From Chrysoporthe austroafricana (taxonomy: Eukaryota; Ascomycota; Sordariomycetes; Diaporthales; Cryphonectriaceae): a stretch of 64,000 nt of DNA. The notes under the pieces are model-generated. The model was not told the DNA's origin. It saw only the letters and a program-made list of their open reading frames with translations, and made no database searches. Below are positions 1 to 64,000 of this stretch, piece after piece. The DNA is taken from contig JYIP02000005.1 in assembly GCA_001051155.2 (NCBI GenBank), positions 868,001 through 932,000 on the forward strand. Reading direction: 5' to 3'. Within the stretch, counting starts at the first letter, position 1, and each line of letters starts with the position of its first letter. Made by a program: the position numbers and the translations under genes.

Positions 1-2
1 TG

Positions 3-1860
3 CACCGGGACGTGAAAGGTATGTCGAGGTCCCGCACGCCAGGGCTGTAGGGAGCGGTAGCTGTTCGTGGTGCTGGGGACTGACGCGTGCGTAGCTGCTA
101 ATGTCCTCCTGAGCTCTAACGGCCAGGTCAAGCTGGCTGATTTCGGCGTCTCCGGCCAGCTCTCCGCCACCATGACCAAGAAGAACACGTTCGTGGGCAC
201 GCCCTTTTGGATGGCACCCGAGGTCATTAAGCAATCGGGCTACGACCACAGGGCGGACATATGGTCCCTTGGCATCACGGCCTTAGAATTGGCGAATGGC
301 GAGCCGCCCTACGCCGATATACACCCCATGAAGGTCCTGTTCCTGATCCCCAAGAACCCACCGCCACGGCTTGAGAAGGACACCTTCTCTAAGGCCTTCC
401 AGGATTTTGTGGCATGCTGTTTACAGCGCAACCCCAATGACCGGCCCACGGCGAAGGACTTGTTGAAGCATCCGTTTGTGAGGAAAGCCAAGAAGACGAG
501 CTACCTGACCGAGCTGATCGAGCGGTCTGCGCGGTGGTCAGCGACCCACAAGAACACGGACGACGAGGAGAACCATGACGAGGTCGGGCAGCCAGCAAAT
601 CTACAGCCGGTGAACGAGGACATGTGGGATTTCGGCACGGTCCGGCTGGTGGGCAATCAGGGCCATGTGGTGCACCGGCCAGGCTTGAATCCGATGGACG
701 AATCAGCTATGAACGCGCGTTCATCGAGACCACTTGAGCCTGCGGATGACTACGGCGAGAGAAGGCGAGAGGTGTCACCGACCAAGGCACTAATCGAAAA
801 GGAGCGGGATACGTTCAGGACGGCGGAATCGACTTCCGGCACAACAAGGCAGGTCTCGCCGCAGAGGAAGCCCGTGGGAAGCGGTATCGGTTCAGGTTCG
901 CCGTCAAAAGTGCCTCTGCCGCCGTCCCCTCCGAAACAGTCCCAGGGTCAAGAAACTCCTCGGGCATCGCAGATGAAGAGTATGCAGCAGACCAGCGGCG
1001 AGCCTCTTGACTATGACAAGACGTTGCAGGAGCAGCTGCAGCGCGATATGGGAAACATCAACCTGGCGCCTGTGATCGACACAGAGAGGCGGGTCTCGAG
1101 AGAGCTGCCAGCGCCGCCGATGCAACGGCAATCCTCCAAAGTCGGGATGATGAAGCTTCCGGAGATACCTCCCTACCGCGGCAACCAGCAGCAGCAGCAG
1201 CAACAGCAACAACAATCTCTATCACAGTCGCCTCTGCAGAGAACCACTAACCAGCAGCATCCCCTGCCGGCCAAGCCACAGCAGGCCAGACAGTTCAACC
1301 AGCCCGCCCAGCAGCAGCAGTCATACTTCCCGCAGCCACGGCCCTTGCAGACACAGAATCTGAGTCCTTTACCATCGAAGGAGGCCTATCGTGGTCCTCT
1401 CTCGGCGACGCACTCGATCAGCACGCCGGAACCACAGACGCCGACTCCCATGTCCTTCCCGCCTCCGGCCCCTGCCAACCCAGATGGCGACTTGGACGCG
1501 CTGAACGATGTAATCTTTCCCGCGCTGGAGGAGGCTCTTAAAAGGCGCCAGATCCGTCTGCAGCAGGTCTACCGATCGTCAAATCACCCTGCGAGCACCC
1601 CCGGCATCGAAAACAGGACTGGCTCTGGTAACTTCTCGGGACAGCAGCTCGCCCCAACACCAAAGCAGCAGCGCGCGGAAGCGGCACACGAAAAGCTCCG
1701 CAAGCTTGTGTATAAGCTAGCGCACGTGTGCAAGGAGATCGACCACTACGACAAGGCTGAGCCAGTCGGCATGGGGAAGGATGTGAGTACTTTCTTGGAG
1801 GGGCTCTTAGAGGAGATACTGGTGCGGGTCGAGCCGCTTGATGAGGACGAGGCGATGTGA
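3..1860 (+). CDS. Germinal-centre (Ste20/GCK-III type) Ser/Thr kinase, 3' part
   Basis: C-terminal part of a Ste20-family kinase that runs off the left edge. The exon at 3-18 encodes the catalytic-loop HRDVK, an intron spans 19-94 (GTATGT donor, CTGAC branch, TAG acceptor), and the exon 95-1860 continues with AANVLL, the DFG motif in ADFGVSGQ, the activation segment ending TPFWMAPE, and the DIWSLGITALELANGEPPY segment. The kinase domain ends near 470. A long disordered region follows, rich in Pro, Ser and Gln, with a CAG/CAA-encoded Gln run at about 1186-1215. A conserved acidic/helical C-terminal module (about 1490-1855) is like that of fungal Nak1/Kic1/Sid1-type kinases of the morphogenesis (MOR/SIN) network. 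That assignment is from family knowledge; which of the fungal GCKs it is cannot be settled without the N-lobe. The substrate is presumably an NDR/LATS-pathway kinase, by inference. Confidence 0.9.
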
Positions 1861-3618
1861 GTGGGTGGATGGATGGCGGAGAGAACCAACACATCAATGC
1901 CTACGATGTACTTGTACGACAAGGCAATAGGAACGACCACATGGATGCATGCATGACAACAGCGATGGACTTTACGATGGACACGGGAGGAAATGGAAAA
2001 ATTGTTATTCGGACTCTGCACGGCCTTGGGCGGTACCTGAGGCACACAACATCATGTTCCGTGTGGAAAGACGAGGACAAATTATGCATTTAGGAATGGG
2101 ATGAAGACCGACCGCCACGAGGCTTAAGACCAGGGCCCTGATTGTTGCGATTGGTATTGACGCGACGAGACGGAAGGGCATACACACAGACGGGCCGGCC
2201 TCCCTTCGTCTCGTGTGTATCATTACTATTCTATACCCGAGAGAATTCATGTCACAAAGACAGACACAGAGTGGGGCAGAATAGATTCTCTTTGTTGTCG
2301 CGCTTCGTATGGCACGGTGTGATCCAGACGTCAATGTAAGTTCAGGCTCCTCCAACTCGGGGTATATCTGACCGCATACCTGGTCGTGACTCGCACCAAC
2401 AATTCCTTCTGCATCTTCCGATCGCAGGAGCAGTGGGACTGGACGCGCTCAGAACCCTTCGAAGTCCCGTTCGCATCTCCAATGCACTCGGGTGGACGGG
2501 GTCACATCCAGTCATCGTGGGAGACCCGTGCGGCCGGTCACAGTGGAGGAAGAGTTCACCGCGTCCTATTAGGTAGTGAAGTGCCGTCACATGGGCCTGT
2601 AAGTTTGCGACATTCCACACGTTTAGATTAGATGACTGACTTTCAAGGCAGGGTGTCGCCCGGTCTGTATGGTGGTAGGCTCCTCTATGACGAACGAGCC
2701 AACATCCTGAGAACTTAGTGATAGAGGCATCAGCAAGTCCGCAGGTGACGGACCTCCCGCTTCTCATTTCTTAAGTCTTTCGTCTAAGGGCAAATATAGG
2801 CGCCTCGAGTACGAGACACTACGGAAGGACTCCGGAAGAATCAGCAGCCCTCCGGGATATAACGCTCCGAGACGCCGAGGGATCCTTCGTTCTCCTTGTT
2901 CTTAGTTTATGCTGGCCTGACTACTACTTCTAGGGCCTGGTTGCCTGCAGTGTTTCTCACACTAGGTTTTCGGCATGTCTGTTTCGCCACGGCGTCGAGT
3001 CTAAGTTTAAGTCGCGGCACACATCAACTTTGGGCCCCCAGCCTCGAACCCCCACAGTCGGACCACCCTCCTCAGCGGCACGTCCCCAAGTGTCACTTCC
3101 GATATTGGTCGGACCAACAAGGGTTGTCGAGGGCACACAGGTCTTCGGTGGGACTGGCTGGGATGTGAATGGCCCCGAAACGGTGCTGCCAAACCCCCGT
3201 GACGCGATGGCACTGCTCAGGGAGGCGAAATACCATGTTGCCGTACGTCCGTGACGGAAGTGATCTATCAGGACCTAGACCCGCCCCTTATGCATGTTGA
3301 CGCATACCATCACGATGCTGGTCCGTCGACTTGTCGATACTCGATATCCACAAGGGGTATTCCCGTGCCTGAGATGACTGTATACCCATAGCCCCCCCAG
3401 ACCTGCGTGCGACCCTCCTGCATACGCGACGATTTCACTATGCACATCGTCATGGGAATAAAATGGATTTAAATACCTGACCTGTCTCTATGGCCAGAGG
3501 GTCTCGCCTATGGGCATACTCGAGGCCACCACGTTCACTCGCAGGTTTTGTCTAGGAGGTTTCAACAAGCAAGCTCTGCGAATTGACACCCGCAGCATCT
3601 ACTGGGCACAACTAGAAG
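1861..3618. other. Intergenic, no gene seen
   Basis: About 1.75 kb between the kinase stop and the FAD monooxygenase start. Short open frames occur on both strands, but none carries a recognisable motif, good splice sites or a plausible start context. It probably holds the kinase 3' UTR and the promoter and leader of the downstream gene. Confidence 0.6.
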
Positions 3619-5247
3619 ATGGTAAGCTCCTACCCACAGGTTCGTTTTCGTCAAGCTCACCTGCCCAGGCCAGCCAGAAATTCCAACATGTGGGCATCAT
3701 CGGCGCTGGGATCGGCGGTCTCGCCTGCGCGATCGCCATCCGCGCGCACAGCGAGGGCAGGGTGGAGGTGACGGTCCTGGAGGCGGCGGCCGAGCTGGGC
3801 GAGATCGGCGCCGGCATCCAGATGACGCCCAACGTCGCGAGGCTGCTCGTCCACTGGGGCGTGGCGGATCACATCGGGGCGGACCTCGTCGCCTTCGACC
3901 GGCTCAACCTGCGCCGCCGGGATGGGCGCATCGTCGGCGGGACGGCGGTCCCCGGGGGCGGCGGGCCCGAGAGGTGGGCCGGCGCGCCCTGGTGGCTCGT
4001 CCACCGGATGCACCTGCACGACGGGCTGGTGCGCGCCGGGCGGGCGCGGGGCGTCGCGCTGGTCACGGGCGCACGGGTGGCCGAGATCAGGTACGACGGC
4101 GGCGAGGGGGAGAGGGTCGGCGTGCGGGACGAGAGCGGCCGGCGCTGGGCGTTCGACCTCGTGGTGGGCGCGGACGGCCTGAACTCGGTGACGCGGCGCG
4201 CGATCCTGCCCGACGTGCGGCCCACGGCGCCGACGCACAACGCTGCATACAGGGCCGTGCTCCCCATGGAGATGGTGGCGGGCGACCCGGTCACGCGTGG
4301 GCTGGTCGAGAGGCCGGAGATGGACATCTGGATGAGCGCCGCCGAGGGCAAGGAGCACGGGTACGTGATCGGCTACCCTATCAGTGGGGGTAACGTCTAC
4401 AATCTCGTGTTCTCCCACCATAGGGCCTACCCGGTCATGGACGTCGAGGACGCGTCGCTCGAGGAGGTAAGGGAGACGTACAGGGACTACGACCCGCGGA
4501 TCCGGAGGGTCCTGGAGATGGTCCCAGACGGCATCCGCCGCTGGCCCCTGCTCGTCACCCGGTGCCCGACGTGGTCGTCGCCGCAGAAGAACGTCGTGCT
4601 GCTGGGCGACGCGGCCCACTCCATGGTCAACCACCTCGCGCAGGGCGCGGCGACGGCGATGGAGGACGGCGCGTTCCTCGGGGTCGTACTGCGCGAGGTC
4701 GCGCGGGGGACTGTTACCCTCCGGGAGGCCATCTCCAAGTACGAGCAGGAGCGCATGCCCCTGGCAGACCTCAAGCAGCAGAAGTCCTTCATCATGGGGC
4801 TGATCTACCACCTCGAGGACGGCAGCCCCGAGCAGGCCGCCAGGGACCGCGAGCTGGGCGCGGAGCTGGCTGGGGAGCAGCCCATAAGGAGCCCGAATCT
4901 GCAGACGGACCCGCTCGTGTGGCGAACAATATATGGCAAGCACTGCTCATATTACCCCCATCTTGAACCCCCCCCCCCACCACTAAAACAAAACACCTCC
5001 GCGACCGCGGGCTAACTGGTTCGGTGGAGCTTACGACCCCGAGGCGCACGCCGAAAGGGCGGTCCAGCAGCTGCTGCAGAAGAGCGACCTTCGCAATGCG
5101 ACAACCGGCGTGGCCAAGGAGACGGTGAGGATCTTGCCTCGAAACAGATGCTGAAGTTTCTCCGGCTGACTGCTGGCACTATAGAGCGATGTCTACCTCG
5201 GTTATTGGCTGCCTCCGGGAAGCTCGAAGATTAAATCCCTACTCTGA
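3619..5247 (+). CDS. FAD-dependent monooxygenase, salicylate-hydroxylase-like
   Basis: Class A flavoprotein hydroxylase of the salicylate 1-hydroxylase-like family, expected to use FAD, NAD(P)H and O2 on an aromatic substrate. Best model: join(3619-3621, 3669-4935, 5030-5124, 5185-5247), 475 aa. Exon 1 would be just the ATG, followed by a 47-bp GTAAGC intron, so the protein starts M-ASQKFQHVGIIGAGIGG, as the family does. Reading through from an ATG at 3510 without that intron is the alternative. Motifs are the Rossmann GAGIGG at residues 13-18, the DG motif (VVGADGLNS) and the GD motif (LLGDAAHS). Intron 2 (4936-5029) has a GC-AG donor and joins IY to AYDPEAHAE, the conserved C-terminus; without it the protein would end in a proline run. 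Intron 3 (5125-5184) has GTGAGG, CTGAC and TATAG. The total is an exact multiple of three. The natural substrate is unknown. Confidence 0.85.
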
Positions 5248-5773
5248 AGAGGCACGCCGACACCTAGTTGAGACGGGCAGAAGCATGGGAGAAAGGGTTC
5301 CCTCCTTTTTTTCCCCTTTACATGTTTTGTCTTTGTTGTATCTTTTTTTCCTTTCTCGCCCCCTCTAGAAAGAAGAGGGCTTACGTTCGAAACGACTTGA
5401 TTCCATCATAAATTAAAATTGAAAAAGTCAAAAACATCCTGGTGCACTCGTATAGTACATACGTCGAGACAATAGTACGCTCAGGGTAGAGTGGATCACT
5501 ATGGATGGGATTGGAGAAGTGGAAGTTGAATGTATACTCAGGGAATTGCCCAAGTGAACCTGGCCACGGCGGCTATTCCTCTTGGCAATCATCCCTCATC
5601 TTTTGCAGTGACCCACCGCGGCTATTGCTGTGCCGCATCTAGCAGCATAGCCTCGGCCACTGCCCTCTGATTACGACAGAAGTCTCGGCCTGTCTCATCG
5701 CGATGGTCTCAAGAGCATCTGCGAACAAGCTGGATTCAGTCTGTTGGTTTGAGTCCCAGCTCAACGTTCGCCG
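5248..5773. other. Intergenic, no gene seen
   Basis: Holds the 3' flank of the monooxygenase, including T-rich tracts near 5305-5360, and the promoter side of the Clr5-domain gene. No motif-bearing reading frame was seen. Confidence 0.5.
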
Positions 5774-7453
5774 ATGGATTCAAGCACGAGGCGTTCGTCG
5801 GGTATCGCTGGGCGGCGACAGGTTCTCGCGGTCAGCCCGCGCACTGCTCGTAGCCAGACCCGTCTTCCTAGAGTCTCAGACGCGCAATGGAGCCGGCACA
5901 AAGACATCATTCAAAAGTTGTATATGGACGATGAGTTGCCCCTCAAGTCGGTTATGGAAATAATGGAGAGAGAGCATGGCCTGAAAGCATCGTAAGTCTG
6001 GAAATCAAATCTATTGGTAGTAGGCATCATGACATTAATACGCCGCGTAGTTTGAAAATGTACAAGTCCCGGTTGAAGGTGTGGGGGGCGCGCAAGAATA
6101 TTAGGATCAGGGACGATATGCTTGAAGAAGCGAGTAGTGCACAGGTCACCAGCACTGAACAACAAGGTCCTAGAATCCAGCTGGCGAACGGGGTCGTCGT
6201 CGATATTGATCGCCTCGACACCTACCTTCGCCGGTGCAAGATGATGACGCCAGCCGCCAGACAGTATCTGATCCAGGGCGCTTTTGGATTACATCACGCC
6301 CCGGGATCGATCCGACCGCCTGACGCGCTCGCCCTGATCGAAATCATCTTTCTCCAGATCCCCGAGTACATCCGCTGCCACTGGGGCGACAAGATGCTCC
6401 CCATGGACGCGGTGAAGGCGGTGACGCCGAGCCAGCCGCTTGCGCAGGCGATGCGATGGTCCCAGTTCTCGTATTGCCTCAGGGTCATCCTGCAGAGCCG
6501 CCGGTACGAGGAGGCCGTGGTACTGCTGCGGGCCATGCCGGAGCTGCTCGGCGCGCACTGGAGGTCCAGCCCGGACAACGTCGTGGTGAGCCTGTTCATG
6601 TTCCTCATCCAGCGGACCCGCGACTGCGCGGCCATGGAGGACCCGGAGGCGATGTGGGTTCTCCGGGCTACCAAGTCCCTGACGGGCTATGTGGCGGATA
6701 TGCTGTCGGGGCTTCCTACGAGGACTGCTTGGCTTCAGCTGGCGGTCGCGTTGGCCAGAAACTTGTCGAAGGTGGAGGACCAAGACTTGGCAGAGGGAGT
6801 GTTGCGGGCCTGGTAAGCTGTCTTGCGGCTCGAACATGTTCTCTGACGCCGCTGGTATCTCAGATAAAGGTATTGATGTGGAAAAAGCTGATCTGCCGAC
6901 TTATACGACGGTCTTTACGCATCATATAAATCACTCGGTATCATTATCCTCTGCACTGAACCCTATTGCGGCACGAGACGAGGGGAGAGCCTCATTTCTT
7001 GGCCACATTCATGAAGGCGTCAAGATGCTGGATGAACAGCCTAGATCCTCTAGCGAGGAATCAATCCAGGTACTGTACTCCGTCGCTGTGGGCTCAGAAA
7101 TCCTGTCCGAGGCCTTGGGGCTCGATCCCGAGCACGATCCAAACGTTGTCTCATGCTATACTCAAATTGCACAGCGAACGGCAGAAGGACCGCGGTGGAT
7201 GACGCCCTATAGGTTTTTAGCGGAGAGACACAAACGCGACGGCCAGCGTAAAGAGGCAGAGCAGAATCTACGCGAGGCAATCGACGCGGCGGGGGAGTTG
7301 TGGTCGCCTTGCGACCCGGTTGTGTTTGGCTATGTGTCAATACTCAGGATCTGGCTGGTAGAGTGGTATGGGGAAGCAAGCACTAGGGTATCAGAGGTCA
7401 CCGAGTGGCAGGCTGAGCTTAGGGCCGCTGTCGGGAGCTCAGCTCAAACCTGA
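5774..7453 (+). pseudogene. Clr5-domain protein gene with a one-base frameshift
   Basis: The N-terminal Clr5 domain (a fungal domain named after a yeast silencing factor) is split by an intron at 5992-6050. It begins around QWSRHKDIIQKLYMDDELPL and continues as MYKSRLKVWGARKN after the splice, a textbook Clr5 pattern. The exon at 6051-6813 then runs open through a helical region to GVLRAW followed by TAA at 6814-6816. Removing one base at 6814 (TGG-T-AAG) restores frame, and the protein would continue W-KLSCGSNMF for about 210 more residues to the stop at 7451-7453. That downstream part has a TPR-like helical pattern (RKEAEQNLREAIDAAG). No acceptor gives a usable splice from the apparent GTAAGC donor at 6813; the best one (6863) yields an immediate stop. 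I therefore read it as a frameshift: a real pseudogene, or an assembly error. Function is unknown. Confidence 0.7.
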
Positions 7454-7512
7454 TAATTCATTCGATTGACAGACTGTCTTGTCCATGTGATTAGAACATC
7501 TAGGCTCGGAGC

Positions 7513-8587
7513 TTATATGCAACGACCCCCATCGATCTGACGATATCTTCGTGAGTAGCGTTCAAATAAAAGGGAGGGGGAGAGGGGCCGGCGGGCAGGA
7601 GTATATATGCAGAATTCTTACCTCGAGATTCACCCCCGTAATGAATCCAGCCTCGTCACTCGCAAGATAGCAGCACCCGCTGGCCACGTCAGCCGGCGTT
7701 GACCCGCGACCGAGTGGTACAGTCGCGATGAACCCCGCCCTGTTTTCCTCCGTATCGGGTTTACCCAAGAAGAGATGTGATCTAGAGGCTGGTCAGCAAG
7801 TTTCTTGATGGCGGTTCATCAACGACAGACTCACAGTCCAGTGCCGCTCCCGAAGACCGGCGCCACAGAGTTGAAGCGGATCTGCTTAGGCCCGTACTCG
7901 ACCGCCATCGACTTGGCTTTCAGCGTGAGCAGGTCAGCATATGGCAGTTCAGGAACAGACTCGTCCTCATCAAGCGTCAAGTTGGCTCAGTATTGAGCTT
8001 CGTAGCCCCCCCGCAGGGTTCGAATTCTCTCCCTGAAGAAGGATAGGAACATGCTATGTGAGCTGGAAGAGGAAAACGCCCACAGACGTACTCGCATTGA
8101 TAACAGCCGCCTTGGACGCGTTGTACCAAGCCAGCCCAGGCCGAGGCCGTATTCCCGCCGTGGAGGCCACGTTGATGAAGACCCCGGGGCGGCCGCTCTC
8201 GAGGAAGTACGGCAGAAGCACACTGGTCGACAGCCAGATGGACTTGACGTTGACGTTGAAGCAGAGGTCAAAGTCCTTCTCCGTCACGGACTCGGTCGGC
8301 TTGTTCGGGTAGGTCGCCCCCGCGTTGTTGACGACGATGTCCAGCCCGCCGAAGTTGTCGGTGGCGGCCGCCAGCAGGGCCTGCCAGTCCTCCCGCCGGG
8401 TCACGTCGCCGCGCTGGAAGACGGCCGACGCGCCGAGCTCGCCGGCGACGGCCTGGCCGCCCTCCGCCGACAGGTCGGCCACGACTACCTTCGCGCCCTC
8501 GTGGACGAACCTGGTCGCGATGCCGCGGCCGAAGCCCGAGGCGGCCCCGGTGACGATGGCGACTTTACCTTCAAGACGGCGAGACAT
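7513..8587 (-). CDS. Short-chain dehydrogenase/reductase (classical SDR)
   Basis: NAD(P)-dependent oxidoreductase of the classical SDR family. Model: complement(join(7513-7536, 7622-7781, 7835-7916, 8092-8587)), 253 aa, exactly divisible by three. Visible motifs are the cofactor loop TGAASGFGRG near residue 13, NNAG after DIVV, catalytic Ser in NVASTAG, and YNASK with the catalytic Tyr and Lys. The small last exon supplies IDGGRCI, the usual SDR C-terminus, joined in frame to GVNLE. Introns are 175, 53 and 85 bp; the first is longish and could hide another splice. The acidic residue after beta-2 (VVADLS) suggests NAD(H) preference, by inference. It is divergently arranged with the carrier gene on the other strand, sharing a 1.1-kb upstream region. 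Substrate unknown. Confidence 0.9.
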
Positions 8588-9702
8588 GTTTTTTTTTTTT
8601 TGAGAACGGCACCCCAGACCTTGTCACGCTACGCTTACTGACGAGCAGTGGCTGTCGGCGTCTCGAGATGCAGATGGCCTGAGCCCGACCTGGAGGTTAG
8701 TTAATTCAGCGGTCGAGGGCGTCTGACCCCGCACGCCAGATCGGCATGCTAAGGGGATACCTCGAGACATTGTGCACCGAGCGAGGTAAGAAGACGCATC
8801 TCAGTCTTGATTCGTTCTCGTTCTCGTGCTGGTCGAGGGGGACGAGCATTCGGCCATACTAATGAGCGTCGGGGCAAGTGATAAGAAACCTACCGACCCC
8901 CCCTCAGCCTCGGATGATTACTGGGAGCCCGACATCCAGCCTCCTCAGACGTCTGTCTATATGCATGGTAATTATACAATACACTCGCGAGTCTCAGCTG
9001 CTTGCCGAGGGGGAAGGCTCTTGGAGTTTCTATTACCCTCAACCGGCACTCGACACGGGTGGCCTTTGGCCCGCAGCCACGCACGTCTGGTCTGACCTGA
9101 CCTGACCTGAGGATAGTCCCGTCCTGCGCGGCCCAAGCAGACGGCTGGATCCGCTCACTTACTTACCACGTGCTTACATTCGAGGAGCCGGGGCTAAACA
9201 GGACCCCTATTTCGACGAGCGCCAATCCAGCCGACTGGTTCTCTCGGATAGCTCGGCGGCCAGCGTAGCGCTCATGGGCAAGCGTCTAACGCGTCTCCCG
9301 CGTCTCATGGGCTGAGGGCCGCGACGGTGACGTTTGGGACTCGCGTCACCCCGCCGCAGGATGGCGAGCGAGAGGGGGGGGCCGAGCACTGGGTGCGAAT
9401 GCGTGTCAGGCACCCCCGGGAACGGAGCGGAGATAAAGCCCAACGCGCCAGAGATTGCGCAGCCCGGCAGAGTATCGGATTTCTAAGCGCTCGACGGTAG
9501 GTTTTGTGTGTAGGTTTTGCTGTAAACGTTCCGTATGTCAAGTGAAGACGACGTTTCCCACGCCGGGCCGCTGTCCTCCCTCACGAGAGATCCCGTATCC
9601 TGGGCTCTAGCATAGACAGGCTCTTTTCTTGTTCTTCTTCCTCTTTGCATCCAGACACCAGAGGCCCAGAGCCTCGGGACGCAGACCTCATCGCGATCGA
9701 CC
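8588..9702. other. Divergent intergenic region (SDR / carrier)
   Basis: Shared upstream region of two divergent genes. A T-run (about 13 bases) lies right next to the SDR start at 8588-8600. Three tandem CTGAC units occur at about 9092-9108. No gene-like frame was recognised. Confidence 0.5.
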
Positions 9703-11136
9703 ATGTCTCCCGCCGCGGCTGCCACGGAAGCCGGCGCTGGGACGCCGCCGAAGACGCCGCCACGGTCGCCGAGCCGGTCCTCGGCGCGCTCCTCGCCGGC
9801 GCGCTCCTCGCCGCCGGCAGCCACCGAAGAGACGCCGCTTCTCGCCTCCCAGGCCGAGGAGGGCCGCGACGAGCATGAACAGGCTGCCCTGCTCGCGCCG
9901 CCGCAGAGCGAAGCCCGGCGCACGAAGAGCTGGTGGTTCTGGCGGGTCCTGTGGGCCGTGCTGGCGGCCCTGCTGCTCGCCGTCTTCATCAAGGGCTGGG
10001 TGGACGCGAAGGACGTCGACGTGAGTATCCGGCGCCGGCGTGCTACGCTACAGGGCAGGCCTGTCCCCGCGGCGCTGACACGGCTGCACAGTTCGACCTG
10101 AAAGGCGCCCTGATGAAGGCGCTCGGCGGCGGCCTGAGCGGTGCCGCCGCGATGCTGCTGCAGGTCCTCCTCCTGATGGTACGTACGCCCCCCCAAGGCC
10201 GGTCCTACGGGACTATGCTTGCTTGACTGATGACTGATGCTGCGTACCTAGTGGATCCGTACGATCATGAACTACCAGTACCGCCACGGCAGCTCCCTCA
10301 CCGCGGCCACCAAGACGTTGTACGCCGAGGGCGGCATCCGCCGCTTCTACCAGGGCACGGGCTGGGCCCTGATCCAGGGACCGGTCTCGCGCTTCGGCGA
10401 CACCGCGGCCAACGCCGGCATCCTGGCCCTGCTCCAGTCCAACGGCTACCTGAGCAAGCTGCCCACCGTCATCCAGACCATCTTCGCGTCGCTGTGGTGA
10501 GTGAGACAGTCCCCTCCCCCTTCGGCCGCCGCCGCCCTGCCGGCCCTACCGTGCGTACATCACGTTAGGAGATGGCGAGCGACTGACACACGAGACACCA
10601 CAAGCGCCGCCGGCTTCCGCATGATCCTCACCCCCATCGACACCCTCAAGACCACCATGCAGGCCCAGGGCGCACGCGGCACCGCCCTGCTCCGGAGGCG
10701 CGTCAAGGAGAACGGCATCGGCAGCCTGTGGTGGGGTGCCTTCGCCACGGCGGCCGCCACCTTTGTGGGACACTACCCCTGGTTTGCAACGGTGCGTCTG
10801 TCTGTCTGGGCCCGGCCTTTCTTCTTCTTCTTTTTTTTCCCCTCCCTCCCCTGTGAGACACCTGAAGGCTGACGGCGGCACGCGGCGCGAGCAGTACAAC
10901 TTCCTGACGGAGGCCATCGCGGAGCCGCCGAAGCACCCGCTCATCGTCTGGCTCGCCCGCCTCGCCCTCATCGGCTTCTGCGCCTCGGTCGTCTCCGACT
11001 CGGTCTCGAACTCGCTGCGGGTCGTCAAGACATACCGCCAGGTGAACGACACCAAGGTCTCATACAGTACGTGGCGCCTATTGTGGCACCCCCCCAGGAA
11101 CCCTTCCCCCCTCCTCCCCTGCTGTGTGTCTTTGTA

Positions 11137-11176
<40 letters not shown>

Positions 11177-11422
11177 GGCACGGTGTGACGGTGCTGACCC
11201 GCGTCGTGTGTACAGCCGAGGCTGCCCGGCTGGTCGTCCTGCAGGACGGCATCCTCGGCCTGTTTGGCCGCGGCCTCAAGACGCGCATCATTGCCAACGG
11301 CCTGCAGGGTATCTTGTTCTCCATACTGTGGAAGCTCTTCCTCGACCTGTGAGTAGTTCTGTTCAGCTCGGGTAGGCATAACGTGCTGACATCCCGCGAG
11401 GTGGGACAGCAAGACGTCCTGA
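9703..11422 (+). CDS. Mitochondrial-carrier-family (SLC25-like) membrane protein
   Basis: Six-helix carrier-type protein with a long non-carrier N-terminus. Model: join(9703-10020, 10092-10178, 10252-10496, 10605-10791, 10895-11066, 11216-11348, 11410-11422), 384 aa, exactly in frame. Residues 1-70 are Pro/Ser/Ala-rich and disordered. A hydrophobic helix follows (WWFWRVLWAVLAALLLAVF), then carrier-like repeats: EGGIRRFYQGTGWALIQGP, the signature PIDTLK (P-x-D-x-x-K), NGIGSLWWG, and LQDGILGLFGRGLKTRI. The first and third signatures are degenerate. The last exon (LKTS) rests on a good GTGAGT/CTGAC/ACAG intron; otherwise the protein stops at 11352. The extra N-terminal helix makes a location other than the mitochondrial inner membrane possible. 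Substrate cannot be read from the sequence. Confidence 0.8.
11141..11175. repeat. (TG)n microsatellite inside an intron
   Basis: About 17 uninterrupted TG dinucleotides inside the fifth intron (11067-11215) of the carrier gene. It lies between the donor and the CTGAC branch region and is likely length-polymorphic. Confidence 0.95.
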
Positions 11423-11796
11423 GAGGAGAACGGGCCAGGCTCGCCAGACCTCCTCCGACGGGAGACACGAGCGTGGCCTGCACGGTCTGGATCGAGTCGA
11501 CAGATGAACCGTCAACCGCGACCAACATTACAACCGGAAGTGTGTACCGTTATTCACTACACCCGCAAAGAAGAAATTGTTCAGGGATATAGATGGGCAG
11601 TAGAATACTGGCTGGTGTTTCATTAAAGAGTGATTAGTTGCTTTTTGTGCACATACTTGCCTGGGAATCGTACATATTGAGCCCCAGCAATCAAGGCCCC
11701 TTGGTCAATCTCCCGCTTTCTCCTATCGATTTCTCCTAGTTCCACAGGGGCTTCACATCGTACGCACAGCTGGAGGTCATCATCCTCTGATGTGGA
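11423..11796. other. Convergent intergenic spacer
   Basis: Spacer between the tail-to-tail carrier and aldehyde dehydrogenase genes. It presumably contains both 3' UTRs. No frame with recognisable motifs. Confidence 0.5.
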
Positions 11797-13362
11797 CTAG
11801 TAATGATCCTGAAGGGTCAAGGTCCCGGTCTTCGCAATCAGATATTCGTTCACCGCAACGTCCTTGCCGCTTTCTTTCCCGAGACCGCTCTCTTTGACAC
11901 CGCCAAACGGCGACTCGGCTGCCGACGAATTTCCAGTGTTCTTGTACAATTTTGCGTCAGTTCAGGTTGCGACTGGACACGGTGGGACGCTGCTGGGACT
12001 TACCAGGCCGATCATGCCAGCCTCCAGCCTCTCGAACATCCTCCAGAGGCAGTCCACGTTCTTGGTGAACACGTAGCTTGCCAGGCCCATACTAGTATCA
12101 TTGGCCTTCTTGACGGCGTCATCCTCCGTGTCGAACTTGAACACGCCCAACACAGGGGCGAACATCTCTTCCCTGGCCAGCTCCATGTCATCCGTGATGC
12201 CAGTGAGGATCGTGGGCGCCATGAAGTAGCCCGTCGCCCCATTCGCGCCGCCCCCCTCGCGCTTGCCCGTGCCCATGACGACCTTCGCGCCCTTGGACAC
12301 GGCGTCCTGGTGCAGGTGCTCCGCCTTATCCAGACCCCGGGGCGTCGTCACGGGGCCCATGGTCGTGCCCTCCTTGATCCCGTGCCCGACCTTCAGCTGC
12401 CTGGTCCGGCTCGCGAGCAGCTCCACGAACCTGTCGTGGACCCCGGCCTGCACGTACACCCGGTTCGCCGAGATGCACGCCTGGCCGGCGTGCCGCCACT
12501 TGAGCGCCATGAGCTGGCCGAGGGCCTGCTCCAGGTCGGCGTCGTCGAACACGACGAAGGGGCAGTTCCCGCCGAGCTCGAGCGTCACCTTCTTGAGGTT
12601 CCGCGCGCACAGGCCCGAGATGATCTTGCCGACCCGCGTGCTGCCCGTGAAGGTGACCTTCTTCACCAGCGGGTGCAGGCACAGCGCCTCAGCCACGGGC
12701 GGCGTGTTCTCGAGGCTGGTGGTCAGCACGTTGAGGGCGCCGGGGGGGAAGCCGGCGCGGGCCGCCAGGTTGGCGAGGCACAGCGTCGTGATGGGCGTCT
12801 CGGGGCTCGGCTTGACGACCATGGTGCAACCCGCGGCGAGGGCGGCGCCCGCCTTGCGCAGGACCATGGCGATGGGGAAGTTCCAGGGGCACAGGGCGGC
12901 GGCGACGCCGATGGGCTGCTTGACGACGAGCACGCGGCGCCCCGGCGCGGCGGGCGCGTAGACGGAGCCCTGGATGCGGTCCGCCTCGCCCGAGAACCAC
13001 CACGTGAACCCCGTCGCGTAGTCCAGCTCGCCGTACGCCTCGGCCAGCGGCTTGCCCGTCTCGTAGACGAGGATATGCGCGAGGTCGTCGCGCGCCGCGA
13101 CGATGAGCTCGTGCCACCGCATGAGGAGCTGCGCGCGCCGCCGCGGCGTGTACCGCGAGTACGCCAGGAACGCCTCGTGCGCCGACCGCACCGCCGCGTC
13201 GACGTCCTCGGCCTGGCTGTCCGCGCACGACGTCCACACACTGCCGGTGCCCGGGTCCTCCACGTCGAAGCGCTTGTTGGCCTTCGTCCCGGCCCAGCCC
13301 CCGTGGACGAAGCACTGGGGGGTGAAGAGGTCCTTGTCTGTGAGCTCGAAGGGGAGTTCCAT
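11797..13362 (-). CDS. Aldehyde dehydrogenase, succinate-semialdehyde type
   Basis: NAD(P)+-dependent aldehyde dehydrogenase, most like the succinate-semialdehyde dehydrogenase (GABA shunt) branch. Model: complement(join(11797-11940, 12004-13362)), 500 aa, the usual family length. General base Glu262 lies in LELGGNC and catalytic Cys296 in GQACISANR; their 34-residue spacing is the canonical ALDH value. CPWNFP, VVKPSPETP and FTGSTRVGK are the expected cofactor-site motifs. The single 63-bp intron (GTAAGT...AAG) joins EAGMIGL to NTGNSSAAESPFGGVKESG, the conserved C-terminal loop. Without splicing the frame would end in an unrelated tail. Third codon positions are strongly GC-rich. It oxidises an aldehyde to an acid in cytosol or mitochondria. 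Exact substrate is inferred only from family resemblance. Confidence 0.92.
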
Positions 13363-15037
13363 CTTGGTCGGGTGAAGACTTGGGATTCCTGTTGAAAAAA
13401 AATTATTTGGAAAAGTCCCAGGCCTGAGCTCAGTGAACAGACACGAAAGCCTTATTTGTTCTAGTTACACGGAGCGGAGGCGATGATGAAGGATGATGCT
13501 CCACGGCGGGGTTCGGGAGTTCGCGAGGGGAATGGAATGTCTCGGGATATTAGCGCAACCGCAGATCTCGTACGCTGCATATGGAAAATAGAACTAGTAG
13601 TGATCTGAACCCGTGGCCAATCTTTTCTGCTCGTCTTCTGAAAGTAGGTGCGGCAGGGGCTGGTGAAGAACTCCCACGTATATGACGCCCTATAGATCTC
13701 TGAGTTGGGGGGGGGGGTTGAATGTTCTTGTTAGCCGACCTAACATGACTATAAAGGCTATAGTCCTAAACAAATTTAAAAAGCCTGTCCGTCATTTATA
13801 GACTAGCTTTCTGGACCGAGCATGGGCACACCGAATGAAATTGATCGCCGGGATCTTTGGCCATATCATAAGGTCAATGCGAGTGCATTTATCAAAATGA
13901 TCTTGATCATAGGACAAAGGGCTCCTTGATAACAGTCGGGAAACCAATTTAGAGCTAAAACTCGAGCTTTCAGGGAGCGTTCTTGAAAACAGTGTAGCGA
14001 GCTTCCCTCTTTCGAAGCCCTATGAAACGAAGTGTAATAGACACACTGTCCGTGGCAGCCTCGTCATAATTAGTAATTGAATCATAGCTCATCTCCATCC
14101 TTAACGATAGGTTGATATCGTCAAAACCCTGCCGTGGCCCAACGTATGCACGGCAGATGCTCCGCTTGGTGCACCGTCATAACATACCCCTGAGCTCCCA
14201 AGAAGGAATCAATCAGCCTAGACTGCAATGCCAATTCAGCACTTTCATATAGCTTGGAGATGAATTGAGAGGAGACAGCTCTTAAGTATTATATGCATAA
14301 ATTGTATACGTTCTCTTCTTCCCCTCTTTCCCCCGCTCCCCGCCGGGTTTCCCACGAGGCCTAGTAATTACTGCCTCCTGTAGTCCGACTAGGCTAAGTT
14401 GAAGCGGTGGAAGAGGCGTATACTTATGATGAACACGGATATCAGACCTTATAAGGACTGATAAAAGAAAGACCGAGGGAAAGTGATAGGTATAAGTGAA
14501 AGACTATATCCTAGCCCATAAAAAGCGAGTCAGGGGTGGTCGCATTGAATTGAAGGAGGGTCGCATCCAGCCTTTCCCCCACCAAAAGGCGTCCCAAAGT
14601 GATATGGTGTCTCTGGTCCGAGAGAAACTCGATCCGCTCCAATCCCCACGGCATAAACAAACCCCACAGGCTCAAAAAAGTAACTCGCGGAGACGTCGGA
14701 CCCGGGTCCAAGACGTATAGAGCAGCTCGTAACCTAAAATAGATCTCAGGAGCCAGGCTTGGAGTAACACTTGACGAACAGTGGTGGACTGGAGGTAGCT
14801 ACCTTGAACTCTAAACCTTAATATTTCCCGGGTCCACTTCCTTAGAATATAATACTTGAATTCTCCATCACTGCTCTTATATGGTGCGTTAGTGATTCTA
14901 TACATGCCACGGAATATCTGCCTACAACCCGTTGAGTATTCCTGGTATCGTTCTATATGACTTCCGATTTTCTCACTGCCTCTACGCGGGAGCTTGCAGT
15001 GGTTTAGGAAAAACGTTCTCTTGTTCATGTTCATTGG
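13363..15037. other. Long divergent intergenic region
   Basis: 1.7 kb between the start codons of the aldehyde dehydrogenase and the GH30 gene. Much more AT-rich than the flanking genes, with short A/T runs, a G-run near 13708-13717 and a TATA-like stretch near 14286-14310. No convincing coding frame. Confidence 0.5.
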
Positions 15038-16486
15038 ATGACAATGTTGCGCAATCTTTTCACTGTCGCTACTCTGATTGTTGTGGTCGCGGCCGACGAA
15101 ACATGGACTATCAACGCGACGTCGAATTGGGGCACTTGGGAAGGATGGGGCGTCTCCCTTGCCTGGTGGGCGAAGGCCTTTGGGACCCGCGATGACCTGG
15201 CTGATATTTTCTTCTCCCTGGACTCCACCACATTCAATTCGCAGACTCTTCCTGGACTAGGGTTTAACGTCGCTCGTTACAATGCAGGAGCATGCAGCAA
15301 TAACTCCTATGACGGTTATTCTATGGTCGAGTCCCCTGATATCATCCCCTCACGACAAATGGATGGATACTGGTGGGACTGGGCCTCCGGCGACCCGACC
15401 TCGACCAGCTGGCACTGGGATGTTGACGCGAACCAGCGGTCGATGCTGACGAAGGCTGTCGCCAACGGCGCGAACCATCTCGAGCTATTCAGCAACTCAC
15501 CTATGTGGTGGATGCTGTACAACAAGAATCCTTCTGGTTCCAACGACGGCTCATCCGACAACCTGCAGAGTTGGAACTACGATAACCACACGCACTACCT
15601 GGCAGAAATCGCATTGTACGCCAAGGACAACTGGGGCGTCACCTTTGAGAGCGTCGAGCCCTTCAACGAGCCCTCTGCCGACTGGTGGTCCGGCACGACC
15701 GGCACCCAGGAAGGGTGCCATTTCGATGTCTCGACGCAAGCCTCCGTGATATCCTCGTTGCGCTCCGAGCTGGATGCTCGAGGCTTGTCCTCAGCCATCG
15801 TCTCTGCGTCCGACGAGAATACATACGACCAAGCCGTCACGACCATCAACGACCTTGGCTCCGCGGCCCTGAGCGACCTGGGTCGCATCAACGTCCACGG
15901 CTATGAGTATGGCGACGGCAGCCGGGATGGGCTGTATGACCTCGCCTCGGCGGCAGGGCTCGCGCTATGGAACAGCGAGTACGGCGACAGCGACGCCACG
16001 GGGGAGAGCCTGGTGAGCAACCTGATCCTGGACTTCCGCTGGCTGCACCCGACGGGCTGGGTGTACTGGCAGGCGGTGGACGGGAGCGGGTGGGGGCTGA
16101 TCGACGGCGACAACGACGCGCTGACGCTCGGCGCGGCGAGCCAGAAGTACTTCTGCCTGGCGCAGTTCTCGCGGCACATCCGCGAGGGCATGCGCATCCT
16201 CGACGGCGGGTCGGACCACGTCGTGGCGGCGTACGACGCGGCGGGCTCGAAGCTGGTCATCGTGGCGATCAACTGGGGCAGCGCGCAGTACCTCAACTTC
16301 GAGCTGTCGGGCTTCTCGACGCCTGGTACGGACGGCCAGACGATCCCGCGGTGGAGCACCGAGATCAGCAGCGGCGACCAGTATGTCTCGACGCCGGCGG
16401 ACACGGTGCAGCACGGGACGGTCTTCTGGTCGTACTTTGAGACCAACGAGGTCCAGACGTTCGAAGTTGCAAATGTGAAGATCTGA
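15038..16486 (+). CDS. Secreted GH30 endo-beta-1,6-galactanase-like glycosidase
   Basis: Intronless 482-aa extracellular enzyme. A signal peptide (about residues 1-19, RNLFTVATLIVVVAA) precedes the family opening WTINATSNWGTWEGWGVSLAWW. A retaining (beta/alpha)8 active site is visible: acid/base Glu211 in EPFNEP and nucleophile Glu314 in LWNSEYGDS. The aromatic-rich loops and the GVSLAWWA start match the fungal GH30_5 endo-beta-1,6-galactanases that cut the 1,6-linked side chains of arabinogalactan. A C-terminal beta-domain (from about residue 385) follows, as usual for GH30. The start could be the ATG at 15038 or the one at 15044; both keep the signal peptide. It probably acts on plant cell-wall arabinogalactan proteins. 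Subfamily is my recognition, not a search result. Confidence 0.88.
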   Translation: MTMLRNLFTVATLIVVVAADETWTINATSNWGTWEGWGVSLAWWAKAFGTRDDLADIFFSLDSTTFNSQTLPGLGFNVARYNAGACSNNSYDGYSMVESPDIIPSRQMDGYWWDWASGDPTSTSWHWDVDANQRSMLTKAVANGANHLELFSNSPMWWMLYNKNPSGSNDGSSDNLQSWNYDNHTHYLAEIALYAKDNWGVTFESVEPFNEPSADWWSGTTGTQEGCHFDVSTQASVISSLRSELDARGLSSAIVSASDENTYDQAVTTINDLGSAALSDLGRINVHGYEYGDGSRDGLYDLASAAGLALWNSEYGDSDATGESLVSNLILDFRWLHPTGWVYWQAVDGSGWGLIDGDNDALTLGAASQKYFCLAQFSRHIREGMRILDGGSDHVVAAYDAAGSKLVIVAINWGSAQYLNFELSGFSTPGTDGQTIPRWSTEISSGDQYVSTPADTVQHGTVFWSYFETNEVQTFEVANVKI

Positions 16487-17112
16487 GGGCGGGTCCTCTG
16501 TACATACGGACGTAGAATTAAGTTCATCGGATCATCAGAGAATCAAACGGATGCTTTTCCCTGATGCTCTTCGCCATCTTATCTCAGTGCCGCCCTCTCA
16601 AGCCGAGGAGTGCTCCTCGGACACGTATGCCATCCCACTCCACAAGCTGTTGCATAGGTAGTTGTCTGCTGTAATTCCTGGCGTAGCATTTGCAAGACGA
16701 GGTGAAGTTCGTGCTCTGAATGCCGTCCTGAGGCCGCTGGTCTTGCTTGACTCGAACCGTATCTGGTCCTATGGCTTCACTGAGAAGTCGAGAGTGGCCC
16801 TGCCGGAGGCTACGCACTTCGAATCAGCGGAACCTACAGGGCCCCGCTGTAATACTCGTCTTGGCCGGGCAGACTGACTGACGGGCTGACGAGGGGTGCT
16901 AGCCTCGCCTGGATAAGTTTGGAGCGGCTGAGCACCCGCGCCGCGCGCCGGGCTGTATTTCCTCCGAGCCACCCCGGGATTTGCTCCGCCATGGCTGACA
17001 TCAGCCACCGATTCTGGCTTCATTTCCATCGCGATCCCGCCGTCGTCCTCCTCTGCATGCTCGTGCTTCCTCCCAACGCTCATGTAAGCCATCTCCAACA
17101 CACAGTCACGAC
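16487..17112. other. Intergenic, no gene seen
   Basis: Carries the 3' flank of the GH30 gene and the promoter of the bZIP gene. Open frames on both strands lack motifs. Confidence 0.5.
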
Positions 17113-18474
17113 ATGGACCCAGCACGAGCGAATGCAGCAGTCCCCCCCTCGCCCAGCAAACAAGCCCAGATGCCTGCGCAGACGGGGACCAAGGGCGTCG
17201 ATGCCGGCGGGAGGGGCAAGCGGAAGACGGTCCGCCGAGATCCGGAGAAGAGGCGACTGCAGAACATACAGGCCCAGAAGAAGTATCGTAAGTTGCTGCC
17301 CCCTGTCCCGCGGAATCCGTCTGCTCGCTCGCTGGACCCCGTGCTGAAAACCGGCGCCCTCTCAGGAGACAAGCTGCGGAAGCGCCTGGATGATCTCGAG
17401 ACGCTCGCAGCGTCTGTCGCCAGGGGCAGGCAGACAGCTCCGGCGACCGCGGCCGATGTAGACCTCACCCAGCTTGTGGCGCCCATCACCCCCCAGACCT
17501 CGCCGCCCGATGTGACCTTAGAGGACTGGGTCTCGCTGGGCGGCGCTGAGGCCCCAGAGCCAACCGCGGTACCCCCTGGGTCTGCCGAAACATGCGTGCC
17601 GTCCGTGCTGTCCACGGCAGAGCCGTCGTCGGATCTCCCTTCCTGGGACCTGGACTTCAGGACCTTCTTCAGCCTTCCTCAACAGACATTCAAAGACTAT
17701 GGCAAGGACCATGGCAAGGACTACGGCAAGGACTTCGGCGAGGTGGATAGCTCGACCTGTTGGTACAAGAGCTTCGTCGCATGCGGGTGCCCCATGCAGC
17801 ACATCGAGGTGCAGTCGAAGGAGCCCGGCGGCCGCAGCATCCAGTTCCTCAGCATCGGAGGCCCTCCAGCGCTCGCAGATCCCTACGCCAACAACATCCG
17901 GCTGGAGATGGTATGCACCGTCGCCGCAATGTGGACCAACTGTCTGCACGTTGGCATATCGGAGCCTATGTTTTGCGAGGACGACAGCATCTCGCCCTTC
18001 TACCGCCCGGGGCCGAGCTGTAACCTCATCGCGAGTAAAAGGTCGGTAGCAGACGAGTCCATCGTCCGCACCGTGCAGAACATCTTCCGGACGTTGAAGC
18101 CAGACCTGCGGCCGATCGAGGAGCAGATCACCCGCCGGCACCACCCCGCCCTCGATGTCATGCCGTTCCCCACGCTCAGGAGGAACCTGCTGCTGGGCGT
18201 GGTCGAATTTGATGAGGACGAGCTCTGCGAGGACATGCTGGTGGGACTTATCTGCTGGGGCGGGGCCGGCGCCGGGAAAAAGGACCTCGACGGCGCCACT
18301 GGCAGGGCGTCCACGGGCACCCCGTGGGACTCGAGGAGCTGGCAGGCCAAGCCTTGGTTCCTGAGGAAATACTGGGCTCTCCTCGGCGGCGAGGACGGAG
18401 AGCTCGTGCGGCAGAGCGAGTGGTGGCGAAGCATCAGAGGGGAGGAGGATAATATCTGGTCGATGCCTTCGTGA
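17113..18474 (+). CDS. bZIP transcription factor with DUF3425 domain
   Basis: Nuclear DNA-binding protein. Model: join(17113-17287, 17366-18474), 427 aa. The bZIP basic region (residues 36-59) has Asn51 and Arg59 in the N-x7-R spacing. The 78-bp intron falls inside the Arg59 codon, and splicing gives KKYRDKLRKRLDDLETLAA, a short leucine zipper. The intron is a multiple of three, so the unspliced frame is also open but would break the zipper. The C-terminal half (from about residue 255) matches DUF3425: RLEMVCTVAAMWTNCLHVG, then PFPTLRRNLL and a Trp-rich tail. Between them is a small repeat of Lys-Asp-Tyr/His/Phe-Gly units (17692-17740). Target genes cannot be inferred; the neighbouring GH30 gene is a possibility only by position. 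Confidence 0.85.
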   Translation: MDPARANAAVPPSPSKQAQMPAQTGTKGVDAGGRGKRKTVRRDPEKRRLQNIQAQKKYRKLLPPVPRNPSARSLDPVLKTGALSGDKLRKRLDDLETLAASVARGRQTAPATAADVDLTQLVAPITPQTSPPDVTLEDWVSLGGAEAPEPTAVPPGSAETCVPSVLSTAEPSSDLPSWDLDFRTFFSLPQQTFKDYGKDHGKDYGKDFGEVDSSTCWYKSFVACGCPMQHIEVQSKEPGGRSIQFLSIGGPPALADPYANNIRLEMVCTVAAMWTNCLHVGISEPMFCEDDSISPFYRPGPSCNLIASKRSVADESIVRTVQNIFRTLKPDLRPIEEQITRRHHPALDVMPFPTLRRNLLLGVVEFDEDELCEDMLVGLICWGGAGAGKKDLDGATGRASTGTPWDSRSWQAKPWFLRKYWALLGGEDGELVRQSEWWRSIRGEEDNIWSMPS

Positions 18475-19499
18475 CACTTCCAGCTCGTTGCTCGTCAATA
18501 CCTCACCTGCCAACCGTCTTTAGAGCGGCTCGGCCACGATCAATGAACTGCAGCGCGACGCCCTCGAGACCAGGCTCACCCGCGCGGCGAGTATATACCC
18601 GAGCATTAAAGCGTCGCCGGCGGTGGTACCGAGGGCGCGCGCTTGGCGTGTGGGCATGACACGCTGCGCTCGCTTGCGAGGGTTGCGAAAACGGCACCAC
18701 GGTCAGCTACGTGGCTGAAACAAAACCAGCCTCAAGCACGGCGGCAGGTTTGGCGTCGGCGGTCGGAAGCGAATTCCGAGGAGCAGGCTGTGTGTTGCAG
18801 CGCCGTAGTCTCCTGAGATCGGTTGCTTCGGCAGCCAGCAACGCGTGTGGCTTGAGAAGAAGTTGGGTTGTAATAGTCGCGAGCCTGATAGGCCTCGTCG
18901 CCTGGCTGAGAATGCGATCTTGGTGACAGTACGCCCAGCGGGCGCGAGTACTCGTTTGATTTTGAACTGCGTATAGATGAAATAATACCCGGCATGCACC
19001 ATATAAAGACCTATTTTTCGACGGCAAGTCGCAGACGTCACATGCTGCGCACAGAGGGTCCATCGAAACCGCCAACTGCACCATGATTCAAGCGCGCCCT
19101 GGCGCTTCTTGCAACAGAGCCAGGTCGACGCACTGTACCTGCAGTAGCCTACGTCCTCGTTGAAACTTTGTTCCCAAGAAAATGTCCCGCGCATGGTCTT
19201 CCCAGGCTAAACATGGCCTGGCCTTGTCCGGATGCTACATCATGCACCGAGTCGTCGGTCATGTACGCCGTTCTGGGCACTGGGGTAAAGTTTAAGCCGC
19301 GCTCCGACACACGAGATCCCGGATACGCTTACGATGGAACACTAGCAGTGAGCGTGCCCAAAATTATACATAGTAGCCTAAGTATCTGCTTAGCCCAGAG
19401 CGGGTGCCTCATGGGAAGATAGCTTTGTATCGTATCAGAAATAATATCGACGTGTGTGAGGATCCTCTTCCGGTCCACTTTGTGCCTTATCGCGTCAAA
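18475..19499. other. Intergenic, no gene seen
   Basis: About 1 kb between the bZIP gene and the alcohol dehydrogenase. Several open frames on both strands overlap each other and show no family motif or consistent splice pattern. Confidence 0.5.
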
Positions 19500-20764
19500 A
19501 TGAGTGTGGCCACTTACAAAGCCGCCGTCCTGACGGTAAGTCCAACTCGCCAGAGCCGTCGCGCAGATGTCTCTGCCAGGCGCATTGCCGCCGGCCCTGC
19601 ACGCGTGAAGGAACTCGGCTAAAGGACAACTATCTATCCTAGGCGCAAGGCATACCGCCGGCCTTCGAGGTACAGCGCCTCGAGAAGCCCCGGCCGGGCC
19701 CTAACGAGGTGCTCGTCCGGCTCAGCCTCACGTCGCTCTGCGGCACCGACTGCGGCCAGGCGGCGGGCCACCTGGGCCCGACGCGGCCGGTGCTGGGCCA
19801 CGAGGGCGTCGGGCGCATCGAGGAGCTCGGCAGCAACGTGGGCGTCCTGGACCCGTCGGTGCAGGTGGGCCAGCGCGTCGGCGTGGCGTGGACGCGCGAC
19901 TTCTGTGGGCGCTGCGCGTTCTGCACGAACCTCGGCCGCGACGGCGAGACGCGGTGCGCGGCCAAGCCGCACTCGGGCCAGTACTGCGACGGCACCTTCG
20001 CGCAGTACACGCTCGTGCCGGCGCGGTACCTGCTGCGCGTGCCGGACGAGTTCGCCGCCGTGCGCGACGAGCACCTCGCGCCGGTGCTGTGCGGCGGCGT
20101 GACCGCGTACAAGGCGCTCAAGTCGTGCGACGGCCTGTACCCGGGCCAGTGGGTCGCCGTGAGCGGCGGCGGCGGCGGCGTCGGCGCCTTCGTGGTGGCG
20201 TTCGGCCGGGCGATGGGGTTCCGGATGATCGCGGTCGACGCCGGCGCCGACAAGGGCCGGTTCGCGCTGGCGGAGGGCGCCGAGCACTACGTCGACATCA
20301 CCAACCCGGAGGTCATGAGCGTCGGCGCCGCGGCGGAGGTCAAGAAGCTGACGGCCGGGCTCGGCGCGCCCGCGGTCATAGTGTGCGCCGGCGCCGGCGC
20401 TGCGTACCAGTCGGCGACGGAGATGCTGGCGCCGTTCGGCACGCTCATGTGCGTGGGTATTCCGCCGCCGGGCCAGGTCTTCTCCATGCACCCGCTCCAG
20501 TTCATCGCGTCCGGGTACAAGATAATGGGCTCGTCGGTGGGCACGCGGAGGGATACCCTGGAGGCTCTCGAGTTTGTCCGCAGGGGCTTGGTCCAGCCCA
20601 AGGTGAAGTGGGCGGAGCTCGCGGGCATGACGGCGCTGATGGACGATGTCATGAAGGGCAAGGTAAGCACTCGATGCACAGGTTCAACATATCCTGATAG
20701 CCCTATACTGACACTCCGCTCCCAGGTTCAAGGGAAGTACGTTATAAATCTTGACAAGGCCTGA
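19500..20764 (+). CDS. Zinc-dependent medium-chain alcohol dehydrogenase
   Basis: Model: join(19500-19535, 19643-20662, 20726-20764), 364 aa, exactly in frame. The first exon encodes only MSVATYKAAVLT and the last only VQGKYVINLDKA, both normal ADH ends. Catalytic zinc ligands are Cys45 (SLCGTDC) and His65-Glu66 (GHEGVGR). Structural zinc cysteines are Cys100, 103, 106 and 117; the last gap is longer than the usual seven residues. The Rossmann loop is VSGGGGGVGAF, and an Asp in IAVDAG suggests NAD(H). Closest in appearance to the yeast-ADH/propanol-preferring group. Oxidises alcohols or reduces aldehydes in the cytosol. It could pair with the aldehyde dehydrogenase at 11.8-13.4 kb, but they are 6 kb apart with unrelated genes between. 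Confidence 0.92.
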
Positions 20765-21613
20765 GACGTCGGACCGCAAACTCAAGTCCACGTTGGTTAC
20801 TATAACGACATACTTATCGCTCCTATATGCAAGGCGAGGCGCCAATGAAATGTAGCGCGCGCAGACAGTATTCCCAGCTCAGTAGTAATAGCTATTTGAA
20901 ATTTAAGATAGATCGAAATAATACGTCTATCACGATGGATGTCGTAAATATACAAGGAGGAATGCTTCGTAGTCGTCTTAGGTGCTACGAGGCAGCAAAC
21001 AACTTGAAAGCTCTGGCCTCTGTTATCAGTTCTCTTCGCTGGAAACTGTCTCTAAAGCTCTGCTCCTCCGTCTATCTGCACATCAAGGAGGTGACTTATA
21101 GCCACAGCGTGTCATGCAGTTCGCGATGCTACAGTCCGTCCTAACTTGGTTACGGCCCGGTGCGGCCCCCTTGCCCGTCCACGCCCGTCCCTCCTCCTCG
21201 CTCGCTTCCCCGCATGGCGACGATGATCACTGCTACGTCGCGTACTAGCAGCCCTCGTAGCGACAATCCGACGCCATCGCGATTGCTGACAAAAGTCCGG
21301 TGAACATCAGCCGATGTGATGCTTGACTTTCCTTCGCGTGCCCTTGCCCCGCAGGGCCTCTACCGTGATAGGCGCGCCTAACGGTCCCCGGGATGCCTTC
21401 GCAGATAGACCTGGACGAGGTTAACAGCATGGATAGGAATGAACTGTTTCCTATCCGTGCTAACCGGTGTGGCAAGCCACATGGGCGTGCAAGCCCCCAG
21501 GGCGGAGGCACACATGAGGGCGAAGGAGGACATTGTGTATAGGAGGGGTTTTCCCCCTTCCTCCTCGACCTCACTCATGCTTCGTGTCTTCTGCTCATTG
21601 ACTGGATTGCACA
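20765..21613. other. Intergenic, no gene seen
   Basis: 3' flank of the alcohol dehydrogenase and promoter of the glycosidase gene. A short AT-richer stretch at about 20880-20960 is the only feature. No supported frame. Confidence 0.5.
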
Positions 21614-24291
21614 ATGAAATTGCAGAGCGCTGTCGTGCTGCTCGTCCCGGGTCTCCTCGCTGGGGCTCAGAACGCAAGACCGTACCCGCCTGCGGATGCA
21701 TACCTTCAGACCACAAATTTCCTAGATCATGAGTCCTATATCGATGGTCTGGATGATCACCAATGGTATCTGGACAATATTCCATTCATCGATGTGCCGG
21801 ACCAGTCAATCCAGGATGTCTATTACTACCGTGCCAGCGTAATCAAGCGGCATATCAAATGGGCTCACGAGGGCCACGGATGGGTCGTGACCGAGTTCAT
21901 ACATCCGGTATCATGGGCCTCCAAGTTCCAGACCATCCCGGACTCCGCCCCCCACCATGTCGTCGAGCTTCGCTGGCTGCGAGACACCAACTACATCAAG
22001 AACCTTATTGAGGAGTACACTCGCGGCGGCGTCGAGACCCTCTCCGGCATCACGTACACGCACTACATGCAGAGAGCGATTTTGGAGCATGCACAGGCGA
22101 CTGGAGACGTCTCGTTTCTTGTTGGGCAGCTGGAGGGGATAATCAAGAGCTACAACCTGTGGAATGTTACCAGAGATGACACCACAGGGCTTTACCACCG
22201 CACGCCGCTCCTAGACGCTCAGGAGTACAGTCTGCCTGGGTTCTTGGTGGGTGGTCCCGGAGGAGGTCCCATGCAGGTGTGGAATGACTTTGGGCTTTCG
22301 GCCAGCATGGGCGGCGGGAATGACTACGACTTGATATGGCTTGGTCCGGAGACGTATAGGCCCAGCTTCAATGCTTACATGGTGGCAAATGCCTGGGCAA
22401 TAGGCGAAGTAGCTGCGTTGGCCGGCGAGTACGTGTTGCCACACTCCCGTTGTCTCCTACTTACTGACTCTGGTGTGTCTAGCTCGGCTCTGGCCCAGAC
22501 TTGGACGGACTATGGCAACGACCTGTATAGCAAGATGGAGGATATGATGTACAGCGCGGAGCTCAACTTTTGGATCGACGTTGTGGAAGGCACCAACTTG
22601 CGGTGCGAGGGCCGCGAGCTCATCGGATATTATCCCTACCGTTTCGACGTGGGCACCAACCAGACTTACATCGACGGCCTCGCTGCTGGACTTAACACGG
22701 AGCACTTCCTGACAGACTTTGGACCAACAACCCTAGAGCAGACGAATCCGTACTATACAGCTCTCAAGAATACGACCTACTGCTGCCTCTGGCAGGGACA
22801 GAGCTGGCCGTTCTCGACCTCAGTCTATCTGGGCACCCTCGCACGGATTGCCAGGAACGGACTGAGCAGCACAATAACACAAGCACTCTTCATCCAGGAG
22901 CTGGACAAGTACACGCGGACGAATTACAAGGACGGCAGGCCTTATACGGCGGAATCCCACTATCCGACGATCGACATGTGGTCAGGCGACACGACGAACC
23001 ACAGCGAGAACTACCTGCACTCGACGTATCTCGACAACATCTTTACGAATCTCTTTGGGGTCGTGCCAAGCCTGGGAGATACTCTGACCATCCAGCCTCT
23101 CGTTCCGAGCAACTGGTCATATTTCGCGATCGAGTCCCTGCCTTACCACGGCACGCTCCTGTCCTTGATTTGGGACCAGTACGGCACGCATTATGGAAAT
23201 TTCTCAGCTGGTCTCAGTATCTACTCGAATGGCACGCTATTCTACCACCAGTCGAACTTGAGCGCCGTGAATGTAACGCTGCCCTTCAACACGACAGAAG
23301 CCGCCCATGCGCTAGCCAGCCAGCCCGAGTGGCAAAACATCTTAGCGAATCCGAACTGTGAGCTGTGGGCCGCATCCCCTTGAATTTCTTAGGAGGCTGG
23401 GTGGATCCCATACTGACAATATTTATAGCACCGTACGGCCTGCCTAATGTAACAGCAGACTGGAATCTCATCCCTAATGGCGACACAGGCCCCTATCCGG
23501 CCTGGAAGATGAACGACGGCCTCCTGTGGTACGACACGACCCCCGACAACCGCTGGACAAACAACCAGAGCGAGTTCCCCTACAGCACGATCACTATTAC
23601 TCTCCCGCGTGCGCGTCAGATGACCAGCATCAGCCTGGCCATCTTCGCCGATGTCGACAGGGGCGGCGTTGCGGATTGTCCGGCTGGTATCCAGGTGACT
23701 GATGGCAGGACGGGCGAGGTCATTGCCTTCGAGAACCCCTGGAGCGACTGCGTGCCTAACGCGCTGAATACTGTGTTCTTTTCTGACGTTGGCAATGACA
23801 ATGTCAGCACGGTCTTGAACGCGAGCACGGGTTTCTCTGTCGAGACGGATTTGCTGGAGGTCACGCTGAGCGACAAGTTAAGGTACACGACCGCGGTCAC
23901 CGAGATCCAGATCTGGGTCGAGCCGACCACCGGCCCGCGCTACGAGGCCGAGGACGGCGTCATTGGCACGTTTATCGGGGCTTTTGAGGGAACACCGACG
24001 GGCCTCAACGGCACGGTAGAGGACGGCGGTGTCAGCCTTGGGACCGACGGCTGGGTCGAGCTGGCGGACGTGCGGACCCCGGATGGATCCGCCGGCCAGA
24101 CGTTGTTGACGGTCATCGGCGGCGGTAGTGGCACCGTGCAGGTACAGCTCAACTGGCTGTCGAACCAGACTGTGACGTTCTCCGGTGACAGTAACCAGAC
24201 GTTGACGGTGGATATGCTGAGAGGGGGCAATGTGGTCACGATCTTTCAGGTGGACGGATCGCCTTGGATCGACGCCATCGTCGTTGGATGA
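21614..24291 (+). CDS. Secreted six-hairpin glycosidase (MGH1-like) with C-terminal beta-domains
   Basis: Model: join(21614-22428, 22483-23357, 23429-24291), 850 aa, exactly in frame. Residues 1-18 form a signal peptide. The N-terminal ~580 residues have the look of an (alpha/alpha)6 glycosidase related to MGH1-like/GH63-like enzymes: YYYRASVIKRHIKW, HHVVELRWLRDTNYIK, NDFGLSASMGGGNDYDL, TTYCCLWQGQSWPFSTS and a late SHYPTIDMWSGDTTNHSENYLHS segment. Intron 1 is 54 bp (GTACGT, TACTGAC, CTAG) and in frame, so it is easy to miss. Intron 2 (71 bp) joins the catalytic part to a beta-rich region and a last ~115-residue module (YEAEDGVIG...SPWIDAIVVG) resembling a family 35-type carbohydrate-binding module. 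Many N-x-T/S sites. Probably extracellular glycan degradation; the exact GH family and substrate are not certain. Confidence 0.8.
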
Positions 24292-24936
24292 AAGGCATTG
24301 GGGCATGGAACAGTCCGGAGCTTTTTTTTTCCCCTTCGGTGCGCTCGCCTTTCTATGCACGCGTATCTCAAAATACTTTCTATTGACGCTAATATATATT
24401 GCACAATAACCAGGTTGTTGCCACCAGTACTGTGTAATATTATTGTGCAATAAGTAAGCGAAGGATGCATCTTGGGAGGAATGTGAGCCCCGAAGCCCAG
24501 AAGGCAATTTGTGGGAAGCGAAGTCTAAATGTACCTCTGCATGTGAACTCCAAGTTCCAACGAGGGCCGCTGGAAGGTAGGTAGATAGGACCCCATTGCA
24601 TAATATTGGTCCCTCTTATCACTATTCCAGTGATATGTACACAAGTCTTGATTCTTGTATATAATATAAACCTGTTTTGCTTCTCTTATACAGAGTTGAC
24701 TATTCCTACGCTAAAGGACCCGTCTCATACTGAACGGTCCTATAGTATAGGTCCAGTCAATGCGGTAGAATAGAAGCAAAGCAAGTGTGTGTTGTGTAAG
24801 GTGAAAAGAGGCTAGCGTACAGGTGGTCGGAGTAGAGGTGGTAGTAGTAGCAGTAGTAGTATAGTAGGACTGGTACTACGTTACATGGGGGTCTCATTAT
24901 GAGCGTCGGCTGCTCGATAACACAGGAGCCCTTCCA
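24292..24936. other. Convergent spacer, AT-rich
   Basis: Spacer between the glycosidase and GPCR stop codons. AT-rich, with a run of GTAGTAG-type trinucleotides near 24838-24864. No gene. Confidence 0.5.
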
Positions 24937-27302
24937 TCAGGTGAGCTCCTCCAGCTGCTTCTGTGTGACCCTCATTGTGCTCATCCTCACAGGTTGGGCT
25001 CGGCGCAGCCCAGGCACTGGGGACGAGAGCGGACTCTGCAGCTCGACGCCGTCCCCGTCGCGACTCTCGCCCTCCAGCCTCCTGTTCCTGCCCATCTCGC
25101 TCCTCGGCGTCCTGACTGACGAGCCGAGCGCGAAACTGCCGCTTTGCAGGGTCCCGGTGTCCTCGCCGGTGCTGATCCGCAGGAGTCCGAGGAGGCGCCG
25201 CCCGCACCGGGTAGCCTCCATCTCCTCGAGGAAGATCTTCCAAGACGTGGTGAAGTAGATGACGGCGTTCCAGACGCCCTGCAACGGCAGCACCACGGCG
25301 GCGGCGATGTTCAGGCCGTAGGAGGCCCTGTCCGGGTAGATGAGCGTGTAGACGCGGTTGATGGACGAGGGCGTCCAGGTGACGAGGATGGAGATGGCGA
25401 AGACAAACGACGTGCGCAGATACGCCAGCTTCACGGGGTCCATGTGCTTGAGCCGCGCGCCGAACCGCCGCGTGCCGTACGACATGCGCCGGAAGATATT
25501 GCCTTGCGACTTGCCCTTGTCGCTGCTGCCGTGGTCCCGGTGCAGCCGCTCCTCGTTCGTGAACCGCCTCGACATGGGTGATAGGACGCGTGTTGGCGAT
25601 AGGCCGCGCTCGTCCTGCGCAGCGGGCGGATCCGCGAAGATCGAGGTGTACTGGGTCGCGTTGAAGCCATGATTTGATGCTTCGAAATTGTTCAGATGCG
25701 GTCGGCCGGGAGGGGCTGGGAAGGCAAAGGTGGTATGTAAACTATTGACGAGTGTTGCGGCGGGGGATTCACCATCATGTCCTGTAGAGAAGGGGCTCGG
25801 TTCTCGTGACCAAGGATAATTGTGTGTCTGGGTGGGGGAGAGCGTCGCCGGTGCATTAGGCGCCGGTGTGATGGCATATGAGGAGTCTTGTGAGTCTCTT
25901 GTGGTAGTTATGTGGAGGGCTGAGTGGTCGCTTGGGCTTCTGGCCGAGCCGTTGGTCTGGGTCGCCGCATTCGCCGTGGTTTGGAAGGGGTTGTTGTAGG
26001 CAGGCAAGGAGCTGGGGAAAACCGCTGCGCTGGTGACTTGTACTTCGGTTGTGACAGTCCCGTAGTATCCCGGTTCAGGATGAGTTGTCAAATTCTAGTA
26101 AGACAAATATGGGTCATCAGCCACGATATTCCATCGTCAGCAGGTGATAGTGTTTTAGAAGATAGTCGCCACGCTCACCGTGCCAAGTAGGCCGGCGAAG
26201 CCGAAGGCGTCGTCTTGATGCATCGTGACTATCTCTAGACCTCTGAAGAATATAGATTCAAAGGAATTTGGCAAGTCGTCATGGTTGTGCAGTCGTGAGA
26301 GGAGTTCATGACAATCGAACCCAGCCGTCCATATAAAGTAAAAAATCTTGGAGAAGTATCGGGGTACCCACGGAAAAGTCCAGACCACTAGGGGCAATAG
26401 TACGCAAGGAGGCACATGTCACACACCTTTTCTGCAGAGTCTCTCTCATCAGAATCTTCTCTAGTCACATCTTTGCCTTGGTTGCTCAGTGACAGGTTGC
26501 GCAGCTGATTACGCTGGTGAAACACGTGATAGCCCACGGCGATGTAGATGACGGCAGACAACACGCTGCAGACCCAGATGGGTAGATAGTAGGAGTAAAT
26601 TCGGAGGGCATTCCACTGCGACGCAATCCAGCACCAAAGCTGCGGTTAAGACGTCAGCTGTCAGCAAGGCTAGAAAGTGAAGTGTTTGAGAACGCAAGCA
26701 TGGTTATGACTACCAACTTACCACGGCGTCACCGTAGATGAGGCCCTTTGGCATGCGGACGAAGAGAAATACGAAGGCCGGTATCGCCGGCAGACCATAA
26801 CATATTACACAGTAGAGCCACAGGTAGTGGCGGAATGTCGAGAGGTTAAAGGACATGAAGAAGACCATGTAGACGTTGATAGCCATCGCGAAGGACCACC
26901 ACGGGTCAGACTGCATGAACCTGTCAAGGGGCCAAAGTCAGACAGTAGCGTCTCAACCGGCCCTACTGAGCGCGTGAAGAGTCACGATGAGTGAGCCACG
27001 TACCATTCAAAAATAAAGCCTTGCGCCTGACAGAGTGGAGAAGATCGATCCTGGTTCATAGCCACGATCCCATCGTACGCTATCATACAGGCAACACAGG
27101 CGCCAATGTTTGCGATCGAAGCGAAAAATATGAAGGTATTCGGTATAGTGCGAAGGCGTTTGAATATAGCGAACGTGATGAATATCAGGATGATCCCAGT
27201 GAGCGACAGCGATGCGCCAATGCGCTCGACAGCATTAAGCGTGTTGATCTGCGCTTCATCCAACATGGCGAACTCGCGGTCCTCGGCGAGAGGGACATCC
27301 AT
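24937..27302 (-). CDS. Seven-helix G-protein-coupled receptor, cAMP-receptor-like
   Basis: Fungal class of cAMP-receptor-like GPCR (Crl/Git3 superfamily), plasma membrane. Exons read on the minus strand: 27302-27004, 26920-26722, 26639-26427, and a last exon 26094-24937. An additional small exon around 26175-26240 is possible. Helices are visible in order: TM1 SLSLTGIILIFITFAIF, TM2 FIFFASIANIGACVACMIAY, TM3 WWSFAMAINVYMVFFMSF, TM4 LWLYCVICYGLPAIPAFVF, TM5 YLPIWVCSVLSAVIYIAVGY, a long disordered third intracellular loop of about 190 residues, TM6 FVFAISILVTWTPSSINRVY, TM7 with LPLQGVWNAVIYF, and a Ser/Arg-rich tail. The first three junctions are clean and in phase. The junction after SDERDSAEK is unresolved: direct splicing to NLTTHPEPGYYG needs a 332-bp intron. 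Ligand unknown. Confidence 0.82.
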
Positions 27303-30300
27303 TATGAACGTTAGTGATGCAGGGGAGACGGGAAGAGGGAATAATTTTAGCAGAAAAGTGCATGCGCGGACCAAAGGCAGACGGGAGGAAGCAAGCGTGG
27401 CTTTACGTCCCTCCTGGCGGGGGAAGTAAACGGGGAAGGATAGCGGCTGGATGATGGTGTGGCCGGGTATAGGAACAAGTCCTTGGTGGGAATGGCGAGT
27501 AAAGTTTCGATAGGCGCAAGATCGTGTGATGGTGGGCGAGGATTGGATCGTCTTGATCAACTCCAGAACAAGTCAGATGCCAGGAAGCAGCCACCAGGCT
27601 CAGGGGTTGCGGGTACGGGGTGTCGAAGCCTCGTGTCTCTGATATCTAGCGCGAGTTCGATGTTTGCCGTTAATCTTTGAATGTCGGTTAAATGCCGGTG
27701 GGCTTCGATGATCAGTCCTTGATTGCTGGCTGCCAGGGACCGTCGAGCAGGCCACAGCATGTGCGTTGACGAAGTGTGGGTGGAGAAGAAAAGCCTCCCA
27801 GGATCCTCAGATGCGACTGGGGGGTTATCGATGGTTGTTTTCCGGCAGGGCCCGCATCTAAATATTGTCATGGTCGGATGGCCTCCCCAGATGAGCATTG
27901 TAGGAAGAAGGAAGATGAATCTGGTCATGTGGGCGAGTTCGCCAGCCTTGTTTGCTTCATGCCAGGGGCCGGAAGGAAGTCTGCAGAAAGGGCGTCCGTA
28001 TCTGAACCCTACCTCACATCGACGGGGTGGCCGTACGAATCAGTGGTGGATTGGTGGCAAGTAACCGCTACAGAATAGTCAGGGCGAGGGCAAAGCCACC
28101 CAAGCATCGCAGAAACACCGTCAGAAACGCCCGGATTCCTGGATACAGACGCTGTACAAGTGTGAGGTGAAATACCTTGGCGCTGGGAACGCTTCTCGCA
28201 GGATCATGGAGACAGGCGCGACTCAGACCTAAGAAGCCTGGCCCGCCTGGCGTGTTGCCCCTTCAGGGCACTGTGTCACGAAAATCGAGATCGTGTGGAT
28301 GTCTTGCCAGCTGCAATGTCAGGATGACCAGAGCAAGCCCGACTTCAAGCTGTAAAGAATAGGTGGTTAGCGAGGGTACAGTACAAGCAAATCCGGCAAT
28401 GCCCCTCGAGGGTGCCACTACCTCATGCTAGTATCGTCAACCTGCACATCGCCGTGTCAACTATGCCCGGGAGACTGCAGAGGAATCGGAAACCGAGATG
28501 CTATATGAAATGCAGACCCTCTGATCACTATGCAGAATTTGCTGGTCAAGAGGACGAGGTTACAGCTGCTGTGTGCCGAAACTTGCAGCACAAAGTTGGT
28601 ATGCTCATCCTGAAGCATCCAATGATGTCCACAGCCGACGGCGGGGACGGACAGGAGGGACACGGGTCGAGGCCGTTGCGTCAGAGTCGACGTGTCGAGG
28701 ATAATTTCTTTGTGCGACAGCGAGTCCTGGATTGATTGGGCCGAGTATGCAAGACGGAAGCGACCCCGGCGTTACATTGATCATTCGGAACAAATTTGAG
28801 TTGAATCTGGAATGAGTCGTAAGACGTAGACGAAGGGGACGACGATGGCCCATGCAGCTCGGCTGTGCCTGTCTCTGCTTAGCAGCCTTGTTGCACCGGT
28901 ATACTTGCACGTTTGTAAGATGTGTTAGACATGTGAGATGAGGCTACTAACGGCTGAACAGCGCCACGCAGGGCTTGACAGCAGATCACCATTGGTCTCG
29001 ACGTCAGAACCAAAACCTACCTGCGATGGAGCATCATTCCAGTCGGTGCATGTGAACTGCCCCGCTCACTTTATGTAGGTTGAAAAGTGCTCAAGGAGAG
29101 AAGGGCGGCTCGGCGGGATGGACGCGGCGCGAAAGGCCAATCTCGATCGCATATGTATACGAAACTCGGCCGTTCGAGGTCTCAGAACTGTCTCTTTAGC
29201 AGCTCGCACGTCCCTACAGTCGAGTGGCTGCACCAACGCCGTCGTGATAGGTGAGTTGCGCTGGTGGTGTCTTGCGGTATTGCATTGTCTTCGATTCCGG
29301 ACTTATAGCCTATCGGCTGCCTCGCTTGCTTGCATCCTCACATCCGACTGGCCAGTTCCTTACACGTTGATGAAGGAAGCAAGAGTAGATAGCACGTGTA
29401 ACTCGGAACGGGATGCGATTAATGTCGAAGCCCTCCCATTTCCGAAGCCCGAAGCCGATCTTCGCGATGAGATTGGCGGCCATGCTACAAACATAGCGGC
29501 TGCGTGCCGACTAAACGGGTGCATAATCAACGCTAACAATTCTTTGAAGGCGGTATAGCGCTTTGCTTTCTCATTGTCACTAGATGAACCCCAAGACTTG
29601 ATATCATCTACTGTGACGATCAGCACATGTCAAACGATCTGGCCAATGGCTTGTCCACAATTTAGTATCTCCTCAAGCCTCCATGGCGCCATAGCGTTTC
29701 AGGTCAGATCCAAAGGTCACACTAGAACCTGCAAACGAATGAGCCACCGTACTTCTCAGATCAGGCCTTGCCTATCTAGTATACTTGTCGTGCCCGAATA
29801 GTCCAGAACTCTGACAAATACGGGCACTCACGAAAAGTGAGGCTAACGTTACACTCTACTTAGACCGACTTACAAGCTAAAGCAGGCAAGCGCTGTGGAA
29901 GACGCCACATCCTCAACAGATTGACTTCCATCCGTGCCGTGTGTACCATGAACTTCTCCAAAGCCCCTGACTCTGGGTTGTGCGGGTGTGGTAAAGAGCT
30001 GAAACCCGGACGAGATGAGATTTACCATAGGAGGATAGTAACCCCAGGTTCAGTTATTAATGAGTACCGGACGATGTGGCTCATGATTAGCACTCTTTGA
30101 TGTCTAGAAGCTAGAGAATGACACAAGGATACAAACTCCTTGACCGCCAGACGAACCTCATCGACCTTCTCTACTATTATATGGAAGTGGTGACGACCAG
30201 GCTCGGCAGGACTGACGAGCCTCGCCGAGTCAAGTAGCTATCACTCCAACATCCCTCCCCCTCTAGAAACGCCAATCAAATGCCAGTTTGTATGGCTACG

Positions 30301-30899
30301 ATGTTTATTTTTTGAACAAGTGGCTTTTGTGGTCCGCGGTTGTCTACACTGACAACGAGCCCTATCGTGTGACCAGACTGTACATTGCCCTGCCCTGAGT
30401 ACGATAACCACATCGCGGTTTACGGCTCTACTTTGAGCGAATTGAAGCTCCCATAGGTCCGAAAAGTATTAGAAGTGTAGGCTTTACTCCATTAAGTCAT
30501 TATTGCAGGGGCGTTATTGAAGCTTTACTATCATGATTTCGATAAGATGGCTCACAAGACCTAAGCAGTTATCGTTGTGACTTCACCATGTGTAATTAGC
30601 TGAAGGGCTGCAGCTCGGCGCTACAGCGGATTGAAAACATTTTCCTAGGCTCGCCTGTTTCAGTCAAGAAATTTTCGACGAGAAGGTGAAGACACAAACA
30701 GTGCTGGTCCCTACACGTGACCGTCATCACTGCCACTACATCATGAACTGCGTTTTCACTGCCTTGAGCGACTTATTGTTGGGAAAGCCTCAAGCTAAAG
30801 CCCTGAGAACAATCTCTCCAGCTATATTCGCCTTGAAGAACAATCTGTAACTAGGTTTACGGTAGCAGAGAATAACGAATATTCATGTTAGCGGAGCTA
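27303..30899. other. Gene-poor tract, no intact gene recognised
   Basis: 3.6 kb upstream of the GPCR start. The open frames here (for example 29118-29558 plus, 27557-27928 minus) have no family motif and no supporting splice sites. The far end merges into the decayed GH31 piece. Confidence 0.5.
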
Positions 30900-31330
30900 A
30901 TGTTTACATTCGTCATTTCGAATCCCTCTGGGTAGTTACTCTAACCAGAAGCCATCGAAGTCCAGCACCTGGTGGAATTTGATAATTTTCTCCGCCTGGA
31001 AATGAGGGACAGAGGATAAAAAGTCGAACTGGGAACTCAGACCAGGTCATTGTGATCCGACGTAAAAGTGCTCGTCGTACCCACTAACAATATACGCGTT
31101 CATTTCTACGCCCTGATTGTAAGACAGATATGCTTCCCTTACGTTGCTTAGATTTGGGATGTAGACATTTGAGTCAAAGATAGGCATGTAATATTGTCCA
31201 TTTGCATGCAGCCTGTCTAGGAACTCTTGTACGGATGCCACGTCATAATGTCCTAGGTTGCCGGTAAATATGCCGTTGGCTTAAGGTAATCCAGATCATT
31301 CATAATCCCCTCAAGGGAACTGCATACGCG
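30900..31330 (-). pseudogene. Decayed GH31 alpha-glucosidase fragment
   Basis: Minus-strand remnant of a secreted GH31 alpha-glucosidase. Reading down from 31330: a piece like MNDLDYLK (the GH31 D-x-D-Y-M/L strand), a frameshift, then GIFTGNLGHYDVASVQEFL and LHANGQYYMPIFDSNVYIPN, the very typical LHxxGQHYVPIxDxxIYxPN block. It continues AYLSYNQGVEMNAYI and FYVGSQ, an in-frame TGA where family members read VGSQWPG, then FHQVLDFDGFWLE (family: H..I.FDGIWYD). More stops follow. The nucleophile region and the remaining C-terminus are not recognisable. Frameshift plus several stops mean it cannot make an enzyme. It is not explained by introns. Confidence 0.72.
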
Positions 31331-31649
31331 TCGATCACTATCTGGAGATTTGACCAATTATGTTACGACCAACGGACCTGATGAGAGCAAAGTGTACAGT
31401 ACACCGTCACGAAAGAAATTCCGACGATGCTAGTCTGATATTAGGAAAATATACCCTTCGCACTTAGCCGACTGAGAAAATCCAAGTCAAAGCTTCCTCC
31501 GATAGTGTGCTCGTTGATCGCATAGTGGCCAATCCTAACCGTGGGAATTTATTGTGTAGACTCCGTAGGATGTCGATGTGTCATGATATCGCATTTCGAT
31601 AGATGCGATGTACGCCGTGGGCATTGATGTCTAATACCTGATCATTGTA

Positions 31650-31975
31650 TAGACTATATGCGTTCCACATGGTTCATGTCTCCTGAGTTGATCTCAAATC
31701 ATAGATTTAATTATGTGTGCTTGATGATTACCTCCCTGCGCACATTCGGCAGTAGTGGTAAGCATCTCTTTTGGAGACAATAACGGATCAGCACCTGGTC
31801 CGGAGTCTTACTGAACTTCTTCGCAATTTCTCCCACAACCAGATCATCGAGTATCCGCCTATTCTCCAAGGAACTGTAAGCCTGAAGAAAGATACACTAA
31901 TCCTCACAATATTTGACCAAATCTCTTAATGGAGCAAGGCATTGATCCGAGCCTTGGTCTAGATACGTCCAAGGA
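31650..31975 (-). pseudogene. Decayed aldo-keto reductase fragment
   Basis: Minus-strand remnant of the C-terminal part of an aldo-keto reductase. It reads APLRDLVKYCED, a stop, then LQAYSSLENRRILDD and VVGEIAKKFSKTPDQVLIRYCLQK (family pattern: the ...IA.KY.KTPAQVLLRW..Q.G helix), then CLPLLPNVRRE where intact members have a KS/KT cofactor-binding residue, then stops interleaved with FEINSGDMNHVERI. N-terminal motifs (GTW, DTA.YG, catalytic Tyr) are missing from this neighbourhood. It lies immediately upstream, on the same strand, of the GH31 remnant, so both probably decayed in the same block. Confidence 0.7.
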
Positions 31976-32037
31976 AGAGCCCTACCGACGGTGAGTCATG
32001 AGGAGACGGCTGGCAAGAGTAAACATGACGAATGAGC

Positions 32038-32298
32038 TCACGGTGCGAGCGCTAGATGTGAAGGAGCTGTACACTCTGTATTGCTCATCAAAAGGTAAAG
32101 TTGAAGGGGAACACGCCTTAGGTCCTCAATGAAGAATTGTATGACCGGTGCTGTAGAAAGGCCGATGTCCCAGGTCTTTCCTTTCAGCCCCAGGGCCAGG
32201 TAATTGTCGTCTATAGAAGCCCTTATTTTAAGGCTTTGAGTTTGGCGACTGATGACGAGGGTGGTGAGGTCTTGATATCGAGGGAAACGTTTTATCAT
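32038..32298 (-). other. Unassigned open stretch, possible gene remnant
   Basis: An 86-codon minus-strand frame containing QSLKIRASIDDNYLALGLKG followed by KTWDIGLSTAPVIQFFIEDL. The residue pattern looks protein-like, with alternating strands and conservative composition, unlike most short frames here. I do not recognise the family. It lies next to the aldo-keto reductase remnant on the same strand and may be part of the same decayed block. Confidence 0.3.
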
Positions 32299-33923
32299 AT
32301 TCTATAGGATTAGAATCTCATCTGCGTTGCAGCTTTACGAGCGATTCGGCTACCAAGCGTACCGAAATCGAGACGTAGCGAGCGAAGGTTGAATATCTTG
32401 GTTGTAAGAGAATAAGTTGAGAAGATAAGCCGAAGATTTATGCAAAGAAAAATGAATTTGGGTCTATTGTTATCGATTGTTTTCTTTTCCTTTCCAACGC
32501 CAAGGTTTACTACTCGCGAAAATTAACCCGCAGCTATGAATGCCTTAGGTGGCGCAGCCATCTGTCCATGCTTCTTGGTATCTAAGCACGTACTGAGGTA
32601 GCATGAATAGACGTGTACGAGTTACAGTTATAGAAGGTCACGGAAAGCATGAACTGGTGTTTCGAATAAATGAAGATTCATTGTAGAGTGACTATTTTTA
32701 TTGCAGTGCTGAGCTTCGTAGGTGGGGTGGGCCCGGACGCCCGGGTCGGGCCGTTTGTCAACCACGCCAACCGACCCCGGCACGCCCCATCGATCTGTTA
32801 TGCCCAGCGGCACGTATGGCTGGTGGGCTCGCGGCATGAAACATCAGTCAGCCGAGAACGAAATTGGAACATGGTAGAAAAGACTTTGGTGGATGTTGGC
32901 ATGACATCGCGCTCGGCTGGGGCTCATGGGGGTCACAAAAAAGCTGCATTGTTAGTTTATTCGGCAACAGCCGAAAATACATCAGATGCGATTTAGTTCG
33001 AAACAGATTTCGGATGAATATGGACATGCTATACATATCCTTGATATATTGCCCCAGGTTTGGCCAGGGCCTTGTGAAACGCCTTGAGCTCTGATCAGGG
33101 CCCTATAAAGCCAAGACTGCCACCCTCTACTTCAACAGGAATCAATCGTTTCTCTTCTTTCATTGTGGACCCTTAGTGTCCCCTTATGTAGGCTTCGCTA
33201 CTAGATTGCAAGACCCGACGAGCGTATACTTAGAAGTAGACCATTTCGTGTCATTTACTCTGTTCTAAATGCCTGATTCCTTCAATGCCTCGTCGTTATA
33301 CTCGTCAACGGCTGACCTAGTTGTCAACCTGCAACACGAGAGAACAGGAGTCACAGGTCATCTTTTCTCTTTGCCTTGACAGACCACCCTCTTTTCCCTT
33401 GGCGGAGGACCTGACGTCTGCTTCAATCTGCTCAAGCTTGAAAATAGATTTGCAATATATAATCAGATGCTCATATAGTTGATATATACTGTGATTAGAG
33501 AATATACTGGCAATATATCATACATTCTATGCACATGCTTAGCATATTTCAAGAACCGGATAATTATTTTGCTATAAACAAAATATAAGTAAACGCTTTA
33601 TTTTCTTTAAAAGAATTTTGGGTTCGCATTGTCATTTATTTTGGTATCCTTTGACGCTTATTGCTATATCAAAGTAGTTGAAATGCATCGTTGATAATAT
33701 TTTTGGCTCAATGCTTATCACCTGGCCGCTTTTCAGCACCGCCCGTGAGCTACATGCGCCCCAGGCTTGACATCGTCTAAGGCTTGTGCTCACCAAAAAT
33801 TGTCATGCTTCATGCGGCCTTCACCTTGAACTGAAGCGGTGAAGCAATACCTAGAGATACGACTACTGCACGACGCAGATAAATAGGCCCTCAAGTCCGG
33901 TTGGATCGAGAAAGAGAATCGCA
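32299..33923. other. AT-rich tract with an orphan promoter-like element
   Basis: No gene recognised. A TATA-type element (CTATAAAG, about 33103-33110) is followed by a pyrimidine-rich stretch (TTTCTCTTCTTTC) that looks like a fungal leader, yet no coding frame follows. The sequence is strongly AT-rich from about 33430 to 33720, with many ATATAT steps. Confidence 0.45.
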
Positions 33924-34054
33924 GAACAAACACAACCACAACTACAAACGCAACCACAACCACCACCCTCACAACAGCAACAGCAACAGCAAAAACAACA
34001 ACAGCAACAGAACAACAGCAAAAACAACAGCAACAGCAACAGCAGCAAAAACAA
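33924..34054 (+). repeat. CAA/CAG-type trinucleotide-rich repeat in a 5' leader
   Basis: Imperfect repeats of CAACAG, CAACCA and AAACAA covering about 130 bases and ending 50 bases before the ATG of the CD38-like secreted protein gene. On the plus strand it is almost free of T and would form an unstructured leader if transcribed. Frames through it give artificial Cys/Val or Gln/Asn runs and are not coding. Confidence 0.85.
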
Positions 34055-34104
34055 CGCATCCCATTCAAGACACCTAGCATACATATCATCTTTACTCGTT
34101 CAAG

Positions 34105-34910
34105 ATGCGTGTCCTGACGTCCGCTTTCTCACTCTTGGCCTTCTCGGCCGGGATCACCAATGTCATTGGCGCTCCCACCATACCCGGTAGCAGCGTCAGT
34201 GCGGAGCACGGTAAGGCCTCCTATATACCATCCTATCCAGCCGGTCCAGACAGAGCGCGGGCATACAAATCCAATATTGGCCGAGTACTAAAGCAAGAGC
34301 GTTAATAGGCAGCAACCTGGTGCCATATATCGAGGAACGTCATGCGCTTAACGAAACGTACACCGGCCTGGATGGATCCCTCGAGGCGGTAGGCGAGAAT
34401 GCCGATATCGACTCCGTCAAGCGCGCGAACAATCCTCCCACAGCCGCGGATTTCAATACCTTCTTTTCGGGTCTCTCGAGCAAATACAAGAACTTCAACC
34501 AAAAAGTTACCTTTTGGTCGGGAGTTGACGAAAAGGTAGCTCGGAAGTTTGCGGAGGACAATTCACGCTACACCCTGGAGATGTTGATTGGCAACAAGTG
34601 GGAAGAGTTCCAGAATGGCGGGAAAACTGGATACCACTGGAAGACTTGGGAAGATGCCGTTACCAACTTCTGGGACCCGGCTTCGAGGGCGCTTGCCCAG
34701 CAGGCCGTCGGCGACGTGTGGGTCCTCTTCACACCGCAGCGTGCGACGGCGCAGACGAAGGCTGACTGCACGAACTGCTGGTATCGGGTGGAGAAGCCCG
34801 TTCTCATCAGCTCTCTCGGCTCGGGCAAGGTCAAGAGGATCATGCAGTACACCCAGGGTTCCAACGGGAAGGCCACGTATACAAAGGATATCAAGAGCAT
34901 GAGCGACTAA
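34105..34910 (+). CDS. Secreted CD38/ADP-ribosyl-cyclase-like protein
   Basis: Model: join(34105-34210, 34309-34910), 235 aa. A signal peptide (residues 1-22, MRVLTSAFSLLAFSAGITNV) and a propeptide-like stretch ending KR (73-74) come first. The mature part shows the active-site pattern of CD38/ADP-ribosyl cyclases: Trp105 in TFWSG, Glu126 in YTLEMLIG, Trp157 in NFWDPASRALAQQAVGDVW and Glu197 in WYRVEKP. The Trp105-Glu126 spacing (21) equals human CD38 Trp125-Glu146, and Trp157-Glu197 (40) is close to Trp189-Glu226 (37). Only two cysteines (189 and 192) are seen after the signal, far fewer than in animal enzymes. By inference it hydrolyses or cyclises extracellular NAD(P)+. The leader holds a CAA-rich repeat. 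An unrelated secreted effector converging on this pattern is the alternative. Confidence 0.7.
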
Positions 34911-35670
34911 AGGAAGGGAGATGATGGTTACTTTGATGATAGCGGCGCCTCTCCAGTTGGCTTGCTTACCATCTCACACACGCCCTGATAAGCGCAGACG
35001 GGTCGTCGCAGTGGGGATTGCGTAGCCGAAAGAGCGGCTTTTCCGTTGTTCTTAGACATTAGATAGATGCTAGTCCTAGCAACCAATTCATGCCGGCATG
35101 AAAAACGAGTAGCAGCACTACTATAGCCTTACGGGCATTTTCCTGCGTCCCCTGTGCTTTTGTTCACGCGAATAACAACATATATTATCTATAATCTAGT
35201 TGCACTGCTATTTGTAACAATTACATCTGCACGCCGGGCTTTCGTATATCCAGTGCGTCGTTTGATTTGAGCCGGATTGATACGTGCGTCGTGGTAGAAT
35301 ACAACAGTACTTGTTCAATAATAATATGCAGAAGGAAGAGAGAAAAGATTTAATATCATCCAGTTTGGGAATATTTATGGAACATGATACTAAAATAGTA
35401 GAGTGACTGCCATGGAAGCTGCGCCCCGTAGCTATATAGCAATTACCCCAGTACATGACAGGGAGGGGTTTTTTTTGTAGGCCTGATACCCTAGTATTAT
35501 ATACTCAAGTGCATGAACGACCTCACCAGGGTGGCGCTTAACTTTGATGCATAGCGGCTATAAAAGGCCGACAAATCCCCTCTCGTCCAGCTCCTGCTGT
35601 CCTTCTAGACAAGTACAATCCGTGCCAACGAGTATATATTCTTCAGCCACAACAGGAAAGCAATCTCACC
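34911..35670. other. Intergenic, AT-rich
   Basis: 3' flank of the CD38-like gene, a T-run near 35469-35475, and the promoter of the ankyrin gene. No coding frame supported. Confidence 0.5.
35559..35566 (+). promoter_or_regulatory. TATA box of the ankyrin gene
   Basis: TATAAAAG lies 112 bases before the ATG at 35671, followed by a CT-rich stretch (CCCCTCTCGTCCAGCTCC), the usual arrangement of a fungal core promoter. Confidence 0.55.
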
Positions 35671-36650
35671 ATGACTAGCGCAGGTGAGTGTTCCCCCCTC
35701 TATCGTGCGTGGGGCATGGGGGTCCTCAGACTAATGCCGGCATAGAAGAGCTGGGTCGGAAGCTCACCATTGCATGCTCCACCGGCAATGTCGTCGATAT
35801 CCGAGCACTGCTTCGGGAGGCACGAAGTGTTCCTCCGACTCATCTTCCAACTGACCAATTTCTCCTTCAGACAGCAGCTAAGGAAGGCCAGGCGGACTGC
35901 ATTCGATTCCTTTTCCAACACCTCCCCGGCTGTGCAACCACCCCCAAGAAGTGGGAGCCCCGCCTACCAGACGGACTCGCCTTTCGTGACATCCCCAATC
36001 AGTGGCGCATCTACGAAGACAGCGTCATTCACGAGGGTCTCAGCGGGAAGAACCCCCTCGGGGTCTTCCGGGTCTTTCTTGACCATGGCATGGATCCCAA
36101 TATCAACCTAGACCGAGCCATCTCACCATTAGCGCAAGCAGTGGTTGCAGACCAGACGGACCTGGCCGAATTCTTGCTCTCTAAGGGAGCAGAACCCAAC
36201 GGTCATTATACTTTTAACAAAGACACCTTCCTGGGAGCGGCTGCAAGGTTTCCTACATCGGGAATGCTGCAACTCCTGCTCAAACACGGCGCCCGCATCC
36301 AGGGATCACAGGCCCTCCGTCAAGCTGCACAGTACTGGCGTATCCGCAACGCAGAGCTGCTGCTGGAACGTGGCGCCTGTGTTGACGAGGTCTTCACAAA
36401 ATCCGAATACGACGAAAACATGAAACCGATCGAAGTTCTGTGGGGGTGTGCACTGCACTTCGCCATTGAGGGCGGTGCGCTCAGCTACAGCCAGACGGAC
36501 TCACAGAGTGACTTTGTGAAGTTCTTACTTAAGCGAGGGGCACGGACTGATCTATTGGACGAGGCTGGAGAAACGCCGCTGGAGAAGGCGAAGAGGCTAG
36601 GAAAGACGGACATTGCGAGCCTCCTTCGATCTCATGGCGCAGAGAAGTAG
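35671..36650 (+). CDS. Ankyrin-repeat protein
   Basis: Model: join(35671-35683, 35746-36650), 305 aa. The tiny first exon encodes MTSA, and the intron (GTGAGT...CATAG) splits a Glu codon before ELGRKLTIACSTGNVVDI. About six ankyrin-type helix pairs follow, with the clearer ones at PLAQAVVADQTDLAEFLLSK, FLGAAARFPTSGMLQLLLKH, ALRQAAQYWRIRNAELLLER, a long insert, CALHFAIEGG..FVKFLLKRG, and ETPLEKAKRLGKTDIASLLR. No other domain, signal or membrane segment is seen. Probably a cytosolic protein-binding protein. A TATA box is at 35559. Confidence 0.88.
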
Positions 36651-37956
36651 AAAAGGGCTTTGGCATGATCTGTTTCTGCGGAGACCTACCTGGCGCGTCG
36701 TCTATGCCAAGCTGTTTGCTGATTTTACTTTTTCAACTGCACTGTATTCTGCACGAACATGAAATATCCGCTCAAACTGCTGGAAAGTCTGACTGGCGTG
36801 AAGATTATGGCAGAGTGACGACACATTTCTCCTGACTTTCTATGGTAAAAGGTCCTGCTAGAAGTCAGCAAGACTCATCTAAGAATGGCTTGCGAAGCGG
36901 AAGGCATTTGATTGAAAATTTAAATATCCATCAAACGTGGGCTCATCTAAGATCTTCATTCTGACGACAACTTCAAACCGGCAAGCACGTATCACCGATT
37001 TGTACAGCGGCTTCATTGCAATCATATTTGATTCGCAGAAATGCTTTCGTTTCGATAGACTAGCGAAAAGTCTATCCGTTACTTGTACGACAGCTCACGC
37101 TTGCAAGTCACACGTCTTGTACCTAAAATTGACTCTAGCTACGCCTTAGTTCTACTAATAGATGCCTCTGCTTTGTCCTCTGTGCTTCATTACCCTTTTC
37201 TTCGCATATTTTACTTTCATGCTCTGTGCCATTTACGCGCCGAACCATGCTTCGCTTACAATTACAAATCCCTTGAGCGGTAATAATTATGATAATATGC
37301 ATATATATACTTTACATACAACACGAGCTTAATGTATCCAGAAAACAAGTTTTTCCCTGCCAGTTCGTCCTCATCTTCATGCGATTGGTAAACCTTTGAG
37401 CTAGGAACGATGAGCCGTGACCTCCGAAAGCGAGGATCCGGAAACCTTATGACCCCACTCTGACAGCCGTTGCGTGTCCCAACTTGCAATACCTTGACAA
37501 GAATGCCGAAGTTGTTGGAGTTCACCTCTGCGTCCAACTTGAGAAATGGGTTCGTGGACCTCGACACCAGCGGCTGATGTCGGTGAGCACGAGGAGGAAG
37601 GGGAGAGGGAGGGGAAGCGGGGGTAATGAGATCCGGAAAGCAGAAGGAATGATAGTGTGGAAAATCCTCTTGCATGTCGATCGCAGAAGATTTCGATATG
37701 CTTGTAACCCCGGTGCGGAGCAAAAATACGTTGCAACTTCATGCCGGTGGTTCGGTCAGAGGTTTGAGCCCGAGGTGGTCTGCCCAATGACTGCGAAATA
37801 TAGTTATGAGGAACCACATGGGATGAGACTCTATTGCATATAAAGATGAGCATCGATTCCGACAGCAACGGACGAGCGCTCTTCGAAGTGCTCGCCACTC
37901 CCCAGCGGCGTGCACTCTTCAAGACCTGTCACATTTCCATCCCACCAGACGTGGAG
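36651..37956. other. Intergenic, no gene seen
   Basis: 1.3 kb between the ankyrin and FAD monooxygenase genes. Frames on the minus strand (37262-37922) lack motifs and overlap each other. TATAAA at 37839-37844 is the probable core promoter of the downstream gene. Confidence 0.5.
37839..37844 (+). promoter_or_regulatory. TATA box deciding the monooxygenase start
   Basis: TATAAA sits one base before an in-frame ATG at 37846, which therefore is unlikely to be transcribed. It lies 113 bases before the ATG at 37957, which directly precedes the FAD-binding strand. This favours the shorter protein. Confidence 0.5.
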
Positions 37957-39724
37957 ATGTTCTCGCCACAAGTCCTCATTGTCGGTGCCGGTCCCGTGGG
38001 CCTCACCATGGCGCTGGCTCTCCACCAGGCCGGTGTTCCGGCCCCCGCCATCCTCGTCGCAGACAAGCGGCCCTCGCGCGACCTCATCAACGACTGGTCC
38101 AAGGCTTTGGTAGGTCCATCACAAACCTCTTCCTTCCCCATCCCTTTGATCAGATACAATCCTTGTTGGGAGTTACGGAGGGCTTCTGTGTAGCGTACTC
38201 TTAGTTGTGTTCCACCTCCGAATCAGCTCACATGATCATGTAGGCACATGGAAAGACTCTGAAGCAAGCAGATACTGAACGCTTGTGGTGTTTTAGAACT
38301 TCAGCGCCAGCTCTTTCGAGGTCTTCCGCAGCCTCGGCATCGCGGAGCGATTCCTTGCCTGTGGAATCCCCATTCCTCGTAACCACTTTGGCGGGGCATC
38401 GCGATACCTGGATCTCAATTACGATGTGCTGGGGACGAAGTACCCTTTCAACTGTTCGTTGCCGCAGTCGAAGACAGAAGAGCTACTGCTGCAGCGGTGT
38501 GAAGAGGTCGGAATCCCGTTCGCATGGGGCCAGGAGTTTGTAGGCCTGGAGCAGGAAGCAGATGCGGTCACTGCGACTTTCCAGAGACAGGACGGGGAGG
38601 TAGAGACTATCAAAGCCTCATGGCTGGTTGGCTGCGACGGTGCGCGCAGTCCCGTCCGCGAAGCGGCTCACATTACCTCGGAGAGAAGCAAGGCCACCCG
38701 CTATGGCTGGCTAGCGGACTGCACTGTACAGCAGGATACACCGCCACTGCGCACCGCTATAGTTAAGGAGGAAAAGGCGCTCATATTCATGATTGGGCCG
38801 CGCATGGCCCGATTCATAGGGCTGTTCCCACCTACACAATACGCTGATGGCCAGAGACCGAGCGTGCCAAGCAAGGACTTTATTGTGAAGTGGGCGAAGA
38901 GGGTGCTCGGCACCGACTATGGGCTGAAGGAGATAAAGTGGGCGTCCGTGACGGGAAACGGCATGGGCCACGCTGACACATACCGCTCCGACCGGGTGTT
39001 CCTAGTGGGGGATTCAGCGCATCAGCTATTTCCTGCTGGAGGACAAGGGATGAATGCTGGTCTCGCCGATGCGACGAATCTGGCGTGGAAGCTTGCGATG
39101 GTGGTGACCGACAGGATCTCGAGCCCGGACGTGGTCGCCCGCGTCCTGGATAGCTACACACGGGAGCGCAGGCCCGCTGTTGAGGCCGTGATGCGAAACG
39201 TGGAGGTTCAGATGCTCGTGTTCTTCTCGACCATCGACAAGGAGCAGGCCGTGTCAGAATTCATCCTGGAGGCGCTTGAACAGCCAGCGTTCAATAAAAT
39301 GTGGGCGCGACGCGTCACGGGGTTTGACGATCCGACCGGACCATATCAGCTGAACCCAGATAGCGCGCAGATTGGACATCAGACAGTCGGATCTCGGTTA
39401 ACGCATATTGCAGATTCACATGAGCATGACCTACTCGAGGCGTCGATGCAGAACATCTTCGTCCTCGCGTTCCTGGCCGGAGCGAGCTGCACTCCTGGTG
39501 ACAAAGACGCACTCAAGACGAGTGTCTTGTCTACCCCTTACAGAACCAGCGTCAAGGTGCTCGAGAAGGATATTGAGCCAGTTGGCGACAAATGGAAAGG
39601 TGTCCAGGCACTTCTCATTCGTCCCGACTTGAGGGTGGCTTGGGTTGCCCCGGAAGGAAGCAAAACGCAGGACAATAAGAGCTCGCTGGTGGATACTCTG
39701 TCATGGTGGCTTGGAGACATGTAA
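37957..39724 (+). CDS. FAD-dependent monooxygenase, phenol-hydroxylase-like
   Basis: Class A aromatic hydroxylase of the phenol 2-monooxygenase/TetX-type branch. Model: join(37957-38109, 38297-39724), 526 aa. Dinucleotide motif VGAGPVG lies at residues 9-15, DG motif in LVGCDGARSPVR, and GD motif in VFLVGDSAHQLFPAGGQGMNAGLADATNLAWK, all intact. A C-terminal thioredoxin-like domain (from about residue 400; ending with RPDLRVAWVAPEG) is normal for this branch. The 187-bp intron uses GTAGGT and TTTTAG and joins DWSKAL to NFSASSFEVFRSLGIAERFL. Translation from 37846 would add 37 residues not seen in the family. It would use NAD(P)H and O2 on an aromatic or polyketide-like substrate; no polyketide synthase is in the window. 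Confidence 0.88.
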
Positions 39725-39923
39725 GAAAATATCTGTTGTTTGGCACTTGGACGACCGACAGTCCAACGCACATGGTGCAGAGGAGAGGTTGATCACGGCA
39801 TCAAGTTGTTTCTCTACCAAACAGATTGTGAATGTTTGCTAGGCTTTCGTCGCCCCAAATCAAAGGCATGCAGCCCATAAATGCACCGTCTACCTAATTC
39901 AAATTCCAAGCACCCTCATTGAC
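39725..39923. other. Convergent spacer
   Basis: Short 3'-to-3' gap between the monooxygenase and the 2EXR gene. Nothing else seen. Confidence 0.5.
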
Positions 39924-40864
39924 TCAAGGTTGCTCGTCCAGCCGGAAATCTCTCTGTAGACGCACTTCTCTGCTCAGGCTTGTCAGCACTCGCCCGCAAG
40001 AAGGGATGGATTCATCTGTTTGTAACTCACGAGAATATGTATCTCTTCGTGCCTGGTTTCTTGAGCAACAGGTGCAAGACCTCGCAGATACGACCCGGAG
40101 GGATGTCACCAACGACTGATGTGAAGGCAGGAGCCCCGGCGCCCCTGAGGACAGCATACTGCGTTTGCTTCTGTAATTCGACCTCAGCGTTGACTGACTC
40201 AATATCAGCCCAGTCCGTCGAAACACTGCCGATTCTATCCACATCCCAGAACCACTCCTCACCCTGAGCCTCTTTGTAGGGGTCGGAATTTCCTGTTTTA
40301 AACCATGGGTAGACGAGAGGCTTCTTGGTCAAGACTCGTATCTGTACTACAACTGTTGAACCGGGAAACGGATTATCTTTTTCTGGTGGATAGCATATGA
40401 TGGTGAGGTTCTTGATCAGATCAAAATGACCACGCGCGACGAGCAGCCTCAACACGCGGAGTAATCTCAAGCGCTGGTGCTCCTCTCCGGCTACTTCGAC
40501 GGAGGGATCAGAGGTTCTGAGGCGGATGGCGAAATTGCTACGGCTGTAGAACATATCAAGTGTCTCTGAACGAAGCAAACGACTGACACGGGTAAGAGCA
40601 GGTTGTGTCAATGACACGAATGCTCGGACGCCGACGTAATTGACAGGAGTGAGGTAGAACTGGTATATCATGTTGCGCAGTTCTGGTGGCAGCTTCAGGA
40701 AAGGAAAAGAACCGGTGCGAACAAACGTAAAGGCTTCCTGGAGCGCGACAGGTTAGATCAATGTCTCCAAACGCAAGACTGGGCTCAAAGCTGAACTAGC
40801 TCACATCTTCAGACTGGGTTGGTTGGGAAGGCGGCTGCTGGACGACTTGCTGCTCTGTGCCGTC
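39924..40864 (-). CDS. 2EXR-domain protein (5' end uncertain)
   Basis: Exons read on the minus strand: 40864-40805 (acceptor before it or start beyond), 40737-40031, 39969-39924. The middle exon opens EAFTFVRTGSFPFLKLPPELRNMIYQFYL, the typical start of the fungal 2EXR/F-box-like family, then LRSETLDMFYSRSNFAI. The last intron (61 bp, GTGAGT, GCTGAC, CAG) replaces an apparent stop at 40027 and adds EVRLQRDFRLDEQP. The upstream exon (EQQVVQQPPSQPTQSED) is preceded by a CTGAC...CACAG acceptor, so at least one more 5' exon exists, perhaps near 41000; I could not fix the ATG. Such proteins are common, fast-evolving and of unknown function in these fungi. Confidence 0.72.
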
Positions 40865-42603
40865 CTGTGCTCAGTCAGCTTGCAGACCGTGGCGTCAAAC
40901 GAAATACTGTCAGCTGGCTTGCCTCTTGAGGTGTCTCAAGCGGGAGCAACGCAGAAAATGCCAGCCTCGCTCTAGCGTACACACGCCTGAAAACCGAATG
41001 CATGACGTGTTGGTTGCTCGAAAGCTCAATCTATTCGAAGGTAGTGTTTGTTGTTGTGGCGTCCAGGACGACGAGGGAATCACCGGTGTGCCTACGTGTT
41101 TTTGGAGCTATGACAAGCCCAATGATGCAATTTATTGTCTGTTTTGAGGGTTAGGAGTGTTGCCCGGGCCACTAGCGGCAACAACACGCGGCTCTCATAC
41201 TTTTTGGCTCTTGTTCCTCTCAAATTACACGTGCCCCAGAGTCGGAAAGATAATTACGAGATGCTACTTACACAGTCAGCCATGAGATGCCGGTAGAAAT
41301 GCCGTAGTAGATCCTAGAGATATAACGAGAATAGTTCAAGAAGTTTAATATCCTGCGATGGGTGTCATAGGCCGGTGTAGGAGAGCAGATACCCGTGGAA
41401 TAATGATGGTGAGTGCAGGTAGATAGAGGGTGGGATAGAGAGGTATGACGGGAAAGGGATGGAGCTAAGGATGGACAGTATGACCAAAGGTTCACGATTA
41501 AAATTAAATAATACAAATTGCGACATCCTGTACACAAATGAGCTATATGATAGACGCTTCAATAGGCTAGAATGAAATATTCAAGGATTCCAAGGAATGC
41601 ACTCGAGTCCAAAGCTCTCCACTTCGTATGTATTATTTGTGATAGTAAGGCTATGGCATCTACATTGGGATCATTGAGCCAGATTCGCTGATAGACAACT
41701 TGTAATGCCAACTGAACGTGACTGTCTTCAGCAGGGCTTCATGAGATGGCAAGCAAGGCACTTCCTAACATCAGGTCAAAGCATGCCTACAATACATAAT
41801 GATTCCTAGATAGTTCTGCTAATCTCGCAAGTACTTTGAAACCTCGGCTCCAGTGCTAGTACTAAACATACAGCAGTGTAGATATGAGAAATTGACGCAC
41901 GACAGTGACCACAGGTAACATCATGGGAATCTCATTCTACGCTCGTCGGCAGTGAGCCAGAGCACGGTCGAGTTTTCAAAAGGAGCCATGTCGACACGGC
42001 CGTATCGTTGACAATAAAGTAAATGTAATTTTCAAACGAGGAAAAGGTCAGGGGAAGTTTGAGACAGTGTAACTGAACAGCAAAGCTGGAGGTCACCTCA
42101 CACCACACCATGCGTCTCTACATTATTTGTTCAATCTGCACCTTGGTAACACAGCGAGGGGCCTCTGCCGCCTGCGTGTTGCGCCACTGATTATCGTATC
42201 ACTCTGCGCGGGAATCTTACAATATACCGATCGTTGTGTGACTGCATGAAGCCGGAGGATAGTGATAGCATTCAAGCCATATTACGCAATCTATGCGAAG
42301 GTTGGGGGAAGGCTTGAATTGAGCCGAGAATTGCGATACGTTGGCAACATCGATTGGCCATAATTCTCGAAACTGAAGCCACACCGACAGTGCAGGTCGT
42401 ACTTTCTCCTCAGGGCCGGTTGCACGTTCAAGATGATGTTGTTGAAAGAGGGGTAAATAGATGGACATGCTTGAGACATGTCTGTTTCCGGTCAAGCAGG
42501 CAAAAGGAAGGGGGGGGGTGGCACTGAAGGGCGTTAAGTATATAAAGCCCCATAGTCGTATGTAGACAGCTGTATGAAAGCGAAAGTGCAACAGCAAGAC
42601 ATC
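40865..42603. other. Intergenic upstream of the peroxidase-radical enzyme gene
   Basis: 1.7 kb containing, at its left edge, the probable 5' exon(s) of the 2EXR gene and, at its right edge, the promoter of the fusion gene. A G-run lies at about 42511-42518. No independent coding frame is supported; the long minus-strand frame starting at 43356 is a shadow of the fusion gene. Confidence 0.5.
42539..42546 (+). promoter_or_regulatory. TATA box of the DyP-radical enzyme gene
   Basis: TATATAAA, 28 bases before an in-frame ATG at 42574 and 58 before the ATG at 42604. The first ATG would leave almost no leader and has T at -3. The second has A at -3 and G at +4, so I favour 42604. Confidence 0.5.
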
Positions 42604-45600
42604 ATGGCATTGGACAAAACCCTGCTGGGTGCCCAAAAGGGCCTCTTCACGAAACCAGTCTTTGGTCAGCTCTTGACAATCAAGTTGAAACAGCAAGATG
42701 ATAAAATGCACACGGCCATTACCGGGTTGATTACTGACCTGGACAATACCATCATCACTAAGCATCCTGATTGCGGTCTTGTTGTTGCCTTCTCTCCTGC
42801 GCTCTGGGGCAAATGGACAGGTCGCGATATTCCAATCCGCACCAAGGTCCTCGACGGGAAGCACAGTGACACTCGGAAATTTCGGAACACCGGAGGAGAT
42901 GTGCTTCTCTATTTCAAAGCACCGAGTCACGCTAAGGCCGACGAGATTGTGGCAAAAGTCCTCCCAGATCTTGAGCCTCTGGTAGGGTCCGGACAAATTG
43001 ACATCACTATTGGTGGCAAGCGTTCCGACAGTCGTGTCATCGGGGGCCGCTACGTGGATGGCATCACCAATCCGAATGACCCAGTCACACTCGTCGAAGA
43101 CATTCTCATTCGTGACGGTCCTTATCCCGGAGCCTGTTTCGCCCTCAGCCAAAAGTTCGAGTTCGATTGGGGCGGTATTGCGTCTCAGACGGCAGACGCC
43201 CAGGATGAGATGATCGGCCGGAACGTGGACGGCGCCGTCCTGTCGCAGCATGGCCTGCGTGGGCATGTTCATCGGGCGGGCAACGTGCGAGATGCGAACG
43301 GTGACCAGAAAAAGATTCTGAGACAAGCTATGCCCTACGGAACATCTGGCGGGCACTCTGCGCGTGAAGAGGGCGTCATGTTTGTGGCCTACTGCAACGA
43401 TCAGGAACGCTTTGAGAAGCTACTCAAGCACCTGATTGGAAAGCATGCCGGGCACGCTGCGGACCGTCTGCTGTCGACTGTTCAGGGCATTGGCGGCAGC
43501 TATTGGTACGTCCCAGCAGCAGCTGAGCTGGGCATTACTGCTCTGTCGAGCCTCAAGGACATCTACGAGGAGGATCACTGGGCCGTCAGAAGTAACAACG
43601 GCTATCTGTTCTACAACTCGCAGGACTATCTACACCAAATGGGCCAGCGTTTTTACGTCGGTGGGGATCCTCCTAGTGACCGCATCCTTGGTCTGATGGC
43701 GAGAGCATTCAATCATTGGCGTGACGGATGGCTGCACCGACAGAATTTCCCTCGGCTGCCTCATCTGAAGACCTTACTCGACCCCAAAGACAAGGAGATC
43801 CTTCGAGGCCACGAGAAAGATGTAGCATTGCGCAAAGCGCTCGCGAATACTCACACTTTGGCATCTCTTCTCTCTTCACCAGACTCTTCGATCGCCAAGG
43901 AGAACAATCTTCTGCGCATTCAGCCCAGGGAGCTCATTGTCGGACAGATCCCAGATTTCACCCTTGGACGCGGCAAGGAGATTGTGCCCTATTTGGACAA
44001 AGACGAGGAACTCGCGTTCTGGCTAAAGAATGGGCTGAACGAGTTCGCTTCAATGGGGCACATCGTGCCCGACTATGATCTATTGGTCAAGAAAGGCGTG
44101 CAGGGGCTCATTGACGACCTTCAAAGCCGTCGCGAAAGCAAGGCCGGTGATGACACGCAGTCTACGTTCTTCAGAGCCTCAATCATCTCGATGCATGCTG
44201 TTCAGTCATACCTGGAGAACTGGGCGCTGAACTGCGACAGGGCAGCTCAGTTGCCCGGACTAGCCCCCGATGATGTACAGAACATGCAGGATATCGCGGC
44301 ACGCCTGCGACGTCTTGTGGATCATCCGCCTGAGAGCTTCCAGGACGCGGTCCAGCTGATCTTCTCATTCCACTGCTGCCTGCATCTCGTAGGAGAGCTC
44401 ACTTCTTTCTGCCGTCTGGACCAAATTCTATGGCCCTTCTGGCAGCGTGAAAAGGACCTGTCAACGGAGCAGGCCCAGGACATCATCGACTGTCTTTTCA
44501 TCAAGATTGGAGAGAATGCCTTCATTGACCGCGCTTTCATCTACGACTATTGCAACGTAGGCACATGTGCGGTGTGTGGGATCGGTGGCAACTTTCCTCA
44601 GGGTGGCGGTATCAACCAGTGGGTACAACAAATCACCGTGGGCGGATACAAGGCTACTGATGATGAAAAGCCTGAGGGCGGGGCGAACCCGGTCACGATG
44701 CTCTTCCTGAAAGCCGCACGACGCATCCCTGTCAACGCTCCCACCGTATCGCTACGCACCTACAAGGACATTCCAGAAGAGTTTCTGGACGAGGCAGCAA
44801 AGTGTCTCCTGTCAGGCGGTGCGCAGCCGATGCTCTACAACGACGACAAGCTCTGCCAAGGTCTATTGGACTCCGGAAGCACTGTCACGCGAGCATGGTC
44901 GAGGAACTATGCCGCAGATGGCTGCTATGAGCCCATGTTCGCTGGTGCGAACGATTTTACCTTTGCAAGTGTCGGCCTGATGCAGGCGCTGGAGCAGACT
45001 CTCAACCAAGGGTCGACCTATGCCGCCGCTGGGCCGATATACCTCCGGGGAATGAAGCAGACATTCCGTTCCCCGCCCGCTAAGGACATCAATACTTTCG
45101 AGCAATTACAAGAGGTCTTTGTGGAGCAGCTGGAGTGGCTCGTAGTACAGTGCTACAATGTCATGCTCAGCAACTATGGCAATCTTGTCAGCGTCTGCCC
45201 TAGTCCTCTACTGTCGGTAGTCATCGATGGTTGCGTGGAGAAGGGACGAGATTTGACTGATGGAGGTGGCCGCTTTCACGTTATTGCGCCAATGTGTATG
45301 GGCGTATCGAACACAATTGACTCTCTGTTCGCTATCAAGAAGCTGGTCTACGATTCAGAGACCGCAGTCACGACGCTGAAGGAATTGGTTCGCTGCCTGA
45401 TGAATGACTGGGGATTCAACATGGTCGAGCCGTTCCAAGATCAGCTCTTGTACGTGTTTGAAAGGATATTCTTCTCTTCTTGGCCGTTCTAGGGTTAAAC
45501 CCCCTTTTATACCTCGACGCCTACGGGGTCTTAATTAAGTCTCTCTAGACGCCTCCTTTTATATTTCTTAGCGCCCAAACAGTCAAGATGCTAACATCAC

Positions 45601-46516
45601 GTTTGATAGGGGGCCTGCCGACGCTGCGGAGCATGGTCTGCGATTCCAACAACTACGAGATGTTGCTCTGGCCCTACCTAAGTGGGGCGGTGGTGATCCA
45701 GAGGTTAATGCCCTTGGCGAATGGCTTATGGACCATCTCGTCAGGCTGTGCGTAGGTGTTATGGACAAGGACAATCCCTCCCCTGCGCTCAAGCCCCAGC
45801 TTGATGCAATCAAGGAGCGCTACAAGAATGACGCCGGGGGGTTCGAGTTCGTGGTCACGCCTGGCATCGGGACGTTTGAGGGCTATGTCGGTGACGGAGC
45901 AGCATGCGGCGCATCAGCCGATGGACGGCGCAGCGGCACGCCCCTCGCCTCAGATATGTCGCCGGCACCTGCGCCTCAAGACCAGTTTCCCCCGAACCCG
46001 CGCTTCCGAAACATCTACCAGGCGATGAAGAGCGTCAAGGGCCATGCAGCCGAGTATGGACTTTCCAATGCAACTCCGGTCGATATGGTACGTATCTCCC
46101 AATTGTTCACTTCTAGGGCGTTCAAGAGCCAAGGATCATGCGTACTAATAGAGTACATGCGACCTGGCATTGGATAACGCACTCGGCCTCTGGATGTAGC
46201 TACAAGCTAATCCTCTCCCTGTCTTGTGTATTTCCAAACCATCTGGCTTAGCTTTCTAACGTCCACACAGAATATCGAAGAGTCATTCCCCCTGGAAGAG
46301 TTACAAAAGTTCGTCAAGGCTTATGCCGCTGGTGATGTCGGTGGAAACTTGATCTCGCTTACATGCGCTGATCCCTCTACTTACGCGGCTGCTTCGAAGG
46401 ATCCTGAGAAGTACAATCTAGTCCGTGTAAGGATGGGAGGCTGGTCTGAGTTCTACGCCACTATGTTTCCCGAGCATCAGAAACAGCAACAGAGAAGGCA
46501 GTACTTCACACCTTGA
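42604..46516 (+). CDS. DyP-type peroxidase fused to a glycyl radical enzyme
   Basis: Model: join(42604-45449, 45610-46087, 46271-46516), 1189 aa. Residues ~1-390 form a P-class (YfeX-like) dye-decolorising haem peroxidase: Asp152 in YVDGITNP, His223 in GHVHR as the likely proximal haem ligand, Arg240 in ILRQAMPYG. The 71- and 17-residue spacings fit YfeX. From ~440 (ELIVGQIPDF) a complete glycyl radical enzyme follows: NAPTVSLRTYKDIPEEFL, QPMLYNDDKL, thiyl Cys774 with Glu776 in AADGCYEP, and the radical loop RMGGWSEFY with Gly1165 near the C-terminus. C-x-E marks an eliminase/decarboxylase-like member, not pyruvate formate-lyase (adjacent cysteines). Intron 1 (160 bp) joins FQDQLL to GPADAAEHG; intron 2 (183 bp) joins ATPVDM to NIEESFP. 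An intact start at 42574 is possible. No radical-SAM activase is in this window. Substrate unknown; bacterial ancestry is inferred. Confidence 0.9.
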
Positions 46517-47171
46517 GTGTACGGGGCTACCTCAAAGTGGTGTCGAATCGATCCACTAAGTATTTTTCAATACATTCTAGTACGTTGAAAGAATAGGCGA
46601 GCGCATTTTGAGACACGCCGTAAGAGGACGCCCAAGACTCGAGAGCTATGCCTGATTCAGGGCATGCGTTCCCAGAATCACTACATCATGCGTTTACAGC
46701 TCATAGTGGTTGACAAATATTGTAGCGGCTTGTCATAAGTAATCTCTCTCTCTCTCTCTCAACGTTGGCGGCGGTCTTGGTAAAGTTGACCTGGTAGATG
46801 CACGGCAGACCGGAGTCCCTGATATGCTCTGCAACCGAGATCTCAGAACCTTTAAACATATCTTCTAAGTCATCATCAGTTTTCATCTTACAATTACAAA
46901 ATACACATATTCCTTTGTTGATGTGTTTCGGTATGCCGGAACTAAGGTCAAATTAACAGCAGCGATCAGCGCTCGTAATGTCCGTTAAGTCCCCAACCGT
47001 AGTTGCGGATTTCGGACAAGTGGAAATCCGGTCCCTTCTAGGAACATCAATAAACACCAAGTTTCCGCCAATTCCGATGCATGATTAGCACGGATTTTAA
47101 TTCTCAGTCAACCATACATACTACCATCCTCTGGGCATGCCAACAACTTCCACTGGATCCTGAAATCCGAC
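46517..47171. other. Intergenic between fusion gene and Zn2Cys6 gene
   Basis: 655 bp. Contains a (TC)9 microsatellite at 46743-46760 and, on the minus strand at 46701-46886, a frame with AEHIRDSGLPCIYQVNFTK that faintly recalls an NmrA-type protein. Otherwise AT-rich promoter DNA for the regulator. Confidence 0.45.
46743..46760. repeat. (TC)9 microsatellite
   Basis: Nine uninterrupted TC dinucleotides in the intergenic region between the fusion gene and the Zn2Cys6 regulator. Confidence 0.9.
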
Positions 47172-49291
47172 ATGGGCAACAGACGCCCGGGACAACCGGC
47201 GCCTTACGGTCAGGCCTGCATGCAGTGCTTCAAATCGAAATGCAAATGCATTTTGCGGGACAATCCGGAAATATGTGAGAGGTACGTACTTCAGTCTCAT
47301 TCAGTCGCATTTTTCTTCCGAAACTACCCTTCGCCGAAATGCTCACGTGCGATGATCCAGATGCCACCGACTTGGCCAGCAGTGCATTCCATCGGATGCG
47401 ATTCGTCGTCGCAAAGCTCAGAGAAGCCAGAAGTCCGGTCCCAAGATTGCGCAACTTGAACGAAGGGTCGAATGCATCATTTCGTCGCTACAGAATGCCG
47501 CGGAGTCTCCCGATCCCGTGGAATTAGTGCAGACTGCTCTGCAACGTGAGATCCACGCCAGAAGATTTGATGCAATGTCTGATGTGCAAGACCCAGCAAT
47601 CGCCAACATCCCAAGCACGATATTCAGAGATTTTGCAGCGTCAACACCAATGAAACCTGCCTCGAACGACCATGCCGGCAGGACGCAGCCGGAGCGAATG
47701 AGGATAGCGTCGGTTTCTTGTCTCGGTGCCAAATCCCTTAGAAACATCAGCAATGCTCTTGAGCTTCCAGATCTTGAGAAACAAGCCTGCTTAGCGTTGT
47801 TCCGCGAGAAGCTGCTCCCTGACTGCCCTTTTCTCCATCTTCCTCAGGAGACTTCGATAGAGATCCTTGGCAGGGACCGGCCATTCTTGCTGCTAGCTAT
47901 CTTCACGGTAGCCACGCCCGCCACGCAGACAAAACTCACGAGAGGGAAAGAGTTGAAACGCATCCTAGTCCAGGAGTTGATCCTAGAAAATCATTCTAGT
48001 ATCGACCTGTTGCTGGCTCTTTTGACATTCGTCGCATGGAGTCATGATACACATCTCAACAATAAGAGCATCTCTCGTCTCCTAAATCTCGCCGTGTCCG
48101 TCGTTTACGAACTTGGTCTACATGATCCAAACCAGAAGTTGACACATCAGCTTCTGAATCATCCTGGTTTTGAAAAACATGATTTTTGCACCGACAACCC
48201 TGGATCCTCCAGGGATCACAATGGTGAACTTCTCGAACAAAGCCGAGCGGTCCTTGGCTGCTTTATGCTAAGCGCTTCGTGGGTCTTCAGCTTCTTTAAC
48301 ATAATGTAATTTGCCGTCGTTGTACTAAGAAAGCTAATACGATATGCTCTGTTCTGGTAGGGTCTCCGCATATTACAAACAGATGGAACCTTTGCCCTGG
48401 ACGCCACATTTAGAGGAGTGCCTTCAGCGTATCGAGTCATGCGCTGCAACCCCTTCAGATGCAGTGCTGGCAGTACAGGTCCGTCTCGAGCTCCTCACGC
48501 AGAAGGTGCATGACCTACGCGGGCATCAAGGCCTTTTGTCTCCGCCGTTGATATTCTACCGCGACGCGTTACGTAAACAGCTTCGTCAAATCGAGATGTC
48601 TATAACAGCAAGCATGGTGCAAGCCGGTAAGACGGGGTAGCTCAAGTTTAACAAAGTGCCCTTCGACTGACTTCTGGGACCAAAAGATCTCCTTCGGGCT
48701 CAAGGTCGCTATGTAGAGCTCTGTATCTGCGATGCTACGACAGAATCTTTCCAGCACGCTATAGCAGCGAACGGCGTGCCCAGCACAGAGCTCTTGGAGT
48801 CTCTTTGGCAGTCGGTAATGGCTGTTAAATCCTGCTTTGAAATTTGGCTATCCATCTCACCATCTGCTTGGGTCGGTCTCTCCATCCAGCACCTTCTCCA
48901 AGTGGGTCGATCCCTTGTGACACTCTTTAAGTTGTCCACGCTCGACGACCCAGTGTGGGACGCTGAAGCCGCACGAAAAAGCCTTGATGTGATGTCAATC
49001 ATGGATGGAATCATCAGAGTTTCCGGCCAAGCAAGTTCGGACGCCGGAGAAACTGCTGAGGATGACTTGTTCAAGGTTTTGGAACGTAATTTGGTGAAAT
49101 TTCGTGAAGGTTTGCTGGCAAGCATCAACTCACACAAGGATATTGTCAGCAGTGACACGTCACAAGTTCGAACGGCAGAGCTTCCTAGGAATCGCGTTCT
49201 TTATCCTAAGACGCTATTCACTATGCCTGCTTACGGCTTCTTCGGGACGGGTGAGTGGATGGAGCAAATATTTGACAACGAACTTTGCTGA
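47172..49291 (+). CDS. Zn2Cys6 fungal transcription factor
   Basis: Model: join(47172-47281, 47361-48305, 48361-48626, 48687-49291), 641 aa, exactly in frame. Binuclear zinc cluster cysteines are 16, 19, 26, 35, 38 and 45 (ACMQC, KCKC, NPEIC, ERCHRLGQQC), with one extra Cys24. Intron 1 (79 bp) lies between the fourth and fifth cysteines. A linker and coiled coil follow (KIAQLERRVECIISSLQ). The middle homology region runs through LLPDCPFLHLP, TFVAWSHD, LLNLAVSVVYELGLH and, after intron 2, WTPHLEECLQ...AVQVRLELL. Introns 2 and 3 (55 and 60 bp) restore conserved helices; unspliced frames stop at once. Same orientation as, and 655 bp downstream of, the DyP-glycyl radical enzyme gene, so a regulatory link is plausible but unproven. 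Confidence 0.9.
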
Positions 49292-50152
49292 AGGAAGGAA
49301 TGGTGTAGAAACTTCATATGTCAATATCGACAAGGCGTGAAAATCACACTTATGTACTTGATGGAGGTACCATTAGCTGCTTCCATACTAGTATGAAGGC
49401 TGCAAATAATATCATGCGATGACCCAAATCATACATCTCCGATGGCTCGACAGTGGAGGGCGTAAAGATGGAGCAAAGCAAGCATTAAAAATAATTGGAT
49501 CCATTAGATGGGAAGATATTGATCTGATCAAGTTCTGTTTAAACTCTGAACTTTGGGTTTCCCAGACTATTGCTGAAGACGCAGAATTTCGGCCTTATGC
49601 TGGAACATCTTTGCTGAAAGACGTCACTTGCGGTGTCAGTGCCTGGCGGAAAGCCTAGCGACGAAGATCGGTATTGTCTGTGGAAGGGGAGCCGAGTCAA
49701 AGCAAATTCGGCCTCGCCCCATTGCTAGATAACTTAAAGGTACCGATAATTGATATGGGATAACCGACACTCTGGTCAGGAGGTTTAATTCTTCAAACAT
49801 TATATGCGAGAATGTTCGAGACGAGGGAACCATGGCAGCAGGGAGAAAGCATTTTGTTCGGGTAGTATACATTCATTAGAGTGTCAATAATCGCTAGAAG
49901 TCGGGAAGAATCGAGGACAGTCACAATAGGTGTATTTATGAGTGTCAGAAGCCTTATATATATATATCACATCCTTACGCTGACAAGTAGGTGTGTCAAA
50001 ACGGTATGTACACGAATATCATCTCAGAGTGACGAGAACGCTGGGTCTGAAACAATACCGACCATACCTGCACTGCAGAAGTCCGATTCACATAGCTACC
50101 AATGGCTTACTTGGATCGGTGGCACTTTGCCTTGCTATGAGCACAGGACATG
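49292..50152. other. Convergent intergenic, AT-rich
   Basis: 0.86 kb between the regulator and the secreted-protein gene (tail to tail). A TATATATATAT run lies near 49957-49968. No coding frame supported. Confidence 0.5.
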
Positions 50153-52062
50153 TCAGTTGCCGTGACCCCAATTACCCCAGCTAAAACCAGAGCCTCCGGG
50201 CCAGAAGCCACCAGCAGACTGAGTGGCACTTGATACAGACGATACCTCACTCGTGGAAGAAGTGACTTGCCTTGAGGTTGTGGCGATGACAGAGGTTGCC
50301 AACGTGGTGGGAGCCACCGTCGTGGAAGCCAATGTGGTGGCAGCCTCAGTAGTGGCAGCTTCACTGCTGGCGACAGCGACTGAGGAGACGAGGGTTGATG
50401 ACGAGTCTGTAGAAACAGCGGCGACGGCTACCTCGGTTGATGTGGCCGCAATTGCTGAAGAGGTGGCTGCGGCTGATGACGAGGCGGCCGCAGTGGTCGA
50501 CGATGCCGATGAGGAGGAGCTGTCGAGGCTCATGCAGGCAAAGCTCATCTTGGTGACGTTGGTAGAGGTATAGCTCCAGCCAACAACGCCGCTCAGATCC
50601 CATTCCATGTTAACATATGGCCAGCAGATGCGTCCGTCGTTCATGGTCACCATATCACCCGAGACGTAGACATCGGACTTGACCAGAGGCTCGCCAACAG
50701 CCGTGCCATTACCAGTGTTGGTGACCAGCTGGTAGTAAGCTCCAGTAAAGGTTCCACGGCAACCAAACGCGATGTACTCGCACATAGGATCGGCAATCTC
50801 CTCCCAGGTGACGAGGGCATTGCTGCCGTCGAACGTGGCAACGTGAGCATTGCTCATATCAGCTGTGGTGGTCTTTGTGATCCAGTTGACTTGGGAGTCG
50901 CCCGATGCAGCGCCGACCGTGCTAGAAGCCTCAGCCTCGACCATCGTGTACTTGTCGGTGAAGGTAGCAATGGCTACATTGCGGCCGTTTGTGCGGTTGT
51001 AGGAAGATGTGTACCCTGTGCCCATCCAGGTATTCTCGTACAGGTCAATCGCGCCACGGGAGACCCACGCGAAGATATAGCCATCCCCATTCTGCCAACG
51101 GGCAAGGTTGCTGTAAGAACCAGACATTCCTCCGAGAGGCTCGCCGTCTGCGCCGTTCGTAGTGTTCTCATTGGAGATCTTGACACCCTCGGTGGTCATG
51201 CCTTGTCCCTTGCTGTTCAGCCAGATCCCGCCCTGATCCTCGGCGCAGACACTTGCGTAGGGAGCGGCATCAGCGGCCTCTAGAGCGATACCGGTGTTGT
51301 GGGAGCAGCCCCAGTCCGAGCTGGCGCCGTCGATGACGACGATCTCACCCGTGGAGTCCTCGACATAGCGTATAGCATCACCGAAATGCCCGTCGGCATC
51401 CCCGTCATAGGCTGTCACCACCGTGTAGGCTGCGTACCGACCGGTGGTGTTGGAGTAAACCAGGTCTCCGTTCATGTCGGTGGCGGCCACTGTCGTACCG
51501 TTAGAGAAGAATGCTACGCATTAAGGAAACATGAATAAATCTCTAGAGAAAACCTACTGTGGCCTTCGGCGTCTGTGACGTTTGGGCCGCCAAGCCATGT
51601 CTTCCACTGCTGCTCGCCGGTAGCAGAGAACCTGTACAGAACAGGGACGGGCGTCTCGCCAGGAGGGGCGTTCGTAGTACCAGAGGGCATAGCCTCGTTA
51701 GTCAAGAGGGCAAACCCATCATCCTGGGCGACAAGGCCTCCAGCCTCTTTGCCTCCCGAAACGGTGACATTGATGCCAGTGGCTGCGAAAGTCGTGGGGT
51801 CAATTGCCTGGACGTGAACGTCGGTCCCGGAACCGTCGAGATATGCAAGGTATGCGACGCTCCCGGAGGGCGAGACCGCAAATGGAGTGCGACGATGGTG
51901 AATGTAGCCTGTCCAGTAGGCAGCCTTGACGGGGTCGAAGTTGAAGTTCAGGGAAACGGAGTCAACATAGGTGGTCATGGAAGAGTTGGTCAAGCCGGCA
52001 GCGTTCGCGGCCCCCGACAGCGACAGCAGCGCCGGAGCGAGTGAGAAGACGGAGCGTTTCAT
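50153..52062 (-). CDS. Secreted protein with Ser/Thr/Ala-rich C-terminal tail
   Basis: Model: complement(join(50153-51513, 51558-52062)), 621 aa, exactly in frame. A signal peptide (KRSVFSLAPALLSLSGAANA, residues 2-21) precedes a ~480-residue domain with repeated beta-strand pairs such as GSVAYLAYLDG, GFALLTNE, GYIFAWVSRG, NVAIATFTD and NALVTWEE, suggesting a beta-propeller. Then comes a ~130-residue low-complexity Ser/Thr/Ala/Val stretch (about residues 490-600), likely heavily O-glycosylated, ending in GGFWPGGSGFSWGNWGHGN. There is no hydrophobic tail, so a GPI anchor is unlikely. The 44-bp intron is very short but has GTAGGT and GTAG ends and gives a continuous domain. I do not recognise the family. 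Likely wall-associated or extracellular. Confidence 0.78.
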
Positions 52063-53255
52063 CCTGGCTGCTCTGCTCAAAAACGAGTGTGGTCAACAAC
52101 ACGGTTGAAAATAGAAATGCGACGATAAAAAGAATGGATTGCAGATCAACTGCAGCGCCTTGCCCTTGGACTGGATAATTTTTGCACAACGAGATGTGAG
52201 AGACTGAGCCGCATCTTGTACTCCAAACGAGCTAGTCATGGCCATGGGGAAGCCATCATCCCAAGATTGGATCTCACGATGCGGTCGTCTGGAGTGTATT
52301 GGTGACGCTTGGCGGTGGATCACCACGCCCCTAGTAGATTGGGTTATAGTTCCAGTGGCGTGGAACCCCTGGGATCTCGCCGGTCTGGCCCAATCGCGTT
52401 GACACTGGTATAGCAAGGGATCGTTGCGCCTCCCTGCAATTTCGCCAGGCTGCAAGCGATGTTGGCCGGGGAAACTTTTGTCTCCATGGACGTTTCAAAC
52501 AGAACGCTTTTCCGAAGCCGAGCTATGTATGTTTCTTCAGCCCTACAAACTCTATTTTTCCAAAAGGGGGAATACATTCGTTAATGGTCTCGTTAATGGT
52601 CCTCGACCCAGACAAAGGGGTCAACGATCGACGAACATACCCAGTAGTAATTGTTTTGTATTATTATCGAACTATACCTCGCATACATACTACGAATCCG
52701 GCAAGGCGTACCTTTCAGACTACATACGTCCAAGCTCGCCTCGCGTTGACGCTGCGGCGCAGGAGCGTGATACCACCCGAGAACCCACACGTTGCGTGGA
52801 AGCGCTAAGCCAGATTGCCCAGCAACGAGATGCCAGCGCATCATTAGGTCTTGATGGACCTATATGCTCGGGATGGTAAGGTGGCTAGTTACGATGTGGG
52901 CACCTCGGGAATTTGTACCTGACAGGACGGCTGTTCTCGTGAATCGTATCTCGTGATGGCTATCTGTGAGACAAAGCGAAATAGTTGAGGCGTGATGTTC
53001 TTCTGACGGAGAATTAACAATGGCGTCTAGGTATCCGACATTGATATTGGAGCGCGACGAGATCAAGGTTCGTCATCCTTAGTGGATGGCTTGCGTCATG
53101 ATGGTTACCTTGGACCGAATATGCACAGTCACCTTCGCTATGAAAAAACCCTACTGTTATCAACCGACCAAGGTTCGCATTGGCCTCGCATTGTTCTCTT
53201 CTATACAGCCTAGATCAATGTCGAGTGCACCTTAAGTTCAAAAGATTTACTTACA
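52063..53255. other. Divergent intergenic, no gene seen
   Basis: 1.2 kb shared upstream region of the secreted-protein gene (minus) and the ABM-like gene (plus). Short overlapping frames only. A G/A-rich patch near 52562-52572. Confidence 0.5.
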
Positions 53256-53897
53256 ATGACCGTAACCGAGCTTGCCATCCTCCGCCTCGCCAAGGGCGTC
53301 ACCCTTGCCGACCAAGCCTTCCGCGCCAAGCTTCTCAGATCAATTGAAGTCATGCAGAAGGCACTCGGTGTTCCCGGCCGCCGATTCGTTTATTACCAAG
53401 GCGTTGAGGACCCCCAAGTTTTATATCTGCTAGGGGACTGGCGGTCCACATCCGAGCACTGGGACGACTTCATTCCCAGCCCCGAGAACCAGGAGCTGCT
53501 TCTCCTCCTGCGGGACGAACTCGACATCCCCCGCATCGAGATGTACCATGTGGACGTGCCAAATGCCGACATACCGGCGGATGCGCCGGTCGTCACCATC
53601 AGCTGGTATCGCGTCCGGGCGGAGGATAAGATTGCTTTTGAGAAACAGGTGAAGTCTCAGGAGGGCAAAAGGTGGCTGAGTCAATATGCCAGGCAGGAGG
53701 GTGGGCCTACAGGGGGATGGAGAATCGAAAAGGCTGCTGGCGGGGATGATGAGGAGGAGTGGGTGCTTTTCTGCGGATGGGAGAGCGTGGATGAGCACAA
53801 GCAATTCGCGGACACTGAAGTTCTGGAGAGGCCCGCGCACATTCGAGATCTTGTTCAAGGTGCTGAGGCCAAGCATGGAACTCGCATCAAATTCTAG
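53256..53897 (+). CDS. Two-module dimeric alpha/beta-barrel (ABM-like) protein
   Basis: Intronless 213-aa cytosolic protein. Two successive halves each look like a ferredoxin-type dimeric alpha/beta-barrel unit of the antibiotic-biosynthesis-monooxygenase/stress-responsive superfamily. First half, residues ~4-100: ILRLAKGVTL, VYYQGVEDPQVLYLLGDW, ending IEMYHVDV. Second half, ~110-210: VVTISWYRV, WRIEKAAGG, WVLFCGWESVDEHKQF, ERPAHIRDLV. The W...S.E.H..F pattern is the familiar ABM helix start. No cofactor-binding motif is visible. Such proteins can be cofactor-free oxygenases, cyclases or simply structural. It sits head to head with the secreted-protein gene and tail to tail with the FMO gene. 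Confidence 0.82.
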   Translation: MTVTELAILRLAKGVTLADQAFRAKLLRSIEVMQKALGVPGRRFVYYQGVEDPQVLYLLGDWRSTSEHWDDFIPSPENQELLLLLRDELDIPRIEMYHVDVPNADIPADAPVVTISWYRVRAEDKIAFEKQVKSQEGKRWLSQYARQEGGPTGGWRIEKAAGGDDEEEWVLFCGWESVDEHKQFADTEVLERPAHIRDLVQGAEAKHGTRIKF

Positions 53898-54280
53898 AAG
53901 GGACGTAATGACATTGGTCGAGACTGCGCTGAGTAAAATGACATCCCGTAACACTGTCCTGGATTATCTTCTCGCTTTCCTGCTTGCAATCAATGACCGT
54001 CGATGTTTACCGGTGCTCTCAATGTCCCAAGTACCAACCACGGCTCACATGGATTCCAGTTACGACGGCGTACACGGTTGAGATTTGTGTTCGAGTCTGC
54101 TGACGAGAAGGACGTTGGCGACTCCTTGCAAGTACTCAGACCTAAATAGTAACGTCGGTTAGATGAGAATTTTGGTTATATTGCATAACAGATGATAGGC
54201 TATTATTGCCCGTTATGACACCAAAAATGGCCGTTTTGATGATACAATGTCAGACTCTCCATCCAAAATTCCTCTGAGCT
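53898..54280. other. Convergent spacer
   Basis: 383 bp of 3' flanking DNA between the ABM-like gene and the FMO gene. Nothing else seen. Confidence 0.5.
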
Positions 54281-56704
54281 CTATGAATCTCCTCGCTGTT
54301 TCCTCCTATACGTCCCATCGATAGTATAGTCTTTTTGCGGACCCTTTACCGTATATCCAAGCCTCCAGTCCCTCAGGTTCACGGCATTGAACCTGAACTC
54401 ATACTTGACATCGTAGAAGTCCTCAACGCAGAGGTGGCCCGCCTTAGCCTCCCACCCTTTGGTGATATCTTTCCGGGTGATGTAGTTCTCTGGGACTATG
54501 AAGTCCAGCTCGTGAAACAAATAATCTGCCTTCATTTGTTCTTCATCTCTGCGCGGATCCTTCCGACTGAACTTGTCGCCCGTCCGCACGAACCAGACAC
54601 TCAACTTGTCCGTCTTCTCATCATATCGCCAGATGTACCGCCGCGTCGCCGGGAAGGCGACGCCGGTTGTAGTCTTAAATTCGCCCTCTTCGATGTATAG
54701 ATACTCTAGGCCGGGATCATCGTCACCTTGGCCGCCACTGACACTAGTTTCAGCGTCGCCATCGACGCATTTGAGACCGTCTTTCGTCCCTTGACGCAGG
54801 AGGAACTTCGCTGTTCCGCTCCAGTGACCGCTCGGGTGACTAGGAAGTTTGGAGATGAGGTCTCTCTCGAGTTGCCATTCGCCCAGCAGTGAGCGGAAGA
54901 CGGCCTTCGCCACAAATTTTGCGTTCGTCAAGCAGGAGATCACAGTCTCTTTGACCTGCATGAGTGACTTCTGCATCTCGGACATCTGCGCAGGTGTCAA
55001 CATCCCATGCGAAGGATATCGTGCCGGTGTGAGAATGTCCATGGGCCTTCCATTATGCGGCAACGGCGGTGTGTCGTCAGCTGAAAGAAGCATAAAGATG
55101 TGTAAAGCGGCCGCAAAATCTTTCATCAAGTAGATATAGTCACCCATGGGAAACTGCGAAGCGCGAGGGTCCCCACGGAGCGCTGCAAAGCGTTGAATAG
55201 AAGTATCATTAGCGAGAGCAGTCTGCATGTAGGGAAGCCTTCCACGAGAACTGGATTGTGTCTCGCTCGTTGGTGTGACATGCATTCGTTCGGAGCGGGC
55301 CTCGAGCAGCTGGCCGTGCTCTTGCTGCGTCCAGAGCTCAGTCAAGAAGCGCGCTTGCATCTCCATTACGCCCCAGTACGGACTACGGTAGAAGCCAACG
55401 AAGCCGAGATGGGGCACATCCGGATGATGTGTGCCGTGGAACCCAAGGAGGACTGTGTTCTCAATGTCCGTAGGATCTAGCGCGAGGATGCGTTGGATCT
55501 CGTCTGGAAGGAAGGACAATGAGGATGCCGCCTCGAAGCCAGTGGCAAGCACGATGGCTGCAACATCGGTGACGGTCGTGGGTTCTGGGCCTGGAGAGGC
55601 GGGTGCGATTGTGGCTGTGGTACCGGCAAGAGACCCAAGCTTGCCCTTTGAGAGAGTAATCAAACCCGAGCGCACGAATTCTGTGTACCAGTCGCTGACG
55701 GCGAGATAGGCAGGTTCCTCGATGTCTGCTTCGGAGGGAGCGAGCAGAGGCGAGTACTCGGATTGATCTGTGCCGAGTGCCGCTTGGAAAAGGCTTTTGG
55801 TGATCTTAGCATTGTCGACGGTGATGTGGCCTTGGGTATTTGTGATTGGCATTGGTCGGTTGGCCAAGTTGTAGGATGAAAAGTCAAGAGGTACGAAAGG
55901 TGGAGCAAACCGGCCTGGTGCCGGTGAGGTGAAGAGTGGAAATACCCAAATCGGTCTCTGGATGATATGATGGATGGTGTACTTGTCTGCACCGGAGAGC
56001 TTGCCTTGCCCGGGTGCATTGACAACGGACGATAGATGAGATGCGATGGTCCCGGCGATCTCAACGCCTGACATCTGACCACCCACAACGAGAATCTTGC
56101 CCCCTTTCCCATCTGCATTCGGTAGCAGCGTTTCCAGGTCCCTGTAGCGGCTGCTGTGGACAGCTGGTATCCCCCCGGCCTCCTGCAGCCCAGGCACTTC
56201 GGGAATGACTGGCTGTCCAAAGAACCCGGACGCAATGAGGAGGTAGTCGTACTCGCTCTCGTCCACGAGCCCGTCTTCGGATCTGGCAGTGACAAGCCAC
56301 GTCCTGCTGTCCTTATTGCCACGCGGGGTGGCCCTTTCAACCTTCCATCCCAACCTCAGCCGGAACCTCGCTTCCTCGAACGCGCAGTACGTCCTCAGGT
56401 ACTTCTGCAGATATGTCCCTACCTGCCAGGCCCTCGGCAGCTGCGGCGCATCATCTTCCCAAGCCAGATCACTGAACTGCATGGTATGCCTGCTCTGGTT
56501 TGCCACCATGAGCGGGTTCACCAGTCCAGCATCGTCTGTCTTCTCCAACGGCCAGAGGCCACCGATCCGGGGCTTCTCGTCAAACACGGTGACGGAGAAG
56601 TCGGAGCTGGGGCCTAGAGCGGAGGGCCGGGGGTGAAGCAGTTCCTTAGCGGCGACCAGCCCGGACGGCCCGGCGCCAATTATGCAGACTGTCTTCCGCG
56701 CCAT
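54281..56704 (-). CDS. Flavin-containing monooxygenase fused to a DUF6314 domain
   Basis: Intronless 807-aa protein. I start it at the ATG at 56704 (MARKTVCIIGAGPSG), because the upstream extension begins at a non-ATG codon. FAD motif GAGPSG lies at residues ~9-14, VFDEKPRIGGLW follows, a second nucleotide motif is VVGGQMSGVEIAG (GGxMSG instead of GxGxSG), and the ATG motif is AIVLATGFEA. This is the FMO/class B pattern, though the FMO fingerprint around HSSRYRD is weak. From about residue 610 (LLGEWQLERDL) to the end is a lipocalin-like DUF6314 domain with WSGTAKFLLR, EGEF and DGTYRR. FMO-like enzymes add oxygen from NADPH and O2 to N, S or carbonyl substrates; DUF6314 is uncharacterised and often sits beside redox enzymes. 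Moderate GC, unlike the left-hand genes. Confidence 0.88.
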   Translation of the reverse strand: MARKTVCIIGAGPSGLVAAKELLHPRPSALGPSSDFSVTVFDEKPRIGGLWPLEKTDDAGLVNPLMVANQSRHTMQFSDLAWEDDAPQLPRAWQVGTYLQKYLRTYCAFEEARFRLRLGWKVERATPRGNKDSRTWLVTARSEDGLVDESEYDYLLIASGFFGQPVIPEVPGLQEAGGIPAVHSSRYRDLETLLPNADGKGGKILVVGGQMSGVEIAGTIASHLSSVVNAPGQGKLSGADKYTIHHIIQRPIWVFPLFTSPAPGRFAPPFVPLDFSSYNLANRPMPITNTQGHITVDNAKITKSLFQAALGTDQSEYSPLLAPSEADIEEPAYLAVSDWYTEFVRSGLITLSKGKLGSLAGTTATIAPASPGPEPTTVTDVAAIVLATGFEAASSLSFLPDEIQRILALDPTDIENTVLLGFHGTHHPDVPHLGFVGFYRSPYWGVMEMQARFLTELWTQQEHGQLLEARSERMHVTPTSETQSSSRGRLPYMQTALANDTSIQRFAALRGDPRASQFPMGDYIYLMKDFAAALHIFMLLSADDTPPLPHNGRPMDILTPARYPSHGMLTPAQMSEMQKSLMQVKETVISCLTNAKFVAKAVFRSLLGEWQLERDLISKLPSHPSGHWSGTAKFLLRQGTKDGLKCVDGDAETSVSGGQGDDDPGLEYLYIEEGEFKTTTGVAFPATRRYIWRYDEKTDKLSVWFVRTGDKFSRKDPRRDEEQMKADYLFHELDFIVPENYITRKDITKGWEAKAGHLCVEDFYDVKYEFRFNAVNLRDWRLGYTVKGPQKDYTIDGTYRRKQRGDS

Positions 56705-59700
56705 GGCCACGAGCAGCCTGAGGTATTCGGGGGACAGATGCCTCGACGAGACGTGCCTGTGAGACGATGACAGCTGGATCAGTGTCACGGTTGGCGTTCT
56801 GACCGACGGTAGTCGGCAGAGTGATGCAGTGCCAGGTGTCCCACGGGATGCTCAGCTCGAGATTCTCTCAACTCAGTAAGACGGGGGATTCTGCACCCAG
56901 AAGACAGCCAAGAGTGGTCGGAACGCCGGCTTAAATTGTCTCAATCATAAGATTTCAGCCGGAGTTAGTCGACGCTGCCCAGCACTTTAAAGAGGTCCGG
57001 CTTGGGTCTTGTGGGGCTGCATGCCTTATATAAGCCATGCCTCATGAACCAGTGAGCAACGACAGAGTATGCTTAGTCATGTCCCCTGGCAACCTCTCTT
57101 CATCATCTTTGCAAAAGCCTTCCCTCACTTTGCCTGCTTCTTCTCTTTCCAAGCTTCAGCATCGCTTGCAGAGGAGTCGGATGCGTCCTGCCCAATGCAT
57201 TTGCACCATCAGAGAGGCGGTCTGCACCTGTCAGCTGCAGTCATGGGCGCCCAACAAGACAAGGAGAGAGCATCACGGCCTTAGTCCAGGAACACGCAGC
57301 TTTTGTCTCAGGTAGCCGACGCTATGCTGAGTGACATTGCAGCCACTTACTGCCTAGGTACTGTGTAATACTGACAAATCCATCACTCCATACTTCAATT
57401 TGACCCACACCGATGACCCTCGGACTGATGACCTACTCAGGGTGGCTGGTATTATCTCTTGGGCAATCCTCTTGGGCAACGGCATGTCGCACTGCCATCG
57501 GTGATGGAGCTCACAGCGTTCCCGTGCTTGCCATAGCTTTGGGCTGGACAAGTTTCGATTCCAATTGGCAATCCAAAAGAGTACATCCTTTTCCAGGGAA
57601 GGCCTCAGCTGATAGTGAACCGTCAGGAGATTGGTCCCGCCAGGATCACATGCAGCACACCTCCTCATCCCAGCCCGCAACTTCCGCACCGGACGGCAAA
57701 GTCGCACAGAAATTGTCACCCAGCACAGCCAATCCTGGATGGGGTTGTGACTCGTGATACCATTTGCTGTAGTGGTTCCTGCGATTATGCTGCTAGCCAA
57801 AGTCGACGCAGCTTGCTTTGTGACCTCATCCCAACGACGCAACTGCTGCCTCTGTGGGATCCTCTACCGCTCTCTATGGTATTGCTTCCGATATCACGGT
57901 TTTCTAGTTCTTAGTTCATCTGACTGGCCTAGATTTCATTTCTCATCCTGTTCAATGCCATCTACATGCGGAATGCCGTGCTTCTCGGTCTTTCAAAAGT
58001 CAGTCGCGCGCGCCTGCGCCCACGTCGTGAATCGTGGAGTCGAATCGGGGGCCGACATTCGAGCATGTTTTCAACTTACCGAATGAAAGCGTATACGAGT
58101 GGTCGGAATCTACAAATTCGGAAGGGCTTCCTTATTCCTTATTGTCAGTCCAGGCCGCCAGTTGCTATATGGTCTGGTCTACCTACCCTAGGTCGTGGCA
58201 TCACAGCGAATCGGCACTATCCTGCAGTGAGATCCTGCTACGGCTTAACTCTCCCATCGATTGGAGTGCTGTCGATGTCAAATTAGGGCGTATTGGCGCG
58301 ATCCCATCCGAAGTTACGGGCGTCGACCACGGGCCAGCAGCACGCCAAGTCTTAATGTGGCGTCGTAAGCGGCAATTCCGCGCACAGATCAATGGTGCCC
58401 ACGGGTAGCTGCAGCATGCCCACGCGCCTTGGGTTGCACGCGACCACGGGTACGTGCGTCTCGGAAAATCTCTTGAATTTCCGTAGCCGCCGACGGTGAA
58501 TATTGCCAGCCAGTTGCTAGATTCGTATCGTTCGTCAGTGGTCTGATTCACGTGGGACTCCGAGGGATGGCGACTCTTGACCGTGCCTGCACCGGTTCTC
58601 GGCATAAGGACTGGTCTATCCTTGTTCGAGAAGCAAGGGCGCAGAAGATCGTGTGGCGGCAGCTCATCGCTTCGGAAACCAGACAGGCTACGTGACCACA
58701 GCATGCCTCCTGGGGCACACCTCGCGAGAAGACAGTTGTTTCTGTTGGGTGATCCCTTTGCAACCACGGCGCTGTCTTCGGGTATGGCTAAGTCCGATAA
58801 AATTGACCGAGAGATTCTCTCATTACACAGCAGCAGGTTCTCCTCGCCTTGCGACCCATGGCGACGTGAGTCCTCGCCCTAACAATAACACGATCTGCTG
58901 AGCTCGACTCACCATCACACCGCGTCAGGCTGACTGGCACCAGCAATTCGGACGTCCTACCGCAGTCTGAACCTAGCTTGCGCTCCGCAACGTATCGCCG
59001 ATTCCCAGCAGACGCGACCACATTCTGTGGTAGCTGTGGCTGCTGTCCCCTATGACTACTGCGTGTTACTGCTGCGGATAGATCTCGCGTCGGTCTAGTG
59101 CCTCTGACCGTATGCTGACAAGCCATGACATATTAGCCTTGGATGCAGTAGAACGGGACGTTGGCGGCACAGCACAGGCGACATTTTCAAGCAAATTCAG
59201 CCGCAAGTGCAGGCAGATGAAGGGTGGCACCGGGCGGAACATACACAGACGCAGTCGATCCCGGAGGCTAGCCAGCTCTGGCGACCCGATGGCCCCTTCA
59301 GCTCTGATTCGAACCGCGCCGGCGATCCTCGAAGACGAGGCCTTGAATTATGCATGGCCAGAGACGCCGTGGAGCTGTCCTGAAAGCAATCCGGAGTATC
59401 CACATGTCGGCATGTCAAGTTGCCGGTAGAAAAGAGCCTCATCCACGAATCCGCCGGCAGTTATCAGTGCGGGGAAATTAACCACTCGTTTCTTTGGCAC
59501 AGCAAGCCACAGTCCAAGCCCACGATGATTTGAGTTCCGAGTTGCATCGACTTTAGACCAATCGAGGCCTGCCAGACCTGGGACTTGGGCTCCCCGCACG
59601 GGTATCGGCGAACCTCAGGTGAGCTGTTGACGATCATGGTTCGATATTCTGTTCTTCGCGTCTTCTCGAAGCTTCCCAAATTAATCATCGTGGATGATCT

Positions 59701-62136
59701 CCCGTCCCGTGGTCCTGACGCCGGCGATGAGACGGTGTTGGGTTCTTGTACTAATGGGGACAAGTCCGATGCATCAGGGCAATAACGTTGCGGCGAGTGC
59801 AAACACCATGCGTGTTCGTAACGCAGGTTCATGGGCCGCACATCAAGTCTGCATAGCTGCTTGCACCTTGTGTCTCCCTGAAATGGCTCAGGTGCACCTC
59901 AGTCAGCGCGGTCCTACGCTGCCGTCGGTCTGTGGCACGTCGGATCTCAGACAATGCGGTGGACGTGTTCAGCTATCCCAGATCCCACCCGCGCCTGGCT
60001 GCAATCTGGCCTCGCCCACAGCGGCCGGACTGGTCCTCGAAGCATGGCGTCGCCAGCGGAGCCGCAGCAGCGCCTCTGGAGACGGATGCCGTGGAGCCAT
60101 GGCTGGCGATAGTCCGTGACGGACGAAAGGGCCAGCATGATCTTGATCTCGATGGGGTGTCTCAGATCCACAGATGTTGGCGGATGCCATGTCCTGTCTC
60201 GACTCAGCTATTGTTGCACACATGGTGCCTCATGGGCCCTCTTCCAGCCGAAGCATTGGCGGCAGGGCGTCCGGTACCGTGGTTCACCCGCCTCGACGGG
60301 ATGGATGGCAGTCAGCGCTGGGGGGGGGGGCATCTATACACAGGTGCATCCGGGGCAATGGTACAATAACGAGTGCCCACCATCTCGAACGATAATCTGC
60401 AGACAATGGCACGGCATGGACAGCCTACGAGGTCTTCTGTCTTCTCTTCAGACACGGACGGCAGCGATAGCGGCCTCACTCGGCTGTCGAGGATCACCCG
60501 TGGGGCAGAGCTACAGGCTGGCGTAAGCCGTTGGAGGACCAGCAGCTTGGTTTTCGCGGTGTGGGTGGGCCCTCTGGTCTAGCGGCATGTCTCTCCGCAT
60601 TCTGGGATCTGGGGGTGCCAAGGGTTCCCCAGACCCGCCGAGGCTCGCTGTGGCCCTCTGCTACCAGCTAACCAGTGCAGTACCCACAGGCTTGGGAGCC
60701 TGTATGCTGGGTAGGGCAGACGACCTCGTCCGAAGTCACCGCTCGCTCAGAGACTGCATCCGCCTCGAGTGATAAACCATCCGAACGGCCAGAGGCTCCT
60801 GGTATGTTGTCCTTTCCGATGCTGCAGATACAGGGATCTCAAGACGGTATCTTAGCTTATCTTAGCCTAGACCTGGAGAGGGGGGCACGAGGGGGTCCCA
60901 AGGGCTCCCAGGATTCGAGCAGGGCTGCGCGCCCACAGGTCCACATCCGATCCCAGTGAGCTCATCACTGCTAGGCAAGGTCTTTAATCCCCCCCCCCCT
61001 TTTGTATCCCCCTTCAAAGATGGCTAGGGAAGTTTTCTCGGGCAATTTCAGCCTTGACTTCAATAATTCTTCTTGGGGTTGGGTCTGACCAGCTGACCGG
61101 CCCACAACCCACCCTCGTCCTCGTCCTACTCCTCCTCTTGCACCCACACACTCTTTTTTCTGCACTCTTGTCTCTTGCGCCACAGATGCGGAGGTCGCTC
61201 TCCCAACGGGAACTCGTGCTACATCTGCTCCCTTTGTCTGTCCCCTTGTTGCGAGACGCAGTGCTGCACTCTCTGTGCTGCCTGTCGTGACAGAGTCACT
61301 CGTTGACGTCCTGGCCACACAATCTGGCCCGCCTTGACGATAACCTCGTCGGAGTGATACCGGGGTGAGTGATATCACACTTATTGGCCTCCCAGATCCT
61401 CCTCACGATGCTCTCCATCCACACGTCCTCGGGCCCCTTGTCTTCCCCGGATTCGCCCCCTCCCTTTCACCCATACCCAGGGGGCATGCTCCCCGGTCAG
61501 CCGTGTCCAGGCATTGGCTGGCCTCTCCCTCTTTATTGGAGCCGGCAGACGGGCGATAGCACCACCACTCCCCGCCGCTGGTCTTGGCCGTGACATCCAC
61601 TTGTCCGGTCGGAAGGGTCCTTGGTCTTCCTGTGGAATCTGGGATCAATTCTAGGTTAGCCTTATCATTAATAAGTCTCATCGACATGCGTACCCGTTAT
61701 TCCCATTTCCCCTCACCTCTGATTTCATAAAATCCTCGTGGATCTCCTTTGCATCAGGGTACTACTGGTGTTTACTACTCCTGCTCCTTTTGGCCGCACA
61801 TTGGGTTTGTGCTAAGTGCCCATGTCCTAGGAAGCACTGTGCTTTCTGATCTGCAAGGTACAGCCTGCTCTGCCTACCCGTGAATGGCCCGTGAATGGCC
61901 TTTCTTGCTGGTGTTCACACGGCTTGGGGATGACCTATTACCTTCATGACCGTGAATCCCATTATCTTCCAAATTGCATATTTAAAAAAGTCTCTACTTG
62001 CACTTTTACTAACATCATGCAGCTCTCTCTCTCTCTACTTCATATACGACGCCACCAGGATTCCGAAGAGCCTCATCGTCGGCCCCTATCGTCCATGTGA
62101 ACTGCCACGACGGCCGACAGCAGCATCATCTACAAC
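56705..62136. other. 5.4-kb gene-poor tract
   Basis: No gene recognised. Contents noted: a TATATAA at 57027-57033 (palindromic, so usable by either strand) followed by a 71-codon frame at 57069-57284 with a hydrophobic start (PLFIIFAKAFPHFACFFSF); a G-run at 60319-60328; a C-run near 60991-61000; a tRNA-like patch at 60568-60643 that fails the T-arm; and CT-rich sequence at 62022-62036 just before the transporter. Base composition is mixed, not AT-rich, so this does not look like a simple decayed transposon. Part is probably a long promoter and leader of the MFS gene. Confidence 0.55.
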
Positions 62137-63760
62137 ATGATGAGCGACAACGACACGGAGAAGGCCAGCGAGCTGCGCCAGAACTACGTGGGCACCCTGC
62201 GTGACCTGCCCGAGGACCCTGACGCCGGTCTCTCCGACGAGGAGAAGGCCATCATCGACCGCAAGCTCCTATGGCGTCTCGACTGGATCCTCATCCCTTG
62301 GCTCTGCCTCCTATACCTGATGGCCTTCCTCGACCGGGCTAACATCGGCAACGCTAAGATCGCTGGCCTCACGAAAGCACCGCCCGAGGGCATAGACATC
62401 GACACCTCGCAGTACAATTCCAGCCTGACCATCTTCTTTGTCTCGTACGCCGTTTTTGAGCCGCTTACGAATATCCTGCTGAAAAAGCTGCGGCCGTCGA
62501 GGTTCATCCCGCTCATTATGTAAGCCCTCGCTGTTCCGTTGGACGAATATTGGGGGTACTGACGCGTGAATAGGGTCGGGTGGGGCTGTAGTATGCTTGG
62601 TATGGGTTTCGTCAAGGGCTGGTCCGGCCTGATGGCCGCCCGTTGGTTTCTTGGTCTTACGGAGGCCGGCCTCTTCCCTGGCATCAATTACTACCTCTCC
62701 TGTTGGTACAAGCGGTCCGAGTTCGGTGTTCGAGCGGTAAGTGAGCTTCGCAGTGATGTTTCCTCCTGTTTGGGCGGTGCTGACGGTCCCGTAGGCTATC
62801 TTCTTCTCAGCTGCCGCCCTCTCCGGCTCCTTCGGTGGTCTTCTTGCTGCTGCTATTGTGAAGATGGACGGTGTCGGTGGGCGACCCGGTTGGGCGTGGA
62901 TCTTTATCCTGGAGGGCCTCCTCACAGTCGTCATCGGGGTCGTCTCCTTCTGGCTGGTGCACGACTTCCCCGACGGGGCCAAGTTCCTCTCCCCCGAGGA
63001 CCGCGCGCGCGTCATCCGGCGCCTGAAGCTCGACCAGCAGTCCTCGGCCTCGCACGAGGAGTTCAGAACGAAGTACTTCTGGCAGGCCTGGTTCGACTGG
63101 AAGATGTGGCTCGGCATGGCCATCTACATGGGCTGCGACATGCCCCTCTACGCGTTCAGCCTCTTCCTGCCGACCATCGTCGCGAATCTCGGCCTCGCGG
63201 GCGGCTCCACCGTCAAGTCGCAGCTGCTCACCGTGCCGCCCTACGCCGCCGCCGCCGCCCTGACCATCACCATCGGCTTCGTGGCGGACCGCACCCGGGC
63301 CCGCGGTATCTGCAACATCGCCGTCTCGCTCCTGGGCATCGCCGGCTTCAGTATGCTCATCGGCTCGAGCGATGCTGCCGTGCAGTACGCGGGCACCTTC
63401 CTCGGCGCCTTGGGCATCTACCCGTGCATCGCCAACACCATCACCTGGATGGCCAACAATGTCGAGGGCGTCTACAAGCGCGGCGTCGTCCTGGGCTTCG
63501 TCATCGGCTGGGGCAACCTCAACGGCATCGTCTCCTCCAACATTTACTTCCAGTCGCCCCGGTTTTACCAGGGCCACGGCGTCGTCATCGCGTATATGGT
63601 GCTGTTCCTCTTCGGCGGCTCCCTGCTCATGACGATCCTGCTACGCGCCGAGAACCGGCGGCGCGTCAGCGGCAAGCGGGACAGCTGGGCGACGGGCAAG
63701 TCGGAGCGCGAGCTCGAGGACATGGGCGACCAGCGGCCGGACTTTCTGTACACGACCTAG
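62137..63760 (+). CDS. MFS transporter, anion:cation symporter (allantoate-permease-like) family
   Basis: Plasma-membrane carrier of the fungal ACS family (Tna1/Dal5/Seo1 type), importing an organic anion such as a vitamin, allantoate or aromatic acid with protons. Model: join(62137-62519, 62574-62736, 62795-63760), 503 aa, exactly in frame. Twelve hydrophobic helices are visible. The family start is WRLDWILIPWLCLLYLMAFLDRANIGNAKIAGL; helix 4-5 has RWFLGLTEAGLFPGINYYLS; the post-TM6 loop is ...FLSPEDRARVIRRL; then FADRTRARG-like VADRTRARG; late motif NLNGIVSSNIY. The C-terminus is short and cytosolic. Introns are 54 and 58 bp with standard signals; the second splits the block ending FGVRA from AIFFSAAALSGSFGGLLA. 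Substrate cannot be read from sequence. Confidence 0.92.
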
Positions 63761-64000
63761 GTGCCAGAAAGATCGCCCTGGGCCCTTTCCTTTCCCCTCG
63801 GTCCTGGTATTCACACCAAGCTCTTATACTTCGTGGTCTCTAGATTGACCGCCGGTCTTTTCCAGCGTGTTATAGGCATTGCGATTCTTTTTCTTCTGGA
63901 GTAAACGGGAGCCTCTGCGCCGGCTACTGGGTTCCACGACCCGATTATAATACCCCGACAAATGGAAAGGATCATTCGAGAAAAAGGAAAAAGAAAAAAG
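63761..64000. other. 3' flank of the transporter
   Basis: Downstream sequence to the right edge. AT-rich at the end, with an A-rich AAAAAGGAAAAAG tract. No gene. Confidence 0.5.

Follow-up and report, generated by a model that had tools for sequence, protein, structure and literature searches.

A DyP peroxidase fused to a glycyl radical enzyme in an ascomycete, and whether the peroxidase could supply the radical

Glycyl radical enzymes (GREs) perform some of biology's hardest bond cleavages. They need a radical-SAM activase for their radical, usually encoded by an adjacent gene, and are deemed bound to anoxic life by that activase and by O2, which destroys glycyl radicals. The window, a stretch of 64,000 nucleotides from the ascomycete Chrysoporthe austroafricana, codes for a GRE fused to a DyP-type haem peroxidase. 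What does the peroxidase do for the radical?

The gene and its two catalytic halves

The gene encodes a whole DyP domain and a whole GRE in three exons (Table 1). This agrees with the preliminary description of the locus, which had a DyP-GRE fusion in a fungal gene with an uninterrupted 2.8-kb exon and two introns; exon 1 covers both halves. An alternative in-frame Met at 42574 would add 10 amino acids. Because TATATAAA is found at 42539 and the orthologue P0002 begins at the same Met as 42604, we prefer the latter as the start. Cryphonectria parasitica EP155 has the closest protein among the matches listed; it agrees with the window's protein at 1074 of 1190 aligned positions and is continuous across both splice joins.

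Table 1. Positions in the window of the DyP-GRE gene, its domains, and its active-site residues
Feature	Position	Strand	Remarks
Whole coding gene	42604..46516	+	3 exons, 2 introns, 1189 aa from Met at 42604
Exon 1	42604..45449	+	no break across DyP domain, connector, and most of GRE
Intron 1	45450..45609	+	GT-AG; join confirmed by orthologue
Exon 2	45610..46087	+	splice joins checked against orthologue
Intron 2	46088..46270	+	GT-AG; join confirmed by orthologue
Exon 3	46271..46516	+	holds radical-glycine loop; stop codon 46514-46516
DyP haem peroxidase domain	42625..43536	+	residues 8-311
Connector, 40 residues	43537..43656	+	residues 312-351; conservation almost that of GRE domain
GRE domain	43657..46513	+	residues 352-1189; both introns inside
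Distal haem Asp152 (GxxDG motif)	43057..43059	+	D in 54/61 rows, E in 4/61, H in 3/61
Proximal haem ligand His221	43264..43266	+	61/61 rows
Distal haem Arg240	43321..43323	+	58/61 rows; G in 3
Catalytic Cys774 and Glu776 (DGCYEP)	44923..44931	+	C and E in 62/62 rows
Radical Gly1165 (RVRMGGWSE), then Trp1166	46439..46441	+	G and W in 62/62 rows

Conservation was read from an alignment (A2) of 62 chosen rows, 43 of them from the 120 listed protein matches and 19 from the 27 bacterial fusion loci described below, with the frame-broken L016, L025, and L027 left out. The haem His and the Cys, Glu, and Gly of the GRE are invariant in this alignment, and conservation is higher across the GRE domain than across the DyP domain. 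The distal haem pocket is variable, with D152H and R240G occurring together in three of 61 rows and D152E in four. Among the listed matches of at least 1000 amino acids, 109 of 110 keep DGC[YF]EP and 108 of 110 keep VRxGGW. The preliminary description had named Asp152, Arg240, Cys774, Glu776, and Gly1165 correctly as key residues that are kept; the proximal His is residue 221 and not 223.

With a DyP fold and the haem Asp, proximal His, and Arg, the N-terminal half belongs to the DyP-type peroxidases and its peroxidase function is predicted. The other half has the GRE barrel fold, the catalytic Cys in a GCxE motif, and the radical Gly near the C-terminus, and is a GRE for which a radical is predicted. 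Pfam found the DyP and PFL-like halves as had been anticipated, though not Gly_radical (PF01228), which was without a match in the window's protein at E ≤ 0.001 and absent from a six-frame search of the window's genome (48 Mb, 22 contigs). This missing match concerns the profile, not the residue, as the loop motif is present.

The fold type of the GRE is that of glycerol/diol dehydratase, choline lyase, and PflD, and it is placed in no characterised subfamily. Of the NCBIfam subfamilies tried (PFL, PFL2-3, CutC, HypD, HPDL, sulfopropanediol dehydratase, and indoleacetate decarboxylase), the best gave 204.9 bits against a cut-off of 678.2. Ordinary GREs such as glycerol dehydratase (1r8w), propanediol dehydratase (9rcp), CutC (5fau), and PflD (8yjo) use a radical-SAM activase, whereas the GRE of the window is fused to a DyP, has no adjacent activase, and falls far below the matched NCBIfam cut-offs. 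DtpB, YfeX, DyPB, and the Vibrio cholerae DyP were solved as separate proteins, unlike the DyP of the window, which is the N-terminal part of a protein with a GRE. We considered whether a Trp following the radical Gly distinguishes DyP-linked GREs and rejected this, as the activase-linked L066 and L067 also have GGW.

Relatives of the fusion and a recurring partnership

A protein search returned 241 matches; the best 120 were listed, 110 of them at least 1000 amino acids long. Many Sordariomycetes, lichen fungi, and bacteria are among the hosts of the matches listed, and more than 100 listed proteins of similar length carry both Pfam domains, including products of uninterrupted bacterial genes. 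A scan of genome contigs found 27 bacterial fusion loci in the Pseudomonadota, Myxococcota, Bacteroidota, Planctomycetota, Gemmatimonadota, Acidobacteriota, and Actinomycetota. The listed protein matches add the Chloroflexota. The listing of organisms with the same domain order, which the preliminary description had proposed, holds many fungi and eight bacterial phyla in all, and the fusion is not a peculiarity of one fungus. Its spread is patchy: when 399 genomes of a single order were sampled, 4 had a match at E ≤ 1e-50. Viral contigs held one locus, L051 (the same as L063), and the phage collection had no record covering 80% of the query.

The hosts of the fusion are mostly aerobes, which we counted for the DyP as activator of the GRE. 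One host, Candidatus Scalindua, is an anaerobe, and we counted it against that role.

That the gene is an annotation or assembly artefact, or two transcripts, can hardly be right. The gene was read from DNA alone and Gly_radical is unmatched in it, but the 2.8-kb exon spans both halves and the two-domain proteins listed include uninterrupted bacterial genes. An artefact is refuted in practice by this conservation, and a one-off or an assembly join was likewise rejected given one exon over both halves and the many fungal and bacterial homologues.

The tree unites its four fungal rows in a single clade (SH-aLRT 99) that adjoins six proteobacterial rows, from five betaproteobacteria and Pseudomonas cichorii. 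These ten rows have a joint SH-aLRT of 100 and are nested inside a bacterial clade. The fungal fusion gene is of bacterial origin, and its position in the tree fits the transfer between bacteria and ascomycetes stated in the consulted portions of PMC5041501. Those portions report transfer between proteobacteria and ascomycetes, describe the DyP_B-PFL fusion (dyprx) in Chaetomium cochliodes in 2016, call its significance 'elusive', and cite Strittmatter 2014 for the fusion in other genomes. The preliminary description's statement that no system of this kind had been described therefore does not hold. The window gene, with the same architecture and in an ascomycete clade beside proteobacteria, is a member of the DyP_B-PFL group as it appears in those portions. 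As far as they go, PMC5041501 assumes a radical-SAM activase; our analysis adds the survey of activases and the repeated pairing with DyPs. It was the sole paper on the fusion that we found in the open-licence literature, which is mostly without subscription papers and preprints. In that same literature we did not find the missing activase, the clade of standalone GREs with DyPs, the second fusion, or the idea of activation by the peroxidase, so that while the fusion itself was already known, these four are apparently new.

The sister clade of the fusions consists of standalone GREs of about 850 amino acids with the motifs kept in the rows aligned. Their N-termini fall within the connector region of the fusions (residues 312-351). 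Hosts among the matches listed are Hymenobacter, Rhizobium, Ensifer, Mesorhizobium, Flavobacterium, Pyrinomonadaceae, and others. Both members with readable surroundings have a separate DyP gene directly downstream. On a Hymenobacter cellulosilyticus plasmid (L053) the DyP lies 11 bp downstream of the GRE; the annotation there shows the GRE as two PFL fragments and the DyP as a short one. In an Acidobacteria MAG (L064) the GRE is at 9212-11875 and the DyP, 39 bp downstream, at 11918-13246. The make-up of these downstream DyPs is different, Dyp_perox_N plus C.

A second type of fusion, from one genome only, is encoded at L068 from a Bacteroidota sample. In this 1303-aa protein a DyP_N-type DyP (PF21105) is fused to a different GRE, which shares 27% identity with the window-type GRE and 36% over 848 columns with the GRE of L067. 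The latter is without a DyP and has an adjacent activase (184 bits). L068 groups with L067 (SH-aLRT 100), and the AU test rejects a single clade of all DyP-linked GREs (p = 1.3e-7), the group tested having been chosen after inspection of an earlier tree and long branches being present among the ordinary GREs. More probably, GREs became linked to DyPs on at least two occasions, the DyP in L068 standing where the activase stands in L067. One old DyP link, later lost in the L067 line, would also fit.

No common operon partner was found, and immediate neighbours differ between loci. Some neighbours are phosphoester-hydrolase-like, an apparent leaning that hints at a catabolic setting. A motif in a recurrent 420-aa neighbour resembles that of histidine phosphatases, an identity that we set aside: the two members scanned had no Pfam match, there was no significant PDB match, and the model was poor (pLDDT 50.3).

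Activases at the loci and in the host genomes

To count activases beside GREs, we searched all stop-to-stop frames of at least 120 amino acids at the loci for similarity to four activases, taking E < 1e-15 as positive. An activase lies within about 3 kb of the GRE at all 12 ordinary loci and at none of the 34 DyP-linked loci. The Fisher p of 2.6e-11 for this difference is descriptive, as the loci are not independent. Conversely, a DyP is found at 33 of the 34 DyP-linked loci and at none of the 12 ordinary ones; the exception, L022, ends at the contig edge, with its DyP half beyond the contig. Two loci are short, L019 at 4.8 kb and L022 at 4.3 kb. One weak activase match at L015 (4.6e-8), nearly 9 kb from the fusion, was counted as none. 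The ordinary set is small, made up of four genes from fusion genomes, three non-DyP matches, and five of 19 plasmid matches, one of which (H6) had an activase already named in the list of matches. Four of the 12 activase-positive loci (L065, L067, L072, and L078) hold the query activases themselves while the other eight do not, and the DyP comparison likewise used queries that come from three of its loci, L001, L064, and L068.

We also surveyed the 27 bacterial fusion genomes. A PFL-like gene is present in each, and three of them, G001, G002, and G015, also yielded ordinary GREs; the other 24 yielded none. The GRE-activase model TIGR02494 (cut-off 174 bits) is exceeded in one genome, G015. G001 and G002 have split matches below the cut-off (127-128 bits) near their ordinary PFL, and the best listed match in each of the other 24 is at most 51 bits. 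NrdG2 (TIGR02495), the activase of the anaerobic ribonucleotide reductase, is over its cut-off in three genomes (G001, G005, and G006), and G018 and G021 each have an NrdG-like protein that is assigned to neither model. With only the best candidates scored, 22 of the 27 genomes are without a clear member of either activase model. The 4Fe-4S family Fer4_12 (PF13353) matches in all 27, and its profile also matches many radical-SAM proteins; it was rejected as uninformative for an activase census. Because Fer4_12 matches occur in every one of these genomes, an unlinked, unrecognised activase may be encoded in them.

The genome of the window has seven Radical_SAM matches; those that share its contig lie about 3.6 Mb off, and the others are on different contigs. 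By reading, they are probably MoaA, LipA, BioB, TYW1, Elp3 (a match with no CxxxCxxC frame), a lysine-aminomutase-like protein, and a protein (L033) that we presume to be PflX-like. The last scores at best 32 bits against the activase models. Its homologues are clear in two of the 27 bacterial fusion genomes, with a third match marginal (6e-4). Among fungi, it is present in Neurospora, Trichoderma, Colletotrichum, and Diaporthe, which are not named among the 120 best fusion matches listed, many rows of which are nameless. Coniella, Fusarium, Xylaria, and others are named with both the PflX-like protein and the fusion among the matches listed. As a dedicated activase the PflX-like protein is disfavoured, given its weak model score, the two of 27 genomes, and the fungi without a listed fusion. 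A putative PFL activase is reported in Chaetomium cochliodes and taken as the partner of the fusion in the consulted portions of PMC5041501.

A possible role for the peroxidase as radical generator

The preliminary description was right to ask how the peroxidase serves the radical. Its three suggestions, that the DyP protects the radical, consumes peroxide, or carries out a second step on the same substrate, may hold; none of them predicts the pattern seen, with the activase missing and DyPs paired with GREs in two separate regions of the tree. The simplest account of the conserved GRE and haem sites, the recurring partnership, and the missing activase is that the DyP is the source of the radical, and we give an even chance to a self-activating GRE in which a peroxide-fed DyP makes it. 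The DyP haem domain would react with H2O2 or an organic peroxide to form compound I or a protein Tyr or Trp radical. The oxidizing equivalent would then cross the interface to the glycyl loop at Gly1165, or pass directly to Cys774, carried by a Tyr/Trp radical or by direct proton-coupled oxidation, and the resulting Cys774 thiyl radical would attack the substrate. The peroxidase would thereby take the place of the radical-SAM activase, which is sensitive to oxygen, and in the presence of peroxide a fungus or bacterium living aerobically could run, or quickly restore, glycyl/thiyl radical chemistry.

Intact residue sets in one gene, the lack of an adjacent activase at the DyP-linked loci examined and of a clear activase in most of the fusion genomes, and pairing with two separate GRE groups speak for the DyP as activator. 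The haem pocket variants and the co-occurrence of the PflX-like protein with the fusion in fungi speak against it, and so does the apparent danger that making a glycyl radical in air with a strong oxidant would expose the glycine to cleavage by O2. The main rival, which we hold to be unlikely, is that the radical comes from a radical-SAM protein that is unlinked or goes unrecognised, and that the DyP clears nearby peroxide, which would let the enzyme persist in aerobic cells. The PflX-like gene in the window's genome and in other fungi named with the fusion is consistent with it, as are the Fer4_12 matches in all 27 fusion genomes. So is the induction of the Chaetomium gene, 3-fold by H2O2 and 18.5-fold by peroxyacetic acid according to the consulted portions of PMC5041501, although this induction fits a peroxide-driven enzyme and protection equally. 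Protection is at odds with the lack of an activase near all 34 DyP-linked loci, with the clear PflX-like homologue being confined to two bacterial fusion genomes, and with the 12 ordinary GRE loci having an activase and no DyP; nor is O2 removed by a peroxidase.

It is improbable that the two halves act in sequence, with the DyP oxidizing the substrate or product of the GRE, the fusion channelling the intermediate, and activation coming by another route. Both active sites are conserved in fusions of many phyla and the neighbours hint at catabolism, as this would have it, but the missing activase is left unexplained, and a generic service suits better the pairing of different DyP types with two GRE groups. 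Lower still do we rate a GRE half that has lost its radical function and acts as scaffold or regulator of the peroxidase. The want of a recognised activase in most host genomes and of a Gly_radical match in the window's protein would agree with such a loss; against it, all 62 rows retain the Cys, the Glu, and the radical Gly, nearly all listed matches of at least 1000 amino acids keep the two motifs, and the GRE domain is better conserved than the DyP.

The proposed activation by the DyP resembles the logic of class I ribonucleotide reductase, in which a remote metallocofactor fires a barrel cysteine, while class III uses a glycyl radical (consulted portions of PMC11551348). The likeness concerns only the proposed path from a metallocofactor unit over a long distance to the barrel cysteine, and we claim no membership. 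Haem and peroxide would stand in for the diiron-tyrosyl cofactor, and the barrel, with its glycine loop, is class III-like.

Somewhat short of an even chance is the wider proposal that a haem peroxidase, fused or adjacent, replaces the radical-SAM activase, that this arose more than once with different DyP types and crossed bacterial phyla into the ascomycetes, and that it allows GRE chemistry in aerobes. If true, it would account for the fusion, whose meaning was described as elusive in 2016. With an activator driven by peroxide, GREs would escape the rule that ties them to anoxia, in a parallel to how ribonucleotide reductases divide into class I and class III, and their chemistry would become available to aerobic hosts and to biotechnology.

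Variation in the distal haem pocket

Sequence alignment of the fusions of the DyP haem peroxidase with the glycyl radical enzyme (GRE) revealed seven with an altered distal haem pocket. The pocket Asp and Arg are replaced by His and Gly, respectively, in the fusions of three loci (L012, L015, and L017), and the Asp by Glu in those of four others (L019, L020, L021, and L023). The proximal His is retained in all seven.

Genes near the DyP-linked GREs

Phosphoester-hydrolase-like genes seem often to adjoin DyP-linked GREs or to lie close to them. They include a PF04185 phosphoesterase (L011 and L016), DUF2608 (L012, L013, and L024), an S1/P1 nuclease (L021), and phospholipase-D-like genes (L015 and L053, the latter the split GRE and DyP pair of Hymenobacter cellulosilyticus). 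HAD-like genes are found at L053 by annotation and at L064, an acidobacterial split pair, by motif only with no Pfam match. The group also takes in a secreted-looking protein of 420 aa with an RHVE motif, encoded at five loci (L001, L002, L014, L018, and L027). At L010, in a Saprospiraceae MAG, the fusion is immediately preceded by the gene for a small protein whose CATCH motif, judged by eye, is cytochrome-c-like; this protein may be an electron-transfer partner. In the window, the fusion has one monooxygenase-like ORF upstream and another downstream, and the gene nearer to it downstream is a possible local regulator.

Features near the fusions and in the host genome of the window
Feature	Coordinates	Position or remark
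FAD_binding_3 monooxygenase-like ORF	window 38297-39721	upstream of fusion
Gene with Zn2Cys6-like start (by eye)	window 47172-48309	~0.7 kb downstream of fusion; Fungal_trans match slightly under cut-off
FMO-like ORF with DUF6314 tail	window 54284-56851	downstream of fusion
CATCH-motif protein	L010:9400-9849
Lysine 2,3-aminomutase-like (KamA family) gene	G000:C18:4488866-4489363	L034
Mobile-element-like ORF	L051:9023-9586	close to fusion
Mobile-element-like ORF	L074:6907-8160	close to fusion

Radical-SAM proteins in the host genomes

A short NrdG-like radical-SAM protein with the motif QGCSIxCxxCVSxDTW is encoded in two genomes, G018 (L036) and G021 (L035), where it could be an unlinked activase. 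The fungal genome of the window codes for a lysine 2,3-aminomutase-like radical-SAM gene that scores under the family cut-offs.

Mobility and state of the loci

The reading frame of the fusion or pair is broken as deposited at L016, L025, L027, and L053, through either sequencing error or decay. One fusion (L052) and one split pair (L053) are plasmid-borne. By eye, the ORFs close to the fusion at L051 and L074 resemble a transposase of the IS3 type and a protein similar to TnpB. These ORFs and the plasmid locations are in line with a patchy, mobile spread.
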